A model generated the notes under the pieces. The model saw only the letters and a program-made list of their open reading frames with translations. It was not told where the DNA came from and searched no databases. DNA of 64,000 nucleotides from contig NZ_LT629779.1 in assembly GCF_900105535.1 (NCBI RefSeq), forward strand, positions 3,224,001-3,288,000, read 5' to 3'. Positions within the stretch are counted from its first letter, which is position 1. Each line of letters opens with the position of its first letter. A program made the translations under genes and the position numbers. This DNA comes from Pseudarthrobacter equi. GTDB lineage: Bacteria; Actinomycetota; Actinomycetes; Actinomycetales; Micrococcaceae. Positions 1 through 64,000 of the stretch are shown here, in pieces.

Positions 1-40
1 TCCCTGCGAAATCGCATGACTTGGGGTTAGGCTGATTTTC

Positions 41-1579
41 GTGTCACATCATCGGCTGGCTCCCAACGTCCATGAGCGCACCAATGCCCTGGAAGAGGCC
101 CTGGCCGCGCTGCGGACGGAGCTGGAACTTCCGGGCCCCTACCCCGGTGACGCGGTCAAGGACGCCGAGGCCGCGGTGGCCGCGCTGCGCCTGCCGGACT
201 ACGACCTGACCGCGGTGGAGTTCGTCACCATCGATCCGGCGTCGTCCACGGACCTGGACCAGGCCCTCTTCATCGAAACGGACGACGACGGCGGGTACCA
301 CGTCCTGTACGCCATCGCCGATGTCCCCGCGTTCGTTGCGCCCGGCGGACCCCTGGATGCCGAAACCCGGCGCCGGGGCCAGACGTTCTACGCCCCGGAC
401 GGGCGTATTCCCCTGCACCCTGAAGTCATCAGCGAGGGCGCCGGGAGCCTCCTGCCGGACCAGGACTGCTCGGCCTTCGTCTGGGATTTCCGGCTCGACG
501 GCAACGCCGAGGTCACGACCGTCGGTGTCCGCCGGGCACGCGTTCGAAGCCGCGCGAAACTCAGCTACAAGGGTGCCCAGGCTGACCTGGACGCCGGTAC
601 TGCCTCTCCCCTGCTGGGCCTGCTGAAGGAAGTTGGGCTCAAGCGTGTCCGCCTTGAACGCGCCCGCAACGGCGCAAGCCTGAACATGCCGGACCAGGAG
701 ATCGTCCAGCTGCCCGATGGCGGCTACCGCATTGCTGCTGCTCCCCAGCTGCCGGTGGAGGACTGGAACGCCCAGATTTCCCTGATGACGGGGATGGCCG
801 CCGCCAAGATCATGCTCGATGCCAAGGTGGGGATCCTGCGCACCATGCCGCCACCGGATGAGCGTTCCCTGCACCATTTCCGGCTGCAGACGGAAGTGCT
901 GGGCAAGCCCTGGGACGGCGAGGTGGGATACGGGGAATACCTGCGGACCCTTGACCCAACGGACCCCCGGCAGCTGGCCATCATGCACTCGGCCGGCATG
1001 CTCTTCCGCGGCGCCGGTTACACCGCCTTTGATGGCAACGTTCCGGAGGCCGCGGTCCAGGCAGCCATCGGCGATGCGTATGCCCACACCACAGCGCCGC
1101 TGCGCCGCCTGGTGGACCGCTTTGTGCTGGTGACCTGCGAGGCGTTGAGCAACGGAGGTACTGTCCCCGGCTGGGTGCGGGATGCGCTGCCGACCCTCCC
1201 TGAGATCATGGCAGGCTCGGACCAGTTGGCATCCCGGATGGAGCGCATGGCCCTCGACACGGTGGAGGCCGCCCTACTGGTCAACCACATCGGCCAGGAG
1301 TTCGACGCGATCGTGATTTCGGGGTCGAAGCCGCAGAAAGAGAACGGCAACGGTAACAACGGCAACGGAAAGAACGGCAACGGGAACGGCAACACCGGCA
1401 CCGGCAACGGCAAGAACGGGAACGGGAACGGGAACGGTTCCTCCGGGATCATCCAGATTGCCGACCCTGCCGTGACGGCCCGCTGCGCCGGTGAGCTGGA
1501 GTCCGGCACCAAGGTCCGGGTTCGCCTGGTGTCGTCGGATATCGCTGCCAGGGAAGTGCACTTCGAACTGGTCCAGTGA
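41..1579 (+). CDS. RNB-domain ribonuclease (RNase II/R superfamily)
   Basis: This 512-residue protein is a likely 3'-5' exoribonuclease acting in cytoplasmic RNA turnover. The RNB catalytic signature is TIDPASSTDLDQAL near residues 63-76, which keeps three of the four metal-binding aspartates; the fourth position of the classical DxDD motif is Gln. RNB homology continues to about residue 420 (ISEGAGSLLPDQ, TTAPLRRLVDRF). It is shorter than E. coli RNase II or RNase R and shows no obvious cold-shock or S1 domain. Residues 435-466 are an almost pure Asn-Gly/Lys repeat linking the RNB domain to a short beta-rich C-terminus. The start is a GTG at 41 whose N-terminus (SHHRLAP) looks normal. Family assignment is firm; activity and substrate are inferred. 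Confidence 0.9.
   Translation: MSHHRLAPNVHERTNALEEALAALRTELELPGPYPGDAVKDAEAAVAALRLPDYDLTAVEFVTIDPASSTDLDQALFIETDDDGGYHVLYAIADVPAFVAPGGPLDAETRRRGQTFYAPDGRIPLHPEVISEGAGSLLPDQDCSAFVWDFRLDGNAEVTTVGVRRARVRSRAKLSYKGAQADLDAGTASPLLGLLKEVGLKRVRLERARNGASLNMPDQEIVQLPDGGYRIAAAPQLPVEDWNAQISLMTGMAAAKIMLDAKVGILRTMPPPDERSLHHFRLQTEVLGKPWDGEVGYGEYLRTLDPTDPRQLAIMHSAGMLFRGAGYTAFDGNVPEAAVQAAIGDAYAHTTAPLRRLVDRFVLVTCEALSNGGTVPGWVRDALPTLPEIMAGSDQLASRMERMALDTVEAALLVNHIGQEFDAIVISGSKPQKENGNGNNGNGKNGNGNGNTGTGNGKNGNGNGNGSSGIIQIADPAVTARCAGELESGTKVRVRLVSSDIAAREVHFELVQ
1343..1438 (+). repeat. Tandem 6-base repeat encoding Asn-Gly linker
   Basis: About 16 imperfect copies of a six-base unit (AACGGN) lie in frame inside the ribonuclease gene and encode a low-complexity Asn-Gly tract with a few Lys and Thr. 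A repeat unit that is a multiple of three lets copy number change without breaking the frame. The tract falls between the catalytic domain and the C-terminal segment, so it most likely acts as a flexible linker. Confidence 0.85.
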
Positions 1580-1879
1580 GCCTGATGCCATCCGGTCCCG
1601 GCTTCCACACGGCGCGGAATCAGGGATTCCGGGCTGATGCGGCTAGACTGAAGAGGTAGAAATGGATGCCCGGTCGTTGATTTCCTTGAACTGAAACCAA
1701 CAAGCCCGCCCCTACGCGATCTTGAGATTTGCCCGCTGGTCGCCAGTGCCAGCGTTAGATAGCCCGCGATCGGCTTCCACTGGAATTGCTTGCGCGCTTC
1801 GTTCGTGCTCCGGATCGGCCCCATCGGCCTGCCTGTTGAGCACGCTGCGCGATTGCCCAAATGAATAAGGAAACTCCCC
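1580..1879 (+). promoter_or_regulatory. 300-base leader upstream of the DEAD-box helicase gene
   Basis: This gap holds no credible protein gene beyond a nine-codon mini-frame. A possible promoter -10 box (TAGACT) lies near 1642, which would leave a leader of more than 200 bases before the helicase. At 1861-1887 a mini-ORF encoding MNKETPRE ends inside the first codons of the helicase (GTG at 1880). The purine-rich AAGGAAA at 1867-1873 would serve as the helicase ribosome binding site and lies within the mini-ORF. Long leaders are common on cold-inducible DEAD-box helicase mRNAs. I recognise no known riboswitch or leader family here. Confidence 0.4.
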
Positions 1880-3565
1880 GTGAGTGAATTGCATACCCAC
1901 CAGCTTCTGTCCGATGAGTCCGGCACCGAGACCATCGAGCCGGAAGAAACCATCATTTCGGACGAAAAGCCGCATGAAATTGCGGAGAAGTCCTTTGCGG
2001 ACTACAACGTCCGTGCTGACATTGTGGAGTCCCTGGCCGACGCCGGGATCACCCACCCCTTCCCCATCCAGGCAATGACGCTGCCCGTCGCACTGTCAGG
2101 CCACGACATCATCGGCCAGGCCAAGACCGGTACCGGAAAAACCCTCGGTTTTGGTATCCCGGCGCTCCAGCGTGTTGTGGGCCGCGACGATGCCGGCTTC
2201 GACAAGCTGCCCGTCCCGGGCGCTCCGCAGGCCCTGGTGATTGTGCCCACCCGCGAGCTCGCGGTGCAGGTGGCAAGCGACCTCGAAACCGCCTCCCGCA
2301 AACGCAACGCACGCATCGCCACCATCTACGGTGGCCGCGCCTACGAACCCCAGGTGGATGCCCTGCAGAAGGGCGTCGAGATTGTGGTGGGAACCCCCGG
2401 CCGCCTGATTGACCTCTATAAGCAGAAACACCTGAGCCTGAAGAATGTCCGCATCGTTATCCTTGACGAGGCCGACGAAATGCTGGACCTCGGCTTCCTG
2501 CCTGACGTTGAGACCCTGATCGCCGGCACCCCTGCCGTCCGCCAGACGCTCCTCTTCTCCGCCACCATGCCCGGCCCGGTCATCGCCATGGCACGCCGGT
2601 ACATGACCCAGCCCACGCACATCCGCGCCGCTGACCCCGATGACGAGGGCCTGACCAAGCGGGACATCCGGCAGCTGATCTACCGTGCCCACAGCATGGA
2701 CAAGATCGAGGTTGTTGCCCGGATCCTGCAGGCCCGCGGCCGCGGCCGGACCATCATCTTCACCAAGACCAAGCGCACCGCAGCCAAGGTGGCAGAGGAA
2801 CTGGTGGACCGCGGCTTTGCGGCCGCAGCAATCCACGGCGACCTGGGCCAGGGTGCACGCGAGCAGGCCCTGCGCGCGTTCCGCAACAACAAGGTGGACG
2901 TCCTGGTGGCAACCGACGTTGCTGCCCGTGGCATCGACGTGGATGACGTTACGCACGTGATCAACTACCAGTGCGTTGAGGACGAGAAGATCTATCTGCA
3001 CCGGGTGGGCCGTACCGGCCGCGCCGGCAACAAGGGCACGGCTGTGACCTTCGTGGACTGGGACGACATGCCCCGCTGGGGCCTGATCAACAAGGCACTC
3101 GGCCTGAGCGTGCCCGAGCCGGTGGAGACGTACTCCTCCTCCCCGCACCTCTACGAAGAGCTGGACATCCCCGAGGGAACCAAGGGCCGTTTGCCCCGCA
3201 ACAAGCGCACCCTCGCGGGCGTCGACGCCGAGGTCCTCGAGGACCTGGGTGAAACCGGCAAGAAGAACAGCCGGGAAAGCCGCGGAAACGATGGCCGGGA
3301 CCGTGAAGGCCGCGGCCGGTCGCGTTCGGGCGGACGCGACGGACGCAGCCCGGAGGCAGGCCGCTCAGGTGAGCGCCGTCGTCGTACGTCCCCTGACGCT
3401 GCCGAAACCCCCGCAGCCCCGGCTGCCGGTCCGGAAGCGGCAGCCGCCTCCGACGCTGAAAAGTCTTCGCGCACCCGCCGCCCCCGCACGCGCACCCGCC
3501 GCCGCAACGGCGAGGTAGTGACCGGTGCAGACAAGGGCACCCAGCCCGGCAGCACCGAGGGCTGA
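1880..3565 (+). CDS. DEAD-box ATP-dependent RNA helicase
   Basis: This 561-residue RNA helicase has all the family motifs in order: a Q motif (FPIQAMTLPVA), Walker A AKTGTGKT, PTRELAVQV, VGTPGRLIDL, the Walker B box LDEADEMLDLGF, SATMP, DVAARGIDVDDV and HRVGRTGRAG. The last roughly 110 residues are a disordered tail very rich in Arg, Gly, Glu, Ala and Pro, typical of actinobacterial homologues and likely to bind RNA. It probably remodels structured RNA during ribosome assembly or mRNA decay, and an RNB nuclease lies directly upstream. The start is the GTG at 1880, preceded by AAGGAAA. A methyltransferase gene follows after only nine bases and may be cotranscribed. Confidence 0.95.
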   Translation: MSELHTHQLLSDESGTETIEPEETIISDEKPHEIAEKSFADYNVRADIVESLADAGITHPFPIQAMTLPVALSGHDIIGQAKTGTGKTLGFGIPALQRVVGRDDAGFDKLPVPGAPQALVIVPTRELAVQVASDLETASRKRNARIATIYGGRAYEPQVDALQKGVEIVVGTPGRLIDLYKQKHLSLKNVRIVILDEADEMLDLGFLPDVETLIAGTPAVRQTLLFSATMPGPVIAMARRYMTQPTHIRAADPDDEGLTKRDIRQLIYRAHSMDKIEVVARILQARGRGRTIIFTKTKRTAAKVAEELVDRGFAAAAIHGDLGQGAREQALRAFRNNKVDVLVATDVAARGIDVDDVTHVINYQCVEDEKIYLHRVGRTGRAGNKGTAVTFVDWDDMPRWGLINKALGLSVPEPVETYSSSPHLYEELDIPEGTKGRLPRNKRTLAGVDAEVLEDLGETGKKNSRESRGNDGRDREGRGRSRSGGRDGRSPEAGRSGERRRRTSPDAAETPAAPAAGPEAAAASDAEKSSRTRRPRTRTRRRNGEVVTGADKGTQPGSTEG

Positions 3566-3574
3566 CCTGACGGA

Positions 3575-4447
3575 ATGACGAACACTGTTTGGGCGCCGGA
3601 CGGCGGCAGCCTGGTGGTGCACGCGGATAACGCGCAGTACCTCCCCACGCTGCCGGACGGCGCCTTCACGCTGATCTACGTGGACCCGCCCTTCAACACG
3701 GGCCGGGCGCAGAGCCGGCAGGAAACCCGCATGGTTGCCAACGCCGGCGGCAGCGGTGACCGCGTGGGCTTCAAGGGCCGCTCCTATGACACCATCAAGG
3801 GCGCCCTGCACCGCTACGACGACGCCTTCAGCGATTACTGGTCCTTCCTGGAGCCGCGCCTGGTGGAAGCCTGGCGGCTGCTGGCCGACGACGGCACGCT
3901 TTACCTTCACCTGGATTACCGCGAGGTGCATTATGCCAAGGTCATGCTGGATGCCATCTTCGGCCGCGAGTGCTTCCTGAACGAGATCATCTGGGCCTAC
4001 GACTACGGCGCCCGCGCCAGGAACCGCTGGCCCACCAAGCACGACAACATCCTGGTGTATGTCAAGAACCCGTCCAAGTACCACTTCGACAACGCCGAGG
4101 TGGACCGGGAGCCGTACATGGCGCCGGGCCTTGTCACGCCGGCCAAGCGCGAGTTGGGCAAACTGCCCACCGACGTCTGGTGGCACACCATTGTTTCGCC
4201 CACCGGCAAGGAGAAGACGGGGTACCCCACGCAGAAGCCTGAGGGTCTCATCCGCCGTGTCGTCTCAGCGTCCAGCCGTCCCGGCGACTGGTGCCTGGAT
4301 TTCTTCGCCGGTTCCGGAACCCTCGGTGCGGTGGCGGCCAAGCTGGGCCGCAAGTTCGTGTGCGTGGACCAGAACCAGCCGGCCGTGGACATCATGGCCA
4401 AGCGGCTGGGTGCGCACGCGACCTTTGCGTCCTTCCCACCCACGTAG
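3575..4447 (+). CDS. Orphan site-specific DNA methyltransferase (beta-class, N6-adenine or N4-cytosine)
   Basis: This 290-residue DNA methyltransferase has catalytic motif IV IYVDPPFNTGR near residue 33, followed much later by the AdoMet-binding motif I DFFAGSGTLG near residue 243. This IV-before-I order defines the beta class. DPPF usually indicates N6-adenine methylation, although N4-cytosine cannot be excluded. The region between the motifs, roughly residues 60-190, must contain the target-recognition part. No restriction endonuclease or specificity subunit is nearby, so it looks like an orphan enzyme for epigenetic marking rather than half of a restriction system. It starts nine bases after the helicase stop. 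The recognition sequence cannot be read from the gene. Confidence 0.85.
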   Translation: MTNTVWAPDGGSLVVHADNAQYLPTLPDGAFTLIYVDPPFNTGRAQSRQETRMVANAGGSGDRVGFKGRSYDTIKGALHRYDDAFSDYWSFLEPRLVEAWRLLADDGTLYLHLDYREVHYAKVMLDAIFGRECFLNEIIWAYDYGARARNRWPTKHDNILVYVKNPSKYHFDNAEVDREPYMAPGLVTPAKRELGKLPTDVWWHTIVSPTGKEKTGYPTQKPEGLIRRVVSASSRPGDWCLDFFAGSGTLGAVAAKLGRKFVCVDQNQPAVDIMAKRLGAHATFASFPPT

Positions 4448-4496
4448 GTAGCACCGGATGTCGTTTTGAGCCTTCAAAACGACATCTGCTGCTACC
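4447..4496. repeat. 50-base interrupted palindrome with TTTTGA-N4-TCAAAA core
   Basis: A 13-base perfect inner stem (4457-4469 with 4474-4486) and a 7-base perfect outer stem (GGTAGCA with TGCTACC) share one centre of symmetry. The element begins within the stop codon of the methyltransferase and lies between convergent genes. It has no T-tract, so it may be a dispersed palindromic repeat as much as a terminator. A related element with the same core lies at 26285-26330. Confidence 0.7.
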
Positions 4497-4518
4497 CGGT
4501 TGGGACGGCGCGCAGGGA

Positions 4519-5367
4519 TCAGGAACGGACGACGGCGGTTCCCGAACCCAGTTCCTCGATCCGCGCGAGCACTTCGGGTGCGGTCAGGTTTTCGCCGAGC
4601 AGGTTCGGCTTGCCCGTGCCGTGGTAGTCCGAGGACCCGGTGATGAGCAGGTTGTTCTCCGCGGCCAGGCGGCGCAGGAAGGTGCGGCCTTCCTCAGGGT
4701 TGTCTCGGTGATCGACCTCCAGTCCCGCCAAGCCGGCATCGATCATGTCCCGGTAGACCCGCTCCCCCACGATCCTTCCGCGGGAGGACGCCACCGGATG
4801 GGCGAAGACGGGAACACCGCCGGCAGCGCAGACCAGCTCGACGGCGACCGCCGGGTTGGGTGCGTAGTGCGGGATAAAGTAGCGGGAGCGGGAGGTCAGG
4901 ATGGAGGCGAAGGCCTCAGAGCGGTCCTCCACTACGCCCGCCGCCACCAGGGCATCGGCGATATGCGGGCGGCCCAGCGTGGCCCCCGGCGCCACATGGT
5001 GGATGACGTCGTCCCAGGTGAGGGGATAGTCCTCCGCCAGGAGCGTGACCATCCGCTCCGCCCGGGTATGGCGGGCCTGCTTGGCCTTCGTGATTTCCTC
5101 GAGCAGCCCGGGGTGCGCGGGGTCGTGCAGGTAGCTGAGCAGGTGGACGCTGATGCCCTCGGCCGTCCGGCAGGACACCTCCATGCCGGGGACCAGTGCC
5201 ACCCCCACGTCAATCGCGGCGGCAGATGCTTCCGCCCACCCGCCCGTGGAGTCATGGTCGGTCAGCGCCACCACGTCCAGGCCCGCGCGGGCGGCGGAGG
5301 CCATGACGTCGGCGGGTTTCTCCGTGCCGTCGGAGACATTGGAGTGGGCATGCAGGTCGATCCTCAC
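4519..5367 (-). CDS. PHP-domain phosphoesterase (RNase AM / TrpH-like)
   Basis: This 282-residue metal-dependent phosphoesterase has the PHP-domain metal ligands in the expected places: DLHAHSNVSDG at the N-terminus, LTDHDSTGG near residue 36, GMEVSC near 62, a mid-protein HPVAS, and SDYHG near the C-terminus. Related proteins (YciV/TrpH, RNase AM) hydrolyse 3',5'-nucleoside bisphosphates and trim short RNA 5' ends, so a role in nucleotide or RNA salvage is the best inference. It stands alone, convergent with the methyltransferase and divergent from pepP. The start at 5367 places the metal-binding DLHAH at residues 4-8, as is usual for the family. Confidence 0.88.
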   Translation of the reverse strand: MRIDLHAHSNVSDGTEKPADVMASAARAGLDVVALTDHDSTGGWAEASAAAIDVGVALVPGMEVSCRTAEGISVHLLSYLHDPAHPGLLEEITKAKQARHTRAERMVTLLAEDYPLTWDDVIHHVAPGATLGRPHIADALVAAGVVEDRSEAFASILTSRSRYFIPHYAPNPAVAVELVCAAGGVPVFAHPVASSRGRIVGERVYRDMIDAGLAGLEVDHRDNPEEGRTFLRRLAAENNLLITGSSDYHGTGKPNLLGENLTAPEVLARIEELGSGTAVVRS

Positions 5368-5446
5368 CTGTACAGACTAGTTGACCCTGCGGCTCCGGCA
5401 CCGGAGGCTGTTCGCGCAGCCGGGAAGCTGGTGAGACGATGGTCCC

Positions 5447-7042
5447 GTGAACGATGCCGAAAACACCCAAACCTCTGCTAACCAGCCGCTGGAGGAGCGC
5501 GTCAACAACCGCTCGCAGCGGCCCAGTTCCGACGCCTTCAAGGCCTTCATGGCCAGCAACTGGGCGCCGTCCAGCCAGGAACTTCCCGGCCGCGACGACG
5601 TCGCAGGCCACGCCGCGACCCGGCGCAAGGCCATCTCCGCCCAGTTCAAAGGTGAACGCCTGGTCCTTCCCGCGGGTCCGCCCAAGGTCCGCTCCAACGA
5701 CTGCGACTACCGGTTCCGGCCGCATTCCGGCTTTGCCCACCTGACAGGGCTGGGCCTGGACCACGAGCCGGACGCCGTCCTGGTGCTGGAACCCGTTGAT
5801 GAAGGAAAGGGCGACGACGGCGGGAACCACCGCGCCACGCTCTACTTCCGTCCGCTGGCCGGCAGGGATACGGAACAGTTCTACGCCGACTCCCGCTCCG
5901 GCGAATTCTGGATTGGCGCCCGGCCCACCCTGGCCGAGTTCGAAGCGCGCCTTGGCCTGGCCACCGGCCACATCGACCAGCTGGAAACGGCGATCACCAA
6001 GAACGTGGGCGCACCGGAGATCGGCGGCATCTCCATCCGCCTGGTCCGCAAGGTGGACGAGAACATTGACGCCCTGGTGGACACTGCCCGGTACAACACC
6101 GCCAAGGATCCCGAAAACCTCGACATGGGCGTCCTCGATGCCCTGGACGAGAAGCTCAGTGAAGCCCTCTCCGAGCTGCGCCTGGTCAAGGACGAGTGGG
6201 AGATCGGGCAGATGGAGCTCGCCGTTGCCGCCACTGTGGAAGGCTTCGAAGAAGTGGTCAAGGTCCTGCCTCGTGCCCTGACCCACGCCCGCGGCGAGCG
6301 CGTAGTGGAAGGCGCCTTCTTCGCCCGCGCCCGCGAGGTGGGCAACGAGCTGGGCTACGACACCATCGCCGCATCCGGCAACAACGCCACCGTGCTGCAC
6401 TGGACCCGCAATACCGGGAAGATCCACGCCGGCGAGCTCCTGCTCCTTGACGCCGGGGTCGAGGCCGACTCCCTGTACACGGCCGACATCACCCGCACCC
6501 TGCCTGCTAGTGGCAAGTTCAGCGATGTCCAGCGCAAGGTGTACCAGGCGGTCCTGGACGCGGCCGACGCCGGGTTCGCAGCAGCGCAGCCGGGTACGAA
6601 GTTCCGCGACATCCACACCGCCGCCACCACGGTGCTGGCGGAACGCCTTGCCGAATGGGGCCTCCTCCCCGTCAGCGTGGAGGAGGCCATCAGCCCCGAA
6701 GGCCAGCAGCACCGGCGGTGGATGCCGCACGGCACCAGCCACCACCTTGGCCTCGATGTCCACGACTGCGCCCAGGCCAAGCGGGAGCTGTACCTGGACG
6801 GCATCCTGGCCGAAGGCATGGTGTTCACCATCGAACCGGGCCTCTACTTCAAGGACGAGGACCTGGCCATCCCCGAGGAATACCGTGGCATCGGTGTCCG
6901 GATCGAGGACGACATCCTGATGACCGCCGACGGGCCGGTCAACCTGAGCGCGGCATTGCCCCGCACGCCGGAAGATGTGGAGACGTGGATGGCCGGCATC
7001 TACCGCGAAGCAGACGAATCCCGGCAGGCGGCCCAGGCCTGA
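5447..7042 (+). CDS. pepP: Xaa-Pro aminopeptidase (M24B, aminopeptidase P)
   Basis: This 531-residue dimetal peptidase removes an N-terminal residue preceding proline. An N-terminal creatinase-like domain includes FRPHSGFAHLTGL. The C-terminal pita-bread domain carries the metal ligands: Asp in LLLLDAGVEADS, Asp in YTADITRTLP, His in HGTSHHLGLDVHD, Glu in FTIEPGLYF and Glu in GVRIEDDI. The start is a GTG at 5447. It is divergent from the PHP gene across 79 bases and is followed by a strong hairpin at 7073-7114, so it is probably monocistronic. An N-terminal extension of about 50 polar residues is common in actinobacterial members. Confidence 0.95.
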   Translation: MNDAENTQTSANQPLEERVNNRSQRPSSDAFKAFMASNWAPSSQELPGRDDVAGHAATRRKAISAQFKGERLVLPAGPPKVRSNDCDYRFRPHSGFAHLTGLGLDHEPDAVLVLEPVDEGKGDDGGNHRATLYFRPLAGRDTEQFYADSRSGEFWIGARPTLAEFEARLGLATGHIDQLETAITKNVGAPEIGGISIRLVRKVDENIDALVDTARYNTAKDPENLDMGVLDALDEKLSEALSELRLVKDEWEIGQMELAVAATVEGFEEVVKVLPRALTHARGERVVEGAFFARAREVGNELGYDTIAASGNNATVLHWTRNTGKIHAGELLLLDAGVEADSLYTADITRTLPASGKFSDVQRKVYQAVLDAADAGFAAAQPGTKFRDIHTAATTVLAERLAEWGLLPVSVEEAISPEGQQHRRWMPHGTSHHLGLDVHDCAQAKRELYLDGILAEGMVFTIEPGLYFKDEDLAIPEEYRGIGVRIEDDILMTADGPVNLSAALPRTPEDVETWMAGIYREADESRQAAQA

Positions 7043-7072
7043 CGCCTGGCTGACAGCCGCAACACAAGCACA

Positions 7073-7114
7073 AAAAAGCGGTGCCGCCGGATTCCTCCGG
7101 CGGCACCGCTTTTT
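7073..7114. terminator. Bidirectional intrinsic terminator
   Basis: A 19-base perfect stem with a four-base loop (TTCC) is flanked by an A-run on the left and a T-run on the right. It can therefore terminate both pepP and the convergent stress-protein gene. Confidence 0.92.
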
Positions 7115-7124
7115 GCTGCTGTCC

Positions 7125-8132
7125 CTAGTGGCGCGGGTCCGCGGGCCGCTCTGCAGTGCCGGCGTCCTGGCCTTCGCCGGCGGGGGCATCACCGTGGTGC
7201 TGCGGGCCGGCCTCGGGCTGCGCGGGCGCGGCAGGCTGCGGTGTTCCGCCGTCCTGGCCCTGCGGCAGCCTGACGCCGTACTGCGGCCTCCCGTCGGGCA
7301 GGTCGGGGTAACGGACCGCGCGGGCCGGTGCGGCCGCGGGCTGCTGGTGCTGGCCGCCGTCGTACTGCTGCCCCTGGTGCTGCTGCGCGTCCTGCTGCGG
7401 CGCAGGGTGCTGGCCCTGCTGGCCCTGCGTGGGGTAGCCGGGATCCTGCGCGTGTCCCTGCTGGCCGTAGGGGTCGTTCCAGCCATTGGGACGCGCCGGA
7501 CCCTGCTGGTTGCCGGGCTGGTTGTACGGCTGGTTCTGCGGGTTGTACTGCTGGTTCTGCTGGTCGTACGGCTGGTTCTGGTAGCCGTGCCGCGGCTGGT
7601 GGGCGTTGCCCCCGGCGGCGTCCGAGCGGGTCATGGGGAGCTGCTGCAGCAGGCGGCGGGCCTCCTGCGCAGCCTCCGGCGCCACGATCACGTCATAGCT
7701 GGTGGCCACCACCTGGCTGGTCGACGTGAAGTCGCGCTTTCCGCGCTGCATCGCGTAGGTAACAATGCCGAAGAGCATGAAGAAGGCGGCGCCCATCAAC
7801 ACGGACGTGAGGATGGAGAAGTACCCGGGCGAGGGCGCGAAGAAGGAAAGCATCACACCCACGAACAGGCCGAACCACATGCCGCTGAGGGCTCCGGACA
7901 GGGCAACACGGGGGTAGCTGAGGCGCCCGGTGACCCGCTCCACCATCTTCAGCTCGTTGCCCACGATGGACACCATCTGCACGGGGAACTGCTGGTCGGC
8001 GAGGTAGTCCACCGCCTTCTGGGCATCCAGGTAGGAGGTGTAGGAACCCACTGTGTCGCCGGTGGGGACGGCCCTGGCTTGGTCAAGGCCGTTGGGGCCA
8101 CCTGTCCGGGGAGCACCAAAAATGTTTGCCAT
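7125..8132 (-). CDS. General-stress-type membrane protein with Gln/Asn/Pro-rich tail
   Basis: This 335-residue protein begins with a segment (GSYTSYLDAQKAVDYLADQ, VSIVGNELKMVERV) resembling the YflT/general stress protein 17M fold found in actinobacteria. A glycine-rich helix and a hydrophobic helix follow (ALSGALSGMWFGLFVGVMLS, then SVLMGAAFFMLFGIVTYAM), forming a two-helix membrane module near residues 80-135. The C-terminal half (about 175-335) is low complexity with repeats such as NQPYDQQNQQYNPQ and is presumably disordered and cytoplasmic. The start is uncertain: ATG at 8132 (MANIFGAPR) fits relatives better, but ATG at 8150 is in frame. The function is unknown. Confidence 0.75.
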   Translation of the reverse strand: MANIFGAPRTGGPNGLDQARAVPTGDTVGSYTSYLDAQKAVDYLADQQFPVQMVSIVGNELKMVERVTGRLSYPRVALSGALSGMWFGLFVGVMLSFFAPSPGYFSILTSVLMGAAFFMLFGIVTYAMQRGKRDFTSTSQVVATSYDVIVAPEAAQEARRLLQQLPMTRSDAAGGNAHQPRHGYQNQPYDQQNQQYNPQNQPYNQPGNQQGPARPNGWNDPYGQQGHAQDPGYPTQGQQGQHPAPQQDAQQHQGQQYDGGQHQQPAAAPARAVRYPDLPDGRPQYGVRLPQGQDGGTPQPAAPAQPEAGPQHHGDAPAGEGQDAGTAERPADPRH

Positions 8133-8209
8133 ACCCCCATTCTTGCCCATGAGGTTGTGTGCTGCCTGTAAATTCAGCTAAAAGTGAGCAGACTCGGTAG
8201 CCTGTACAA

Positions 8210-9493
8210 GTGAGCACAACACCTACCCGTGTCTTCGTGGCGCGCCTCCTGGGACTCGACGTCTTCGACCCCCTGGGTGACCGGCTGGGCCGATTACGCG
8301 ATGTTGTGGTGCTCTCCCGCGGCTCGCAGGGGACCCCGCACGTGGTGGGTATCGTCGTCGAAGTGCCCGGGAAGAAGCGCGTGTTCGTGCCGATGACGCG
8401 CATCACCTCCATCGACCAGACGCAGGTCATCTGCACCGGCCTGGTCAACCTGCGCCGGTTCGAACAGCGCGGCGCGGAAACACTGGTGGTGGCCGAGATG
8501 TTCGACCGCCGCGTGACCCTCCGGGACGGCAGCGGCGACGCCACCATCGAGGACATCGCGATGGACCAGCACAGGTCCCGCGACTGGTTCGTCAGCAAGC
8601 TCTTCGTCCGGCGCGGCCACTCCCTGTCCCCGCTCAGCCGCCTGCGCCGCAACGAAACCCTCATCATCGACTGGGCCGACGCCCAACAGGGCGCACGCAC
8701 CGAACCGCAGGCAGCAACCCAGTTCGTGGCCAACCACGAGGACCTCAAACCAGCCGACTTCGCCGAGGCGCTCCAGGAGATGAGCGACAAGAGGCGTTTT
8801 GAAGTGGCCAGCGAACTGCAGGATGAGCGCCTGGCAGACGTCCTCCAAGAACTTCCCGAGGACGACCAGGTGGAGATTCTCTCCGCCCTGGACATCCAGC
8901 GGGCCGCCGACGTGCTCGAGGAAATGGACCCGGACGACGCCGCCGACCTCCTTGGCGAACTCCCCACGGCGCAGGCGGAGGAACTCCTCCAGCTGATGGA
9001 GCCCGAAGGCGCTGAGGACGTCCGCCGGCTCCTGGAATACGACGAGGACACCGCGGGCGGCCTCATGACCCCGGTACCGGTCATCCTGCCCCCGGAAGCC
9101 ACCGTGGCTGAAGCGCTGGCACATGTCCGGCGCGAGGAACTCTCCCCCGCCCTGGCCTCGTCCATCTTCATTGCCAGGCCGCCCATGGAGACTCCCACCG
9201 GCCGGTTCCTGGGTGTGGTGCACATCCAGCAGCTGCTCCGGTTCCCGCCGTTCGAGCCGCTGGGCAACCTGGTGGACAAGAACCTTGAGCCGCTCTCCGA
9301 CCAGGCCCACATCAGCGAAGTGGCGCGGACCCTGGCGACCTACAACCTGAACTCCCTTCCGGTGGTCAACGATGCCGGCCGGCTTGTGGGGGCGGTGACT
9401 GTTGATGACGTTTTGGATCATCTGTTGCCGGATGATTGGCGCGCCCATGATGGCGAGGCCCCGATAAGAAGGCTCGGTGGCCGTATTGGCTGA
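8210..9493 (+). CDS. Soluble MgtE-N/CBS domain protein with PRC-barrel-like N-terminus
   Basis: This 427-residue protein has three parts. An N-terminal beta-rich segment (LGLDVFDPLGDRLGRLRDVV) resembles a PRC barrel. A repeated helical MgtE-N superhelix occupies about residues 180-280 (ADVLQELPEDDQVEILSAL, AADLLGELPTAQAEELLQLM). A CBS pair occupies about residues 285-410. It lacks the C-terminal membrane domain of the MgtE Mg2+ channel, so it is a cytosolic sensor or regulator rather than a transporter. Its 3' end overlaps the start of the DUF1003 gene by 17 bases, implying coupled translation. Mycobacteria carry the same pair next to mrp. Start is a GTG at 8210 without a clear ribosome binding site. 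Confidence 0.85.
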   Translation: MSTTPTRVFVARLLGLDVFDPLGDRLGRLRDVVVLSRGSQGTPHVVGIVVEVPGKKRVFVPMTRITSIDQTQVICTGLVNLRRFEQRGAETLVVAEMFDRRVTLRDGSGDATIEDIAMDQHRSRDWFVSKLFVRRGHSLSPLSRLRRNETLIIDWADAQQGARTEPQAATQFVANHEDLKPADFAEALQEMSDKRRFEVASELQDERLADVLQELPEDDQVEILSALDIQRAADVLEEMDPDDAADLLGELPTAQAEELLQLMEPEGAEDVRRLLEYDEDTAGGLMTPVPVILPPEATVAEALAHVRREELSPALASSIFIARPPMETPTGRFLGVVHIQQLLRFPPFEPLGNLVDKNLEPLSDQAHISEVARTLATYNLNSLPVVNDAGRLVGAVTVDDVLDHLLPDDWRAHDGEAPIRRLGGRIG

Positions 9494-10187
9494 CAACAGC
9501 GCTCCGAAGAACCCCAACCAGCGGAACACCGGCAACGCCGCGGCCAAGAACAACAACAAGGGCAGCCTGGACACGCCGCTGAGTGGCAGGCAGCGGATCC
9601 TGCCCAAGTTCTCTCCGGACCCCGACGCTTTCGGTCACGCCACGGAGGGCTTCGCCCGCTTCATGGGCACTCCGCAGTTCCTGGTCTACATGACCATTTT
9701 CTGCATCTTCTGGCTGTGCTGGAACACCTGGGCGCCGGTTGACTGGCAGTTCGACTCCCGCGACCTCGGCTTCACGCTGCTGACGCTGATGCTGTCCCTC
9801 CAGGCGTCCTACGCGGCACCGCTGCTGCTGCTGGCCCAAAACCGGCAGGACGACCGCGACCGCGTGTCCCTTCAGCAGGACCGCCAGCGTGCCGAGCGGA
9901 ACCTGTCGGACACCGAATACCTCACCCGGGAACTCGCCTCGCTGCGGATCGCCCTGCGCGAGGTGGCCACCCGCGACTATGTCCGGGCCGAGTTGCGCTC
10001 CCTCCTCGAGGACATGCTGGAAGCCCAGGAAGAACTGCGCACGCACGACACCACCGGCCAGGGCAGCCACGAGTCGCCCAAGGACAAAGTCAAGGAAAAG
10101 CTCCGCGAACAACGCGACCGGCAGCGCAATCCCCGCACGCAGCAAATCCCCCGGGTCAAGCCCGGCCATTCCACCCAGGACCGGTAA
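9477..10187 (+). CDS. DUF1003 inner-membrane protein
   Basis: This 236-residue protein has the DUF1003 core. Two hydrophobic helices lie near residues 65-115 (FLVYMTIFCIFWLCWNTW and FTLLTLMLSLQASYAAPLLL), followed by AQNRQDDRDRV and a charged coiled-coil-like stretch to about residue 190. The N- and C-termini are polar and disordered. The family function is unknown. The 17-base overlap with the upstream MgtE-N/CBS gene suggests the two products act together, perhaps as a membrane partner of the sensor. The start codon is GTG at 9477; the conserved part begins about 30 residues later, so a later start cannot be excluded. Confidence 0.88.
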   Translation: MAVLADNSAPKNPNQRNTGNAAAKNNNKGSLDTPLSGRQRILPKFSPDPDAFGHATEGFARFMGTPQFLVYMTIFCIFWLCWNTWAPVDWQFDSRDLGFTLLTLMLSLQASYAAPLLLLAQNRQDDRDRVSLQQDRQRAERNLSDTEYLTRELASLRIALREVATRDYVRAELRSLLEDMLEAQEELRTHDTTGQGSHESPKDKVKEKLREQRDRQRNPRTQQIPRVKPGHSTQDR

Positions 10188-10196
10188 ACACCCTTC

Positions 10197-11342
10197 ATGG
10201 ATACAGCAACACCCGGCAATTCCCCGCTGCTCCAGGACGTCCACGACGCCCTCGCCACCGTCATTGACCCTGAACTGCGGCGTCCCATCACCGAACTCGG
10301 CATGGTGGACGCCGTCCACGTGTCCGGGGACGGCAAAGTCAACCTCACGGTCCTGCTCACCATCGCCGGCTGCCCGCTGAGGGACACCATCACGTCCGAC
10401 GCCGAGTCAGCCCTGGCAGCAGTCCCGGGCGTGACCGGCGTCGACGTCGAACTCAAGGTCATGGACCAGGCCCAGCGGGACGCCCTGAAGGAAAAACTCC
10501 GAGGGCCTGGCGGCCAGCGCGGCATCCCCTTCAACCAGCCCGGTTCCCTGACGAAGGTCTATGCGGTTGCCAGCGGCAAGGGCGGGGTGGGCAAGTCCTC
10601 CGTAACCGTCAACCTCGCCACGGCACTGGCCGCGCAGGGGCTCCGCGTGGGGATCGTGGATGCGGATGTCTACGGTTTCTCTGTTCCGGCGCTCATGGGC
10701 ATCACCCAGGCCCCCACGCGCGTGGACGACATGATCCTGCCGCCGGTGGCCTATGGCGTGAAGGTCATCTCCATCGGCATGTTCGTCACCGGCAACCAGC
10801 CCGTGGCCTGGCGCGGGCCAATGCTGCACCGGGCACTGGAGCAGTTCCTCACGGACGTCTACTTCGGTGACCTGGACGCCCTCTTCCTCGACCTTCCGCC
10901 GGGCACGGGAGATATTGCCATTTCGGTGGCCCAGCTACTGCCCAAGGCCGAAATCCTGGTGGTCACCACTCCGCAGGCCGCCGCCGCGGACGTCGCCGAA
11001 CGCGCGGGCGCCATCGCCACCCAAACGGGGCAAACGGTTGCGGGCGTCATCGAGAACATGTCCTACCTTGAGATGCCCGACGGCGGGAGGATGGAACTGT
11101 TCGGAAGCGGCGGCGGGGCGGTGCTCACCGAGCGGCTGACTGCAGCTGTGGGCGCCGACGTTCCACTGCTGGGCCAGATCCCGCTGGACATCAAACTTCG
11201 CGAAGGCGGGGACACCGGGGCGCCCATCGTGCTTGGCCAGCCGGACACTGCGGCGGCTAAGGCGTTGACGGGAATTGCCGCGAGCCTGGCTTCAAAGCCG
11301 CGTGGCCTGGCCGGGATGAAGCTGGGCCTGCAGCCCCGCTAG
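10197..11342 (+). CDS. mrp: Mrp/NBP35-family P-loop ATPase, Fe-S carrier type
   Basis: This 381-residue protein has a DUF59/MIP18-like N-terminal domain (about residues 10-90, with TIAGCPLRDTITSD) followed by a ParA-like ATPase domain. The deviant Walker A is SGKGGVGKSSVTVNLA near residue 126 and the switch region is LDLPPGTGDIAISV. Mrp/ApbC proteins carry and deliver iron-sulfur clusters. The C-terminal CxxC that binds the bridging cluster in many homologues is absent; the equivalent place reads ENMSYLEMPDGG. It lies nine bases after the DUF1003 gene and is likely in the same operon. It is convergent with tatB, as in mycobacteria. Confidence 0.92.
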   Translation: MDTATPGNSPLLQDVHDALATVIDPELRRPITELGMVDAVHVSGDGKVNLTVLLTIAGCPLRDTITSDAESALAAVPGVTGVDVELKVMDQAQRDALKEKLRGPGGQRGIPFNQPGSLTKVYAVASGKGGVGKSSVTVNLATALAAQGLRVGIVDADVYGFSVPALMGITQAPTRVDDMILPPVAYGVKVISIGMFVTGNQPVAWRGPMLHRALEQFLTDVYFGDLDALFLDLPPGTGDIAISVAQLLPKAEILVVTTPQAAAADVAERAGAIATQTGQTVAGVIENMSYLEMPDGGRMELFGSGGGAVLTERLTAAVGADVPLLGQIPLDIKLREGGDTGAPIVLGQPDTAAAKALTGIAASLASKPRGLAGMKLGLQPR

Positions 11343-11382
11343 TCGCGCTGGTCTAATCCCGCAGTCGCTTGGCCTGAACGGC

Positions 11383-11796
11383 TCAGGTGGCCTCGGTGTC
11401 GAATGGTGCGGCCTCGCCCGGTGGCAGGCTCTGCACTACGCGTTCCGGCCGGGACCGGGCGGACTCATCTGCCGCTCCTACTGCTGCTGCGCCTGCAACG
11501 GCTGCCACTGCGGCCGGGGCACCGGAGCTGACGGGCTTGGTGTCGTCATCCAGCAGCGCTTCCTTGATGATGCGCCGCGGGTCGTACTGCCGGGGATCGT
11601 ACTTCTTCCAGTCGACATCGTCGATGTCGATGCCCACTTCTTCCTTGATCTGTTCGCGGGCACCGGACGCCATGCGCCGGACTTCCTTCACCAGATTGGC
11701 GAGCTTCTGGGTATATTCGGGCAGCCTCTGGGGGCCGATCACCAGGACACCGATGATCAGCAGGAGGAAGAACTCCGGGCCGTTGATACCAAACAC
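11383..11796 (-). CDS. tatB: Sec-independent protein translocase TatB
   Basis: This 137-residue twin-arginine translocation component has the canonical architecture: a short N-terminus (MFGINGPEF), one membrane helix (LLLIIGVLVIGPQRLPE), an amphipathic helix (KLANLVKEVRRMASGAREQ), then a disordered Ala/Pro-rich tail. TatB forms the substrate-receptor complex with TatC for folded protein export. It is the last gene of the leftward sigE/anti-sigma/tatB group, 69 bases after the anti-sigma gene. No htrA gene lies between them, unlike the mycobacterial order. Confidence 0.95.
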   Translation of the reverse strand: MFGINGPEFFLLLIIGVLVIGPQRLPEYTQKLANLVKEVRRMASGAREQIKEEVGIDIDDVDWKKYDPRQYDPRRIIKEALLDDDTKPVSSGAPAAVAAVAGAAAVGAADESARSRPERVVQSLPPGEAAPFDTEAT

Positions 11797-11865
11797 TTTA
11801 GGAAGATTACCCTCTCCGGGCTGCCAGTGACGATTCGCGCCCGGCGGGGGCGGAAACAGCCTGCA

Positions 11866-12726
11866 TTACTGGGTAAAGACGGCCACGATCCTGTTGATTC
11901 CGCGCTGTAATCGGTTTCCCAAGGGCTCCTGAGCGGCGTCTTGGGCATTGCTGTCGACGCCCGCAGTGAGCCCCTCCGCGGCCACGCCGCCGACTTGCTC
12001 CAGGATGGGCCCTGCGTCATCTGCCTGCTCGGCGGGCAGGTTCGACTCGAAAGTGAAGGTCCGTCCTCCGGATGTATAGGTTGCTGACCACGGCGAGGTT
12101 CCCAGCACCTGGACCGGACTGCCCTGGCGGCCCACCGCCTCTACCGCCGCCGTGTTGCCCGCGTGCTGCTCGGTCAGGGTGGCGTAGTGGGATCCGTCGC
12201 TAAGCCGCAGCTCCACCGCCGGCTGTCCGCCCCTGGTAACTGCTTTGGCGGACTCCAGGCGGAACCCCATGGCTTCGAGCACCGGGCAGGCCCAGCCCTC
12301 CTGGCGCAGGCTGCTGAGCTGGTCCGCTGTGAGGGCCCTGCCGTCAGCGGGGGTGTGTGCCGAGACCTGGGCAAGTGTCGCCGGCGCAACGGCATTTCCG
12401 GGAAGGGGCTCTCCGGCCGCAGCGAGTGCACCGACACCGAGGACACCCGCGGCGGCCACGGTACCGCCCGCGGCCATGGCCAGGACTCGTGCTGCCGTGC
12501 GGGGGGCAGTGAGGGGAAGCGTTGCAGGAACCGGCTGGGCCGCGAGCAGCGACGTCCGTTCCAGGAGCCGCGCCGTCAGGTCATTGCTTGCCGGCGGGAT
12601 GGGAGCCTCACGGAGCCGCTCCAAGTACTGGCGTTCCCGGCGCATGGCCAGGGCGCATTCCGGACAGGACGCCACGTGGCTGGAGGTGCGCGCGTGCCTG
12701 CCGCCGGAGTTGAAGGGGGGCCTCAT
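11866..12726 (-). CDS. rseA: Zinc-finger anti-sigma factor partner of SigE (RseA-like)
   Basis: This 286-residue membrane protein has an N-terminal HxxxCxxC zinc-binding anti-sigma motif (HVASCPEC, residues about 17-24). A hydrophobic segment near residues 85-110 (VLAMAAGGTVAAAGVLGVGA) is followed by an extracytoplasmic domain of about 170 residues. It starts seven bases after the ECF sigma gene, which places it as its cognate inhibitor at the membrane. The cytoplasmic part before the motif is only about 16 residues and lacks the upstream His seen in many ZAS domains. The start ATG has a poor ribosome binding site, so translation is probably coupled to sigE. Release mechanism (phosphorylation or proteolysis) is not visible. 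Confidence 0.88.
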   Translation of the reverse strand: MRPPFNSGGRHARTSSHVASCPECALAMRRERQYLERLREAPIPPASNDLTARLLERTSLLAAQPVPATLPLTAPRTAARVLAMAAGGTVAAAGVLGVGALAAAGEPLPGNAVAPATLAQVSAHTPADGRALTADQLSSLRQEGWACPVLEAMGFRLESAKAVTRGGQPAVELRLSDGSHYATLTEQHAGNTAAVEAVGRQGSPVQVLGTSPWSATYTSGGRTFTFESNLPAEQADDAGPILEQVGGVAAEGLTAGVDSNAQDAAQEPLGNRLQRGINRIVAVFTQ

Positions 12727-12733
12727 GCGCCGA

Positions 12734-13348
12734 TCAGAGGATGCCGGCGATGCGGGGCATGGACAGTTTGCGCCGGGCGTGCTGCGGCCGGGGATCCCTG
12801 TGCGCGAGCTTTTCCCGCAGCATGGTCCTGCCGCGGTGGATCCGGGAGCGGACCGTCCCGAGCTTCACGCCAAGGGCTGCTGCCACTTCGTCGTAGGACA
12901 GGCCTTCGAGGTCGCACAGCACGACGGCGGCGCGGAAGTCCGGTGGCAGTTCCTCCAGGGCGGCCTGGACGTCCAGGTCCAGGTTGTTCAGTTCGAAGCT
13001 CTGCTCCGGACCGGGCTCGCGTCCGGGAAGGCGGGACTCTGCGTCCTCGGCCAGCGCGTCAAACCGGATGCGGGTCTTCCGGCGCGCCTGGTCCAGGAAG
13101 AGGTTTGTGGTGATGCGGTGCAGCCAGCCATCCAGCGTTCCGGGCTTGAAGTTTTCCAGCGAGCGGAAGACGCGGACAAACACCTCCTGGGTGAGGTCCT
13201 CGGCGTCGAACCTGTTGCCGGTCAGGCGGTAGGCCAGCCGGTAAACTTTTGCCGAGTGGTTGGTGACCACTTCTTCCCAGGTGGGACGGACCCAATCGGC
13301 TTCGGGATGTTGAACTGCTGGGACAGGTGCCACTACTGAAGATGACAT
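12734..13348 (-). CDS. sigE: ECF RNA polymerase sigma factor SigE-like
   Basis: This 204-residue group 4 sigma factor has region 2 ([20 protein letters not shown], then [12 protein letters not shown]) and region 4 ([39 protein letters not shown]). The similarity and neighbourhood (anti-sigma, tatB, divergent O-methyltransferase, nearby mrp) match mycobacterial SigE, which controls the envelope-stress response. The ribosome binding site GAGGGGAG precedes the ATG at 13348. The 228-base gap to the divergent O-methyltransferase must hold its promoter. I could not identify a convincing autoregulatory ECF promoter there. Confidence 0.93.
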
Positions 13349-13576
13349 CGTCCACTCCCCTCGTGGAATGCTAACGCCCGGATACTGTTGACATCTCTGA
13401 TTCGGCGCCGGTCATCTCTTGGATGAGCGGATAATAATCATTTCAAACTTGGCTGGGAATTTCCTGACTGCGGGAAAGTTATGCCGTGGGCGCAACCGCC
13501 CGCCTGCCATAAGGTTTCGCCCCGACCCATTAGGCTGTAGAAGACAACCCCCGCTACGCCCAGAAAGCGAACATTA

Positions 13577-14209
13577 ATGAGTGCCGACAAGTCCATCAGC
13601 TGGTCCTTTGCAGAAGATCTGCCCGCTGAGGATGACGTCATGCTTCGGGCCCGGGAGCGTTCCTTTGAACTCGGCGTAACCCCCATCGGCCCGGGGGTAG
13701 GGGCCGTCCTTACGGTCTTGGCGGCCGCGTCCAAGGCCCAGACCGCCGTCGAAATTGGAACGGGTGCGGGGGTGTCCGGCGTTTGCCTGCTGCGCGGCCT
13801 CGGGCCGCAGGCCGTTTTGACCACTATCGACGTGGATGTTGAACACCTGAAAGCCGCCCGCGAAGCCTATGCCGAAGCCGGCAGCCCTGCCAATCGGACC
13901 CGCACCATCTCGGGCCGCGCCGGCGACGTCCTGCCCCGCCTCACGGACAACGCCTACGACATCGTCTTTATCGACGCGGACAAGCCCGGCCTGCCCGGCT
14001 ACGTGGAGCAGGCCGTCCGCCTCCTGAAGCGTTCCGGGCTGCTGATCATCAACGACGCCCTGGACAAGGACAAGGTTGCCAATCCGGCGGGACGCGAACC
14101 CAACACGGTCATCCTTCGGCAGGTAGGCAAGGCCATCCGCGAGGACGACAGGCTGGCCACCGCCATGCTCCCCACCGGAGACGGCTTGCTGGTGGCCGTC
14201 AAGAAGTAA
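13577..14209 (+). CDS. O-methyltransferase, class I SAM-dependent (COMT-like)
   Basis: This 210-residue methyltransferase has the AdoMet-binding glycine motif TAVEIGTGAGVSGVCL near residues 57-72 and the acidic metal-site segment YDIVFIDADKPG near residue 130. It resembles the cation-dependent caffeoyl-CoA O-methyltransferase type. The natural substrate in actinobacteria is unknown. It is divergent from sigE, the same arrangement as the Rv1220c-type gene next to sigE in mycobacteria, so a role in stress physiology is possible but unproven. A hairpin at 14274-14310 ends the transcript. Confidence 0.9.
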   Translation: MSADKSISWSFAEDLPAEDDVMLRARERSFELGVTPIGPGVGAVLTVLAAASKAQTAVEIGTGAGVSGVCLLRGLGPQAVLTTIDVDVEHLKAAREAYAEAGSPANRTRTISGRAGDVLPRLTDNAYDIVFIDADKPGLPGYVEQAVRLLKRSGLLIINDALDKDKVANPAGREPNTVILRQVGKAIREDDRLATAMLPTGDGLLVAVKK

Positions 14210-14273
14210 CGCTGCTGGTTTGCGCGATGGCGCCCTGCCGGCAGCGGATTAGCAGCAAAGCGCACCGGGAACG

Positions 14274-14310
14274 GAACAGGGCCCGCAGCCAAAGGCCGCG
14301 GACCCTGTCC
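14274..14310. terminator. Hairpin between convergent genes
   Basis: A 17-base stem with a few mismatches and an AAA loop separates the O-methyltransferase from the DUF3117 gene. It can fold on either strand, so it is a likely bidirectional terminator. Confidence 0.75.
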
Positions 14311-14317
14311 GGCACGA

Positions 14318-14485
14318 TTATTCGGTAACGCCTACCAGGCATTCCTTGAGGTTTGCTGCCTCCGCAGCGTTCAGCTCAACCACAAGACGTCCGCCGCCTT
14401 CGAGCGGGACGCGCATGATCAGGCTGCGGCCCTCCTTGGTGACTTCCATTGGGCCGTCGCCGGTGCGTGGTTTCATAGCAGCCAT
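14318..14485 (-). CDS. DUF3117 small protein
   Basis: This 55-residue actinobacterial protein begins MAAMKPRTGDGPMEVTKEG and ends NLKECLVGVTE. The sequence is highly characteristic of DUF3117, a small conserved family of unknown function that is nearly universal in high-GC Gram-positives and usually of this size. The product is predicted to be a compact beta-rich cytoplasmic protein. A weak purine-rich GGAATTCCTC motif precedes the ATG at 14485. Downstream on its strand lies the convergent hairpin at 14274-14310. Confidence 0.9.
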   Translation of the reverse strand: MAAMKPRTGDGPMEVTKEGRSLIMRVPLEGGGRLVVELNAAEAANLKECLVGVTE

Positions 14486-14718
14486 GAGGAATTCCCCTCC
14501 ATTTTGTCCCAGGACTGATCAGCCCGGTCGGGCTGTGTCCGCATGTCGATCAGGCTGCTATGACGGCGGGGCTCTCCACCGCCAAAGCTGCGCGTATTCT
14601 GAATGCTTTTTGTCCTTGCTTACTGACTATTATCCCGGAATTACCCGTACGTAGCTAATCGATGGACATTTTCGGCACGCCTTAATTCCGGCTTTGACGT
14701 GCACGGAAGCACAATTAA

Positions 14719-15978
14719 TCAGGGCGGGTAATCGCCCCCGCCGGGCAACTGCGCCCAGGCCCACAGCCACACGATCCACACCATCTGCAGCAGCAGGAAC
14801 ATTGTCACGACAGTCCCCCGGTAGGCCCTCGAGCGGGACAGCAGGACGGCACCAAGTGCCAGCGGGAAAAGGGGCAACAGCATCCGGAAGGTGCTGGTCT
14901 GCGGGTGCAGGAAAACCACCAGGTAACCCATGTAGCAGGCGCACCACAGGCGCATTTCGACGCCGAGGCGCACCACCGGCGGAAGGAACAGCATGGCGCC
15001 GAACAGCGCCACGAAAACAAACGGGGCCAGTACGCCCAGCACCGGGCCGAAAAGGTCGACGCCGGTATCAAACCAGGGCCTGAACGGCACCAGGTCATGC
15101 CCGCGCCACACCGTCTCGGTTTTGGTATACGCCTCGATGTCGCCCGTTACAGCCCACGCTGCCGCCGGCCAGGCCAGTGCGGACAGGCCAGCGACACCGG
15201 TCAGGGCGCCCAGGCGGACCAGTTCACCTGCCGAGTGCCCGGCGGAATTCGGTGCGATCGGTTGTCCCTGCCTGAACCGGGACACCAGCCGGACGACGAG
15301 GAGGATCGCAAGCATCGCGGCGAAGGGCACCCCCACCGGGCGTGACAGGCACATCAGCACCACCACGGGCAACGCCCACAGGTATTGCCGGCGGACCACC
15401 AGCAACAGCGCCGCCGCCAGCAGCAGCAGCGTGAGCGGCTCGGCGTAGGGCACCTGCAGGACGGCCGATACCGGGAACGTGGCGAAGAACGCCACCCCCC
15501 ACAGCGCCGGAGCGTGGGCCGCTTTGTGCCGGAACAGCACGTAAACCACCAGCGCGGCCGCCCAGCCGGACAGCATGGCGATGATGGTCAGCGAAGCTGC
15601 GGGGTTCATCCCGGTCAGGCCGCTCAGGCCACGGGCCAACGCCGGGAAAAGCGGGTAGAACGCCCACGCATTTTCCTGCACGTTGCCCAGGGCATCCGTA
15701 GGCAGTTGCGTGGGATAGCCGTTGGCAATGACTTCGCCGTACCACCGGGCATCCCAGATATTGATGAAGTTCCAATAGTCGGGTTTGGCCGGGAACCATG
15801 GGTTGGTGCCTTGATGCAGTGCTGCAGCCATGAAGATGCAGGCGCTGACGAGCCGGGCAGCCACGTAAATGGCGGACACCTGCGCCCACCACGGCCAGCG
15901 CCGGACCACCTCGCCCACCCTGGCGGCCGCAGCCTGCGCAGAACCAAGGTTCGCGCGGCGGCTGTCCACGGTGCTCAC
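14719..15978 (-). CDS. PIG-V-like membrane mannosyltransferase
   Basis: This 419-residue polytopic protein has roughly nine to eleven hydrophobic helices (for example VSAIYVAARLVSACIFMAAA and LTIIAMLSGWAAALVVYVLF). The family marker is the extracytoplasmic WDARWYGEVIANGYP loop near residues 75-90, resembling the Asp-containing catalytic loop of GPI mannosyltransferase PIG-V and related GT-C enzymes. In actinobacteria such proteins add mannose from polyprenyl-phosphate-mannose to lipids or proteins; the acceptor here is not known. A GTG start overlaps the stop of the DivIVA-domain gene by four bases (GTGA), so the two are cotranslated. Confidence 0.8.
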   Translation of the reverse strand: MSTVDSRRANLGSAQAAAARVGEVVRRWPWWAQVSAIYVAARLVSACIFMAAALHQGTNPWFPAKPDYWNFINIWDARWYGEVIANGYPTQLPTDALGNVQENAWAFYPLFPALARGLSGLTGMNPAASLTIIAMLSGWAAALVVYVLFRHKAAHAPALWGVAFFATFPVSAVLQVPYAEPLTLLLLAAALLLVVRRQYLWALPVVVLMCLSRPVGVPFAAMLAILLVVRLVSRFRQGQPIAPNSAGHSAGELVRLGALTGVAGLSALAWPAAAWAVTGDIEAYTKTETVWRGHDLVPFRPWFDTGVDLFGPVLGVLAPFVFVALFGAMLFLPPVVRLGVEMRLWCACYMGYLVVFLHPQTSTFRMLLPLFPLALGAVLLSRSRAYRGTVVTMFLLLQMVWIVWLWAWAQLPGGGDYPP

Positions 15979-16400
15979 CGGACGTCCGCAGCGGATGGCG
16001 CGGTCCCGCCGTCGGACGTCTTTCCGGGCTCGACGGCGGACACCGCGCCTTGACTGTCCCCTCGCCCGGCATTGGCCTCCAGGGCGTGGAGGCGTGACCG
16101 CAGCTCGTCGGACTCCTGCCGGGCCACAGCGAGCTGGTCCCGCAGCTCGTCGAGGACCTGGTCCACCTGGTCCATGCGGTAACCCCGGAGGCCGAGTGCG
16201 AAACGCACCCGGTCCACATCGCGGGGCGCGGCGTCGGCCGGGAGCAGCACCGGGGGAAGGTTTGCCGGCGGTTGCTCAAAACCGCCGTCCAGCAGCGCGG
16301 GCAACGCCTGCCGGCCGGTCTTCCGCGAGCGCAGCCCGACGCCGGTCCACAGCACTGCCCCAACCAGCACGATGGCAAGGAAAACGAGAAAGAAGCTCAC
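15975..16400 (-). CDS. DivIVA-domain membrane-anchored protein
   Basis: This 141-residue protein has an N-terminal membrane helix (FFLVFLAIVLVGAVLWTGVG) and a short DivIVA-type helix-turn (RFALGLRGYRMDQVDQVLDE). A coiled coil follows (LRDQLAVARQESDELRSRL) and then a polar tail. DivIVA-domain proteins mark poles or division sites and organise wall synthesis; this small anchored form occurs in the same neighbourhood as DUF3117 and LOG genes in mycobacteria. It precedes and overlaps the mannosyltransferase gene, hinting at a link with envelope assembly. Start is a GTG at 16400. Confidence 0.82.
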   Translation of the reverse strand: MSFFLVFLAIVLVGAVLWTGVGLRSRKTGRQALPALLDGGFEQPPANLPPVLLPADAAPRDVDRVRFALGLRGYRMDQVDQVLDELRDQLAVARQESDELRSRLHALEANAGRGDSQGAVSAVEPGKTSDGGTAPSAADVR

Positions 16401-16439
16401 CGTCCCATCGTGCCAGAACGGTGCCGGGCAGGCTGCGTG

Positions 16440-17222
16440 CTACTCCGGGCGCTGCTCGCCGTTCAGGGGCGGAATGGGGCCACCGTGGAGCACGCGCTCA
16501 ACGGCTTCGGCCGGACTGTCCACCACCTGGATCAGGTCGAGGTCTTTCTCCGAGACCATGCCCTCGGCCACCAGGGTTCCCCTGATCCAGTCGATCATCG
16601 GGCCCCAGAAGTCGACGCCGAGCAGGACGATGGGGAACGATGTCACCTTCCGGGTCTGCACCAGCACCATGGCTTCGAAGAGTTCGTCGAGGGTGCCCAG
16701 GCCGCCGGGCAGGACGATGAAGCCCTGGGCGTACTTCACGAACATGGTCTTGCGGGCGAAGAAGTAGCGGAAGTTAATGCCGAGGTCCACCCACTGGTTC
16801 AGGCCCTGCTCGAAGGGCAGTTCAATGCCGAGGCCCACGGAGACACCGTTGCCCTCCACGGTGCCCCGGTTGGCCGCTTCCATGGAGCCGGGGCCGCCGC
16901 CGGTGATCACCGCAACGCCGGCTTCAGCCAGCTTGCGCCCCACTTCAACGCCCATTTCGTAATAGACGCTGCCCGGTTTCGTACGTGCCGAACCGAAGAC
17001 GCTGACCGCCTTGCCGATGTCCGCCAGGGCGCCAAAACCCTCAACGAATTCGCTCTGGATCCGCAGCACGCGCCACGGATCGGTGTGGACAAACTGTCCG
17101 GGGCCCTTGGTATCGAGCAGATGCTGGTCCGACATTTCCACGGCCGCCTGCTTTCGGCGGAGTTCGAGGGGGCCTTTGCGGCGCGGTTGGATGTTCTTGG
17201 CCGGATCTGCACTGATGCTCAT
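16440..17222 (-). CDS. LOG-family (TIGR00730) nucleotide phosphoribohydrolase
   Basis: This 260-residue member of the LOG/lysine-decarboxylase-like family carries the signature GGGPGSMEAANRG near residue 109 and PGGLGTLDELFEA near residue 174. These are the substrate-binding and catalytic motifs of cytokinin riboside-5'-monophosphate phosphoribohydrolases. The bacterial enzymes hydrolyse AMP or N6-modified AMP, so a nucleotide-salvage role is likely. It has a longer polar N-terminus (about 60 residues) than short LOG proteins, as in the mycobacterial Rv1205-like group. It lies upstream of the DivIVA gene with a 39-base gap. Confidence 0.9.
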   Translation of the reverse strand: MSISADPAKNIQPRRKGPLELRRKQAAVEMSDQHLLDTKGPGQFVHTDPWRVLRIQSEFVEGFGALADIGKAVSVFGSARTKPGSVYYEMGVEVGRKLAEAGVAVITGGGPGSMEAANRGTVEGNGVSVGLGIELPFEQGLNQWVDLGINFRYFFARKTMFVKYAQGFIVLPGGLGTLDELFEAMVLVQTRKVTSFPIVLLGVDFWGPMIDWIRGTLVAEGMVSEKDLDLIQVVDSPAEAVERVLHGGPIPPLNGEQRPE

Positions 17223-17271
17223 TCCCCAAGGCTAACGCGACTCTTGGCGCAGCCACGGCAGGTATCTCTTG

Positions 17272-17301
17272 AATCACGATGTGCAGGAACATGCCGTGAT
17301 T
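17272..17301. promoter_or_regulatory. Inverted repeat upstream of gluABCD
   Basis: AATCACG and CGTGATT form a perfect 7-base outer arm. ATGT and ACAT can extend it inward, with a two-base bulge and a six-base loop. The element lies 38 bases before the gluA start, in the only sizeable gap upstream of the operon. It could be an operator for a dimeric regulator or an mRNA hairpin. No regulator is named by the sequence itself. Confidence 0.4.
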
Positions 17302-17338
17302 CGCGTCATAACCCGCCGTTCTTCGCTAGATTCTTCCT

Positions 17339-18094
<756 letters not shown>

Positions 18095-18164
18095 TTCCCC
18101 TTCGAACAAACACTCCAAGTTCGCACCCAGGCCGTGATCCGCGGCCATCAATGAAAGGAATGTC

Positions 18165-19052
18165 ATGAAGGCATTTTTGACCCGGCGGAAATCATTTGTT
18201 GTGGCGGCCACCGCCGCCCTTGCCCTGTCCCTGAGCGCCTGCGGCGGCGGCGACGCCGGTGGCGGAAGCAACCCCGCTCCCGTGGAAAAGCCGACGTTCG
18301 CTGCCGGCACCACCATGGAAAAGATCTCTTCGGCCGGCACCATCAAGATCGGCACCAAGTTCGACCAGCCGCTCTTCGGCCAGGTGGGCCTGGACGGCAA
18401 GCCCGTCGGTTTCGACGTTGAAATCGGCAAGCTGATCGCCGCCAAGCTGGGCATCGCGGCAGACAAGATTGAATGGTCCGAGACTGTCTCCGCCAACCGC
18501 GAACCCTTCATCGAGCAGGGCAAGGTTGACCTGGTGATCGCCACGTACACCATCAACGACAAGCGCAAGCAGGTTGTCAGCTTCGCCGGACCGTACTACG
18601 AAGCCGGCCAGGCCCTGATGGTGAACAAGGACAACGACTCCATCAAGAAGCCCGAAGACGTCAAGGGCAAGAAGGTCTGCTCCGTGACCGGCTCCACCCC
18701 GGCCGCCACCATCGTGGACAAGTACGGCGCGGAACTGGTTCCCGCAGCCACCTACTCCGCCTGCCTGGAGCCGCTGCGCAACAAGCAGGTTGAAGCAATC
18801 ACCACGGATAACGTGATCCTCGCAGGCTTCGTTGACAAGGAACCGGACGCCTTCAAGCTCGCCTCGGACGAAACCTTCACCAAGGAGCCCTACGGCATCG
18901 GCCTGAAGAAGGACGATACCGAGTTCCGCAACTGGATCAACGACCAGCTGGAGTCCTTCGACAAGGACGGCGACTACAAGAAGGCCTGGGAGGCCACTGC
19001 CGGTTCAGTCATCAAGACTGCTCCGAGCCTGCCCGCGATCAACCGCTACTAA
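18165..19052 (+). CDS. gluB: Glutamate-type ABC transporter substrate-binding lipoprotein
   Basis: This 295-residue periplasmic-binding-protein-fold lipoprotein starts with a signal peptide (KSFVVAATAALALSLSA) and a lipobox cysteine at about residue 26 (SLSACGGG). The family 3 solute-binding domain follows, with the conserved opening IKIGTKFDQPLFG, the GFDVEIGKLIA motif and the KKVCSVTGSTPA lobe. The ribosome binding site GAAAGGAA precedes ATG 18165. It is followed by a strong hairpin at 19062-19098 before the permeases, which probably keeps lipoprotein mRNA more abundant than permease mRNA. Confidence 0.93.
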   Translation: MKAFLTRRKSFVVAATAALALSLSACGGGDAGGGSNPAPVEKPTFAAGTTMEKISSAGTIKIGTKFDQPLFGQVGLDGKPVGFDVEIGKLIAAKLGIAADKIEWSETVSANREPFIEQGKVDLVIATYTINDKRKQVVSFAGPYYEAGQALMVNKDNDSIKKPEDVKGKKVCSVTGSTPAATIVDKYGAELVPAATYSACLEPLRNKQVEAITTDNVILAGFVDKEPDAFKLASDETFTKEPYGIGLKKDDTEFRNWINDQLESFDKDGDYKKAWEATAGSVIKTAPSLPAINRY

Positions 19053-19061
19053 GGCTCAACG

Positions 19062-19098
19062 GCAGTGCCGGGGCGCGCTTCGGCAGCCCCGGCACTGC
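19062..19098 (+). terminator. Intercistronic hairpin between gluB and gluC
   Basis: A 13-base perfect GC-rich stem encloses an 11-base loop containing CTTCGG. It lies in the 86-base gap between the binding-protein gene and the first permease gene. Lacking a T-run, it is more likely an mRNA-stabilising or partly terminating element than a full terminator. Confidence 0.75.
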
Positions 19099-19138
19099 AC
19101 TGTTCCCCTACCCTCCGCTTCCTGAGCCGAAGGAACCC

Positions 19139-19789
19139 ATGGACGTCATCATTGAAAACCTCCCGCTGTACTGGGAAGGTTTTCTACGCACCCTTTTCCT
19201 GTCAGTTGTTTCCGGGGTCATCGCGCTTGTACTGGGCACCCTCCTGGCAGCCGCCCGGGTCTCGCCGGTGGCAGCGCTTCGCGGTTTCAGCACTGTCTAC
19301 GTTGAAATCCTCCGCAACACCCCCCTGACCATCGCCTTCTTCTTCGCAGCTATTGTGCTGCCACGCCTGGGCGTCCAGTTCGCCCAGTTCGAAGTGGCAG
19401 CCATCATCGCACTCAGCACCTACACCGCGGCGTTCATCGCTGAAGCTGTCCGCTCCGGTGTGAACAGTGTCCCCGTGGGCCAGGCCGAAGCCGCCCGCAG
19501 CATTGGCATGAACTTCGGCCAGGTCCTGAACCTCATCATCCTGCCGCAGGCCCTCCGGACGGTGATCCCGCCGTTGATCAACATCCTGATCGCCCTGGTC
19601 AAGAACTCGTCAGTGGCCGGCGCCTTCTTCGTCCTTGAATTGTTCGGTTACGGCCGCCAGCTGGCCAACGCCAACGGTGACCAGGTCATCACGGTCCTGC
19701 TGGGTACCGCGTTCTTCTATCTCCTTCTCACCGTCCCGCTGGGCATCCTCGCCAGCACGGTGGAGCGAAAGGTGGCGATTGCCCGATGA
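19139..19789 (+). CDS. gluC: Glutamate-type ABC transporter permease GluC
   Basis: This 216-residue integral membrane permease is of the HisMQ family with about five helices (GFLRTLFLSVVSGVIALVLG, LTIAFFFAAIVLP, and others). The EAA cytoplasmic loop that contacts the ATPase is EAARSIGMNFGQVLNLIILP near residue 118. It overlaps gluD by four bases (ATGA), so the two permeases are translationally coupled and form the heterodimeric channel. ATG at 19139 follows GAAGGAACCC, a good ribosome binding site. Confidence 0.92.
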   Translation: MDVIIENLPLYWEGFLRTLFLSVVSGVIALVLGTLLAAARVSPVAALRGFSTVYVEILRNTPLTIAFFFAAIVLPRLGVQFAQFEVAAIIALSTYTAAFIAEAVRSGVNSVPVGQAEAARSIGMNFGQVLNLIILPQALRTVIPPLINILIALVKNSSVAGAFFVLELFGYGRQLANANGDQVITVLLGTAFFYLLLTVPLGILASTVERKVAIAR

Positions 19790-20625
19790 GCTCGGTACTT
19801 TACGACGTTCCCGGCCCCAAGGCCCGCCGGATTTCCCTGATCGGTTCGGTAGTGGGCGGCCTGGCTATCCTCGGCCTGCTCGCCTGGATCATCTTCACCC
19901 TGAGCCAGCAGGGGATCTTTGAAGGCCGCCGCTGGCAAATCTTCACCCGTGCGGACGTTTGGCGGCTGCTTGGCAACGGGCTGGGGGCGACACTGTCTGC
20001 CGCGGCGTTGGCCGCCGTCATCGCCTTCCCCTTGGGCCTGCTGCTGTGCCTGTTCCGGATCTCTGACGTCAAGCTCATCCGCGTCCCTACCCGCGTGGTC
20101 CTGGAGTTCCTCCGGGGCATGCCCGTAGTCCTGATGATGCTGTTTATCCTCCTCGGCTTTGGCACGTCGCAGTTTATTGCCGTCGTCGCGGGCCTTGTGG
20201 TCTACAACGCGGCAGTCTTTGCGGAAATCATCCGCGCCGGCATCCAGTCCCTCCCCAAGGGCCAACGCGAGGCAGGCCTGGCAATCGGCCTGACCAGCTT
20301 CAAGTCGCGGATGCTGATTGAACTTCCCCAGGCTGTCCGCCGGATGATGCCGTCCCTGGTGGCGCAGCTGGTGGTGCTCCTGAAGGACACGTCGCTGGGC
20401 TACATCGTCGCTTATGGAGAACTGCTGCGGGCGGTACAGCTCATGGCTGACGTCCTCGGGCCGGCGTACCTTTTCCCGGTGTTCTTCGTGGCCGCCGGAA
20501 TGTATATCGCCATCAATATCTGCATCTCGCGGCTTGCCGTGTGGATCGAGCGGCGCGGTTCCAAGAAGGCGGCCGGTGGCACAGCCAAGGCCGACCCGGC
20601 TGTGGTGGAAGCCGGGGCTCCATAG
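19786..20625 (+). CDS. gluD: Glutamate-type ABC transporter permease GluD
   Basis: This 279-residue second permease has an extended N-terminus before the first helix (ISLIGSVVGGLAILGLLAWI). The EAA loop is REAGLAIGLTSFKSRMLIELP near residue 163, written there as the ATPase contact. It pairs with GluC through a four-base start/stop overlap. The last 30 residues form a charged Lys/Ala tail. The operon ends at the 20-base-stem terminator at 20643-20686. Confidence 0.92.
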   Translation: MSSVLYDVPGPKARRISLIGSVVGGLAILGLLAWIIFTLSQQGIFEGRRWQIFTRADVWRLLGNGLGATLSAAALAAVIAFPLGLLLCLFRISDVKLIRVPTRVVLEFLRGMPVVLMMLFILLGFGTSQFIAVVAGLVVYNAAVFAEIIRAGIQSLPKGQREAGLAIGLTSFKSRMLIELPQAVRRMMPSLVAQLVVLLKDTSLGYIVAYGELLRAVQLMADVLGPAYLFPVFFVAAGMYIAINICISRLAVWIERRGSKKAAGGTAKADPAVVEAGAP

Positions 20626-20642
20626 TTCCGCGCGTTGCCTTT

Positions 20643-20686
20643 AAACAGTTATGGCCCGGATCTGATGATCCGGGCCATAACTGTTT
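20643..20686. terminator. Bidirectional terminator with 20-base perfect stem
   Basis: Two perfect 20-base arms surround a TGAT loop between the convergent gluD and dapE genes. The stem has AAACAG on its left edge and CTGTTT on its right, so it can act on both strands. Confidence 0.93.
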
Positions 20687-20718
20687 GAGCGCCGCGCTGC
20701 GTGGGCGGCAGCGGGCGG

Positions 20719-21855
20719 TCAGTCCTGAAGCCAGTCCTGCAACGCCCGCAGGCACTCACGGATGGCTTCGGCATCCACGTGTTCGTTGTCCTTGTGGGCC
20801 AACAGCGGATCACCAGGGCCGAAATTCACGGCGGGAATCCCCAGCTCGCTGAACCGCGCGACGTCGGTCCAGCCGTATTTCGGCTTCGGCTCGGCACCCA
20901 CGGCGGCCACGAAGGAGGCTGCAGCGGGGTGGTTCAGGCCCGGCCGGGCACCGGCGGCGGCATCGGTACGGACCACGTCGAAGCCCTCAAGAAGGTTCCG
21001 GACAACGGCCTCGGCCTCATCCGGCGATTTGTCCGGCGCAAAGCGGTAGTTGATCTCCACCACGCACCGGTCCGGAATAACGTTGCCGGCCGTTCCGCCG
21101 TTGATCTTCACCGCGTTCAGGCTCTCGCGGTAATCGAGGCCGTCAACGTTGACGGTCTGTGGTTCGTAGGCTGCCAGCCGGGCGAGGATCGGGGCCGCCG
21201 CGTGGATGGCATTGCTGCCCATCCACGCCCGGGCCGAGTGGGCAGCCTCCCCGACGGTGGTGGCCTCGAAACGGCTGGTGCCGTTGCAGCCGCCTTCCAC
21301 GGTTCCGTGGGTCGGTTCCAGCAGGATGGCGAAGTCGCCGTCCAGCAGGTGGCCGTGGTTACGGACCAGGCGCCCCAGGCCGCTCTTCACCGCCTCGACT
21401 TCCTCATGGTCGTAAAAGACGAAGGTGACATCGCGTTGCGGCTGGCCGCCGTCGTCGAACATGGTGGCAGCGAGTGCCAGCTGGACAGCCACCCCGCCCT
21501 TCATGTCCGTGGCACCGCGTCCGTACAGCACACCCTCCCCCGGTACACCGGATTCCCAGGTGGACGGCACGGTTCCCTTCGACCCCTCCGTCAGCGGCAA
21601 CGGAACGGTATCCAGGTGCCCGGCGAGGATGACGCGTTCGGCCTTCCCCAACTCCGTGCGGGCGATGATGGAATCGCCGTCCCGAACAATCGTCAGCTGG
21701 GGAATGTCCGCCAGTGCCGCTTCCACGGCGTCGGCGAGTTCCTTCTCGTTGCCCGAGACGCTGTTGATGTCCATCACGGCTGCGGTCAGCATCGCGACGT
21801 CCTGGCGGAGGTCCAGTGCGGGTACGGATGTGCGGGGGGCGGGTTCGGCAGTCAC
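20719..21855 (-). CDS. dapE: Succinyl-diaminopimelate desuccinylase
   Basis: This 378-residue M20-family zinc enzyme hydrolyses N-succinyl-LL-diaminopimelate in the succinylase branch of lysine/DAP synthesis. Metal-site motifs are visible: [10 protein letters not shown] near residue 79, [15 protein letters not shown] near 112, [12 protein letters not shown] near 149, [13 protein letters not shown] near 178, and a C-terminal His in [14 protein letters not shown]. It is divergent from dapD with only 51 bases between starts, as in mycobacteria. The two share a compact promoter region. Length matches the actinobacterial enzyme. Confidence 0.95.
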
Positions 21856-21906
21856 GAAGCCAGTCTAGTTCGAACCCTGGGGCCACCCCTCGATAGACTG
21901 GACCAC

Positions 21907-22947
21907 ATGACTGAGACCGCTTCCTCCGCCGTGCCCGAAACCCTGAACGACACCACTGACAGCCGCTCCGCCTACGGCTTTGGCGTTGCCACCATTGCTA
22001 GCGCCAGCGGCGATGGTTCGGTTGAAGCAACAGTCCTGGACGTGTGGTTCCCGGCGCCGTCGCTGGGTGTTGCCGCGGAGAACCTCCGCTCCGTGGAAAA
22101 CGCCGACCCGGCGCTGACCCAGATCGCGGACAACGGAGCCGACGAGGACCGTAACACCGAACAGAAGGTGGTCTTCGTCCAGATCAACCTCGACGAAGCA
22201 CCGGCAGACACGGCGGACGCCTACCTCCGCCTGCACCTGCTCTCCCACCGCCTGGTCCGGCCCAACACCATCAACCTGGACGGAATCTTCGGCAAGCTCC
22301 CCAACGTGGTGTGGACCAACTTCGGTCCCGCCGCCGTCGAAGGCTTCGAACTCACCCGTGCCCGCCTCCGCCGCCGCGGCGCCGTCACCGTTTACGGAGT
22401 CGACAAGTTCCCGCGCATGGTGGACTACGTGGTGCCCGCCGGGGTCCGGATCGCCGACGCCGACCGCGTCCGCCTCGGTGCCCACCTGGCCGCCGGGACC
22501 ACCGTCATGCACGAAGGCTTCGTAAACTTCAACGCCGGAACCCTGGGAACCTCCATGGTTGAGGGCCGCATTTCCGCCGGCGTGGTCACCGGAGACGGCA
22601 GCGACGTCGGCGGCGGCGCTTCGATCATGGGCACCCTCTCGGGCGGCGGCAAGGAAAAGATCACCATCGGCGAGCGGGTCCTGCTCGGAGCCAACTCCGG
22701 CGTCGGCATCAGCATCGGCGACGACTCCGTCGTTGAAGCCGGCCTGTACGTGACGGCCGGTACCCGTGTCCGCGTCCCCGGACCCAAGGACGAGGTAGGC
22801 GAAGACACCACAAAGATCGTCAAGGCCGCCGACCTTTCCGGTGTGCCCAACCTGCTCTTCCGCCGCAATTCCACCACCGGCGCTGTGGAGGTCCTCCCCC
22901 GCCAGGGCCAGACGGTGGAACTGAACGACGCGCTCCACGCCAACTGA
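21907..22947 (+). CDS. dapD: Tetrahydrodipicolinate N-succinyltransferase
   Basis: This 346-residue left-handed beta-helix acyltransferase makes N-succinyl-2-amino-6-ketopimelate for lysine synthesis. The open frame continues far upstream opposite dapE, but the ATG at 21907 ([13 protein letters not shown]) is the natural start just after the dapE promoter gap. The C-terminal half contains hexapeptide-repeat-like stretches ([37 protein letters not shown]). The conserved [18 protein letters not shown] region, around residues 220-237, is typical of the actinobacterial class. Together with dapE and dapC (27948-29087) it supplies three steps of the pathway in this window. Confidence 0.95.
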
Positions 22948-22954
22948 TTCCACG

Positions 22955-23812
22955 GTGGCACGCAGACGCGGCCTCCGCCGACTCGCTGTCCTGTTGCTCG
23001 TCCTGGTCCTGGTAGCCGGCGGCATCTACTCTGCAGTGTTTTTCGTGCAGCGCTCCGAAACCCTCGTTTCTGAGCGCTGCACGGCTGTGGTGGGCGACAG
23101 GAAGGCCGAACTAGCTCCGGACCAGGCCGTCTACGCCTCCTTGATCACCGCCGTCGCGGTACAGCGCGGGCTGCCTCCCCGGGCCGCCAGCATCGCGCTG
23201 GCCACTGCCATGCAGGAATCGAAGCTGCGCAACATCGGCCACGGCGACCAGGCCGGGCCTGATTCGCGGGGCCTGTTCCAGCAGAGACCGTCACAGGGGT
23301 GGGGAACCGAAGCCCAGGTCATGGACCCCTACTACGCCGTCAACGCGTTCTACGACGCCCTGGTGAAGGTACCGGGCTACGAAACGCTCGAGATTACGGA
23401 CGCGGCCCAGCGCGTGCAGCGCTCCGCCTTCCCCACCGCCTATGCCGAGCACGAGGACATGGGCCGCTCCTTCGCCTCCGGACTGTCCGGCCAGACCCCT
23501 GGGGCTGTGCAGTGCACGCTCCGATCCGCCGGCACCGAGGGTGACACGGGCGCAGTCCTGGCCGAACTCGGCCGTGCTTACGGAAACCTCGCGGCAACGG
23601 ACGAAGGGCAGGCCCTGGTGGTGGAGGCCAGCGGCAGCGCGGCGTGGTCCGTCGCCCAATGGGCCGTAGCCAATGCCAAGGGCCTTGACGTTATCCGGGT
23701 GGACGTCGCAGGCAGGAGCTGGGACCGCGGCGACAGTGCCGGCTGGCAGGAGTCGGACGCGGCCGAAGGCCAGGTGCGCATTACCGTGTCCCGGGCCTCC
23801 TCCGGCGCCTGA
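22955..23812 (+). CDS. Membrane-anchored lysozyme/transglycosylase-like protein
   Basis: This 285-residue protein has a basic N-terminus and one membrane helix (LAVLLLVLVLVAGGIYSAVF). The extracellular domain resembles lysozyme-like folds: a catalytic-type Glu in LATAMQESKLRNI near residue 87, GLFQQRPSQGWG near 107, and the downstream YYAVNAFYDALVKVPGYETL. Relatives are often labelled heavy-metal transporter without support. A peptidoglycan-binding or cleaving role is inferred from these motifs. It begins seven bases after dapD and is likely cotranscribed. The C-terminal 90 residues have no recognised motif. Start is a GTG at 22955. Confidence 0.75.
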   Translation: MARRRGLRRLAVLLLVLVLVAGGIYSAVFFVQRSETLVSERCTAVVGDRKAELAPDQAVYASLITAVAVQRGLPPRAASIALATAMQESKLRNIGHGDQAGPDSRGLFQQRPSQGWGTEAQVMDPYYAVNAFYDALVKVPGYETLEITDAAQRVQRSAFPTAYAEHEDMGRSFASGLSGQTPGAVQCTLRSAGTEGDTGAVLAELGRAYGNLAATDEGQALVVEASGSAAWSVAQWAVANAKGLDVIRVDVAGRSWDRGDSAGWQESDAAEGQVRITVSRASSGA

Positions 23813-23826
23813 GCCCCGGCTGCGGA

Positions 23827-24438
23827 TCAGACGAGGATTTCCACCACCGGCTGCACGTAACTGCGGAACAGCTCCGGCTCGCCCATCAGCTGCTGGCTCA
23901 TGATGATCTTGTCCGGCTCCAGGTACCACGCCCGGTGCTCGTTGAGCGGCAACTCGATGATGGACAGCTTGAAGTCACGCGAATCGCGGCCCACCTCCAT
24001 GAGCCTGTCATCCACCATGTCGGTGAGCAGGTGATCAGCGCCGTTGGCCTCCCGTTCCGCTTCCAGCTCTGCGTACTCGCTCCGCCGTTCCCTGGCCCAG
24101 GTCAGGGCGGAACCGAAATGTGCCTGCAGGACCCGCTGGAGGGCCGGGGAGTTGCCGAACGCCTCGAAGTCCGGCGGCGAGAGATCCGGCGAGGTGTGCG
24201 GGTAAGCCTTGAGCAGCTGTTCCCACCAGGCTTCCCACTCCGTTTTCAGGGCACCCAGCCCGCCGACATCGGCTGTGAGGTGGCTGTGGTCGGCAGGGCG
24301 GACCTTGGGCTTGGCGTGCGAGAGCGCAGGGTGTCCGGCTCCGTTCAGTCCTGCGGTATCGCGGAGAAAGAGCGCAATCATCATGGGCCCCGAGGTGTCC
24401 GTGGTGATCTGCCATCTGGAACCGCTTGCCTGCTGCAT
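23827..24438 (-). CDS. Conserved protein of unknown function
   Basis: I do not recognise this 203-residue protein. It has no signal peptide or membrane helix. It begins MQQASGSRWQITTDTSGP and contains an acidic, Trp-rich helix (KTEWEAWWEQLLKAYP) and a C-terminal segment ending FRSYVQPVVEILV, suggesting an alpha/beta cytoplasmic fold. The start at 24438 is preferred over the longer frame because AGGAAGGA lies six bases upstream. It is convergent with the lysozyme-like gene and lies downstream of a TetR gene on the same strand, separated by 103 bases. Confidence 0.7.
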   Translation of the reverse strand: MQQASGSRWQITTDTSGPMMIALFLRDTAGLNGAGHPALSHAKPKVRPADHSHLTADVGGLGALKTEWEAWWEQLLKAYPHTSPDLSPPDFEAFGNSPALQRVLQAHFGSALTWARERRSEYAELEAEREANGADHLLTDMVDDRLMEVGRDSRDFKLSIIELPLNEHRAWYLEPDKIIMSQQLMGEPELFRSYVQPVVEILV

Positions 24439-24541
24439 CCGAAGTCCTTCCTGGAGTACTCCCCTGCCCGGGCCGCCTGCACCAACCGCCTGCAGCCCCG
24501 GTTCCCAGTCTATTCCCGGTTCCACCTCACGTTAATGTCCG

Positions 24542-25150
24542 TCAGCGCCCCAGTCCGTCAAGATGGCGTTCCAGTACGCCGGTGCACATTTCCGCAGTCA
24601 TCCAGGCGGGCTGCAGCAGTGCGTGCATGCCCAGTCCGTCAAGGGTCGCCAGCAGCCGCTCGGCCTCGATCACCAGGTTCTCCTGCGGCTCGTCTGCGGG
24701 CATCAGTCCGGCTACGACGCGGCCGGCAATGGCTGCGACCTGCCGGTGGCTGCGGTCCGCCTCTGGCGCCAGGAAGGGTTTGATCCGTGCGGCACTCCTG
24801 AAGGCCATCAGGGCACAGATCTCCACGGCCCGCTCTTCATCCAGCGGCAGCATCCCGCCCAGCAGTGTTAATACGGCCTGGCGGTGGGCTGCACTGCCGG
24901 GAAGTGCAGCATCCGTGTCGGGGAGCAAGGCCTGGAGTCGCCCCACCACGCGGTCCACAACGCTGGCAAAGGAGAATGCGAGAAGCTCATCGCTGCCGGC
25001 GAAGTAGTGGCGGACGGACCCGACGGCGAGCCCTGCCTCGTCTGCCACTTCGCGCAGTGACGCCCGTTCCAGTCCGTCAACGGCAATAATGCGCAGGACG
25101 GCGTCTACTACATCCCGGCGCCGGGCATCCGGGTCAACAATTTTGGGCAC
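24542..25150 (-). CDS. TetR-family transcriptional regulator
   Basis: This 202-residue regulator has an N-terminal TetR helix-turn-helix (RDVVDAVLRIIAVDGLERAS, LREVADEAGLAVGSVRHYF, residues about 10-50). The helical ligand-binding domain is variable, with a C-terminal LLATLDGLGMHALLQP motif common in BetI/TetR_C_6-type members. It is divergent from galE across 104 bases, but nothing ties it to that gene. Ligand and target are unknown. Confidence 0.87.
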   Translation of the reverse strand: MPKIVDPDARRRDVVDAVLRIIAVDGLERASLREVADEAGLAVGSVRHYFAGSDELLAFSFASVVDRVVGRLQALLPDTDAALPGSAAHRQAVLTLLGGMLPLDEERAVEICALMAFRSAARIKPFLAPEADRSHRQVAAIAGRVVAGLMPADEPQENLVIEAERLLATLDGLGMHALLQPAWMTAEMCTGVLERHLDGLGR

Positions 25151-25254
25151 CCTTATTATTTAGCACACTTGTGCCCCAAACGCGGGACCAGCCGCACCTG
25201 CCCGGCATCCGGAACGCGGCGGCAGGCGAGGGCTGCGTTGGATAGGGTTGAGGC

Positions 25255-26268
25255 ATGAAAATTCTGGTTACGGGGGGCACCGGCTACATCGGTTCCCACA
25301 CTGTCCTTTCCCTGCAGGAAGCCGGCCACGACGTGGTCGTCATCGACAACCTGGTCAATTCCAGCGAAGAGTCCCTGCGGCGCGTTGCCGAACTCAGCGG
25401 AAAGGAAGCGGAGTTCCACAACGTTGACCTGGTGGACGAAGCCGCGGTGGAGCGGGTGTTCGCCGGCGCCGGCATCGACGCCGTCATCCACTTTGCCGGG
25501 CTGAAGGCCGTGGGTGAATCCGTCCGGGAACCGCTGAAGTACTACTACAACAACCTGGTGGGCACGCTGAACCTGATCCGCGTCATGGACCGCCATGACG
25601 TCCGGTCCTTCGTGTTCAGTTCGTCGGCCACCGTCTACGGCGAGCACAACCCCATCCCCTACGTGGAAAAGATGGAGATCGGCGCGAACAACCCCTACGG
25701 CCGCACCAAGGAACAGATCGAGGACATCCTCTCGGACCTGGGCGATGCCGACCCGCGCTGGCATATCGCACTGCTGCGCTACTTCAATCCGGTGGGCGCT
25801 CACCCGTCCGGCAGGATCGGCGAGGACCCGCAGGGCATCCCGAACAACCTCGTGCCGTTCATCGCCCAGGTGGCCGTGGGCCGCCGCGAGAAGCTGATGG
25901 TCTTCGGCGGCGACTACGACACCCCGGACGGCACATGCCTCCGCGACTACATCCACGTGGAGGACCTTGCCGAGGGGCACGTCGCTGCACTGAACTACGT
26001 GGCCGGCCGTGCAGGCGTGTTCCGCTGGAACCTTGGCTCCGGCAGGGGCTCATCCGTCCTCGAAGTGCTCCGCTCCTTCGAAAAGGCCGTGGGCGAGCCC
26101 ATCCCCTACGAAATTACGGAGCGCCGCGCAGGCGACCTCCCGGCCTTCTGGGCTGACGCCGCCTCCGCGCTGGCGGACCTGGGCTGGTCCACCACCAAGA
26201 CCGTGGACCAGATGTGCGAGGACCACTGGCGCTGGCAGAAGAACAACCCGCAGGGCTACGCGTCCTAG
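25255..26268 (+). CDS. galE: UDP-glucose 4-epimerase
   Basis: This 337-residue extended SDR interconverts UDP-glucose and UDP-galactose. The NAD-binding motif is TGGTGYIGSHT at residues 6-16. The catalytic site shows FSSSATVYGEH (Ser/Thr) and NNPYGRTKEQIE (Tyr-x3-Lys) near residue 146. Sugar-binding RYFNPVGAHPSG and the C-terminal RAGDLPAFWADA are present. Length matches bacterial GalE. The nearest galactose genes are not in the window, so it probably supplies wall or exopolysaccharide precursors. Start ATG 25255 follows GGGTTGAGGC. Confidence 0.95.
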   Translation: MKILVTGGTGYIGSHTVLSLQEAGHDVVVIDNLVNSSEESLRRVAELSGKEAEFHNVDLVDEAAVERVFAGAGIDAVIHFAGLKAVGESVREPLKYYYNNLVGTLNLIRVMDRHDVRSFVFSSSATVYGEHNPIPYVEKMEIGANNPYGRTKEQIEDILSDLGDADPRWHIALLRYFNPVGAHPSGRIGEDPQGIPNNLVPFIAQVAVGRREKLMVFGGDYDTPDGTCLRDYIHVEDLAEGHVAALNYVAGRAGVFRWNLGSGRGSSVLEVLRSFEKAVGEPIPYEITERRAGDLPAFWADAASALADLGWSTTKTVDQMCEDHWRWQKNNPQGYAS

Positions 26269-26284
26269 CCTCCCCTCATCGATT

Positions 26285-26330
26285 GCTCCGTAACCGCCGT
26301 TTTGACCGCTCAAAAGGGCCGGTGCGGAGC
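26285..26330. repeat. 46-base imperfect palindrome with TTTTGA-N4-TCAAAA core
   Basis: GCTCCG and CGGAGC outer arms and the TTTTGA/TCAAAA inner arms share one centre, with partly complementary flanks between them. It lies just after galE. Size and core resemble the element at 4447-4496, suggesting a dispersed repeat family, although only two copies are visible. Confidence 0.5.
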
Positions 26331-26344
26331 TTGGATGGGAATTA

Positions 26345-26389
26345 ACGACCGCGGCCGCCCACCTTTGGAAGGTGGGCGGCCGCCGTCGT
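26345..26389. terminator. Bidirectional terminator between galE and gltA
   Basis: A stem of about 21 base pairs with one mismatch and a TGG loop lies between the convergent galE and citrate synthase genes. The right arm is followed by ATTAAT. Confidence 0.88.
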
Positions 26390-26411
26390 CATTAATGCTG
26401 TGCGGGGAAGA

Positions 26412-27698
26412 TTAGCGGACCGGGTAGTCCCGCTCCGGTTCGCCGATGTACAGCTGGCGCGGGCGGCCGATCTTGGTGTTCGGGTCGCTGATCATTTCAC
26501 GCCACTGCGCGATCCAGCCGGGAAGGCGGCCGATGGCGAAGAGCACAGTGAACATCTTCTCGGGGAAGCCCATGGCCTTGTAGATCAGGCCGGTGTAGAA
26601 GTCCACGTTCGGGTAGAGCTTGCGCTGGATGAAGTAGTCATCGTTCAGCGCCTTCTCTTCGAGGCGGAGGGCGATGTCCAGCAGTTCGTCGTTGCCACCG
26701 AGCTTGGTGAGGATCTCGTGGGCAGTTGCCTTGACGATCTTGGCGCGGGGATCGTAATTCTTATAGACGCGGTGTCCGAAGCCCATGAGCCGGACGCCGT
26801 CTTCCTTGTTCTTGACCTTCTCCATGTAGTCCTCGGGCTTGAGGCCCTCGGCCTGGATCTGGCGCAGCATCTTGAGCACAGCTTCGTTGGCGCCGCCGTG
26901 GGCAGGGCCGAACAGGGCGTTGATGCCGGCAGAGACGGACGCGAACAGGTTGGCGTTGGACGAGCCCACCAGGCGCACGGTTGACGTGGAGCAGTTCTGC
27001 TCGTGGTCCGCGTGCAGGATAAGCAGCAGGTCCAGGGCCTTGGCGACCACCGGGTCCACCTCGTACTGCTCGGCCGGAAGCCCGAAGCTCAGGCGGAGGA
27101 AGTTCTCCACCAGGTTGTGGGAGTTGTCCGGGTACAGCATGGGCTGGCCGATGGACTTCTTGTGCGCGTACGCAGCGATGACCGGCAGCTTGGCCATGAG
27201 GCGGATAGTGGAAACTTCCACCTGCTCGGCGTTGAACGGGTCCAGCGAGTCCTGGTAGAACGTGGACAGCGCGGACACTGCGGACGACAGCACCGGCATG
27301 GGGTGCGCGTCGCGGGGGAACCCGCCAAAGAAGCCCTTCAGCTCCTCGTGCAGGAGGGTGTGGCGCCGGATCTTCTGGTCGAACTCGTCCAGTTCCGTGG
27401 GCGTGGGCAGGTTGCCGTAGATCAGGAGGTAGGACACTTCGAGGAAGCTGGAGTGCTGTGCCAGCTGCTCGATGGGGTACCCGCGGTAGCGCAGGATGCC
27501 CGCATCGCCATCGATGTAGGTGATCGCGGACGTGGTTGCCGCGGTGTTCATGAAGCCGGGGTCGAAGGTGACTGCGCCCGTCTGCTTCAGGAGCTTGGAA
27601 ACGTCGTAGCCTTCGTTTCCTTCAATAACCTGGATGCGCGGCAGCTTGAGCTCTCCGCCTGCGTGAAGCAGGGTGGCCGCGTTGTTGGTCTCAGTCAT
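26412..27698 (-). CDS. gltA: Citrate synthase (type II)
   Basis: This 428-residue enzyme condenses oxaloacetate and acetyl-CoA at the entry to the TCA cycle. Catalytic-site motifs are LILHADHEQNCSTSTVRLVG (first His), FGPAHGGANEAVLKML, and VRLMGFGHRVYKNYDPRAKI (second His and catalytic Asp region). An N-terminal beta domain of about 60 residues (GGELKLPRIQVIEGNEGYDV) marks the large type II hexameric class found in Actinobacteria and Proteobacteria. It is flanked by terminators and stands alone. The ATG at 27698 has an upstream GAAGGGGA ribosome binding site. Confidence 0.96.
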   Translation of the reverse strand: MTETNNAATLLHAGGELKLPRIQVIEGNEGYDVSKLLKQTGAVTFDPGFMNTAATTSAITYIDGDAGILRYRGYPIEQLAQHSSFLEVSYLLIYGNLPTPTELDEFDQKIRRHTLLHEELKGFFGGFPRDAHPMPVLSSAVSALSTFYQDSLDPFNAEQVEVSTIRLMAKLPVIAAYAHKKSIGQPMLYPDNSHNLVENFLRLSFGLPAEQYEVDPVVAKALDLLLILHADHEQNCSTSTVRLVGSSNANLFASVSAGINALFGPAHGGANEAVLKMLRQIQAEGLKPEDYMEKVKNKEDGVRLMGFGHRVYKNYDPRAKIVKATAHEILTKLGGNDELLDIALRLEEKALNDDYFIQRKLYPNVDFYTGLIYKAMGFPEKMFTVLFAIGRLPGWIAQWREMISDPNTKIGRPRQLYIGEPERDYPVR

Positions 27699-27947
27699 GG
27701 AGTCCCCTTCATGAGGCTTCTCGGCCTCTGTCGAAAGCTTGATCCAACATCAGGTGAGCCGCGCACTTGAGCCTGAGAAGACAGGATCCAACACCCGGAC
27801 TGCCTTCTTGTAGAAAGCCACCATTGATAGTCACTTAAAAACTACCGCCAGTTGGGCACGTGTCACTAATCCGGGTCGGCGCAAATGCCCCTAAAACGCG
27901 GGCAGTGTGTTGCGAGTCACACGATTGTTACGGGATCACGCAGGTGA

Positions 27948-29087
27948 TCAGGACAACCGCTCCACAGCAGCGCCGATCCGTTCATCGGAGCCTGTCAGGG
28001 CGACGCGGACGAACCCGTTGCCGGCTTCGCCGTAGAACACGCCGGGCCCTACCACTATGCCGCGATCGGCAAGCCGTGCAACGGTATCCCAGGTGCTCTC
28101 CCCTGCCGAGCTCCAGAGGTACAGCCCGGCGTCGGAATCCTTGATCTCCAGGCCGAACCCTCGCAGTGCGGGTACCAGCTGCTCCCGGCGCCTGCGGTAG
28201 AGGTCCTTCTGGGCCTCAACGTGGGCATCGTCGCCGAGCGCCACCCGCATGGCCTCCTGGACCGGGAATGGAACAATCATTCCTGCATGCTTGCGGCTGT
28301 TGACCAGGTTGGGCATCAGCGCCGGGTCTCCAGCAACGAACGCCGCCCTGTAGCCGGCCACGTTCGACTGTTTGCTCAGCGAGTACACGGCCAGCAGGCC
28401 TTCATGGGATCCGCCCGCCACGCGCGGATCCAGGATGCTGGGGACCGGCTGGCCGCCGCGCTGGACGTCCCAGTCCCCCCAGCCGAGTTCTGCGTAGCAT
28501 TCGTCAGAGGCAACCACGGCGCCGAGCTCCCGTGCCTGGACCACCAGTGCCTTCAGCGACTCGACGTCCCGCACGCTGCCGGTGGGATTGCCCGGGGAGT
28601 TGACCCAGATGAGGCGCACACGGGCGCGGACGGCGTCGTCGAGCTCGTCCAAATTGTCCGTGGCCACAGAGGTGACGCCGGCAAACGTGGCGCCGATATC
28701 GTACGTGGGGTATGCCACCTTGGGACGTACGACGACGTCTCCCGGCTTCAGGCCCAGCAGCAGCGGGAGCCACGCAACAAGTTCCTTCGAACCCACCGTG
28801 GGCATGATGTTGCGCGGGTCCAGGCCGGCCACCCCGCGGCGGCGCTCGAACCAGCCTGCAATGGCCTCGCGGAGCGCGGGGGTTCCGTGCACCGTGGGAT
28901 AGCCCGGGGCGTTGGCTGCAGCCTTCAGCGCGTCCTGGATGATGGCAGGCGTGGGGTCCACCGGCGTTCCGATGGACAGGTTGACTGCCCCGCCCGGGTG
29001 TTCCGAAGCCTTCGCCAGGTACGGCGCCATGGCCTCCCACGGGTAGTCGGGCAGGTCCAGGCCGAAAGTGCGCACTGCAGCGGTCAC
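27948..29087 (-). CDS. dapC: N-succinyldiaminopimelate aminotransferase
   Basis: This 379-residue PLP-dependent class I/II aminotransferase contains the substrate-binding YPWEAMAPYLAKASEHPGGA start, WVNSPGNPTGSVRDV near residue 190, SDECYAELGW near 219, and the PLP lysine in YSLSKQSNVAGYRAAF near 258. The short length and ferredoxin neighbour match the actinobacterial DapC, which converts N-succinyl-2-amino-6-ketopimelate to N-succinyl-LL-DAP. It is just 13 bases downstream of the ferredoxin gene, so they share a transcript. A general aminotransferase role cannot be excluded from sequence alone. Confidence 0.88.
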   Translation of the reverse strand: MTAAVRTFGLDLPDYPWEAMAPYLAKASEHPGGAVNLSIGTPVDPTPAIIQDALKAAANAPGYPTVHGTPALREAIAGWFERRRGVAGLDPRNIMPTVGSKELVAWLPLLLGLKPGDVVVRPKVAYPTYDIGATFAGVTSVATDNLDELDDAVRARVRLIWVNSPGNPTGSVRDVESLKALVVQARELGAVVASDECYAELGWGDWDVQRGGQPVPSILDPRVAGGSHEGLLAVYSLSKQSNVAGYRAAFVAGDPALMPNLVNSRKHAGMIVPFPVQEAMRVALGDDAHVEAQKDLYRRRREQLVPALRGFGLEIKDSDAGLYLWSSAGESTWDTVARLADRGIVVGPGVFYGEAGNGFVRVALTGSDERIGAAVERLS

Positions 29088-29100
29088 CGTTACGTCCGTA

Positions 29101-29427
29101 TCAGTGGTCTTGGTTCTGCGGGGGCAGCGCGGCGATCATCGGGTGGTCCTTGCCCGTGTTGCCGATCTTCGCTGCGCCGCCCGGCGAGCCCAGGTCGTCG
29201 AAGAACTCGACGTTTGCCTTGTAGTAGTCAGCCCACTCGTCCGGGGTGTCATCCTCGTAGTAAATGGCCTCCACGGGGCACACTGGCTCGCAGGCGCCGC
29301 AGTCGACGCATTCGTCCGGATGGATGTACAGCGAACGCTCGCCCTCATAGATGCAGTCGACCGGGCATTCCTCGATGCATGCCTTGTCCTTGACATCTAC
29401 ACACGGCTGCGCGATTACGTACGTCAC
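29101..29427 (-). CDS. fdxA: 7Fe ferredoxin
   Basis: This 108-residue low-potential ferredoxin carries cysteines arranged as in seven-iron proteins: an N-terminal set in QPCVDVKDKACIEECPVDC and a second set in DECVDCGACEPVCPVEA, binding one 3Fe-4S and one 4Fe-4S cluster. The Asp/Glu-rich C-terminal extension is typical of FdxA. The GTG at 29427 is chosen because MTYVIAQPC is the universal N-terminus and AGGCCAGGGA lies just upstream; the longer frame adds a basic tail not seen in the family. It precedes dapC. Confidence 0.93.
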   Translation of the reverse strand: MTYVIAQPCVDVKDKACIEECPVDCIYEGERSLYIHPDECVDCGACEPVCPVEAIYYEDDTPDEWADYYKANVEFFDDLGSPGGAAKIGNTGKDHPMIAALPPQNQDH

Positions 29428-29560
29428 GTCCCTGGCCTCTCCACGTTGGTTCCGGCATCCCGCCGGCTCTTTCGCCCGGCGCGGCCGGACTATTGACATC
29501 TGAGCCTATTATCTCCCACGCCGTTCCCGCGAACCTAGCCGGGCCTCCTAGTATGAAGTG

Positions 29561-29797
29561 GTGACGCTGCCCACCCCCGCTCCCGCCGGTTTCCTGTCCG
29601 CTGCCGCCCCCGGAACCCGCGTCGTGGTGCGGTACCGGATCGATGGAGGCTTCACTGACGCCCTGGGCCACCTTGTCTCGTGCGACGGCGGTGCGTGCAC
29701 CGTCCGGACGCGGCAGGCCGACGTCGTGATCCCCCTCGCCGCCGTGGTGGCGGCCAAAGAGGTTCCGCCGGCCCCGGAGCGCCGCCCGCGGGGCTGA
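29561..29797 (+). CDS. Small SH3-like protein
   Basis: This 78-residue protein reads as a compact beta barrel (RVVVRYRIDGGFTDALGHLV, CTVRTRQADVVIPLAAVVAA). It resembles the N-terminal accessory domain that precedes a GNAT acetyltransferase in some actinobacterial proteins, here without the acetyltransferase. Two adjacent GTG codons (29558 and 29561) are possible starts. It is divergent from fdxA with a gap of 133 bases and is followed by a terminator at 29820-29851. The function is unknown; nucleic-acid or protein binding is a guess from fold. Confidence 0.7.
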   Translation: MTLPTPAPAGFLSAAAPGTRVVVRYRIDGGFTDALGHLVSCDGGACTVRTRQADVVIPLAAVVAAKEVPPAPERRPRG

Positions 29798-29819
29798 GCC
29801 GCAGGCCTGCTTAAGCGCG

Positions 29820-29851
29820 GAATGCCGCCGGCATGGGAGCCGGCGGCATTC
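29820..29851. terminator. Terminator between the SH3-like gene and typA
   Basis: A perfect 13-base stem with the six-base loop ATGGGA lies between convergent genes. It ends in GCATTCTGTATG on the + strand. Confidence 0.85.
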
Positions 29852-29867
29852 TGTATGTTGCGGGGTG

Positions 29868-31796
29868 TTACGACTTGGCGCGGGCGCGGGCGGCCTTGGC
29901 GCGCTCGTTGGTGTCCAGGATGACCTTGCGGATGCGGATGGCGTCCGGGGTCACCTCAACACACTCGTCTTCGCGGGCGAATTCGAGGGACTCTTCGAGG
30001 GTCAGGTCGCGCGGCGGCGTCAGGTTCTCGAAGGTGTCGGAGGAAGCTGCACGCATGTTGGTGAGCTTCTTTTCCTTGGTGATGTTGACGTCCATGTCGT
30101 CGGCGCGGGAGTTCTCGCCGACGATCATGCCCTCGTACACCTCGGAGGTGGGCTTCACGAAGAAGGAGCCACGTTCCTGCAGGTTGATCATGGCGAACGG
30201 GGTCACAACGCCGGCGCGGTCGGCAACCATGGAACCGTTGGTGCGGTACTCGATGGGGCCGGCCCACGGCTCGTAGCCTTCGGAGATGGACGCTGCGATG
30301 CCGGCGCCACGGGTGTCCGTGAGGAACTTGGTGCGGAAACCGATCAGGCCACGGGCCGGAACGATGAATTCCATCCGGCACCAGCCGGTGCCGTGGTTGG
30401 CCATGTTGGTCATGCGGCCCTTGCGGGCGGCCATCAGCTGCGTGACGGCGCCCAGGTACTCTTCGGGGACGTCGATGGTCATGTGCTCCATCGGCTCGTG
30501 GATCTTGCCGTCGATGGTCTTGGTGACTACCTGCGGCTTGCCCACGGTCAGCTCGAAGCCTTCGCGGCGCATCTGCTCGACGAGGATGGCCAGCGCGAGC
30601 TCGCCACGGCCCTGGACTTCCCAGGCGTCGGGACGCTCGGTGGGGAGGACTTTGATGGAGACGTTACCGATCAGTTCCTTGTCCAGGCGGTCCTTCACCT
30701 GGCGTGCGGTGACCTTGGCGCCCTTGACCTTGCCGGCCAGCGGCGAGGTGTTGATACCGATGGTCATGGAGATCGCGGGATCGTCCACGGTGATCAGCGG
30801 CAGCGGCTGCGGGTTCTCGGCGTCGGTCAGGGTCTCACCGATGGTGATTTCCTCGATACCGGCGACGGCGACGATCTCGCCGGGGCCTGCGGACTCGGCC
30901 GGGACACGGTCCAGGGCCTTGGTGGCCAGCAGTTCGGTGATCTTGACGTTCTTGAGTTCACCGTTGGCGCGTGCCCAGGCCACGGTCTGGCCCTTGCGCA
31001 GGGTGCCGTTGTAGATGCGGAGCAGGGCGAGGCGGCCCAGGAACGGGGAGGCGTCAAGGTTGGTGACGTGCGCCTGGAGGACGCCCTCCGGGTTGTACGT
31101 GGGAGCGGGGATGTGCTCGATGATGGTCTTGAACAGCGGCTCAAGGTCCTCGTTGTCCGGGGCGGCGCCATCGGCGGGCTGGTCCAGGGAGGCGCGGCCA
31201 ACCTTGGCGGCAGCGTAAACAACGGGAACTTCGAGGATCTTGTCCAGGTCAAGGTCCGGAACTTCGTCCGCGAGGTCAGAGGCGAGGCCCAGCAGGAGGT
31301 CCATGGACTCGTGGACGACTTCCTCGATGCGGGCGTCGGGACGGTCGGTCTTGTTGACCAGCAGGATCACCGGCAGGTGCGCGGCGAGGGCCTTGCGGAG
31401 GACGAAGCGGGTCTGCGGCAGCGGACCTTCGGACGCGTCAACGAGGAGGACGACGCCGTCGACCATGGACAGGCCGCGCTCCACCTCGCCACCGAAGTCG
31501 GCGTGGCCGGGGGTGTCGATGACGTTGATGGTGATGGTTTCACCGTTGGACGACGGTCCGTTGTAGGCCACCGTGGTGTTCTTGGCCAGGATGGTGATGC
31601 CCTTTTCGCGCTCCAGGTCACCGGAGTCCATCACGCGGTCTTCGAGGTGGTTGTGCTCGGCAAAGGAGTTGGTCTGCTTGAGCATGGCGTCAACCAGCGT
31701 GGTCTTGCCGTGGTCAACGTGGGCCACAATCGCGACGTTGCGGAGGTCACTGCGCGAGGCAGTGGCTACCGCGGTGTTGGTGGTGGTTTCAGACAT
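29868..31796 (-). CDS. typA: Ribosome-associated GTPase TypA/BipA
   Basis: This 642-residue translational GTPase has G1 IVAHVDHGKTTLVDAML near residue 21, a G2 Thr in REKGITILAKNT, G3 DTPGHADFGGEVERGLS and G4 LVNKTDRPDARI. EF-G-like domains follow, and the BipA-specific C-terminal domain has RGLIGFRTKFLTDTRG and GVVTPFAMINLQERG. It acts on ribosomes in stress and low-temperature growth and in 50S assembly. The ATG at 31796 (MSETTTNTA) is preferred; an in-frame ATG at 31832 would add 12 residues. It is monocistronic. Confidence 0.95.
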   Translation of the reverse strand: MSETTTNTAVATASRSDLRNVAIVAHVDHGKTTLVDAMLKQTNSFAEHNHLEDRVMDSGDLEREKGITILAKNTTVAYNGPSSNGETITINVIDTPGHADFGGEVERGLSMVDGVVLLVDASEGPLPQTRFVLRKALAAHLPVILLVNKTDRPDARIEEVVHESMDLLLGLASDLADEVPDLDLDKILEVPVVYAAAKVGRASLDQPADGAAPDNEDLEPLFKTIIEHIPAPTYNPEGVLQAHVTNLDASPFLGRLALLRIYNGTLRKGQTVAWARANGELKNVKITELLATKALDRVPAESAGPGEIVAVAGIEEITIGETLTDAENPQPLPLITVDDPAISMTIGINTSPLAGKVKGAKVTARQVKDRLDKELIGNVSIKVLPTERPDAWEVQGRGELALAILVEQMRREGFELTVGKPQVVTKTIDGKIHEPMEHMTIDVPEEYLGAVTQLMAARKGRMTNMANHGTGWCRMEFIVPARGLIGFRTKFLTDTRGAGIAASISEGYEPWAGPIEYRTNGSMVADRAGVVTPFAMINLQERGSFFVKPTSEVYEGMIVGENSRADDMDVNITKEKKLTNMRAASSDTFENLTPPRDLTLEESLEFAREDECVEVTPDAIRIRKVILDTNERAKAARARAKS

Positions 31797-32067
31797 GCGT
31801 AAAGACTCGATTCCGTGGTCAGCTGTAGTCATCGCGACATTTCCAACCGAAACGCACGACAGATCAGGCCCATAACACAGGGCTCCTTCAACAAGTCTAA
31901 CCGCAGTGGCAAGTGATGGCCTAAAACCGGTCAGGAACCGGCGTGAATCCTGCCCTCCGCCGGTCCCCCGCAGGACGGAATTTGAGAGCAGTCACACTCA
32001 CTGGATAAATACGGATTTATGCCCCATTATTGCTGTTGATGAGCAGCGAATACCATGAGAAACCAGC

Positions 32068-32982
32068 ATGCGTCCCGCATCCGCTTTAACGCGGATCGCG
32101 GTATTTGCTATTGCCGCCGGCATCGTCCTGGCGGCCCCGGGCCAACCGGCACAATTTCCGGCGTCGGATGCACCGGCAGCCTCGGCCAGCCCGGACCAGG
32201 TTCCGCCTTCCCTGCTCAGGGCCGCTGCGACGGATCCGGCGGATGCGCCCCGATACACGCCGGGCGCCGACCTGTCCGAGGTCCTCTCCCGCCCCGCCAT
32301 GCGCCCAGGGGAGGTCTTCCGGAACCCGGTCTTTGGCCGGAACGAAGTAGTGGTGCCGAACGTACGGAACACCGCTGTCCTGATCGGCGACTCCCAGTCG
32401 GTTCCGGACGACAGCTGGCCCCGCCGCGCCTTGGTTTCCCTTGGCTACAACGTCCACTTCTGCGGTTATGGCGGTACGGGCTTCACGGCAGCCAACGGCA
32501 AGGTGGGCAACTACATTGACGCCCTGGAGCGGGGCGACTGGATGCTGCCGGTGGGAACTCCCGGACTGGTGGTGATTGAAGGCGGCGGCAACGATGCTGC
32601 CCGCGGCGCCTCGGATGCCCAGATCACCGCCAACGCCAACCGCCTTGTCCAGGCCATGAAAGCCCGCTACCCCACTACCAAGATGGTCATGGTGGGCACC
32701 CTCGCGAAGGGCGCCAACAACGGTGGCGGCCGCCGGAGCCAAGTGGACAACCTGCTCTCGAGCATCGCAGCCAAGCAGGGCATAACGTTTGTCAGCGCGG
32801 GAGACTGGCTGACCAAGTACAACCTGGTACAGCACCTTGCGGACCCCGTCCACATGGACAGCGAAGGCCGGAAGGCGCTGGGGACGGTGCTGGAACGCCG
32901 CCTCCGGGAACTGGGAATTCCGGACATCACGGCCACTGCCGCGGCCACCGCCCAGGCCGGAGCCGGCAGCAAGAAGGGCTGA
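32068..32982 (+). CDS. Secreted SGNH/GDSL-type hydrolase
   Basis: This 304-residue exported esterase or lipase-like protein has an N-terminal signal (ALTRIAVFAIAAGIVLAAPG) and a Pro/Ala-rich linker. SGNH block I is VLIGDSQSVPDD near residue 110, with the catalytic Ser. Block II is around YGGTGFTAANG, block III is VIEGGGNDAARG, and block V is ADPVHMDSEGR with the Asp-His pair. All four catalytic blocks are intact. The substrate may be acylated wall polysaccharide or lipid. Expression is isolated between typA and the peptide transporter; the end overlaps a hairpin at 32974-33017. Confidence 0.88.
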   Translation: MRPASALTRIAVFAIAAGIVLAAPGQPAQFPASDAPAASASPDQVPPSLLRAAATDPADAPRYTPGADLSEVLSRPAMRPGEVFRNPVFGRNEVVVPNVRNTAVLIGDSQSVPDDSWPRRALVSLGYNVHFCGYGGTGFTAANGKVGNYIDALERGDWMLPVGTPGLVVIEGGGNDAARGASDAQITANANRLVQAMKARYPTTKMVMVGTLAKGANNGGGRRSQVDNLLSSIAAKQGITFVSAGDWLTKYNLVQHLADPVHMDSEGRKALGTVLERRLRELGIPDITATAAATAQAGAGSKKG

Positions 32983-33017
32983 GGCCACGCTCCATTCGGA
33001 GCGGCGCCCCAGCCCTT
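32974..33017. terminator. Two-part hairpin between convergent genes
   Basis: An outer 8-base stem (AAGGGCTG with CAGCCCTT) and an inner 5-base stem (GCTCC with GGAGC, loop ATTC) share the same centre. It starts inside the last codons of the SGNH gene and precedes the stop of the ATPase gene on the other strand. Confidence 0.7.
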
Positions 33018-33042
33018 CAGCTGTACGACGACGGATCGCGCT

Positions 33043-34749
33043 TTATGCCACTTCCGGCGGCAGCATCAGCTTCGCACCCGGGATGGCGTTCAGGAGTGCC
33101 CTGGTGTACTCCTGCTGCGGCGCTTCGAAGACTTCGTCGGTGGTTCCGGTCTCCACCAGGCGGCCCTTCTCCATGACGCAGACATGGTCGGCAATCTGCC
33201 GGACGACTGCCAGGTCGTGGGTGATGAAGAGATAGGTCAGGCCCAGGTTCGACTGCAGGTCAGCCAGCAGGTTCAGGACCTGCGCCTGGACCAGGACGTC
33301 CAGTGCGGACACGGCCTCGTCACAGATGATGACCTCGGGGTCCAGTGCGAGGGCGCGGGCAATGGCGACGCGCTGACGCTGGCCTCCGGAGAGCTCGTTC
33401 GGGTACCGCTGCATGGCGGACTGGGGCAGTGCCACCTGGTCCAGCAGTTCCCGGACCTTTTTCTCGCGGCTGGCCGCATCACCGATCTTGTGGACCCGCA
33501 ACGGCTCCTCGATGGTGCGGTAGATGTTGTACATCGGGTCCAGGGATCCGTACGGGTCCTGGAAGATCGGCTGCACACGCCGGCGGAACTTGAACAGGTC
33601 CCCGGCCTTCAGCAGCGAGGTATCCACGCCGTCAAAGAGGATCTTGCCGTCGGTAGGCTTCTCAAGCTGGAGCACCATCTTGGCCACCGTGGACTTGCCC
33701 GAACCGGACTCCCCCACGATCGCCGTCGTTGTTCCGCGTTTGACGTCGAAGCTCACGCCGTCCACGGCCGCGAAATCGGTGGCCTTGCCCAGGCCCTGGC
33801 GGAGCTTGTACACCTTCCGAAGGTCCTGGATCTGCAGGACGTTGTCCGCGACGGACGTTTCCGCTGCAGGAGCCAGCATGTCCGCCGTCTCCACGCCCTG
33901 TTCCTTGGCTGCCTGGATGCGCCGGCTGGCAAGGGATGGCGCCGACTCAACCAGGCGCTTGGTGTACGGGTGCTGCGGATTACGCAGCAGTTCCAGTGAC
34001 GGCCCTGCCTCCACGACGCGTCCCTGGTACATGACCACCACTTTGTTGGCACGTTCTGCTGCCAGGCCCAGGTCGTGGGTGATCAGCAGCACCGAGGTGC
34101 CAAGTTCCGTGGTCATGGTGTCCAGGTGGTCCAGGATCTGCCGCTGGACCGTCACGTCCAGCGCGGACGTGGGTTCATCGGCAATCAGCAGGCGCGGCTG
34201 GCATGAAAGGCCAATGGCGATCAGTGCACGCTGGCGCATACCGCCGGAGAACTCATGCGGATACTGGTTCGCGCGGCGTTTGGCGTCGGGCAGGCCGGCT
34301 TCGGACAGCACCTTGGCGATGTCATCCGGTCCGCTCGGACGGCCATTGGCGCGCAGGGTCTCCCGCACCTGGTACCCGATCTTCCACACCGGGTTGAGGT
34401 TGGACATCGGGTCCTGCGGAACCATGCCGATGGTGTTTCCGCGCAGCTCGATCATCCGCTGCTCACTGGCGTGGGAAATGTCCTCGCCGTCAAGCAGGAT
34501 CTGGCCGCCGGAGACGCTGCCGTTATTCGGCAGGAGTCCTATGGCCGCCAGTGCCGTGGTGGACTTGCCCGAGCCGGACTCCCCCACAATGGCTACCGTC
34601 TCTCCGGGCATGATGGTCAGGTGTGCGTTGCGCACGGCCTGGACTTCGCCGCTGCCGGTCTTGAAGGTGATGGCAAGGTCGCGGATTTCCAGGAGCGGCT
34701 TGTTGCCGTTGGCGCGGGCCTCGCCGATGCTGACGTCTGGAGTTGTCAT
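33043..34749 (-). CDS. Dipeptide/oligopeptide ABC transporter, fused double ATPase (DppD-DppF type)
   Basis: This 568-residue protein contains two complete ABC ATPases in tandem. Domain 1 has Walker A VGESGSGKSTTALAAIGLLP near residue 53, signature FSGGMRQRALIAIGL and Walker [14 protein letters not shown]. Domain 2 (from about residue 315) repeats [32 protein letters not shown] and VIICDEAVSALDV. Each has the oligopeptide-permease C-terminal extension. It is the ATP-hydrolysing part of the downstream-to-upstream peptide importer. The start at 34749 has GAGAG eight bases ahead; the alternative ATG at 34764 overlaps the permease stop but has no ribosome binding site. Confidence 0.93.
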   Translation of the reverse strand: MTTPDVSIGEARANGNKPLLEIRDLAITFKTGSGEVQAVRNAHLTIMPGETVAIVGESGSGKSTTALAAIGLLPNNGSVSGGQILLDGEDISHASEQRMIELRGNTIGMVPQDPMSNLNPVWKIGYQVRETLRANGRPSGPDDIAKVLSEAGLPDAKRRANQYPHEFSGGMRQRALIAIGLSCQPRLLIADEPTSALDVTVQRQILDHLDTMTTELGTSVLLITHDLGLAAERANKVVVMYQGRVVEAGPSLELLRNPQHPYTKRLVESAPSLASRRIQAAKEQGVETADMLAPAAETSVADNVLQIQDLRKVYKLRQGLGKATDFAAVDGVSFDVKRGTTTAIVGESGSGKSTVAKMVLQLEKPTDGKILFDGVDTSLLKAGDLFKFRRRVQPIFQDPYGSLDPMYNIYRTIEEPLRVHKIGDAASREKKVRELLDQVALPQSAMQRYPNELSGGQRQRVAIARALALDPEVIICDEAVSALDVLVQAQVLNLLADLQSNLGLTYLFITHDLAVVRQIADHVCVMEKGRLVETGTTDEVFEAPQQEYTRALLNAIPGAKLMLPPEVA

Positions 34750-34760
34750 CTCTTTATCTC

Positions 34761-35705
34761 TCATCGCTGGCGGCTCTTCGGGTCGAGGGCGTCACGGACG
34801 GCATCGCCCAGCATGATGAAGCTCAGCACGGTGATGGACAGGGCTGCAGCGGGGAACAGCAGGATTTCGGGCCGGGTCCGGATGGAGGCCTGGGCACCTG
34901 CAATGTCATTGCCCCACGACATGATGCTCTGCGGCAGTCCAATGCCCAGGAAGGACAGCGTGGCTTCGGCCACGATGAACACGCCCAGTTCCAGGGTTGC
35001 CAGAACGATGATCGGTGCCAGGGCGTTGGGCAGGACGTGCCGGACCAGCGCCTTGAACTTCGACACGCCCAGCGCCTGGGCCGCGGTGACGAAGTCTGCG
35101 TTGCGTACTTCTATGACGGCGCCACGGGTAATGCGTGCCATCTGCGGCCAGGCCAGGAGCGATATGACGAACACTACTGTCCACACGCTCTTGTTCTCGC
35201 GGAACAGCGGCAGCTGGGTGATCACCAGGGCGCCGAGGATCAGCGGCAGCGCGAAGAAGATGTCGCCGAGGCGGGCCAGTACGGCATCGACCCAGCCGCC
35301 GTAGTAGCCAGCCAACGCGCCGAGGGTTACACCGATCACCAGTACGCAGAGCACCGAAAGGATGCCAACGGACAGTGATGCCTGTGTGCCGTGGATGACG
35401 CGCGAGTAGATGTCGCAACCCTGGAACGTAAACCCGAACGGGTGGCCGGCAGTGGGCCCGCCTTCCGAGTTCCCGAGTTCGCAGCCGTCGTTCGGCGGGG
35501 TGGACGTGAAGAGGCCGGGGAACAGCGCAATCACGATCAGGGCGAGGATCAGCAGCGACGAGATGATAAACAGCGGACGACGGCGGAGCTTGCGCCACGC
35601 GTCTGCCCACAGGCTGAGCGGGGCTTGGTCGGTCTTGACCGCGTCCGTCGCCTGCAGCGGGGTTTCATCGATGGGCGCCACGAAGTGGCTGTTGTTACTG
35701 GTCAT
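34761..35705 (-). CDS. Peptide ABC transporter permease, DppC type
   Basis: This 314-residue permease has a cytoplasmic N-terminus (SNNSHFVAPIDETP), an N-terminal membrane helix (PLFIISSLLILALIVIALFP) and the BPD_transp_1 core with an EAA loop AAQALGVSKFKALVRHVLPN near residue 215. It pairs with the DppB-type permease whose stop it overlaps by 11 bases. ATG at 35705 is preferred because GAGGAT lies seven bases upstream; the longer frame adds residues unlike the family. Confidence 0.92.
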   Translation of the reverse strand: MTSNNSHFVAPIDETPLQATDAVKTDQAPLSLWADAWRKLRRRPLFIISSLLILALIVIALFPGLFTSTPPNDGCELGNSEGGPTAGHPFGFTFQGCDIYSRVIHGTQASLSVGILSVLCVLVIGVTLGALAGYYGGWVDAVLARLGDIFFALPLILGALVITQLPLFRENKSVWTVVFVISLLAWPQMARITRGAVIEVRNADFVTAAQALGVSKFKALVRHVLPNALAPIIVLATLELGVFIVAEATLSFLGIGLPQSIMSWGNDIAGAQASIRTRPEILLFPAAALSITVLSFIMLGDAVRDALDPKSRQR

Positions 35706-36624
35706 AGCGAATCCTCGGGTCAAGCCAGGCGTACAGGAGATCAACGAGCAGGTTGGACACCACGAACACCAGCACCAGCACGCTGACGATGGACACGATG
35801 GTGGGGCCCTCAGTGCGCAGGACTGCCTGGTACAGCTTGTTGCCGACGCCCGGGACGTTGAAGATGCCTTCGGTAACGATGGCGCCGCCCATCAGGCCGC
35901 CAAGGTTGGCGCCCAGGTAGGTCACCACGGGGATCAGCGAGTTGCGCAGGATGTGTGCCAGGACCACCCGGGGCCGGGACAGGCCCTTGGCGGTGGCGGT
36001 CCGGACGTAGTCCGCGTTCATGTTCTCGCTGACCGACGCACGGGTCAGCCTGAGGACGTACGCGAAGGAGACAAGGCCCAGCACGACGGCGGGCAGCAGC
36101 AGGCTGCCCCAGTCTGCGTTGGCGCCCACGGTGGGTTTCGCCCAGCCGAGTTGTACGCCAAAGACCAGCTGGAACACGAAGCCCAGCACGAAGGTGGGAA
36201 CTGCGATGACCACCAGGGAAGCGACCAGGACGGTGGAGTCAAACCAGCCGCCACGGCGGAGCCCGGCGAATACGCCGAACGCCACACCGAAGATGGCCTG
36301 GATGGCCAGCGCTTCGACGGCCAGCATCGCCGTTACCGGGAAGACTCGGGCCAGGCTTGCCGCAATGGGCTGGCCGGTGAAGTCGTTGCCAAGGTTGAAC
36401 GTGAAGAGGTTCTTCAGGAACAGGCCGTACTGGACAATGAAGGGTTCATCAAGGTGGTACTGGCTGCGAAGGGTATCGATGACTGCCTGGGGTGGCTGGC
36501 GGTCGCCGAACAGTGCCGCGATGGGATCGCCGGGCAGGGCGAAGACCATGTAGTACACGAGGAGGGTGGTGCCGATGAAGACAGGGATCACCTGGAGGAG
36601 CCGGCGAAGGATAAAGCGGACCAC
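35695..36624 (-). CDS. Peptide ABC transporter permease, DppB type
   Basis: This 309-residue permease opens with the characteristic MVRFILRRLLQVIPVFIGTT and has about six helices. The large extracytoplasmic loop FGDRQPPQAVIDTLRSQYHL is conserved in DppB/OppB proteins. The EAA loop appears as TATAKGLSRPRVVLAHILRN near residue 205. It is the first permease in the leftward operon, 123 bases after the lipoprotein gene, with an intervening hairpin (36689-36720). Confidence 0.93.
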   Translation of the reverse strand: MVRFILRRLLQVIPVFIGTTLLVYYMVFALPGDPIAALFGDRQPPQAVIDTLRSQYHLDEPFIVQYGLFLKNLFTFNLGNDFTGQPIAASLARVFPVTAMLAVEALAIQAIFGVAFGVFAGLRRGGWFDSTVLVASLVVIAVPTFVLGFVFQLVFGVQLGWAKPTVGANADWGSLLLPAVVLGLVSFAYVLRLTRASVSENMNADYVRTATAKGLSRPRVVLAHILRNSLIPVVTYLGANLGGLMGGAIVTEGIFNVPGVGNKLYQAVLRTEGPTIVSIVSVLVLVFVVSNLLVDLLYAWLDPRIRYDQ

Positions 36625-36688
36625 GGTATCACCAGCCTTCCGGGGAGGAAGTGAACAGGTTCATGCATACCTTCCTGCCGTGCAAGCC

Positions 36689-36720
36689 AATGGGGGCCCG
36701 GCCGTAACCGGACCCCCATT
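36689..36720 (-). terminator. Intercistronic hairpin between the peptide-binding lipoprotein and its permeases
   Basis: A 12-base stem with one mismatch (AATGGGGG with CCCCCATT plus CCGG pairing) and a six-base loop lies in the gap after the binding-protein gene. No T-run follows on the - strand. It probably lowers or stabilises expression stepwise, as often seen after abundant binding proteins. Confidence 0.75.
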
Positions 36721-36747
36721 AGCCTTGGCGGCAAGTTAGATTAAGGA

Positions 36748-38433
36748 CTACTTAGCCGTGATGTTGTAGTAGAGGATGCTGCCGTTCCAGCCGGTTTCGG
36801 CCTTCACGACGTTGTTGCTCCACACGATCGGACGTGCCTGGTCCCACAGGGGCAGGCCGGGCAGATCCTCGAACAGCACTTCCTGTGCCTGGTTGAACTT
36901 GGCGTTTGCATCCTCGGTGGATGTGGCAGCCAGGCCCTCCTTGAGGAGCTTGTCGAACTCGGGGTTCGTGTACTTCTCGTAGTTGGAGGAAGCGTTGGTG
37001 CCCCAGACCGGGCCGAGGAAGTTGTACAGCGACGGGTAGTCACCCTGCCAGCCTGCACGGGTCAGGCCGGGGAGCTGCTGGGACTTGCGCAGGTTCAGGA
37101 CTTCAGCGAACTTGGCGAAGGGCTGGATTTCAGCCTGGATGCCGAGGTTGTTCTTGAAGCCGTTAGCAACGGCGTCGATCCATTCCTTGTTGCCACCATC
37201 GGTGTTGGAAGCAATCTGGAGCGGCTTGGAGTCGTCGTAGGGCTGGATCTTGTTGGCCTGCTCCCAGAGGTCCTTAGCCTTGGCGGCGTCGAACTTCAGG
37301 ACTTCGCTGCCCTTGAGGTCTCCCTTGAATCCGTCGATGACCGGCGGGACAAAGGCCTTGGCCGGGGTGCGGGTGCCGTTGAAGACAACCTTGGCGATTT
37401 CCTCGCGGTTGATGGCGTAGGAAAGGGCCTCGCGGCGCAGCTTGCCGGCTTCACCCTGGAAGTTCGGGTTGTACGGCGGGATGTTCAGCGTGGAGTTGGT
37501 GGCAACTGCCTTGGTGGCGTTACGGTCCTGGAAGTCCGTCTCATAGGTCTTCAGGGCGTTGGACGGCAGGACATCGGTGATGTCCAGGTTGTCCGACTGG
37601 AGATCCGTGTATGCGGGGCCCGGATCGGTGTAGAACTTGAAGGTCACGCCGCCGTTCTTGGACTCGCGCGGGCCGCTGTAGTCAGCGTTCTTGACGAGGG
37701 AAATCGACTGGTCGTGTACCCAGGCGCCTTCCTTCTCGAGCTTGTACGGGCCGTTACCCACCGGGTTCTCGCCGAAGGTCTTCGGGTCTGCCAGGGCAGC
37801 GGAAGGAAGCGGGAAGAAAGCGGAGTAGCCCAGGCGCAGCGACCAGTCTGCTTCAGGCTGGGCAAGCTTCACGGTGATCGTGGAGTCATCGGTTGCTGCC
37901 AGGCCGGACATGGTCTCGGCCGTCGGAGCAGGGGTGGTCTTGGTCTTGCCGTCGGCCGTCTTCTCGCTGTTGACCGCCGATACTTCTTCGTAGCCGGCGA
38001 TGGACTCAAAGAAGAAGCCGTTGTTCTGCAGGTTCTTCGAGTTGGCTGCGAAGTTCCAGGAGTCTACGAACGTCTTGGCCGTGATGGCCTCGCCGTTGGT
38101 GAACTTCTGGCCCTGCTTGACCTTGATGGTCCAGTTCTGGGCGTCGGAGGAATCAATGGATTCTGCCAACGCGTTGACCGGCTTGCCGTCGGCGTCGTAA
38201 GTCCGCAGGCCTTCGAAGAGGAGTTCGACGACGCGGCCGCCGTAGACCTCGTTGGTGTTGGCCGGCAGCAGCGGGTTCTGTGGTTCGTTGCTGTAAGCCG
38301 TGATGACCTTGTTGGGATCGCCGGTGGCGTCGCTGGATCCCTCCGTGGTGCCGCCTCCAGCGCCGCACCCGGTCAGGGCAAGCGCAGCGATTGCCACGAT
38401 GCCCAGTGCTTTGGAAGTGCGCGTGAAACGCAT
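36748..38433 (-). CDS. Peptide ABC transporter substrate-binding lipoprotein (family 5)
   Basis: This 561-residue lipoprotein has a signal sequence (SKALGIVAIAALALTGCGAG) with the lipobox Cys at about residue 23. The SBP_bac_5 fold follows: NEPQNPLLPANTNEVYGGRV, a lobe with NWTIKVKQGQKFTNGEAITA, and later LRREALSYAINREEIAKVVF. It captures di- or oligopeptides for the permease pair and double ATPase that follow on the same strand. Specificity is not readable. GAGGC precedes the ATG at 38433. Confidence 0.92.
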   Translation of the reverse strand: MRFTRTSKALGIVAIAALALTGCGAGGGTTEGSSDATGDPNKVITAYSNEPQNPLLPANTNEVYGGRVVELLFEGLRTYDADGKPVNALAESIDSSDAQNWTIKVKQGQKFTNGEAITAKTFVDSWNFAANSKNLQNNGFFFESIAGYEEVSAVNSEKTADGKTKTTPAPTAETMSGLAATDDSTITVKLAQPEADWSLRLGYSAFFPLPSAALADPKTFGENPVGNGPYKLEKEGAWVHDQSISLVKNADYSGPRESKNGGVTFKFYTDPGPAYTDLQSDNLDITDVLPSNALKTYETDFQDRNATKAVATNSTLNIPPYNPNFQGEAGKLRREALSYAINREEIAKVVFNGTRTPAKAFVPPVIDGFKGDLKGSEVLKFDAAKAKDLWEQANKIQPYDDSKPLQIASNTDGGNKEWIDAVANGFKNNLGIQAEIQPFAKFAEVLNLRKSQQLPGLTRAGWQGDYPSLYNFLGPVWGTNASSNYEKYTNPEFDKLLKEGLAATSTEDANAKFNQAQEVLFEDLPGLPLWDQARPIVWSNNVVKAETGWNGSILYYNITAK

Positions 38434-38703
38434 TCCGCCTCCTATGAGTTGTGGGAGATAACGAGGGGAAATCTGGTGTTTCCCCGCAGGCCGGGCACAG
38501 CTGTGAACTGTGACCTGTCCTACATGTACGAGTAGCCTAACCGCACGAAGTCCAGATACTGGTACTCCGTTGCCAAACCGTGACCGGGGCGTTCGAGACG
38601 CGTTAACCGGTTAACGGAAGTTGTGCAAGTCACATGCTACTCGGCGGTAGCGCCACTGCGAAATCGAAGCGTGGCCTGCATCACCCATTTGCCCGGCGGG
38701 GAA

Positions 38704-40482
38704 TCAGTTCTTGGTGCCCTGCTGGGCCAGGCGCCAATCGGAGATGTTCCACCACACGCCGAGGGGACCCGGGCTGGGTTTCACGCCTGCCACCCGGGCG
38801 TTGAAGGCTATGGCTCCGACCGTCTGGTACAGGGGCAGTCCGTACGCCTTCTCCCAGACGCGTTTATCGATCCCGGCCAGCAGTTCGTCCTGTTTTCCGA
38901 GGTCAGTGGTGGTGGCCAGTTGTTCCATCGCCTTGTCCGCGTCGCCGTCGGAGAATCCGTTGAAGTTGCTGCCCGCTCCGGTGCGGAAGATCTGGGGGAT
39001 GCGGCCCACGCCGGCGCCCGTTCCGATCCATCCCAGCAACGCGGCGTCGTAGCCTGCGCCCCCCAGCGACTTTGCCCAGTCCGCGTTTCCCTGGCCGGCA
39101 TCAACCACGCGGAAACCGGCCTGCTGCGCAGAATCGCGGATCAGGGTGAACGCCTTGGCCCGGTTGGGGTTGTCCCGGTTGTACAGGATCCGGACCGTCG
39201 GTGTGGCGCCGTCGAGGAGTTCCTTGGCTGCGTTGATGTCCACCTTGGCGTAGTCGGCCGAGCCGTTGTTTTTCACCGTGTCCGCGTATTTGGGCTGCCC
39301 GGGAAGGAAGACCTGCGAATCAAGCGGTTTGGCGTCCGCAATCAGGTCCCCCACCACCGCGTCCACGATGGCCTGCCGGGGCACGGCCTTCAGGAAGGCC
39401 TTGCGCACGTCTTCGTCCGCGAAGGGCCCGGAGAAGTTGAGGTCGAGGTGGTCGTATCCCGACTGGCTGTACTGCTCCACCGTGTTTCCCTGGTCCGCCA
39501 GGCCGGCGAAGAGTTTTGCGGTGTCAGCAGAAGGCTGCGGCGAGATGATGTCCGCCTGACCGCTGCGGAGCGCATCAACAGCGGTGGGAAGGGCACCGGT
39601 GAACCGCACGTTAATCTCGTCAAGCCACGGCTCGGTTCCCCAGACGTAGTCGCGGTTCCGCACGAGCTTCATGGATACTTCAGGAACGATGTCCCGCACG
39701 ATGTAGGGTCCGCTGGAAAGATACAGCGCGGGGTCGTCAGGCAGGGATTTCGTATCGAATCCGTTGTTCCAGAAATCTCCCACCGTCTTCAATGCCGAAT
39801 TTACTGCCGGCTTCCCGGGGTTTCCCTTGGGCGCGTCCTTGATCAGGTCGACCAGGTCCTCTTCGTCGCTCAGCCCGGCCTTGGCGGCGACTACGTGGGC
39901 CGGCAGGCCGACGTCGAACGCGGTCTGCCAGTCCGCGTACGGCGCGGCGTACTGCAGCGTGATGGACCGGCCGTCGTCGCCGAGCTCGGGGAACGCCGTG
40001 CCCGCGAGACCGCCGGCGGCTGACGCGGCCGAGAAGTACCTGGTGCCCGTCCCCGCCGCGGGATCCGCGTCGTCGAAGTAACCCGAACCCGCGGCCCAGC
40101 TCAGGAGGAGGTCGCCGGCGTCGATCGGCGCGCCGTCGGACCATTTGACGCCTTCGCTGACTGTGTACCGCACCTTGAGCGGATCATCGGAGACTTTTTC
40201 GTAGCGGCCGAACTTGTCGTTCCGGACCACCACGGATTTGTCGTCCAGGTAGTAGAAGCCGGAGTGCGTGGCTGAACCGATCTTGGAATTGATGTCCGTG
40301 TTGCCATCGGTGCTGAACGGGTTGAAGGAGGAAAAAGCGTTGACCTCAGCCACGGTGGCGCTGCCTCCGCGCTTGGCCTCGCCCACCACGACCGGCGCGC
40401 TGCCGCCGCCTGAGCAGCCTGAAAGGGCCATTGCGGCCACTGCCGCTGCGGTGATGTACTGCATCAGGCGCCTGACTGGCAT
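38704..40482 (-). CDS. LpqW-like orphan family 5 solute-binding lipoprotein
   Basis: This 592-residue lipoprotein has a signal peptide ending ALSGCSGGG (Cys near residue 23) and a family 5 binding-protein fold. It has no permease or ATPase of its own beside it. The sequence and position close to typA resemble mycobacterial LpqW, an orphan binding protein that directs lipomannan/lipoarabinomannan synthesis. Recognisable blocks are VNAFSSFNPFSTDGNTDINS, SEGVKWSDGAPIDAGDLLLS and DVRKAFLKAVPRQAIVDAVV. The LpqW role is an inference from homology and context; a peptide-binding role is possible. Confidence 0.78.
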   Translation of the reverse strand: MPVRRLMQYITAAAVAAMALSGCSGGGSAPVVVGEAKRGGSATVAEVNAFSSFNPFSTDGNTDINSKIGSATHSGFYYLDDKSVVVRNDKFGRYEKVSDDPLKVRYTVSEGVKWSDGAPIDAGDLLLSWAAGSGYFDDADPAAGTGTRYFSAASAAGGLAGTAFPELGDDGRSITLQYAAPYADWQTAFDVGLPAHVVAAKAGLSDEEDLVDLIKDAPKGNPGKPAVNSALKTVGDFWNNGFDTKSLPDDPALYLSSGPYIVRDIVPEVSMKLVRNRDYVWGTEPWLDEINVRFTGALPTAVDALRSGQADIISPQPSADTAKLFAGLADQGNTVEQYSQSGYDHLDLNFSGPFADEDVRKAFLKAVPRQAIVDAVVGDLIADAKPLDSQVFLPGQPKYADTVKNNGSADYAKVDINAAKELLDGATPTVRILYNRDNPNRAKAFTLIRDSAQQAGFRVVDAGQGNADWAKSLGGAGYDAALLGWIGTGAGVGRIPQIFRTGAGSNFNGFSDGDADKAMEQLATTTDLGKQDELLAGIDKRVWEKAYGLPLYQTVGAIAFNARVAGVKPSPGPLGVWWNISDWRLAQQGTKN

Positions 40483-40595
40483 GCCTCCGCCTCCTTGTGT
40501 ATTCCATCCCGGGGAAGGGGGCCTGGAGTCGCCAGGAACGCGCCCTACACAGTCAGGATACTTTGGTGTCGCCGGCTGGGCGGGGAGGAGGAACC

Positions 40596-42209
40596 CTACG
40601 CCCCCGGTTCGGGGGCGGGCCGCAGCAGCCGCGTGCCGCCGTCGTTCGGTTTAAGCAGCGCCTCCGCGCGGCGCCGGTGGCCGTTCCGGGTGTCCGGATC
40701 CATCGAGTCCAGCAGGGAGACCGCCATCCGGGACCGGGAGTTGCGCTCAATGACAGGGCGGTGGTCATCGATGAAGCTCCAGTACAGGGCATCCCAGTCG
40801 GGGATCCACTCCCCCGGAGGCAGATCGGACATTTTCCGCAGGTAGTTGCTGCCGGAGATGTATGGCTTGGTGGTGATTCCGGCACCTGAGGCGAACTGGC
40901 TCATCGCGTACACGTTGGGAACCATGACCCAGTCGTAGGCGTCCACATACATGGCCATGAACCATTCATAGACGTCGTGCGGGTGGATGCGCAGGAGGGA
41001 CATGGCGTTGCCCAGGATCATCAGCCGTTCAATGTGGTGGCTGTATCCGGTGGTGAGCACCCGGGAAATCACCATATCCACAGGGGCCAGCCCGGTGGTG
41101 GCATCCCACCACCCGGCGCCCAGCTCATTCGTGTGGTTGAGCAGGTTGGCGCTGCGCATCTGCCGGCCGCGGAGACGGTAGGTGGCGCGCATGTACTCCC
41201 GCCATCCGATCAGCTGCCGCACGAAACCCTCGAGCGAAGCCAACGGCGTGTCTTGGCCGGCGCCGTCCAAAACTGCGTCCAGGACCTCGCGGGGGTCCAG
41301 TAGCCCGATATTGAGTGCCGGGGTGAGCAGGGCGTGGTTGATGAACGGGTGCGCGGTGGAGATGGCGTCCTCGTAGGCACCAAATCCGGCAAGCCGATCG
41401 CGGACAAACTCGTGTACGTGCTGCCTGGCCTCCGCCGCGTCGGTGGGCCAGGCAAAGGAAGCAGGGTTCCCCGGGGCGTCCGGAAACTCCTCCGCTACCC
41501 AGGCGATGGCTGCCTCGACCTCACTCGACCCGGCGTCGGGGGTGGCCTCCGGCCCGCCGTCGTCGTCCATCAGTGCGTCAAGGTCGAACATCGCTTGCCC
41601 GGCGTCGTTTCCGCTGTTGAACCTGCCCACGGCGGCCGGGACGTACCCGCGGGGAAGCTTCTTCCTGTTCTCGGCGTCAAAGGACCACTTGCCGCCCACG
41701 GGGCCGCCGCCGTCCACCAGGACGTTGAGCCGGCGGCGTTGCCACACGTAGAAGTCGTGCATCCGGGCAGGATTGCCCGCGAACCATTCGTCGATCCGAC
41801 GGCGGTCCGTGAGGAAGTTGGGAGTCTCCAGGACGTCGCCGGCCTGCATCCGGTAGCCGCCGTCAGCGAGGGCGGCGAACAGGTCCTGCTCAAGCCAGTC
41901 GTCCACGACGTCGAACCAGGTCACCTGCCGCGGGCGGCTGCTGCGGATGAGCTGCCCCAGTTGGCTGCGCGATGTGCGCGAGGGGTGGCTGGCCAGGACG
42001 GCTACCTCATAGCCATGGCTGCGGAGCCGCCGCGCAAAGCGTGCCATCGATGCCCGGTGCAGGACCAGTTTGTGGGAGTGGAAGGCGTACTGCCGGAACA
42101 TGAGGTCGTGCTCGATCAGCACAAACACCGTGCCGTCAGCCGGCAGTTCAAGCTGCTGTTCGAAGAGCTGATGCGGCAGGACGAGGCGCAGGTGCTGGCC
42201 GGCTTGCAT
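40596..42209 (-). CDS. Cryptochrome/photolyase-family protein (PhrB/COG3046 type) lacking all cysteines
   Basis: This 537-residue protein has a photolyase-like alpha/beta domain (LRLVLPHQLFEQQLELPADG) and a long helical FAD domain. Hallmarks of the prokaryotic (6-4) photolyase family are GGKWSFDAENRKKLPRGY near residue 170, LIGWREYMRATYRLRGRQM, GYSHHIERLMILGNAM, YVDAYDWVMVPNVYAMSQFA and TTKPYISGSNYLRKMSDL. The four cysteines that bind a 4Fe-4S cluster in PhrB proteins are all absent; the usual CxxC-containing insert is replaced by LPPGEWIPDWDALYW. The start at 42209 (MQAGQHLRLVLPHQ) fits; the longer frame runs over the divergent gene. Confidence 0.85.
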   Translation of the reverse strand: MQAGQHLRLVLPHQLFEQQLELPADGTVFVLIEHDLMFRQYAFHSHKLVLHRASMARFARRLRSHGYEVAVLASHPSRTSRSQLGQLIRSSRPRQVTWFDVVDDWLEQDLFAALADGGYRMQAGDVLETPNFLTDRRRIDEWFAGNPARMHDFYVWQRRRLNVLVDGGGPVGGKWSFDAENRKKLPRGYVPAAVGRFNSGNDAGQAMFDLDALMDDDGGPEATPDAGSSEVEAAIAWVAEEFPDAPGNPASFAWPTDAAEARQHVHEFVRDRLAGFGAYEDAISTAHPFINHALLTPALNIGLLDPREVLDAVLDGAGQDTPLASLEGFVRQLIGWREYMRATYRLRGRQMRSANLLNHTNELGAGWWDATTGLAPVDMVISRVLTTGYSHHIERLMILGNAMSLLRIHPHDVYEWFMAMYVDAYDWVMVPNVYAMSQFASGAGITTKPYISGSNYLRKMSDLPPGEWIPDWDALYWSFIDDHRPVIERNSRSRMAVSLLDSMDPDTRNGHRRRAEALLKPNDGGTRLLRPAPEPGA

Positions 42210-42365
42210 GCCCCAACGATAGTTGGAATGTTCTCCGGACGTTGCCGGGCGGACAGCGGCTCCGCTGTCGCAAACGGTAACCTGCACCTGCCCTGTCCAC
42301 GAGCGGCGGGCCAGGCGAGCATATTCTGGGGTCAACCACCAGGCCCAAGCAAGCAAAGGAAGCCC

Positions 42366-43418
42366 ATGCCAGATCAGAACCGTCCCCTGCGAAAGCTTGG
42401 CTTCCTGACCATCGGCTTCTTCGATCCGGCCAACCCGGCCGCAGGCCACGAATCCACTTTGCAGGTCATCGAACTGGGTGAGCGGCTCGGTTTCGACAGC
42501 GCGTGGCTGCGGCACCGCCACCTGCAGTTTGGCATTTCCTCGCCCGTGGCGGTCATGGCAGCGGCCAGCCAGCGTACGTCCCGGATCGAGCTCGGTACAG
42601 CCGTTACGCCGCTGGGCTGGGAGAATCCCCTGCGCCTGGCCGAGGACATCGCCACCACGGACCTGCTGGCGGGCGGCCGGATCAACCCCGGCCTCAGCGT
42701 GGGCGAACCGATGCACTGGGACACGGTGAAGCATGAGCTCTACCCCGATTCCGCCGAGGTGGAGGACTTCAGCTACGCACGTGTGGAGCGGTTCGCCCGG
42801 CTGGTTGCGGGTGAACCTGTCCGCGATTTCTCCGGCAAGCAGGGTGTGGTGGAGGAGTTCTCCAACCGCGTAGAGCCGCATTCCCCGGGACTGCGCGATC
42901 GCCTCTGGTACGGCGCTGCCAGCCGGAAATCCGCGGTCTGGGCAGGGGAAAACGGCTTCAACCTGCTCTCCAGCAGCGTGATTTTCCCTGAAGCAGGCGA
43001 AGAACCCGACTTCGCCCGGATCCAGCAGTCCCAAATCCGCGCCTACCGGGACGCGGCCGCAGCGTCAGGACAGCCGCAGGAGCGGACCCGCGTATCGCAG
43101 GGGCTGGTGGTCATTCCCACCGATTCGGCCTCAGCGGCACAGAGGGAGAAGTACCAGCAGTACGTCGACGAACGCACGCCCCGCACGGCCGCCCCGCAGG
43201 GGCCGAAAAGAATGCTGTTCGCCCGGGACCTCATCGGCACGAGCGAGCACATCGCGGAGGAACTGTACGCGCACGCAGGTTTCCAGGAAGTTGACGAAGT
43301 AGCCTTCGCCCTGCCCTTCAGCTTTGAGCACGAGGACTACGTCCAGATCCTCACCGACGTCGCCACCCGGCTGGGTCCGGCACTTGGCTGGTCTCCGGCC
43401 GGAGCTGAACGAGCTTAG
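42366..43418 (+). CDS. LLM-class flavin-dependent monooxygenase
   Basis: This 350-residue bacterial luciferase-like protein has a TIM-barrel fold with opening LRKLGFLTIGFFDPANPAAG, ERLGFDSAWLRHRHLQFG, IELGTAVTPLGWENPLRLAE and GGRINPGLSVGEPMHWD. It should bind reduced FMN and oxidise an unknown substrate with oxygen. AAGGAAG lies six bases before ATG 42366. It is divergent from the photolyase-like gene across 156 bases, and its stop overlaps the stop of the convergent SDR. Substrate cannot be named. Confidence 0.85.
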   Translation: MPDQNRPLRKLGFLTIGFFDPANPAAGHESTLQVIELGERLGFDSAWLRHRHLQFGISSPVAVMAAASQRTSRIELGTAVTPLGWENPLRLAEDIATTDLLAGGRINPGLSVGEPMHWDTVKHELYPDSAEVEDFSYARVERFARLVAGEPVRDFSGKQGVVEEFSNRVEPHSPGLRDRLWYGAASRKSAVWAGENGFNLLSSSVIFPEAGEEPDFARIQQSQIRAYRDAAAASGQPQERTRVSQGLVVIPTDSASAAQREKYQQYVDERTPRTAAPQGPKRMLFARDLIGTSEHIAEELYAHAGFQEVDEVAFALPFSFEHEDYVQILTDVATRLGPALGWSPAGAERA

Positions 43419-44068
43419 AAGGCGGTGCTGGGCAGGTCCTTCTCGCCATCGGCGATCGCAGTGACAATCCGCGCTGCAACCAGGTCGGGATCCAGCGCCG
43501 CGCCGAATCGCGGCGCTGTCCCGGCGATCGGATGCTCAGACAGGGCGGTGCCGGTGTGGCCTGGACGTGCGTCCACGATTCTGATGCCCGCCCGGCGATA
43601 CTCGCGGGCCGCTGCAACAACGAAGGCCGCGAGTCCAGCCTTCGACGCCGAATATGCCGCCAGGCCAGCGACGGGCGCCTCGGCCACAACGCCACTCAAT
43701 GTGACAATGAAGGGCTCCCGGCCCTCGCGTGCGGACACCGCGAGGTAGGGCTGGCTCTTGGTGATGAGGCGGATCGGACCGGTCGTGTTCACAGCGAAAA
43801 GTTCGTCCACTGTGGCGGGTTCAAGGTCTGACGCGGCGCCGAAGGCAACGACCCCTGACGCAACCACTAACCCGTCGAGGCGACCGTACTGCGCATTCGT
43901 CTCATCCAGCATCGCTTGGATCACGGAAGGTTCGCGCAGATCGTACCCATCTGACTTTGAGGACCGGGCGACGACGGCGCCGCTGCTCTCCAGCAGGGCG
44001 GCGACGCGCGAACCGAGTCCGCCGCTGGCGCCGACTACCAGAACCACCGCTCCCCGAAGTGTCGTCAT
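43415..44068 (-). CDS. SDR-family NAD(P)-dependent oxidoreductase
   Basis: This 217-residue short-chain dehydrogenase has the Rossmann motif VLVVGASGGLGSRVA at residues 9-23, the NNAG-like region reading VVASGVVAFGAAS, and the catalytic Tyr-x3-Lys in AAYSASKAGLAAF near residue 140, with Ser upstream in VTLSGVVAEAP. Substrate and cofactor choice are unclear. It is flanked by the ychF terminator upstream and is convergent with the monooxygenase. Confidence 0.87.
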   Translation of the reverse strand: MTTLRGAVVLVVGASGGLGSRVAALLESSGAVVARSSKSDGYDLREPSVIQAMLDETNAQYGRLDGLVVASGVVAFGAASDLEPATVDELFAVNTTGPIRLITKSQPYLAVSAREGREPFIVTLSGVVAEAPVAGLAAYSASKAGLAAFVVAAAREYRRAGIRIVDARPGHTGTALSEHPIAGTAPRFGAALDPDLVAARIVTAIADGEKDLPSTAF

Positions 44069-44102
44069 GGAGAGATCCTAGGCCACGTGAAGCGCGCCAA
44101 CA

Positions 44103-44140
44103 GGAACGGGCCCATCTGCGCAAGCAGATGGGCCCGTTCC
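44103..44140 (-). terminator. Terminator downstream of ychF
   Basis: Two perfect 17-base arms enclose a GCAA loop between the ychF stop and the SDR start on the - strand. Confidence 0.92.
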
Positions 44141-44154
44141 GAAATCCTCTGGAA

Positions 44155-45240
44155 CTAAACGTTAAAGCGGAACTCCACCACGTCGCCGTCGGACATGACG
44201 TATTCCTTGCCTTCGATCCGGACCTTGCCGCGGGACTTCGCCTCGGCCATGGACCCGGCCTCCACGAGGTCGGCGAAGGAGACCACTTCAGCCTTGATGA
44301 AACCGCGCTGGAAGTCCGAGTGGATCACTCCTGCGGCCTGCGGGGCCGTGTCACCCTGGCGGATGGTCCAGGCGCGCGCTTCCTTGGGACCCGCCGTCAG
44401 GTAGGTCTGCAGCCCGAGGGTGTGGAAACCGACGCGGGCCAGCTGGTCCAGGCCGGACTCTTCCTGCCCGTTCATCTCCAGCATTTCGCGGGCTTCTTCC
44501 TCGTCCAGCTCAACGAGGTCCGCTTCGAGCTTGGCGTCGAGGAAGATGCAGTCCGCGGGGGCTACGAGGGCCCGCAGTTCGTCCTGCTTTTCCTGGCTGC
44601 CCAGGATGGCCTCGTCGGCGTTGAAGACGTAGATGAACGGCTTGGCCGTCAGGAGCCCGAGCTCCTTGAGGTGCTCCATCTCCAGCTTGTCGCTCTTGAC
44701 CGAGGAAAAAATGGTGTCGCCGCGCTCGAGGACGGTCTGGGCGGCCTTGATGGCAGCCAGTTCGGCGGCCTCCCGCTTCTTGATCTTGACCTCTTTTTCG
44801 ATCCGGGGAATGGCCTTCTCGATGGTCTGCAGGTCCGCGAGGATCAGCTCGGTGTTGATGGTCTCCATATCCGAGCGCGGATCAACCTTGCCGTCCACGT
44901 GGATGACATCGGGGTCATCGAACACGCGCACCACCTGGGCGATGGCCTCCGCCTCGCGGATGTTCGCCAGGAACTGGTTGCCCAGCCCTTCGCCCTCGGA
45001 CGCGCCCTTGACGATGCCGGCGATGTCCACGAAGGACACGGCGGCGGGCAGGACGCGCTGCGAGTTGAAGATCCCGGCAAGCTGCTGCAGCCGGGGATCC
45101 GGCAGGTTCACGACGCCGACGTTCGGTTCGATAGTGGCGAACGGGTAGTTCGCCGCCAGGACCTGGTTGCGGGTCAGCGCGTTGAAGAGAGTTGATTTGC
45201 CGACGTTGGGCAGTCCGACGATGCCAATAGTAAGAGCCAC
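44155..45240 (-). CDS. ychF: Redox-regulated ATPase YchF (Obg family)
   Basis: This 361-residue P-loop NTPase has G1 [16 protein letters not shown]3-type [19 protein letters not shown] and the C-terminal TGS-like domain ending [15 protein letters not shown]. The usual NKxD G4 motif is replaced by the family's ATP-specific FNADEA region. YchF/OLA1 is a conserved, mostly ribosome-associated regulator of translation and oxidative stress. The GTG at 45240 gives the normal VALTIGIVG start; a GTG two codons earlier is also open. It is divergent from rmuC. Confidence 0.93.
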
Positions 45241-45330
45241 GAGCACTGATTCTACCCGCAGCGTCCCGTCCGCCCGTACCGGCGGATGTCACTCCCGTTG
45301 ATTGTCAGTGCCCCGTGCAACAGTGAACTC

Positions 45331-46572
45331 ATGGATGGATTTGCCTTGATTCTTGCCCTCTTCATGCTTCTTGCCGGTGCCCTGGCCGGTGCGGCCGCCA
45401 CCTACTTAGTGCTGCGGAAGAACACCAACGGCGTGGAAGCTGACTTTGACGCCGTGTCCGCCCGGCTGTCGGAGGTTAGCGCACAGTTTGCAGCGGCCGA
45501 CGCCGAACGCCGGCTTTTGGCGGCACAGAACCGCGAGCTGGGTGAGGCCAGGTCGCAGGACGGCAGCGTGCTGCGCGCCCTTGCCCCGGTGGCGGAGAAG
45601 CTCACGGCAGTCCAGCAGCAAGTGGCGCTGCTGGAACGGGACCGCGTGGAACAATACGGCCAGCTTGCCCAGCAACTCCAGGAAGCGCGCCTCTCCGACG
45701 AACAGCTGATGCGCTCCACGCATGCGCTGGAATCGGCCCTCAGGTCCAACAGCGCAAGGGGCCAGTGGGGTGAAGTCCAGCTGCGGCGCGTGGTGGAGGC
45801 TGCCGGCATGCTCCGCCACGTTGATTTCGTGGAGCAGGTCCACAGCGCGGGCGGCGACTCCGCAGTCCGTCCCGACCTTGTAGTCCAGCTTCCCGGCGAG
45901 AAGATCCTGGTGGTGGACGCCAAGGTCCCCTTGTCCGCCTACCTCGAAGCACAGGAGATGGGCGCTTCAGCGGCAAGCTTCACGCAGCATTCCGAGGCGC
46001 GGCAGGCACCCCAGTCGGTCTCCGACCGCCGTTCACAGCAGGCGCTCCTGGCTGCCCACGCAAAGGCGCTGAGGGCCCATGTGGATGCTCTGGGCAACAA
46101 GAGGTACTGGGACATTCCGGGGAACTCCCCCGAACTGGTGGTCTGCTTCATCCCTGCGGAATCGATTCTTGCGGCTGCCCTTGAAGCCGACGCGTCGCTC
46201 CTGGACCACGCGCTGTCCAAGAACGTCGTCCTGGCCTCTCCGGGGACCCTGCTTGCCGTGCTGAAGTCGGTGGCGTTCACGTGGCGGCAGGACGTCCTGA
46301 CCGACAATGCGCGGGAACTGTTTGACCTCGCCCGGCAACTCTACGACCGGATGGGAACCCTGGGCGAGAACGTCACCAAGCTGGGGTCATCGCTGAAGAC
46401 GTCGGTCGACCGCTACAACTCCCTGGTGGGGACGCTGGAAGCCCGAGTGCTGCCCACGGCCCGCAAGCTGAACACCTTGGACGAAGCGGGCCTGGCCTCC
46501 CCGGCACCCGTGGAGGTCACACCCCGCGCGCTTTCAGCCCCCGAGCTCCAGCAGGACGAGGCTGCCGCGTAG
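45331..46572 (+). CDS. rmuC: DNA recombination protein RmuC
   Basis: This 413-residue RmuC-family protein has one N-terminal membrane helix (FALILALFMLLAGALAGAAA) and a long coiled coil (about residues 40-140, with ERRLLAAQNRELGEARSQDG). The nuclease-like core has RGQWGEVQLRRVVEAAGM, RPDLVVQLPGEKILVVDAKV and DNARELFDLARQLYDR. The family limits inversion recombination and is thought to act on DNA near the membrane. The start at 45331 (MDGFALI) is preferred over the ORF start at 45286, which would place 15 polar residues before the anchor. Confidence 0.9.
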   Translation: MDGFALILALFMLLAGALAGAAATYLVLRKNTNGVEADFDAVSARLSEVSAQFAAADAERRLLAAQNRELGEARSQDGSVLRALAPVAEKLTAVQQQVALLERDRVEQYGQLAQQLQEARLSDEQLMRSTHALESALRSNSARGQWGEVQLRRVVEAAGMLRHVDFVEQVHSAGGDSAVRPDLVVQLPGEKILVVDAKVPLSAYLEAQEMGASAASFTQHSEARQAPQSVSDRRSQQALLAAHAKALRAHVDALGNKRYWDIPGNSPELVVCFIPAESILAAALEADASLLDHALSKNVVLASPGTLLAVLKSVAFTWRQDVLTDNARELFDLARQLYDRMGTLGENVTKLGSSLKTSVDRYNSLVGTLEARVLPTARKLNTLDEAGLASPAPVEVTPRALSAPELQQDEAAA

Positions 46573-46583
46573 GACGCCGGACG

Positions 46584-47662
46584 TCAGTCGCGCGGCCGGC
46601 GTCCGCCGAGGGCGCGGCTGACGTCGCCGGCCTCCTTCAGGGTGGCGCGGAGTTCCTTGGGCAGCGAGAACAGGAGGTCTTCCTCGGCGGTGACCACTTC
46701 TTCCACGCTTCCGTAGCCGTATTCAGCGAGCAGTCGGAGCACATCCTGGACCAGCACCTCGGGAACGGAGGCCCCCGAGGTCACGCCGACGGTCGCTACG
46801 CCTTCAAACCATGCTTCGTCCACCTGGTTGGCGAAGTCCACGCGGTAGGACGCCTTGGCGCCGTATTCCAGGGCCACTTCCACAAGCCGCACGGAGTTCG
46901 AGGAGTTTGCGGACCCCACCACGATCACCAGGTCCGCCTGGGGCGAAATCTTCTTGATGGCCACCTGCCGGTTGGTGGTGGCGTAGCAGATGTCGTCGCT
47001 GGGCGGGTCCTGCAGGGTGGGAAACCGCGCCTTCAGCAGCCGGACCGTTTCCATGGTTTCGTCGACGCTGAGGGTGGTCTGTGAAAGCCAAATGACCTTT
47101 TCCGGGTCACGGACGGTGACCTTGTCCACCTCGTGGGGGCCGTTGATGATCTGGATGTGGTCGGGCGCTTCACCTGCTGTTCCTTCCACTTCCTCGTGGC
47201 CGTCGTGGCCGATCAGGAGGATGTCGAAATCGTCCTTGGCGAACCGGACGGCTTCCTTGTGCACCTTCGTCACCAGGGGGCAGGTGGCGTCGATGGTGCG
47301 CAGTCCGCGCTGCCCGGCAGACTCGACGACGGCAGGTGACACTCCGTGCGCGGAGAAGATGACCAGGGCACCTTCGGGAACCTCGTCCGTCTCGTCAACG
47401 AACACAGCACCCTTCTCTTCGAGGGAGCTGACCACATGGACGTTGTGGACGATCTGCTTGCGGACGTACACCGGGGGGCCGTAGTGCTCCAGTGCCTTTT
47501 CGACCGCGATCACGGCCCGGTCCACTCCCGCGCAGTAGCCGCGGGGGCCGCGAGCAGCACCTTTTTGGCCCCGGTGACGGGCGCTGCAGCTGCTACTTCC
47601 TCGGGCGAGCGGCGCCTACGCGGGACGGTTGGCATCGAGAGGGAAACAGCTGTGGAGGTCAT
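46584..47662 (-). CDS. ispH: 4-hydroxy-3-methylbut-2-enyl diphosphate reductase, reading frame broken by an apparent 1-base deletion
   Basis: IspH performs the last step of the MEP isoprenoid pathway. From 47525 to 46584 the frame is intact ([62 protein letters not shown]), carrying two of the three cluster cysteines region by region. The expected start is ATG 47662 ([12 protein letters not shown]), leading to KKVLLAAP. There the frame slips: the gene reads GGCCCCCGCGG, and one extra C would give the universal [11 protein letters not shown]. The first 4Fe-4S cysteine, in GYC, lies in the slipped segment. Restored, the protein would have 359 residues. Sequencing error, mutation or frameshifting are all possible. 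The gene begins nine bases after an upstream membrane-protein gene. Confidence 0.88.
47543..47547 (-). other. Frameshift site in ispH (five-base C tract, six expected)
   Basis: On the coding strand this is a CCCCC run inside the conserved AAPRGYC block. Adding one C joins the upstream frame (KVLLAAP) to the downstream frame ([10 protein letters not shown]) without any other change. Confidence 0.85.
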
Positions 47663-47671
47663 CTCTCCATG

Positions 47672-48523
47672 CTACCGGGTTGCCCGGGGCCGCCTTCGCG
47701 ATACGGCTCCGCCCACAAGAGCCAGGACCAACAGCCCCCCGCCGGCCACGGCCGTGCCCAGGGTCCAGCCCCCGAAATTCGATGCCGCAGCGGGAACGAA
47801 CCCGTCACGGAACAGGTTCGCCACGTCGTTGCCCGTGTCTGTTGCAAGGGCCCTGGCCGTTCCGGCATCCGTGGCCAGCTTCCACGCACCGGCCATCAGG
47901 AGCGCACCGATGCCGGCAGCAGCCACCACTGTCCAGCGGCGGCGGGCCGCCACCAGCGCGAGGAGGAAGGCGACACCTGAACCGATGGCCAGCAGGTACC
48001 CCATGGGCGCGTAGGTAGCGAGGCGTTCCACCCACTCCCGGTGTTCCGGCTGGCCGACGTTGATCAGCGTCTCCTGCGGTGCATCAATGGGAATCCCGCT
48101 GGCCCTGGAAATTTCCTCCACCCCGAGGGCCACCAGCGGCGCGACGTCGAGCGTCAGGGAAGATGCCTGCCCGGCGGCGCCTGCATCACCGTCCGTGGAG
48201 GCGAAACTCAGGCGGTGGCTCTTGCGCAGCGTCTCGTCCCACGCCGCGGGATACCCGGGAAGCCCGGTCAGGGTTGTTGCCGCGTTCTCCAGGACCGGCT
48301 GCACCAGGTCGTTCAGGAACCCGGGAACGGCGCTGGTGTCGATGGTCCCGACGGCGGCCGTCGCCAGTTGCTGCCGGAATTCGGGGTCCTGCCCCATGGG
48401 CGCCGCAAGGCTCACGAAACCGTCTTCGCCGACGATGTTGCGGTCCAGCCAGATGGCAGGAACCGCCACGGCGGCCAGGAGGATGCCCAGCACGGTAGCC
48501 AGGGCGGAAACGAAAGTGCGCAC
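47672..48523 (-). CDS. Conserved membrane protein of unknown function
   Basis: This 283-residue protein begins with a membrane helix (FVSALATVLGILLAAVAVPAI). An extracytoplasmic domain of about 130 residues follows, then three or four C-terminal helices (GYLLAIGSGVAFLLALVA, TVVAAAGIGALLMAGA, LGTAVAGGGLLVLALVGG). The topology suggests an anchored sensor-like or assembly protein, but no catalytic motif is visible. It lies immediately upstream of ispH on the same strand, nine bases away, and is divergent from xseA. A hypothetical membrane protein occupies the same position beside lytB/ispH in mycobacteria. Confidence 0.75.
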   Translation of the reverse strand: MRTFVSALATVLGILLAAVAVPAIWLDRNIVGEDGFVSLAAPMGQDPEFRQQLATAAVGTIDTSAVPGFLNDLVQPVLENAATTLTGLPGYPAAWDETLRKSHRLSFASTDGDAGAAGQASSLTLDVAPLVALGVEEISRASGIPIDAPQETLINVGQPEHREWVERLATYAPMGYLLAIGSGVAFLLALVAARRRWTVVAAAGIGALLMAGAWKLATDAGTARALATDTGNDVANLFRDGFVPAAASNFGGWTLGTAVAGGGLLVLALVGGAVSRRRPRATR

Positions 48524-48727
48524 AGCAGGTCCTTCAGGTTGATGGCGGTAACCCCATCCTAGGCAGGTAACCTGACCGGGCTCTGTCAGCCCGCGTGCTA
48601 TTGCTTATGGATAAGGTTGAAGAACCGGTACCCAGCTTTCTTCGAACGCAGCTTTTCCTGACAGCCTGATTGTCACAGCCACCAAAGGACCCCATGCCCG
48701 CAGTTCCAGTCCCGCAGGGGCACACGC

Positions 48728-50080
48728 ATGTCTGAGCAGCCTTCCCTGCCGGACACCGCGCCGACCACCCTGCCGGCCACGGCCGCTGAAACCACGCCGG
48801 AGAACCCGTGGCCCCTGCAGTTGCTCTCGCAGAAGCTGAAAGTCCACATCGACCGCACGCCGTCTGCCTGGGTGGAGGGCCAGGTCATCGAGATGAACCG
48901 CCGCGGAGGCAACGCCTACCTGACCCTGCGCGACGTCGATGCCGAAGTGTCGCTGCCGGCGTCTGTGTGGACCAAGGTCCTGGAACGCAAAAATCTTCCC
49001 TTGGAGCGCGGATCACGGGTGGTGGCCCTGCTCAAACCCGAGTTTTGGCTGAAGACCGGCCGGCTGAACATGCAGGTCCGGGATATCCGCCCCGTCGGCC
49101 TTGGGGACCTGCTCGCGCGCATCGAACGGCTCCGCCAGGCCCTCGCAGCTGAAGGCCTGTTCGCTGATTCGAGGAAGAAACCCCTCCCCCTCCTTCCCCA
49201 CCGCATCGGCCTCATTACCGGCCGGGACTCGGACGCCAAGAAGGATGTCGTGCGCAACGCCGCCCTGCGCTGGCCCGCCGTCGAATTTGAGATCCGCGAA
49301 GTGGCAGTCCAGGGCAACAGCGCCGTCTCGCAGGTGGTGCGCGCCCTCAGGGAACTGGACGGCCTCCCGGAAGTCGACGTCATTGTGATCGCCCGGGGCG
49401 GCGGGGCGCTGGAGGACCTGCTGCCGTTCAACAGCGAAGAGCTGGTGCGGGCGGTGGCGGCGGCAGCCACGCCGGTAGTCAGCGCCATCGGGCACGAAGC
49501 CGACCGGCCGCTGCTTGACGACGTCGCCGACCTCCGCGCATCCACTCCCACCGATGCAGCCAAGCGGATCGTTCCGGAAGTCTCCGAGGAGCTGGCCGGT
49601 GTCCGGCAGGCCCGGGAACAGCTGCGCCGCTGCATTGAACGGCTGGTGGACAGGGAAACCGACCGGCTGGCCTCCCTCCATTCCCGTCCCGTCCTGGCGT
49701 CGCCGGAAGGCCTGGTCACTGTCCGCAGCGAGGAAATCGAACGGCTGCTTCGGCGTTCGTCAACGGCCGTGAACTCCACGGTGGTCCGTGCCGGTGACCG
49801 GCTGGAGCATCTCAGGACCCAGGTACGTGCCCTGTCCCCCCAGAAAACGCTGGACCGAGGGTACGCGGTGGTGGAGCTCGCCGGGCCGCACGCGGCGTCG
49901 TCTGGCTCCGGCCACGCAGTGGTGCGGCGCCCGGCCGATGCCCCCGCGGGGCAGCCCCTGGCCATCCGCGTCGCCGAAGGCCGCTTCGGCGCCACGTCCA
50001 CCGGCAGCGGCAGCCGCAGCCCCGGGGAAAAACCAGAAACACCTGACCAGCACCATCCGGAAACGGGAGAAACAACATGA
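48728..50080 (+). CDS. xseA: Exodeoxyribonuclease VII large subunit
   Basis: This 450-residue subunit has an N-terminal OB-fold ([20 protein letters not shown], about residues 35-130), a catalytic domain with [39 protein letters not shown] and [20 protein letters not shown], and a coiled-coil arm (about 270-370). Exo VII degrades single-stranded DNA from both ends as part of mismatch repair and damage processing. Its stop overlaps the xseB start by four bases (ATGA). A disordered C-terminal tail of about 60 residues follows the coiled coil. Confidence 0.95.
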
Positions 50081-50295
50081 CCGAGCAGACGCCGGCTAAC
50101 GGCACCGCCGCATTGAGCTACGAGGAAGCACGCGAACAGCTCATCGCCGTCGTAGGCCGCCTTGAGGCAGGGGGCGCCAGCCTCGAGGAGTCCCTGGCCC
50201 TGTGGGAACGCGGCGAGGCCCTGGCGGCGCGCTGCGAGGAATGGCTGGAGGGCGCCCGCAAACGGCTCGCCGCCGCCCGGGACCAACCGCTCTGA
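50077..50295 (+). CDS. xseB: Exodeoxyribonuclease VII small subunit
   Basis: This 72-residue subunit has the conserved XseB pattern: [20 protein letters not shown], then [19 protein letters not shown] and [11 protein letters not shown]. It forms helical hairpins that coat the XseA coiled coil. Translation is coupled to xseA by a four-base overlap. Length matches the family. Confidence 0.95.
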
Positions 50296-50360
50296 TCCAC
50301 CCCCGTATTACGGCAACCCTTCCGCGACCGCCGGCGCGACACCCCGGCGTGGCCGGCCGG

Positions 50361-51215
50361 TCAGGAGCGGGCTACCAGTTCCCGTTCCACCTCAACGTCG
50401 AACGCCGCTTTAGGCCACTCCAGGCGGAAATCTGACAACGCGGACATCACCAGCTGTTGCACGGCGATCCGCGCGTACCACTTCTTGTTGGCCGGAACCA
50501 CGTACCAGGGGGCCGCGGCAGTGCTGGTCTCGTTAAAGGCCGCCTGGTAGGCCGCCATGTAGTCCTCCCAGAAGGCCCGTTCCTTCAGGTCGCCGCTGCT
50601 GTACTTCCAGTGCTTGGCGGGATTGTCCAGGCGGGCCAGCAACCGGGATTTCTGCTCGTCCTTGCTGATGTTGAGCATCACTTTGACGATCCTGGTGCCT
50701 GCGTCCGCCTGCCGTGCCTCAAATTCATTGATGGCCCGGTAGCGGCGGGTGATTTCGTCCGGTGTGGCCCAGTTGTGGACCCGGTGGATGAGGACGTCCT
50801 CATAATGGGAACGGTCAAAGATACCCACCATGCCCGCGGCCGGCACCTCTTTCTCGATGCGCCACAGGAAATCGTAGGACTTCTCCAGCTCCGAGGGAGC
50901 TTTGAATGCCTTGAACTGGACACCTTGGGGATCCATGGTGGCCATGACGTGGTTGACGATCCCGCCTTTGCCTGCGGTGTCCATGGCCTGCAGGACCAGG
51001 AGGATCCGATTCTTCCCGCCGAACCGAGACTCCGCGAACAGCTTCTCCTGCAATTCGGTAAGTTTGCCGTCGAGGTCGGCCAACAAAGCTTCGCCGTCAG
51101 CCTTGCTGCCGCTGTATCCCGGAGTGGCCTCCGGATCCACCGCCGCCAGCGAGAAGCCCTTCCCGACGCGGAGGGTATCAGAGGGATGCTGGTCGAATCC
51201 GACAATGCTGGCCAC
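50361..51215 (-). CDS. Polyphosphate kinase 2 family nucleotide phosphotransferase
   Basis: This 284-residue PPK2 enzyme transfers phosphate between polyphosphate and nucleotides. Walker A is LQAMDTAGKGGIVNHVM near residue 76, the lid/Walker B region is GMVGIFDRSHYEDVLIHRVH near 137, and FEARQADAGTRIVKVMLNIS follows. The single-domain length (about 280-300) and the N-terminal DGKLTELQEKLFAE resemble class III/I enzymes that phosphorylate AMP or ADP; class cannot be settled by eye. It is convergent with xseB and independent of alaT. Confidence 0.9.
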   Translation of the reverse strand: MASIVGFDQHPSDTLRVGKGFSLAAVDPEATPGYSGSKADGEALLADLDGKLTELQEKLFAESRFGGKNRILLVLQAMDTAGKGGIVNHVMATMDPQGVQFKAFKAPSELEKSYDFLWRIEKEVPAAGMVGIFDRSHYEDVLIHRVHNWATPDEITRRYRAINEFEARQADAGTRIVKVMLNISKDEQKSRLLARLDNPAKHWKYSSGDLKERAFWEDYMAAYQAAFNETSTAAAPWYVVPANKKWYARIAVQQLVMSALSDFRLEWPKAAFDVEVERELVARS

Positions 51216-51266
51216 GAGGGTCCTTCCGCAGGAGGGTCACGGACGCGGCGCGCCCGTGACCACAGG

Positions 51267-52487
51267 CTAGTTCCCCTGGTACCTGCTGAGGAAGTCCCCC
51301 ATCCGGCCGACAGCTTCTTCGATGTCCTTGACGTTGGGCAGGGTGACCATCCGGAAGTGGTCCGGGCGCACCCAGTTGAAGGCGCGTCCATGCGACACCA
51401 GGATCTTCTGCTCGCGCAGGAGGTCCAGGACAAACTTCTCGTCGTCGCGGATGTGGTAGACCTCGGGGTCCAACCGCGGGAACAGGTACAGGGCCCCCTT
51501 GGCCTGCTGGGTGCTGACACCGGGAATGGCGTTGAGCATCTCATAGGCCTTGTTGCGCTGTTCGAGCAGCCGACCGCCGGGAAGGATGAGGTCGTTGATG
51601 CTCTGGTAACCGCCCAGGGCCGTCTGGATGGCGTGCTGGGCGGGAACATTGGCGCACAGGCGCATGTTGGCCAGCAGGCTGATGCCCTCGAGGTAGTCCG
51701 CGGCGTCCTTCTTCGGCCCGGAGATCGCCATCCAGCCTGCCCGGTACCCGCACACCCGGTAGGCCTTGGACAGTCCGCTGAAGGTCAGGCAGAGGACGTC
51801 GTCGCCGGTCAGTCCGGCCATGTTCACGTGGACGGCGTCCTCGTAGAGGATCTTTTCGTAGATCTCATCCGCGAAGAGCACCAGGCCGTGTTTCTCGGCC
51901 AGGGCAACGATCCGCTTCAGCGTCTCTTCCGGGTAGACGGCACCGGTGGGGTTGTTGGGGTTGATCACCACGATGCCCTTGGTGCGGGGCGTGATCTTCG
52001 CTTCCATGTCCTCAAGGTCGGGCTGCCAGCCGGATTCCTCGTCGCAGAGGTAGTGCACGGGCTTTCCGCCGGCAAGGGCCACGGACGCTGTCCACAGCGG
52101 GTAGTCCGGGGTGGGGATGAGGACTTCATCGCCGGAATCCAGGAGGGCCATCAGCGACATGGTGATCAGTTCGCTGACGCCGTTTCCCAGGTAGATGTCA
52201 TCCACGTGGATGTTCTGGATACCGCGGGTCTGGTAGTACTGCGAGACGGCGGTGCGCGCCGAGAAGATGCCGCGGGAATCGCTGTAGCCCTGGGCGTGCG
52301 GGAGGTGGCGGATCATGTCCACCAGGATGGCGTCCGGGGCCTCGAAGCCGAACGGGGCGGGATTGCCAATGTTCAGCTTGAGGATGCGGTGGCCTTCCGC
52401 TTCCATTTGCTGGGCGGCCTGCAGGATGGGTCCACGGATGTCGTAAAGGACGTTGTTGAGCTTCGTGGACTGCCTGAATTCTGCCAT
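51267..52487 (-). CDS. AlaT/AlaA-type pyridoxal-phosphate aminotransferase
   Basis: This 406-residue class I aminotransferase has the AlaT-like N-terminus FRQSTKLNNVLYDIRGPILQ, substrate block NIGNPAPFGFEAPDAI, VINPNNPTGAVYPEETL near residue 178, FADEIYEKILYED near 214 and the PLP lysine in FSGLSKAYRVCGYRAGWM near 245. It probably makes alanine from pyruvate and glutamate. It is separated from the betaine transporter genes by the terminator at 52544-52588. Confidence 0.9.
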   Translation of the reverse strand: MAEFRQSTKLNNVLYDIRGPILQAAQQMEAEGHRILKLNIGNPAPFGFEAPDAILVDMIRHLPHAQGYSDSRGIFSARTAVSQYYQTRGIQNIHVDDIYLGNGVSELITMSLMALLDSGDEVLIPTPDYPLWTASVALAGGKPVHYLCDEESGWQPDLEDMEAKITPRTKGIVVINPNNPTGAVYPEETLKRIVALAEKHGLVLFADEIYEKILYEDAVHVNMAGLTGDDVLCLTFSGLSKAYRVCGYRAGWMAISGPKKDAADYLEGISLLANMRLCANVPAQHAIQTALGGYQSINDLILPGGRLLEQRNKAYEMLNAIPGVSTQQAKGALYLFPRLDPEVYHIRDDEKFVLDLLREQKILVSHGRAFNWVRPDHFRMVTLPNVKDIEEAVGRMGDFLSRYQGN

Positions 52488-52543
52488 TCCTCAAATATGC
52501 CACAGGAAGGATGGACAGCCGCTGAGACCTCGCCCACATACGG

Positions 52544-52588
52544 ACGACGGCGGCTGCCGGACTTTGGAAGTCCGGCAGCCGCCGTCGT
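52544..52588 (-). terminator. Strong terminator after the quaternary-amine transporter operon
   Basis: A 21-base perfect stem with a TGG loop lies between the end of the binding-protein gene (52622) and the start of the AlaT-like gene (52487), both on the - strand. Confidence 0.93.
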
Positions 52589-52621
52589 CATGGCAAATCT
52601 GGCCCCGAGGGGGCGCGGGAA

Positions 52622-53584
52622 CTACTTGACGATGCCCTTGTCCTTCAGCCAGGCGGCCGCAGCGTCCTTGGCGTTCTGCTTCTGGCTGCCGCTGACTGCG
52701 CGGTTGAGGTTGATGAGGTCATCGGTGGTCAGGATGCGGGAAACAGAGTTCAACGCTTCCTTGGCCTTGTCCGTCATGTTCTTTTCGTTGTACAGCGGCA
52801 CTACCTGCTGGGCGATGAAGTTGTTCTTCGGATCCTCCAGCACCACCAGGTCGTTGTCCGCGATGGACGGGGTGGTGGTGTAGATATCCGCCACCTGGAC
52901 CTGGTCTTCGAGGAGCGCCTTCAGGGTCACGGGGCCGCCGCCGTCGCTGAAGGGTTCCAGCTTCTTGGGCTCGCAGTTGTAGTTCTTCTTAAGCCCGGGC
53001 AGCCCGTAGGCGCGTTCTGCGAACGTTGCCGGCGCACCCACCACAATCTCGCTGCAGACCTTGGCGAGGTCCTCGATGGACTTGAGCTGGTACTTCTCGG
53101 CGGTGGCCTTGGTGACCACCATGGCGTCCTTGTCCTCAGCCTTGGACGCGTCGGCTACGGCGAGGCCGTCGGCCAGCTTGTCCGGCAGGGCCTTGTAGAT
53201 GTCGTCGGCGGAGACCTGTGTGGCTGCCTTGTCCACGTACAGCAGCAGGTTGCCGGTGTAGTCCGGAACCACGTCAACGGAACCGTCCTGGACGGCCTTG
53301 AAGTAGACCTCGCGCGAACCGATGTTGGGTTTGGTGGTGGCGGTGACGCCGGCAGCGTTGAGCGCCCCGGCATACAGTTCCGCGATGATCTGGCTCTCGG
53401 GGAAGTCGGCCGAGCCCACCGTCAGGGACGTCGCACCGCCGGAGGACCCGGCGTTGCTGGACGGGGCGTTGCTGAGCGGGTCGGAGGATCCGCCGCAGCC
53501 GGACAGCACAACGGCAAGGCCAAGCCCCGCCGCGAGGCCGCCGAAGCTCCTCCGGCCCAGGTTGAGTGGACGGTTTTCTTTCAT
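52622..53584 (-). CDS. Glycine betaine/choline-type ABC transporter binding lipoprotein (OpuAC/ProX-like)
   Basis: This 320-residue lipoprotein has a signal and lipobox (GLGLAVVLSGCGGS, Cys near 29). The OpuAC domain follows with LTVGSADFPESQIIAELYAG, NIGSREVYFKAVQDGSVDVV, PDYTGNLLLYVDKAATQVSA and LEPFSDGGGPVTLKALLEDQ. It binds quaternary-amine osmolytes in the OpuC-like group. It overlaps the upstream permease stop by four bases and ends the operon before the terminator. Confidence 0.92.
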   Translation of the reverse strand: MKENRPLNLGRRSFGGLAAGLGLAVVLSGCGGSSDPLSNAPSSNAGSSGGATSLTVGSADFPESQIIAELYAGALNAAGVTATTKPNIGSREVYFKAVQDGSVDVVPDYTGNLLLYVDKAATQVSADDIYKALPDKLADGLAVADASKAEDKDAMVVTKATAEKYQLKSIEDLAKVCSEIVVGAPATFAERAYGLPGLKKNYNCEPKKLEPFSDGGGPVTLKALLEDQVQVADIYTTTPSIADNDLVVLEDPKNNFIAQQVVPLYNEKNMTDKAKEALNSVSRILTTDDLINLNRAVSGSQKQNAKDAAAAWLKDKGIVK

Positions 53585-54327
53585 GACTTACCTCCTTGTA
53601 GGACAGTCTCCGCAGGGACGGGGTCTGTACGATCTGCCGCGGCCTGCTGGCTGCGGCGTGGCTTGTGTGAGGCCCCGGTGGTGAGGAAGAGCCTTTGGAA
53701 CAGGGCGAGGACAAGGTCGACGGCGATGGCGAGCGCCGCGATGAGCAGCGAGCCTCCCAGCATCTGGGGGAAGTCGCTGAGGACCAGTCCGTCGAAGAGG
53801 TACCGTCCCAGGCCGCCCAGGTTGATGTAGGCAACCACGGAGACGGTGGCCACCACCTGCAGCACGCCCGTGCGGAACCCTCCGAACATGACGGTCAGGG
53901 CGTTGGGGAGCTCGGCCCGGAACAGGACCTGCAGTTCCGTCATGCCCATGGCGCGGGCGGCATCCACGACGTTGCGGTCCACGCTGGAGATTCCGGCATA
54001 GGTTCCGGCCAGGAGTGGCGGAACGGTGAGGATCACCAGTGCCCAGACCGGCGGCATGAGGCCGATGCCGGCGAGCAGCACGAACAGCGTCAGGAGGCCC
54101 AGCGTGGGCAGGGCCCGCAGCGCGCCCGCCAGGGCCACCACCGCCACCCGCCCTTTTCCGGTGTGGCCCACGAACAGGCCGATGGGGACGGCAATGGCCG
54201 TGGCGATCAGCATCACCAGCCCTGTGTACTGCAGGTGCTCGGCCAGCCGGACGGGGATCCCCATGCTTCCGGACCAGTGCAGGGGGTCCGCGAGCCAGGC
54301 GAAGGTATCGGTGAAGACGTTGCTCAT
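53581..54327 (-). CDS. Quaternary-amine ABC transporter permease 2 (OpuCD-like)
   Basis: This 248-residue permease has about six helices (LVMLIATAIAVPIGLFVGH, RALPTLGLLTLFVLLAGIGL) and the EAA-type loop DAARAMGMTELQVLFRAELP near residue 125. It overlaps the first permease and the binding protein by four bases each, a tightly coupled array. The C-terminal 40 residues are polar and unlike the family core. Confidence 0.9.
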   Translation of the reverse strand: MSNVFTDTFAWLADPLHWSGSMGIPVRLAEHLQYTGLVMLIATAIAVPIGLFVGHTGKGRVAVVALAGALRALPTLGLLTLFVLLAGIGLMPPVWALVILTVPPLLAGTYAGISSVDRNVVDAARAMGMTELQVLFRAELPNALTVMFGGFRTGVLQVVATVSVVAYINLGGLGRYLFDGLVLSDFPQMLGGSLLIAALAIAVDLVLALFQRLFLTTGASHKPRRSQQAAADRTDPVPAETVLQGGKS

Positions 54328-55055
54328 GCGTTGCCCCCTCCGGCCTGCGGCTGGGACAGGCGCCGCGCGGCATCGGCCGGTTCATCGGCAGCATACGCGT
54401 CCAGTCCCGGCCGGGAGTGCTTTCCGGCCCGTACCCAGGGCGTGAGGATTCTTTCAAGGAGAACCAGGACGGCATCCATCAGCAGAGCCAGCACCAGGAT
54501 GGCGACGATGCCCACCACGATCTCGGTAACGAAGTCACGTTGCAGGCCGGAAGTGAAAAGCATGCCCAGGTTTCCGATGCCCAGGAGCGCTGCAACGCTG
54601 ACCAGCGAGATGTTGCTGACGGACACCACGCGCAAACCGGCAAACATGACGGGCAGGGACAGCGGCAGGTCGACCTGCAGGAACCTCGCGAGCGGCCGGT
54701 ATCCCATGGCGACGGCGGCCTGGCTTACTTCCTGGTCAACGGAGTCGAAGGCGTCCAGCGCGGCCCGCACGAGCAGTGCCACCGCGTAGATGGTCAGGGC
54801 CACCACCACATTCAGGGGGTCCAGGACGCGGGTGCCCAGGATGGTGGGGAGGATGATGAAGAGTGCCAGCGACGGAATGGTGTACAGCAGGGAGCTGGAC
54901 GTCAGCACCACGGACCGCAGTGCCCCGTTCCTGCGCGCGAGCTGCGCCAGCGGGATGGACAGCACCAGCCCCAGCACCATGGGCACAAGGGCGAGGACCA
55001 GGTGTTGTCCGGCCCTTTCGAAGACCATGCCGCTGTTTGACAGGAACCATTCCAT
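54324..55055 (-). CDS. Quaternary-amine ABC transporter permease 1 (OpuCB-like)
   Basis: This 243-residue permease has helices such as LVLALVPMVLGLVLSIPLAQ and LYTIPSLALFIILPTILG and an EAA loop DQEVSQAAVAMGYRPLARFL near residue 115. It forms the second half of the membrane channel with the 53581-54327 product. ATG at 55055 overlaps the ATPase stop by one base, and it overlaps the next permease by four bases. Confidence 0.9.
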   Translation of the reverse strand: MEWFLSNSGMVFERAGQHLVLALVPMVLGLVLSIPLAQLARRNGALRSVVLTSSSLLYTIPSLALFIILPTILGTRVLDPLNVVVALTIYAVALLVRAALDAFDSVDQEVSQAAVAMGYRPLARFLQVDLPLSLPVMFAGLRVVSVSNISLVSVAALLGIGNLGMLFTSGLQRDFVTEIVVGIVAILVLALLMDAVLVLLERILTPWVRAGKHSRPGLDAYAADEPADAARRLSQPQAGGGNA

Positions 55056-56155
55056 CAGAGCGCTGCCTGCCTGACCTGGCGGGCCTCTTCGATCAGGGCC
55101 AGGACTTCACCGCCCCGGACTGCACCGAGCACCTTGCCGGCGGCGTCCACGGCTACGCCCAGGCCCGACGGCGAGGACAGGGCCGAGTCCAGGGCACGGC
55201 GCAGGCTTTCCCCCGGCCGGAACAGCGACCCGCCGGGAATGAGGCCGGTGTCGTTGCCGGGCACCGCCCAACCGAGGGGGTGCATGTCCGCGTCCACCAC
55301 CAGCTGCCAGCCGCCGGCGGCCCCGGGATCGGACTCGTTGCCGGCCGCCCCCCGGATGATCGTGGGCACCGGATGGAGGGTGACGCCGTCGGACGGGGTG
55401 AACCCGAGGTGGCGGAACCCGCGGTCCCTGCCCACGAAGGACGCGACGAAGTCGTTGGCCGGTGCCCGGAGGATCTCCTCCGGTGTGGCGTACTGCGCCA
55501 GTTTCCCGCCGACAGCGAAGACGGCAACCATGTCCCCCAGCACTGTGGCCTCGTCGATGTCGTGGGTGACGAAGACGATGGTCTTGGCCAGGTCCTTCTG
55601 GAGGCGGAGGAGTTCCTGCTGCAGCTCTTCCCGGACCACGGGGTCCACGGCGCTGAACGGCTCGTCCATGAGCAGGACCGGCGGGTCGGCCGCCAGGGCG
55701 CGCGCCACCCCCACGCGCTGCTGCTGGCCGCCGGACAGCTGGGCGGGGTACCTCTTCCCGAGGGGCCGGGCCAGGCCCACGACGTCGAGAAGTTCTTCGG
55801 CGCGCTTGCGGGCGTCGGCCTTCGAGACGCCGTTCAGCCGCGGAACGGTGGCAATGTTGTCCAGCACCGAACGGTGCGGCAGCAACCCCGCGGACTGCAT
55901 GACATAGCCCATGGAACGCCGCAGTTCGGCGGCAGGCGCCGAAGTGACGTCCTTGCCGTCCACGGTGATCACTCCGGAGGTGGGCTCCACCATCCGGTTG
56001 ATCATGCGCAGCGACGTGGTCTTTCCGCAGCCGGATGGTCCCACGAAGACCGTGATGGAGCCTTTGCGGATGGACATGGTCAAGCCGTCCACGGCAGCCT
56101 GTCCGCCCTGGTACTCCTTGGTCACGTTCTGGAATTCGATCATCGATGTGTCCAT
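55055..56155 (-). CDS. Quaternary-amine ABC transporter ATPase (OpuCA/ProV-like) with CBS-like C-terminus
   Basis: This 366-residue ATPase has Walker A VGPSGCGKTTSLRMINRMVE near residue 38, signature [15 protein letters not shown], Walker B VLLMDEPFSAVDPV and the switch FVTHDIDEA. The last 120 residues contain a degenerate CBS-like segment (LDSALSSPSGLGVAVDAAGK, VLGAVRGGEVLALIEE), the usual osmotic sensor of OpuCA proteins. It is the first gene of a leftward four-gene operon (ATPase, permease, permease, lipoprotein), each overlapping the next. Import of glycine betaine or choline during osmotic stress is inferred. Confidence 0.92.
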   Translation of the reverse strand: MDTSMIEFQNVTKEYQGGQAAVDGLTMSIRKGSITVFVGPSGCGKTTSLRMINRMVEPTSGVITVDGKDVTSAPAAELRRSMGYVMQSAGLLPHRSVLDNIATVPRLNGVSKADARKRAEELLDVVGLARPLGKRYPAQLSGGQQQRVGVARALAADPPVLLMDEPFSAVDPVVREELQQELLRLQKDLAKTIVFVTHDIDEATVLGDMVAVFAVGGKLAQYATPEEILRAPANDFVASFVGRDRGFRHLGFTPSDGVTLHPVPTIIRGAAGNESDPGAAGGWQLVVDADMHPLGWAVPGNDTGLIPGGSLFRPGESLRRALDSALSSPSGLGVAVDAAGKVLGAVRGGEVLALIEEARQVRQAAL

Positions 56156-56373
56156 GGTGCGGACTTACCTGTTCTGCTCGGATGCCACTGAAAGCGACGT
56201 GACATGGTCATCGGCACGCTGATAGTTACGGTAGCCCAAGCCGGCCCGGCGCACAGCAGTTTGCGGCACGGATCCGGACAAAGGAATCCCTACTGTGACC
56301 ATTCGCAGCCGGGTGCGGTCCGGATGGGACACCGCTGCCGCACTGCAGCACGCCACGGCCCTAAAGTGGGAGG

Positions 56374-57393
56374 GTGACCAACTTGGAAGTATCGCCGCAG
56401 CAGGAAGTCTGTCCCCCGGCCGCCGCAGAGGGTCCGTCCGGCCCGTGCCTGCAGCTGTGGCCTGAACGCGAAGTGCCGCTCGGCGGGGTGCGCGCCATGA
56501 ACGTCCGGCGGACCCTCCCCCAACGCGGCCTGCCCACCATCGGCGCCTGGTGCTTCCTGGACAGCTTCGGCCCGGACCGGACGGCGATGTCCGTCCTGCC
56601 GCACCCGCACATCGGGCTGCAGACGGTGACCTGGCCGCTGGCCGGGAACATCAGGCACCGCGACAGCGTGGGCAGCGACGTGGTGGTGCGGCCCGGTGAA
56701 CTGAACATCATGACGGCGGGCCACGGCGTCTCCCACTCGGAGTTCGCGGTCCTGCCGCAGGACGGCGTCCTGCCTGTGCAGCGCGGCCTCCAGTTGTGGG
56801 TGGCGCTTCCTGACGCCGACCGGCACTGCGCGCCGGCGTTTGAACAGCACCGGGAGTTGCCGCGGGCCACCGGTGCCGGTTTCACCGCCACCGTCATGGT
56901 GGGAACGTTCGACGGCGTGGCCTCGCCTGCCACGATGTTCTCACCCATTGTTGGGGCTGACGTCTCCTGCGACGGCGATGCCGTCCTGCCGCTGGATCCG
57001 GAGTTCGAACACGGGATCCTGGTGCTCGACGGCGGGCTGCGCCTGGACGGGCAGGAGCTTCCGCCGGGGCCGCTCGGGTACCTGGGGACGGGCCGAAAGG
57101 AGCTTCGGCTGCAGGCAGATCCCGGCACCAGGTTCCTGCTCATCGGCGGGGAGCCTTTCCGGGAGGAACTGCTGATGTGGTGGAACTTCGTGGGCCGCAC
57201 CCATGATGAGGTGGAGCAGGCCCGCGGGGACTGGGAAGCGCAGGCGGGCCTGTCCGGGGCCGAGGCGGCAGCCGCACGCTACGGGCTGGTTCCCGGCCAT
57301 GGCCCGGACGCCGGCGCTGAAGCCGGACGGATACCGGCCCCGCCGCTTCCAGGCGTCCGGCTCACACCCCGCAAGCGGACCGTCCGGGACTGA
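56374..57393 (+). CDS. Pirin-family bicupin protein
   Basis: This 339-residue bicupin protein has the pirin N-terminal cupin metal set HPHIGLQTVTWPLAGNIRHR near residue 72 (His-x-His and a further His) and GHGVSHSEFAV near residue 115. A degenerate second cupin follows (HGILVLDGGLRLDGQELPPG). Bacterial pirins include quercetinases and metabolic regulators; activity here is unknown. Start is a GTG at 56374. It is divergent from the betaine operon and convergent with the kinase gene. Confidence 0.9.
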   Translation: MTNLEVSPQQEVCPPAAAEGPSGPCLQLWPEREVPLGGVRAMNVRRTLPQRGLPTIGAWCFLDSFGPDRTAMSVLPHPHIGLQTVTWPLAGNIRHRDSVGSDVVVRPGELNIMTAGHGVSHSEFAVLPQDGVLPVQRGLQLWVALPDADRHCAPAFEQHRELPRATGAGFTATVMVGTFDGVASPATMFSPIVGADVSCDGDAVLPLDPEFEHGILVLDGGLRLDGQELPPGPLGYLGTGRKELRLQADPGTRFLLIGGEPFREELLMWWNFVGRTHDEVEQARGDWEAQAGLSGAEAAAARYGLVPGHGPDAGAEAGRIPAPPLPGVRLTPRKRTVRD

Positions 57394-57412
57394 CGCCGGG
57401 CCGCCCTGCCCG

Positions 57413-58363
57413 TCAGGCGGGCTCGGCCACCAGTTGGAGCACCCCGAAGACGGGTTCCTGGTCCAGCACCCTGACGTCGGCCGCGCCGCCCTCAGCAAGG
57501 TGGCGCCGGAAAGCCTCCTGGAGGGGAACCACATTCATGCCCAGGCCGCTTCCGAGGATGACCGGACCGTTGATTCCCAGCTGGCGCAGGACCTGGAGGG
57601 CCAGGCCTGCAAGGTCCTTGCCGGCCTGGTCGAGCATGTCCCGGCTTTCCCGGTGCCCACGGGCGGCTGCCTCAACAACGTGCCGTGCCTGCTGGGCCCA
57701 GAACCTGCGGCCGGTGTCCGGTGAGTGGAACAGGGCAATGAGCCGGTTGGGGTGGTCCACTCCGCATGACTCCAGCAGCGCTGCCGTGAGTGGATCGACA
57801 GCCAGTCCCTGGTCCATCCTGCGGAGGCTGTGGCGGACCGCTTCCCGGCCCAGCCAGTATCCGCTGCCTTCGTCACCGAGCAGGTAACCCCACCCTCCGG
57901 CCCGGGCCTCGGCGCCGTCGGCGTTCTTTCCCCACGCCGCCGAGCCGGTGCCGGCGATGACAGCCACGCCGGTACGGGCGCGTCCGGCTGCCAGCAGCAG
58001 GCGGGAGTCGTGCACCACCGTGACCACGGCGCCGGGAACGTGCGGCCGGATCAGGGCGGCGAGGGCTTCGGCGTCCTCGGCGGTATCGATGCCGCCGGAT
58101 CCGGCGTAGACGCGGGACACGGCCCCCTCACCGATCCGTGCGAACAGCTCGGCAATGTTGCGTGCGGCCTCGTCGCGGCTGACGTTCTGGACGTTGGAGC
58201 TTCCCACTGACTCGTCAGCCGCCGGAATCCCGTCTTCGAACCGGATTCCGCGGGTCTTGGTGCCGCCGATGTCGAGGCCGATGATGATGCCGGCCAATGG
58301 GCCGGCGCCGGGCGCAGCGGAGTTCTGGAGGGGAACGGCAGGGGGTTGTTCGCTGTTTTGCAC
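57413..58363 (-). CDS. N-acetylglucosamine kinase-like BadF/BadG/BcrA/BcrD ATPase
   Basis: This 316-residue ASKHA-fold sugar kinase has phosphate-1 motif IIIGLDIGGTKTRGIRFEDG near residue 25 and phosphate-2 VAVIAGTGSAAWGKNADG near 131, with GGWGYLLGDEGSGYWLGREA following. The length and GWGYLLGDEGSG motif match bacterial N-acetylglucosamine kinases that salvage wall amino sugars. It stands between pirin and a LysR gene, with no other amino-sugar genes nearby. Confidence 0.88.
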   Translation of the reverse strand: MQNSEQPPAVPLQNSAAPGAGPLAGIIIGLDIGGTKTRGIRFEDGIPAADESVGSSNVQNVSRDEAARNIAELFARIGEGAVSRVYAGSGGIDTAEDAEALAALIRPHVPGAVVTVVHDSRLLLAAGRARTGVAVIAGTGSAAWGKNADGAEARAGGWGYLLGDEGSGYWLGREAVRHSLRRMDQGLAVDPLTAALLESCGVDHPNRLIALFHSPDTGRRFWAQQARHVVEAAARGHRESRDMLDQAGKDLAGLALQVLRQLGINGPVILGSGLGMNVVPLQEAFRRHLAEGGAADVRVLDQEPVFGVLQLVAEPA

Positions 58364-58430
58364 GTCACAAGACTACTGTCCGGAGCGGCCAGCGGGGCTG
58401 CTGCGGCATGCCGGAATGTCACTGCCGGTG

Positions 58431-59408
58431 TCAGTGCTCCGTGCGGTGCCTGACCAGGCCGGCCAGCAGCCGGGGACCTTCGGTCACCACCATCTCCCGG
58501 AACAGGCGCACGGACGCAGGTTCGGCGCCGGCCTTGGCCCGGCGCCAGGACAGGCCCACTTCGCGAACGGCGAGCGCCGAGCTTAGTGGCACCTCCACCC
58601 ACCCGAGGTTGCCGGTTTCGGGGCTCACCGTGCGGCCGGGTGCGTCACCGCCCGGCGGCAGGATGCTGACACCGAGCCCGGCCGAGACGAGCCCTCGGAC
58701 CGTGTGGGAATCCTGGCTTTCGAAGGCTATCCGGGGCCGGTAGCCGGCCTCTTTGAACAGCGCGTCAGTCAGGGACCGCAGCCCGTATCCGGCGCCGAGG
58801 GCCACGAATGGTTCCGTCCTGATGTCGGCAAGGTCCGCCGTCGGCCTTCCCGCGAGGCGGTGGGCATGGTGCACCACGAGGCGCAGCGGCTCCCGGTAGA
58901 GCGGCGCCGATTCCAGGTGGCGGCCGGCAGGTGCTGCCGGGGCGGTGAGGGCGAGGTCTGACTCGCCGGATGCCAGCTCTTCGAGGCAGGCGTTCCGGGC
59001 ACCCTGGCTCAGCGTAAAGGCCGCTCCAGGGTGCCTGCTGCGGAAGGCGCTGATGAGCAGGGGCAGTGTCCCTTCGCCGAAGGTGTGCTGGAACGACACC
59101 GCGATCCTTCCCCGAGCCACATCCGATTCATTGCGCACCACGTCCAGGCCCGCCCGGAACTCCTCCAGGGCGTTTTCGATGTAGGGCAGGAGGGTCCGCG
59201 CGGCGGGGGTCAGGCGGACTCCCCTTCCGTCGCGGACCAGGAGTTCGGTTCCGACGACGGCGCTCGCCCGGGCGATGGCGCGGCTCACCGTGGACTGGGG
59301 TACTCCCAGGACTTCCGCTGTCCCGGTGATGTGCTCCGTGCGGCCCAGCTCGGACAGCACGGGGAGCAGCGGAAGCAGCTGAACGAGTTGTTTCCGGTCC
59401 GGTTCCAT
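58431..59408 (-). CDS. LysR-family transcriptional regulator
   Basis: This 325-residue regulator has a winged helix-turn-helix (HITGTAEVLGVPQSTVSRAI, residues about 27-46) and a LysR substrate-binding domain (GRIAVSFQHTFGEGTLPLLI). ATG at 59408 has AGGAAAGG upstream and is preferred over the GTG at 59423. It is divergent from an MFS gene, and a T-N11-A palindrome lies in the intervening 95 bases. It therefore most likely controls that transporter and itself. The inducer is unknown. Confidence 0.9.
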   Translation of the reverse strand: MEPDRKQLVQLLPLLPVLSELGRTEHITGTAEVLGVPQSTVSRAIARASAVVGTELLVRDGRGVRLTPAARTLLPYIENALEEFRAGLDVVRNESDVARGRIAVSFQHTFGEGTLPLLISAFRSRHPGAAFTLSQGARNACLEELASGESDLALTAPAAPAGRHLESAPLYREPLRLVVHHAHRLAGRPTADLADIRTEPFVALGAGYGLRSLTDALFKEAGYRPRIAFESQDSHTVRGLVSAGLGVSILPPGGDAPGRTVSPETGNLGWVEVPLSSALAVREVGLSWRRAKAGAEPASVRLFREMVVTEGPRLLAGLVRHRTEH

Positions 59409-59461
59409 CAGCCCTTTCCTCACTCAAACCATCCGTGATGGCTATGAGTCTGACACGAACT

Positions 59462-59476
59462 ATGCATTGGAAGCAT
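59462..59476. promoter_or_regulatory. Candidate LysR-type operator (T-N11-A palindrome)
   Basis: ATGC-N7-GCAT is a perfect 15-base inverted repeat that fits the classical LysR T-N11-A box. It lies between the divergent LysR and MFS genes, 27 bases before the MFS start. Confidence 0.5.
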
Positions 59477-59503
59477 CTGTTGGCCCGGGACTACGCTTAC
59501 CCC

Positions 59504-60748
59504 ATGCCACCAGACACCAGCCTTGCAGGCACCCACGCCTCGCCGCCGCGCTGGACCGGGCATGCGAAGGGATCCGCCGCCTACGCGAGGATCCTCGCCG
59601 GCCTGTCCTTTGCAGGTGTTGCCACCTTCGCCCAGCTCTACTCCACGCAGGCGGTGCTGCCCCTGCTTGCCTCCGACCTGCAGATCAGCGCAGCCGAAGC
59701 CGCACTGACCATCTCGCTGGCCACCGTGGGACTTGCCGCGACTGTCATCCCCTGGTCTTTCCTCGCCGACAGGATCGGCAGGGTCCGTGCCATGACGTGG
59801 GGAATCAGCATGGCCACCGTCCTGGGCCTCATGGTTCCCTTGGCCGGCAGTTTCCAGCTCCTGCTGGCCCTGCGCCTGCTGGAAGGGATGGCGCTGGGCG
59901 GAATCCCGGCCATTGCCATCGCGTACCTGAACGAAGAAGTGACAAAGGTGCACGCCGCCGTCGCTGCCGGCAGCTACGTGGCAGGCACCACCCTTGGCGG
60001 CCTGGCCGGGAGGCTGGTGGCCGGACCGGCCGGGGAACTGTGGGGCTGGCGCGCAGCTGCCCTGGCGGTGTCCGTCCTGGCCACGCTGGCAGCTGTTGCC
60101 TTCCTGCTGCTGGTCCCCAAGGCGCGGGGTTTCGTGGCATCCGGGGGCACCGGCCTGCGCGGGGCTTTCAGGACGCTTGCCGGGCATGTGCGCCATGGCC
60201 GCCTGCTGGCGCTCTACCTCCAGGCCTTCCTCATGATGGGCGGCTTCGTGGCTGTCTACAACTACCTGGGGTTCCGGCTGTCCGGCGAGCCGTTCACCCT
60301 GCCCGCGACCCTGATCAGCCTCATTTTCCTTGCCTACTTGTCCGGGACCGTCACCTCCCGCTGGGCTGCCGGCCTGACCATGCGCTTCGGCCGCCGGTCC
60401 GTCCTCCTGGCCGGCCTGGCGCTGTCCGTCGGCGGGCTTGCCCTGACACTGACGCAGTCCCTGGCACTGATCCTCGCCGGCCTGGTGGTCTTCACCGGCG
60501 GCTTCTTTGCCGCCCACAGCATCGGGGCCGGGTGGTCGGGAGCCATTGCCACGTCCGGCCGGGCCCAGGCGGCATCGCTGTACAACCTGGCCTACTACCT
60601 GGGCTCCAGCGTGCTCGGCTGGGCGGGCGGGCTGCTGTTCCAATCCCTGGGCTGGAACGCCCTGGCAGCAGCCGTCATGCTGCTGGCCTGCCTCACGGGG
60701 GCGATTGTCGCCGTCGTCCATCCCTCGCGCGAGCCCGCGGCGGGCTGA
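59504..60748 (+). CDS. MFS transporter (YnfM-like)
   Basis: This 414-residue major-facilitator protein has about 12 helices. The first (AYARILAGLSFAGVATFAQL) leads to LYSTQAVLPLLASDLQISAA, then the loop 2-3 motif SFLADRIGRVRAMTWG and a long central loop (LLLVPKARGFVASGGTGLRG). The YnfL/YnfM pair in E. coli has the same divergent LysR arrangement. The ATG at 59504 (MPPDTSLAG) is preferred; the upstream frame would run through the operator. Substrate is unknown; an exporter is likely. Confidence 0.88.
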   Translation: MPPDTSLAGTHASPPRWTGHAKGSAAYARILAGLSFAGVATFAQLYSTQAVLPLLASDLQISAAEAALTISLATVGLAATVIPWSFLADRIGRVRAMTWGISMATVLGLMVPLAGSFQLLLALRLLEGMALGGIPAIAIAYLNEEVTKVHAAVAAGSYVAGTTLGGLAGRLVAGPAGELWGWRAAALAVSVLATLAAVAFLLLVPKARGFVASGGTGLRGAFRTLAGHVRHGRLLALYLQAFLMMGGFVAVYNYLGFRLSGEPFTLPATLISLIFLAYLSGTVTSRWAAGLTMRFGRRSVLLAGLALSVGGLALTLTQSLALILAGLVVFTGGFFAAHSIGAGWSGAIATSGRAQAASLYNLAYYLGSSVLGWAGGLLFQSLGWNALAAAVMLLACLTGAIVAVVHPSREPAAG

Positions 60749-60897
60749 ACGCGGCCCCGTGACTACCTGCGCAAAGAATTAAGTCCTTCGCAGGAGCCGA
60801 TGGGACCGCAGAAATTCGGTGTGAGCGGCCCTGCAGGGCCCGGGAGGGCGGTTCCGGCGGTCTAGGATGAATGCAGGACCGTTGGAAGGAACCCGCA

Positions 60898-61401
60898 GTG
60901 AGCATGAATCCCCGGCACCCCAGGCCCGGAGCGCATTTGGAACCACTGGATGCCATCGACGAGCGCCTCCTTGCCGCGCTGGTGGCCGATGCGCGGATCT
61001 CGAACAAGCAGCTCGCCGAAATGGTGGGCATCGCGCCGTCCACAGCCCTGATGCGCACCCGGGCACTCTCCGAACGCGGAATCGTCAAGGGCTATGAAGC
61101 AAAGCTGAGCCTTTCGGCCATCGGCAGGTCCGTGCAGGCACTGGTGGCTGTCCGGTTGCGCGCCCACGACCGCGACCAGATCGACCGTTTTACGGCACGG
61201 GTTCCTCACCTGCCCGCGGTGCTGTCCACCTTCCACACCTCAGGTTCCGTGGATTACCTGCTGCACATCGCCGTCGGCAGCACCGAGGACCTCCGTGACT
61301 GGGTGCTCGACAACCTGGCCACGGACCCCGTGGTGGGCCATACCGAAACCACACTGGTTTTTGAGCACATCCAGGGCAACCACGGGCCGCTGCCCGACTG
61401 A
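60898..61401 (+). CDS. Lrp/AsnC-family transcriptional regulator
   Basis: This 167-residue feast/famine regulator has an N-terminal helix-turn-helix (DERLLAALVADARISNKQLA, EMVGIAPSTALMRTRAL). The C-terminal RAM ligand-binding domain includes VQALVAVRLRAHDRDQIDRF and FHTSGSVDYLLHIAVG. The GTG at 60898 is preceded by AAGGAA at good spacing; the upstream ATG at 60871 is less likely. It is convergent with the next MFS carrier gene. Ligand is probably an amino acid. Confidence 0.9.
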   Translation: MSMNPRHPRPGAHLEPLDAIDERLLAALVADARISNKQLAEMVGIAPSTALMRTRALSERGIVKGYEAKLSLSAIGRSVQALVAVRLRAHDRDQIDRFTARVPHLPAVLSTFHTSGSVDYLLHIAVGSTEDLRDWVLDNLATDPVVGHTETTLVFEHIQGNHGPLPD

Positions 61402-61414
61402 CGGATTACTGCCG

Positions 61415-62653
61415 TCAGGCGTGCCGGCCGCGCAACGCCCGTGCCAGCGTAAGGCCGGCCAGGACCAGCGCAGCGGCGCCGCACGCCACAACGAAGCCGA
61501 GCACCGCCGCAGGCTGTCCCACCATGCCCGACGCCCACCCCAGGCCCAGTACCGGGACGGCGCTGCCCAGGTACGTGATGACGTAAACCGTGCTGATCAC
61601 CTGGGCATGGCGGGCGGGCTCCACCTTGCCCGCAACGTCATTGAAGACCGTGCGGAAAGCCAGCCCCTGCCCCATCCCAGCTGCCACGCAGGCGGCCACC
61701 AGCAGCAGCGGGCTGTGCATGGCCCCGGCAGTCCCCAGCAGGACCACCGATACCCCCAGGACGGCAAGGCCCGCCGGAACAACAAACCGGCCCCGCACGG
61801 TGAGCAGCTGGCTGAAGGCCGAGGCCGCCAGCGGCAAACCGGCAAGGACACCTATCAGTGGCCGGGAATCAGTCTCCAGGACCCGTGCAAAGTACCCGGG
61901 CGCCAGGGAAAGGGAAAACCCGAACACGGCGAAACTCAGGAACCCCACGCCGGAAGCAAGCCAGAAAGCTCCCCGCGCATTCCGGGACACCGCCGGGCGG
62001 CGCGGGGCAAGGGCCTGGAGCGGCCGCGACACGGCCGGAACCGCAATGGCCGGGCGTGCGCGGATAAGGAAGAGCGGGACCAGCAGGCCGGCGAGGACCA
62101 CAGAATGCACGCCGTAGGGTGCCGTGGTGGCTCCCGGCAGCAGGGACAGCAGGCCGCCGATGGCCGGGCCAGCAGCGACTCCCCCGGAGGAAGCCAGCAG
62201 CGTGAAGCGCGACGCCCACTCCGGGCGGGAGGGCAGCAGCTCGCGCAGGGCGGCCGCGCTGGCGCCCGTTGCCAGCGCAACAGCGATCCCCTGCAGGGCC
62301 CGGCCCGCGCACAGCCCTGCCAGGGTGTGGGCCTCGGCAAAGACAAGGTTGCCGGCGAGGCCGCCCAGCACAGCCAGGAGCAGCGCGGCCCTGCGGCCGA
62401 TGTGGTCCGACCAGTGCCCGGCCAGCATCAGGGTGGCCACCAGGGCCAGGACGTAGCTGGCGAATGCCGCCGTGACGTCCAGCGCGGAAAGTCCCAGCGA
62501 TGCCTGCAGCAGCGGATACAGCGGGGTGGCGAGGTTGGCCCCCACCAGCAGGGCGAAGATCACCGCGCCGGAGATCACCAGCCGGGCAGTGGTAGAGGCG
62601 TTCCAGCCGGACGCCGTGGCGGGGCGCATCCGCAGTTCACTGAAGACCGTCAT
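61415..62653 (-). CDS. MFS transporter
   Basis: This 412-residue carrier has about 12 helices; the N-terminal part shows VISGAVIFALLVGANLATPL, LMLAGHWSDHIGRRAALLL (loop 2-3 motif) and CAGRALQGIAVALATGASAA. The ATG at 62653 is chosen because GGAGGCGG lies four bases before it; the longer frame adds an unlikely Cys/His-rich leader. It is flanked by two Lrp/AsnC genes, one convergent and one divergent, so control by one of them is likely. Substrate is unknown. Confidence 0.87.
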   Translation of the reverse strand: MTVFSELRMRPATASGWNASTTARLVISGAVIFALLVGANLATPLYPLLQASLGLSALDVTAAFASYVLALVATLMLAGHWSDHIGRRAALLLAVLGGLAGNLVFAEAHTLAGLCAGRALQGIAVALATGASAAALRELLPSRPEWASRFTLLASSGGVAAGPAIGGLLSLLPGATTAPYGVHSVVLAGLLVPLFLIRARPAIAVPAVSRPLQALAPRRPAVSRNARGAFWLASGVGFLSFAVFGFSLSLAPGYFARVLETDSRPLIGVLAGLPLAASAFSQLLTVRGRFVVPAGLAVLGVSVVLLGTAGAMHSPLLLVAACVAAGMGQGLAFRTVFNDVAGKVEPARHAQVISTVYVITYLGSAVPVLGLGWASGMVGQPAAVLGFVVACGAAALVLAGLTLARALRGRHA

Positions 62654-62804
62654 GGTGCCGCCTCCGGGGTTGGCCGCGCGGGTGGCCCTTGTGGGGTGCC
62701 GCGCAGGGGAAATACAGGTGTGACTCCAGAGTGCGGCACTGCTGCCCCTTTGATCCGAAACAAGTGCAAGAATTGAGCACAATCATCAAAGATGCCGCGA
62801 GCGA

Positions 62805-63308
62805 GTGACGGAGAATGAGCATTTGAACAATCTGGATGCCACCGACCTGAAGATCCTGCTGGCCCTCATCCGGGACCCCCGGATCCAGGTAGGGGAACTC
62901 AGCGATGCCGTGGGTATTGCCCGGAACACCGCGCAGACGCGGGTACGGCGCCTGATCAGGACCGGCGTCCTCCGGCCCGGCGGACGGGAAGTGGACCTGG
63001 AGGCCGTGGGCTACGACGTGGTGGCCTTCGTGACCATCGAAGTGTCACACCGGGAACTGGACGGCGTTGTGGGAGCCCTGAGGCTGATTCCCCAGGTGCT
63101 GGAGGTCCACGAAATTTCCGGGCGCGGCGATGTCTGGTGCAGGGTGGTGGCAACGGATACCCACAACCTCCAGTCATCGCTGCGCCAGGTGCTGCGGATC
63201 AAGGGCGTCATCCGTACCGAAACGGTGTTGGCTCTGCACACCCACATCCCGTACCGGACCGAACCACTCATCAGTGGCCTGAGCAATTCGGCATCCGCCG
63301 GCCGCTAG
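62805..63308 (+). CDS. Lrp/AsnC-family transcriptional regulator
   Basis: This 167-residue second Lrp-type regulator has DATDLKILLALIRDPRIQVG, ELSDAVGIARNTAQTRVRRL at the N-terminus and an effector domain (VVAFVTIEVSHRELDGVVGA, EISGRGDVWCRVVATDT). It is divergent from the MFS gene at 61415-62653 across 151 bases, the typical arrangement for an Lrp-type regulator and its transporter target. Start is a GTG at 62805. It is followed after ten bases by a CorA gene. Confidence 0.9.
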   Translation: MTENEHLNNLDATDLKILLALIRDPRIQVGELSDAVGIARNTAQTRVRRLIRTGVLRPGGREVDLEAVGYDVVAFVTIEVSHRELDGVVGALRLIPQVLEVHEISGRGDVWCRVVATDTHNLQSSLRQVLRIKGVIRTETVLALHTHIPYRTEPLISGLSNSASAGR

Positions 63309-63318
63309 GATTTCCTGA

Positions 63319-64000
63319 ATGACCATCATCGATAACGCCGTGTACGTGGACGGCGCCCGCCATGCGGAGCCGGAAAGCCTTGAGCAGACGTTCGAAACCC
63401 TGGCCCGGCACGGCGGCATGGCGTGGATCGGCCTGTACAGGCCCACCGCCGAGGAGATGGCTGCCGTAGCTGCCGAGTTCGGCCTCCACGAACTGGCTGT
63501 CGAGGACGCTATCTCGGCACACCAGCGCCCCAAGATGGAACGCTACGACGACAACCTTTTCACCGTCCTGCGGCCCGCGCGCTACCTCGATGCAAGCGAG
63601 ACCGTGGAGTTCGGCGAACTCCACATCTTCACCGGAAAGAACTTCGTGGTGACCGTCCGGCACGCGGAGATGGCCGGCGTGGCCAGGGTTCGGCAGCGGC
63701 TCGAAGCCCGTCCCGAACTCCTGCGGCATGGGCCCGAAGCCGTGCTTTATGCCTTGCTGGACCGTGTGGTGGACGACTATGCCCCCGTGGTGGCCGGGCT
63801 GGAAAACGACATCGATGAGATCGAGGACCAGCTGTTCAGCGGCGATAGCAGCGTTTCGCGCCGGATCTACGAACTGGCCCGTGAGGTCATCCAGTTCCAG
63901 CGCGCCATCCACCCGTTGCCGGACATGATGCACCAGCTCAAGCGGGGGTTTGCGAAGTACGGAGTGGAAACCGAACTCCAGCACAGCCTGCGGGACGTGG
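63319..64000 (+). CDS. corA: CorA-family divalent cation transporter (5' part only)
   Basis: This gene runs past the window edge; 227 codons are visible. The N-terminal cytoplasmic alpha/beta domain of CorA is clear: MTIIDNAVYVDGARHAEPES, VEDAISAHQRPKMERYDDNL (the ELAVEDA-HQRPK block), TGKNFVVTVRHAE, and the start of the long stalk helix (DDYAPVVAGLENDIDEIEDQ, REVIQFQRAIHPL). The GMN pore motif and membrane helices lie outside the window. It imports Mg2+ or Co2+. It is probably cotranscribed with the Lrp gene, ten bases upstream. Confidence 0.92.
   Translation, partial: MTIIDNAVYVDGARHAEPESLEQTFETLARHGGMAWIGLYRPTAEEMAAVAAEFGLHELAVEDAISAHQRPKMERYDDNLFTVLRPARYLDASETVEFGELHIFTGKNFVVTVRHAEMAGVARVRQRLEARPELLRHGPEAVLYALLDRVVDDYAPVVAGLENDIDEIEDQLFSGDSSVSRRIYELAREVIQFQRAIHPLPDMMHQLKRGFAKYGVETELQHSLRDV

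Follow-up and report, generated by a model that had tools for sequence, protein, structure and literature searches.

How does Pseudarthrobacter equi make IspH if the ispH gene in its genome sequence cannot be read in one frame? The window, the whole stretch of 64,000 nucleotides that was analyzed, carries ispH on its minus strand, and ORF translation placed the gene in two frames (window positions throughout). The frame opened by ATG 47662 encoded the IspH N-terminus as far as KKVLLAAP, went out of phase at the tract 47543-47547, and stopped at 47510-47512. Translation and comparison with relatives defined this 5' piece (47510-47662, minus strand) as a 50-codon ORF, the first 40 codons of which are IspH N-terminus and the last ten residues of which are off-frame. 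From GYCAGVDRA onward, the protein continued in the neighboring frame for 318 codons and then met a stop at 46584. The main ispH ORF (46584-47525, minus strand; ORF list and profile search), 313 residues long with a GTG start, is the sole start-to-stop protein of this downstream frame. It contains the second and third cluster cysteines and lacks the first, the TGC codon of which (47532-47534, minus strand; located from the sequence and a structure alignment) lies 5' of GTG 47525, the only start in its frame. Between this GTG and the preceding in-frame stop, the codon list contained no ATG, GTG, or TTG and no CTG, ATT, ATC, or ATA either. Thus, an alternative start retaining the first cysteine was rejected for this open stretch, and a protein with that cysteine cannot be obtained from an ordinary start. 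Both frames matched a single 359-residue ORF of the nearest relative, with 100% identity for residues 1-40 and 99.7% for residues 40-359, so that chance is not at issue. The sequence-only reading had described a frame break before the first Fe-S cysteine and had warned that an automatic start at GTG 47525 would yield a protein devoid of it; coordinates and frames were as it had given them, and the 313-residue ORF is that protein.

PF02401 matched 322 residues of the downstream frame (E 6.5e-91; 304.7 bits against a cut-off of 24.5), and the profile search of the whole genome scored ispH at 305.3 bits. The downstream frame also aligned with the solved chains 3urk, 3ke8, and 3f7t, which we take to be E. 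coli IspH, at about E 5e-95 and with all three cysteine blocks. Three cluster cysteines within one protein were nevertheless not found, since the second and third are part of the 313-residue ORF and the first is encoded upstream of its start. All three would be united only by a slip of the ribosome, or if the base was dropped from the record in error. The three conserved cysteines hold the [4Fe-4S] cluster of IspH according to the available part of PMC8837944; a literature search for IspH cysteines by residue number returned nothing relevant.

The nearest named locus was that of Arthrobacter sp. Leaf137 (99% identity), from the Arthrobacter/Pseudarthrobacter group. Genome G119 has an identical locus sequence and was taken as Leaf137. 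Against G119, the 39 upstream codons showed one nucleotide difference, which was synonymous, and no residue change, and the downstream piece showed 37 differences, 36 of them at third positions, with 1 of 318 residues changed. Constraint is complete on both sides of the junction and has acted on the gene until now, which makes it very unlikely that ispH was lost long ago without rescue and leaves an error, a lesion of very recent date, or one that is rescued. The junction block was in frame at 79 of 80 named loci and at all 29 other loci, the two sets overlapping. The genus search gave a match in 119 of 121 genomes, and besides P. equi, 116 of 120 carried ispH as a single open frame of 359 codons or more; G110 and G118 gave no match, and the gene was split in G030 and G052. 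The latter are one-contig genomes with a contamination value of 6, in which the two-frame split lies elsewhere in the gene (G030:C1:2551764-2552701 and G052:C1:3945865-3946799); both are probably indel-rich assemblies. A junction one base short was encountered in 2 of 206 genus genomes, P. equi and G153. The match in G153 sits at the place corresponding to the locus of Arthrobacter sp. Hiyo8, and G153 was taken as that strain. A looser junction pattern was found in 1 of the 395 family genomes drawn, namely P. equi, Hiyo8 being outside the draw. The comparison of close relatives proposed on the basis of the letters therefore had a clear outcome: ispH is in frame there, the nearest relatives included.

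The tract at 47543-47547 is C5 on the minus strand (G5 on the plus strand), and comparison of this sequence with relatives left the frame one base short at this point. The Pro-Arg codons read CCC CGA in G119 and CCG CGC in G038 and G054, with more variety in other relatives. One base is thus absent near 47543-47547; because these codons differ among close relatives, the comparison does not fix its identity, and the loss need not be a homopolymer contraction. The five bases counted by the sequence-only reading are indeed there, whereas six Cs cannot be taken as the universal block that it assumed, given the variation of the codons in relatives.

Database homologues contained a second type of N-terminus. 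PRGYC was present in 118 of the best 120 of 7,976 homologues. The proteins P0093 and P0101 (316 residues), also among these best 120, open with MDRAVV at the site that corresponds to GTG 47525 and are devoid of the first cysteine. They are 99.4-99.7% identical to P0106, a protein of 362 residues assigned by name to Acaricomes phytoseiuli, and the full length of P0101 is matched without a difference by a gene of G280 that is in frame through the cysteine. A truncated form of IspH, arising from either a frame break or a start miscall, thus recurs in databases, a point against an artefact in P. equi.

We further considered whether ispH is dispensable. The P. equi genome consists of one contig of 4,459,078 bases, is 99.98% complete, and gave one ispH in the profile search. 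No second copy was detected in the genome by the PF02401 search, which answers the suggestion that one might lie elsewhere and excludes it as a rescue. The ispG gene is intact. HMG-CoA reductase, the sole mevalonate enzyme searched for, was not found in the genome, and a mevalonate bypass was therefore rejected. Within the family, a search with P0101 showed ispH to be absent from 13 of 149 genomes (G207, G221, G226, G230, G253, G257, G276, G284, G295, G311, G319, G325, and G339), and PF02401 found none in those 13 either. They fall into five genera, of which genus g3 includes both ispH-bearing and ispH-less members; the loci L220-L223 belong to four of them. HMG-CoA reductase was present in all 13, with a partial match only in G276, and in none of 30 tested ispH-bearing family genomes from 26 genera. 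Judged by the presence of these two genes, the mevalonate route seems to have taken the place of the MEP route on more than one occasion in the family. The loss of ispH there accompanies a mevalonate route that is apparently missing from the P. equi genome. As ispH is lost only from genomes that have the mevalonate route, and as HMG-CoA reductase is absent here, the loss of ispH in P. equi should be lethal. The gene, also called lytB, is reported to be essential in Synechocystis and E. coli in the portion of PMC8837944 at hand. The statement made from the sequence that actinobacteria of this group have no known mevalonate route thus agrees with the P. equi genome, judged by HMG-CoA reductase, and does not extend to the family. 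A genus member, G110 (96% complete, 70 contigs), gave neither ispH nor HMG-CoA reductase, probably owing to an assembly gap.

The quality of the P. equi assembly was evaluated by searching for further split genes. Using matches of at least 90% identity, two-frame splits were seen in 2 of 259 ORFs against G119 and in 2 of 217 against G054, a total of 4 splits in 476 gene-like ORFs over 864 kb, among which ispH was the only genuine break. The other candidates were discarded: one lay upstream of a nucleotidyltransferase domain, just before the ATG taken as the true start; one was a 174-residue ORF over a tRNA-Trp gene; and one was a 727-residue ORF without Pfam match, antisense to a 635-residue ORF that looks like acetolactate synthase. 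The reverse comparison gave 3 of 276 in G119 and 3 of 210 in G054 as raw filter output. A looser first filter had given 34 uncompensated gaps in 316 ORFs here, against 41 in 320 in G119 among the matches listed; many of these gaps were located at ORF ends, and the filter was therefore replaced by stricter ones. A second filter gave 15 of 359 here and 18 of 354 in G119. In the window, an ORF at 32068 (region 31876-32982) seemed to be truncated by 54 codons relative to G119, but its ATG follows an in-frame stop, and the extended version in G119 probably reflects a false start.

Homopolymers were compared as well. All 20 C/G runs of six with flanks common to G119 had equal length in G119; in the reverse direction, 20 of 21 were equal here, and one differed by a substitution. 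The ispH tract is outside this count, since its flank differs. The density of runs of six was 11.0 per 100 kb in P. equi and 12.7 in G119. Among the 308 runs of five Cs or Gs in G119 whose flanks recur in P. equi, 300 had the same length here and 3 were one base shorter, and the reverse comparison also yielded 300 of 308 and 3. Run lengths and densities were thus like those of G119, and a general loss of homopolymer bases was not seen. The assembly is otherwise clean, which counts against reading the break as an artefact. An error, if that is the cause, must have occurred in isolation, for which a sample of this size leaves room. Indel errors that fragment genes have been described for long-read assemblies, as far as the available text of PMC12007338 goes; a literature search on frameshifts in complete genomes yielded nothing relevant.

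The sole exception among the named loci was that of Arthrobacter sp. Hiyo8 (AP014719.1), which contains the same GCGGCCCCCGCGG junction. Its ispH frame is equally broken, and an alternative N-terminus was not present. A homologue with the five-base tract and an N-terminus keeping the cysteine had been named from the sequence as the case that would speak against a missing base; Hiyo8 provides the tract without such an N-terminus. The accessible part of PMC4712596 gives PacBio RS II reads at 42x coverage and 7,041 CDS for this strain, a number that its authors called exceptionally large and that, they suggest, may reflect additional adaptive genes. Compared with G051, 9 of 34 Hiyo8 ORFs were split between frames (8 of 23 at an identity of at least 90%), whereas the reverse comparison gave 0 of 41. 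Because the Hiyo8 assembly is error-ridden, with many frame breaks, its junction is not support for a real lesion. The unusually high CDS number of Hiyo8 (loci L047 and L168-L171) probably reflects gene fragmentation.

Could the base be truly missing and the ribosome compensate for it? A Pro-tRNA would have to slip by -1 on CCC within C5, after which CGC GGC TAC TGC would be decoded and normal IspH formed. The frame relation, as read from the sequence, suits a slip within C5, and the clean remainder of the assembly, the full conservation of both gene halves, and the start of P0093 and P0101 at the residue of GTG 47525 would be consistent with it. The site, however, is not conserved, occurring in 2 of 206 genomes of the genus (the other being Hiyo8) and in 1 of 395 of the family, and ispH of the nearest relatives reads through in one frame. 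Programmed -1 frameshifting takes place at slippery heptamers of the form X XXY YYZ. The codons GCC CCC do not form such a heptamer, and re-pairing one base back would be open to the CCC codon only. Moreover, the RNA of 47470-47540, folded without pseudoknots, was no stabler than its shuffles (z 0.64), 144 of the 200 shuffled sequences being as stable or more so. Nothing relevant on ispH and programmed frameshifting was found in the literature as judged by title and abstract, and none was found on recoding in Arthrobacter. Rescue by frameshifting, raised as a possibility by the sequence-only reading, therefore gained no support from conservation, heptamer, or RNA fold, and we consider such a slip very improbable. 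It is highly improbable that the out-of-frame ispH is real and that the strain lives on -1 slippage at C5, the last step of the one isoprenoid pathway that it has being supplied, and perhaps tuned, by recoding. Were slippage true, the Hiyo8 junction, P0093, and P0101 would represent further cases instead of coincidences arising from error and gene calling.

The colony that was sequenced, or part of the culture, might also truly lack the base, as a result of a very recent lesion or a mixed population. One isolated break without further decay fits this idea. Without a mevalonate route, however, cells should not survive a clonal loss, the gene being essential in other bacteria according to what is available of PMC8837944, and lesion-bearing cells should consequently not dominate the consensus; we regard a recent lesion as highly doubtful. 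Least credible, and close to negligible, is the idea that the working enzyme is the truncated IspH starting at GTG 47525, from which both the first cysteine and the first strand are missing. Its ORF is long and open and matches PF02401, and two database proteins, P0093 and P0101, begin at the same residue. Against it stand the binding of the cluster by three conserved cysteines, as stated in the available part of PMC8837944, and the alignment of the solved chains through the first of them. By eye, GTG 47525 is not preceded by a well-spaced ribosome site, the 39 codons 5' of the tract are still conserved, and the copy identical to P0101 in G280 is in frame with the cysteine.

We conclude, with a probability of about 0.83, that the ispH break is an isolated sequencing or assembly error and that the living strain has an intact gene. 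One base would have been dropped from the record at the GC-rich C tract just 5' of the first cluster cysteine, and that base would still be present in the cell. This verdict follows from essentiality and the intact relatives and not from poor assembly quality. Sequencing error had already been judged the most likely cause from the letters, and the single ispH, the lack of HMG-CoA reductase in the genome, and the intact relatives all agree with that judgment. The case calls for caution, as a single lost base is enough to give an essential enzyme a truncated appearance in a genome that is otherwise clean and complete. If the base were truly absent, P. equi would offer a rare instance of an essential Fe-S enzyme dependent on ribosomal recoding.

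Compared with known systems, the downstream frame resembles IspH/LytB (PF02401) in matching both the profile and the solved chains; it differs in that the 40 codons of the N-terminus occupy a different frame and that no single ORF holds all three cysteines. Hiyo8 has the same junction and the same frame break as P. equi, but in an assembly with many broken frames (9 of 34 ORFs), whereas the P. equi assembly is otherwise clean. A single-base break in a conserved essential gene at a GC-rich tract is likewise reminiscent of the indel-fragmented long-read assemblies treated in the available text of PMC12007338, in which, however, breaks are many, whereas P. equi has one genuine break among 476 ORFs.
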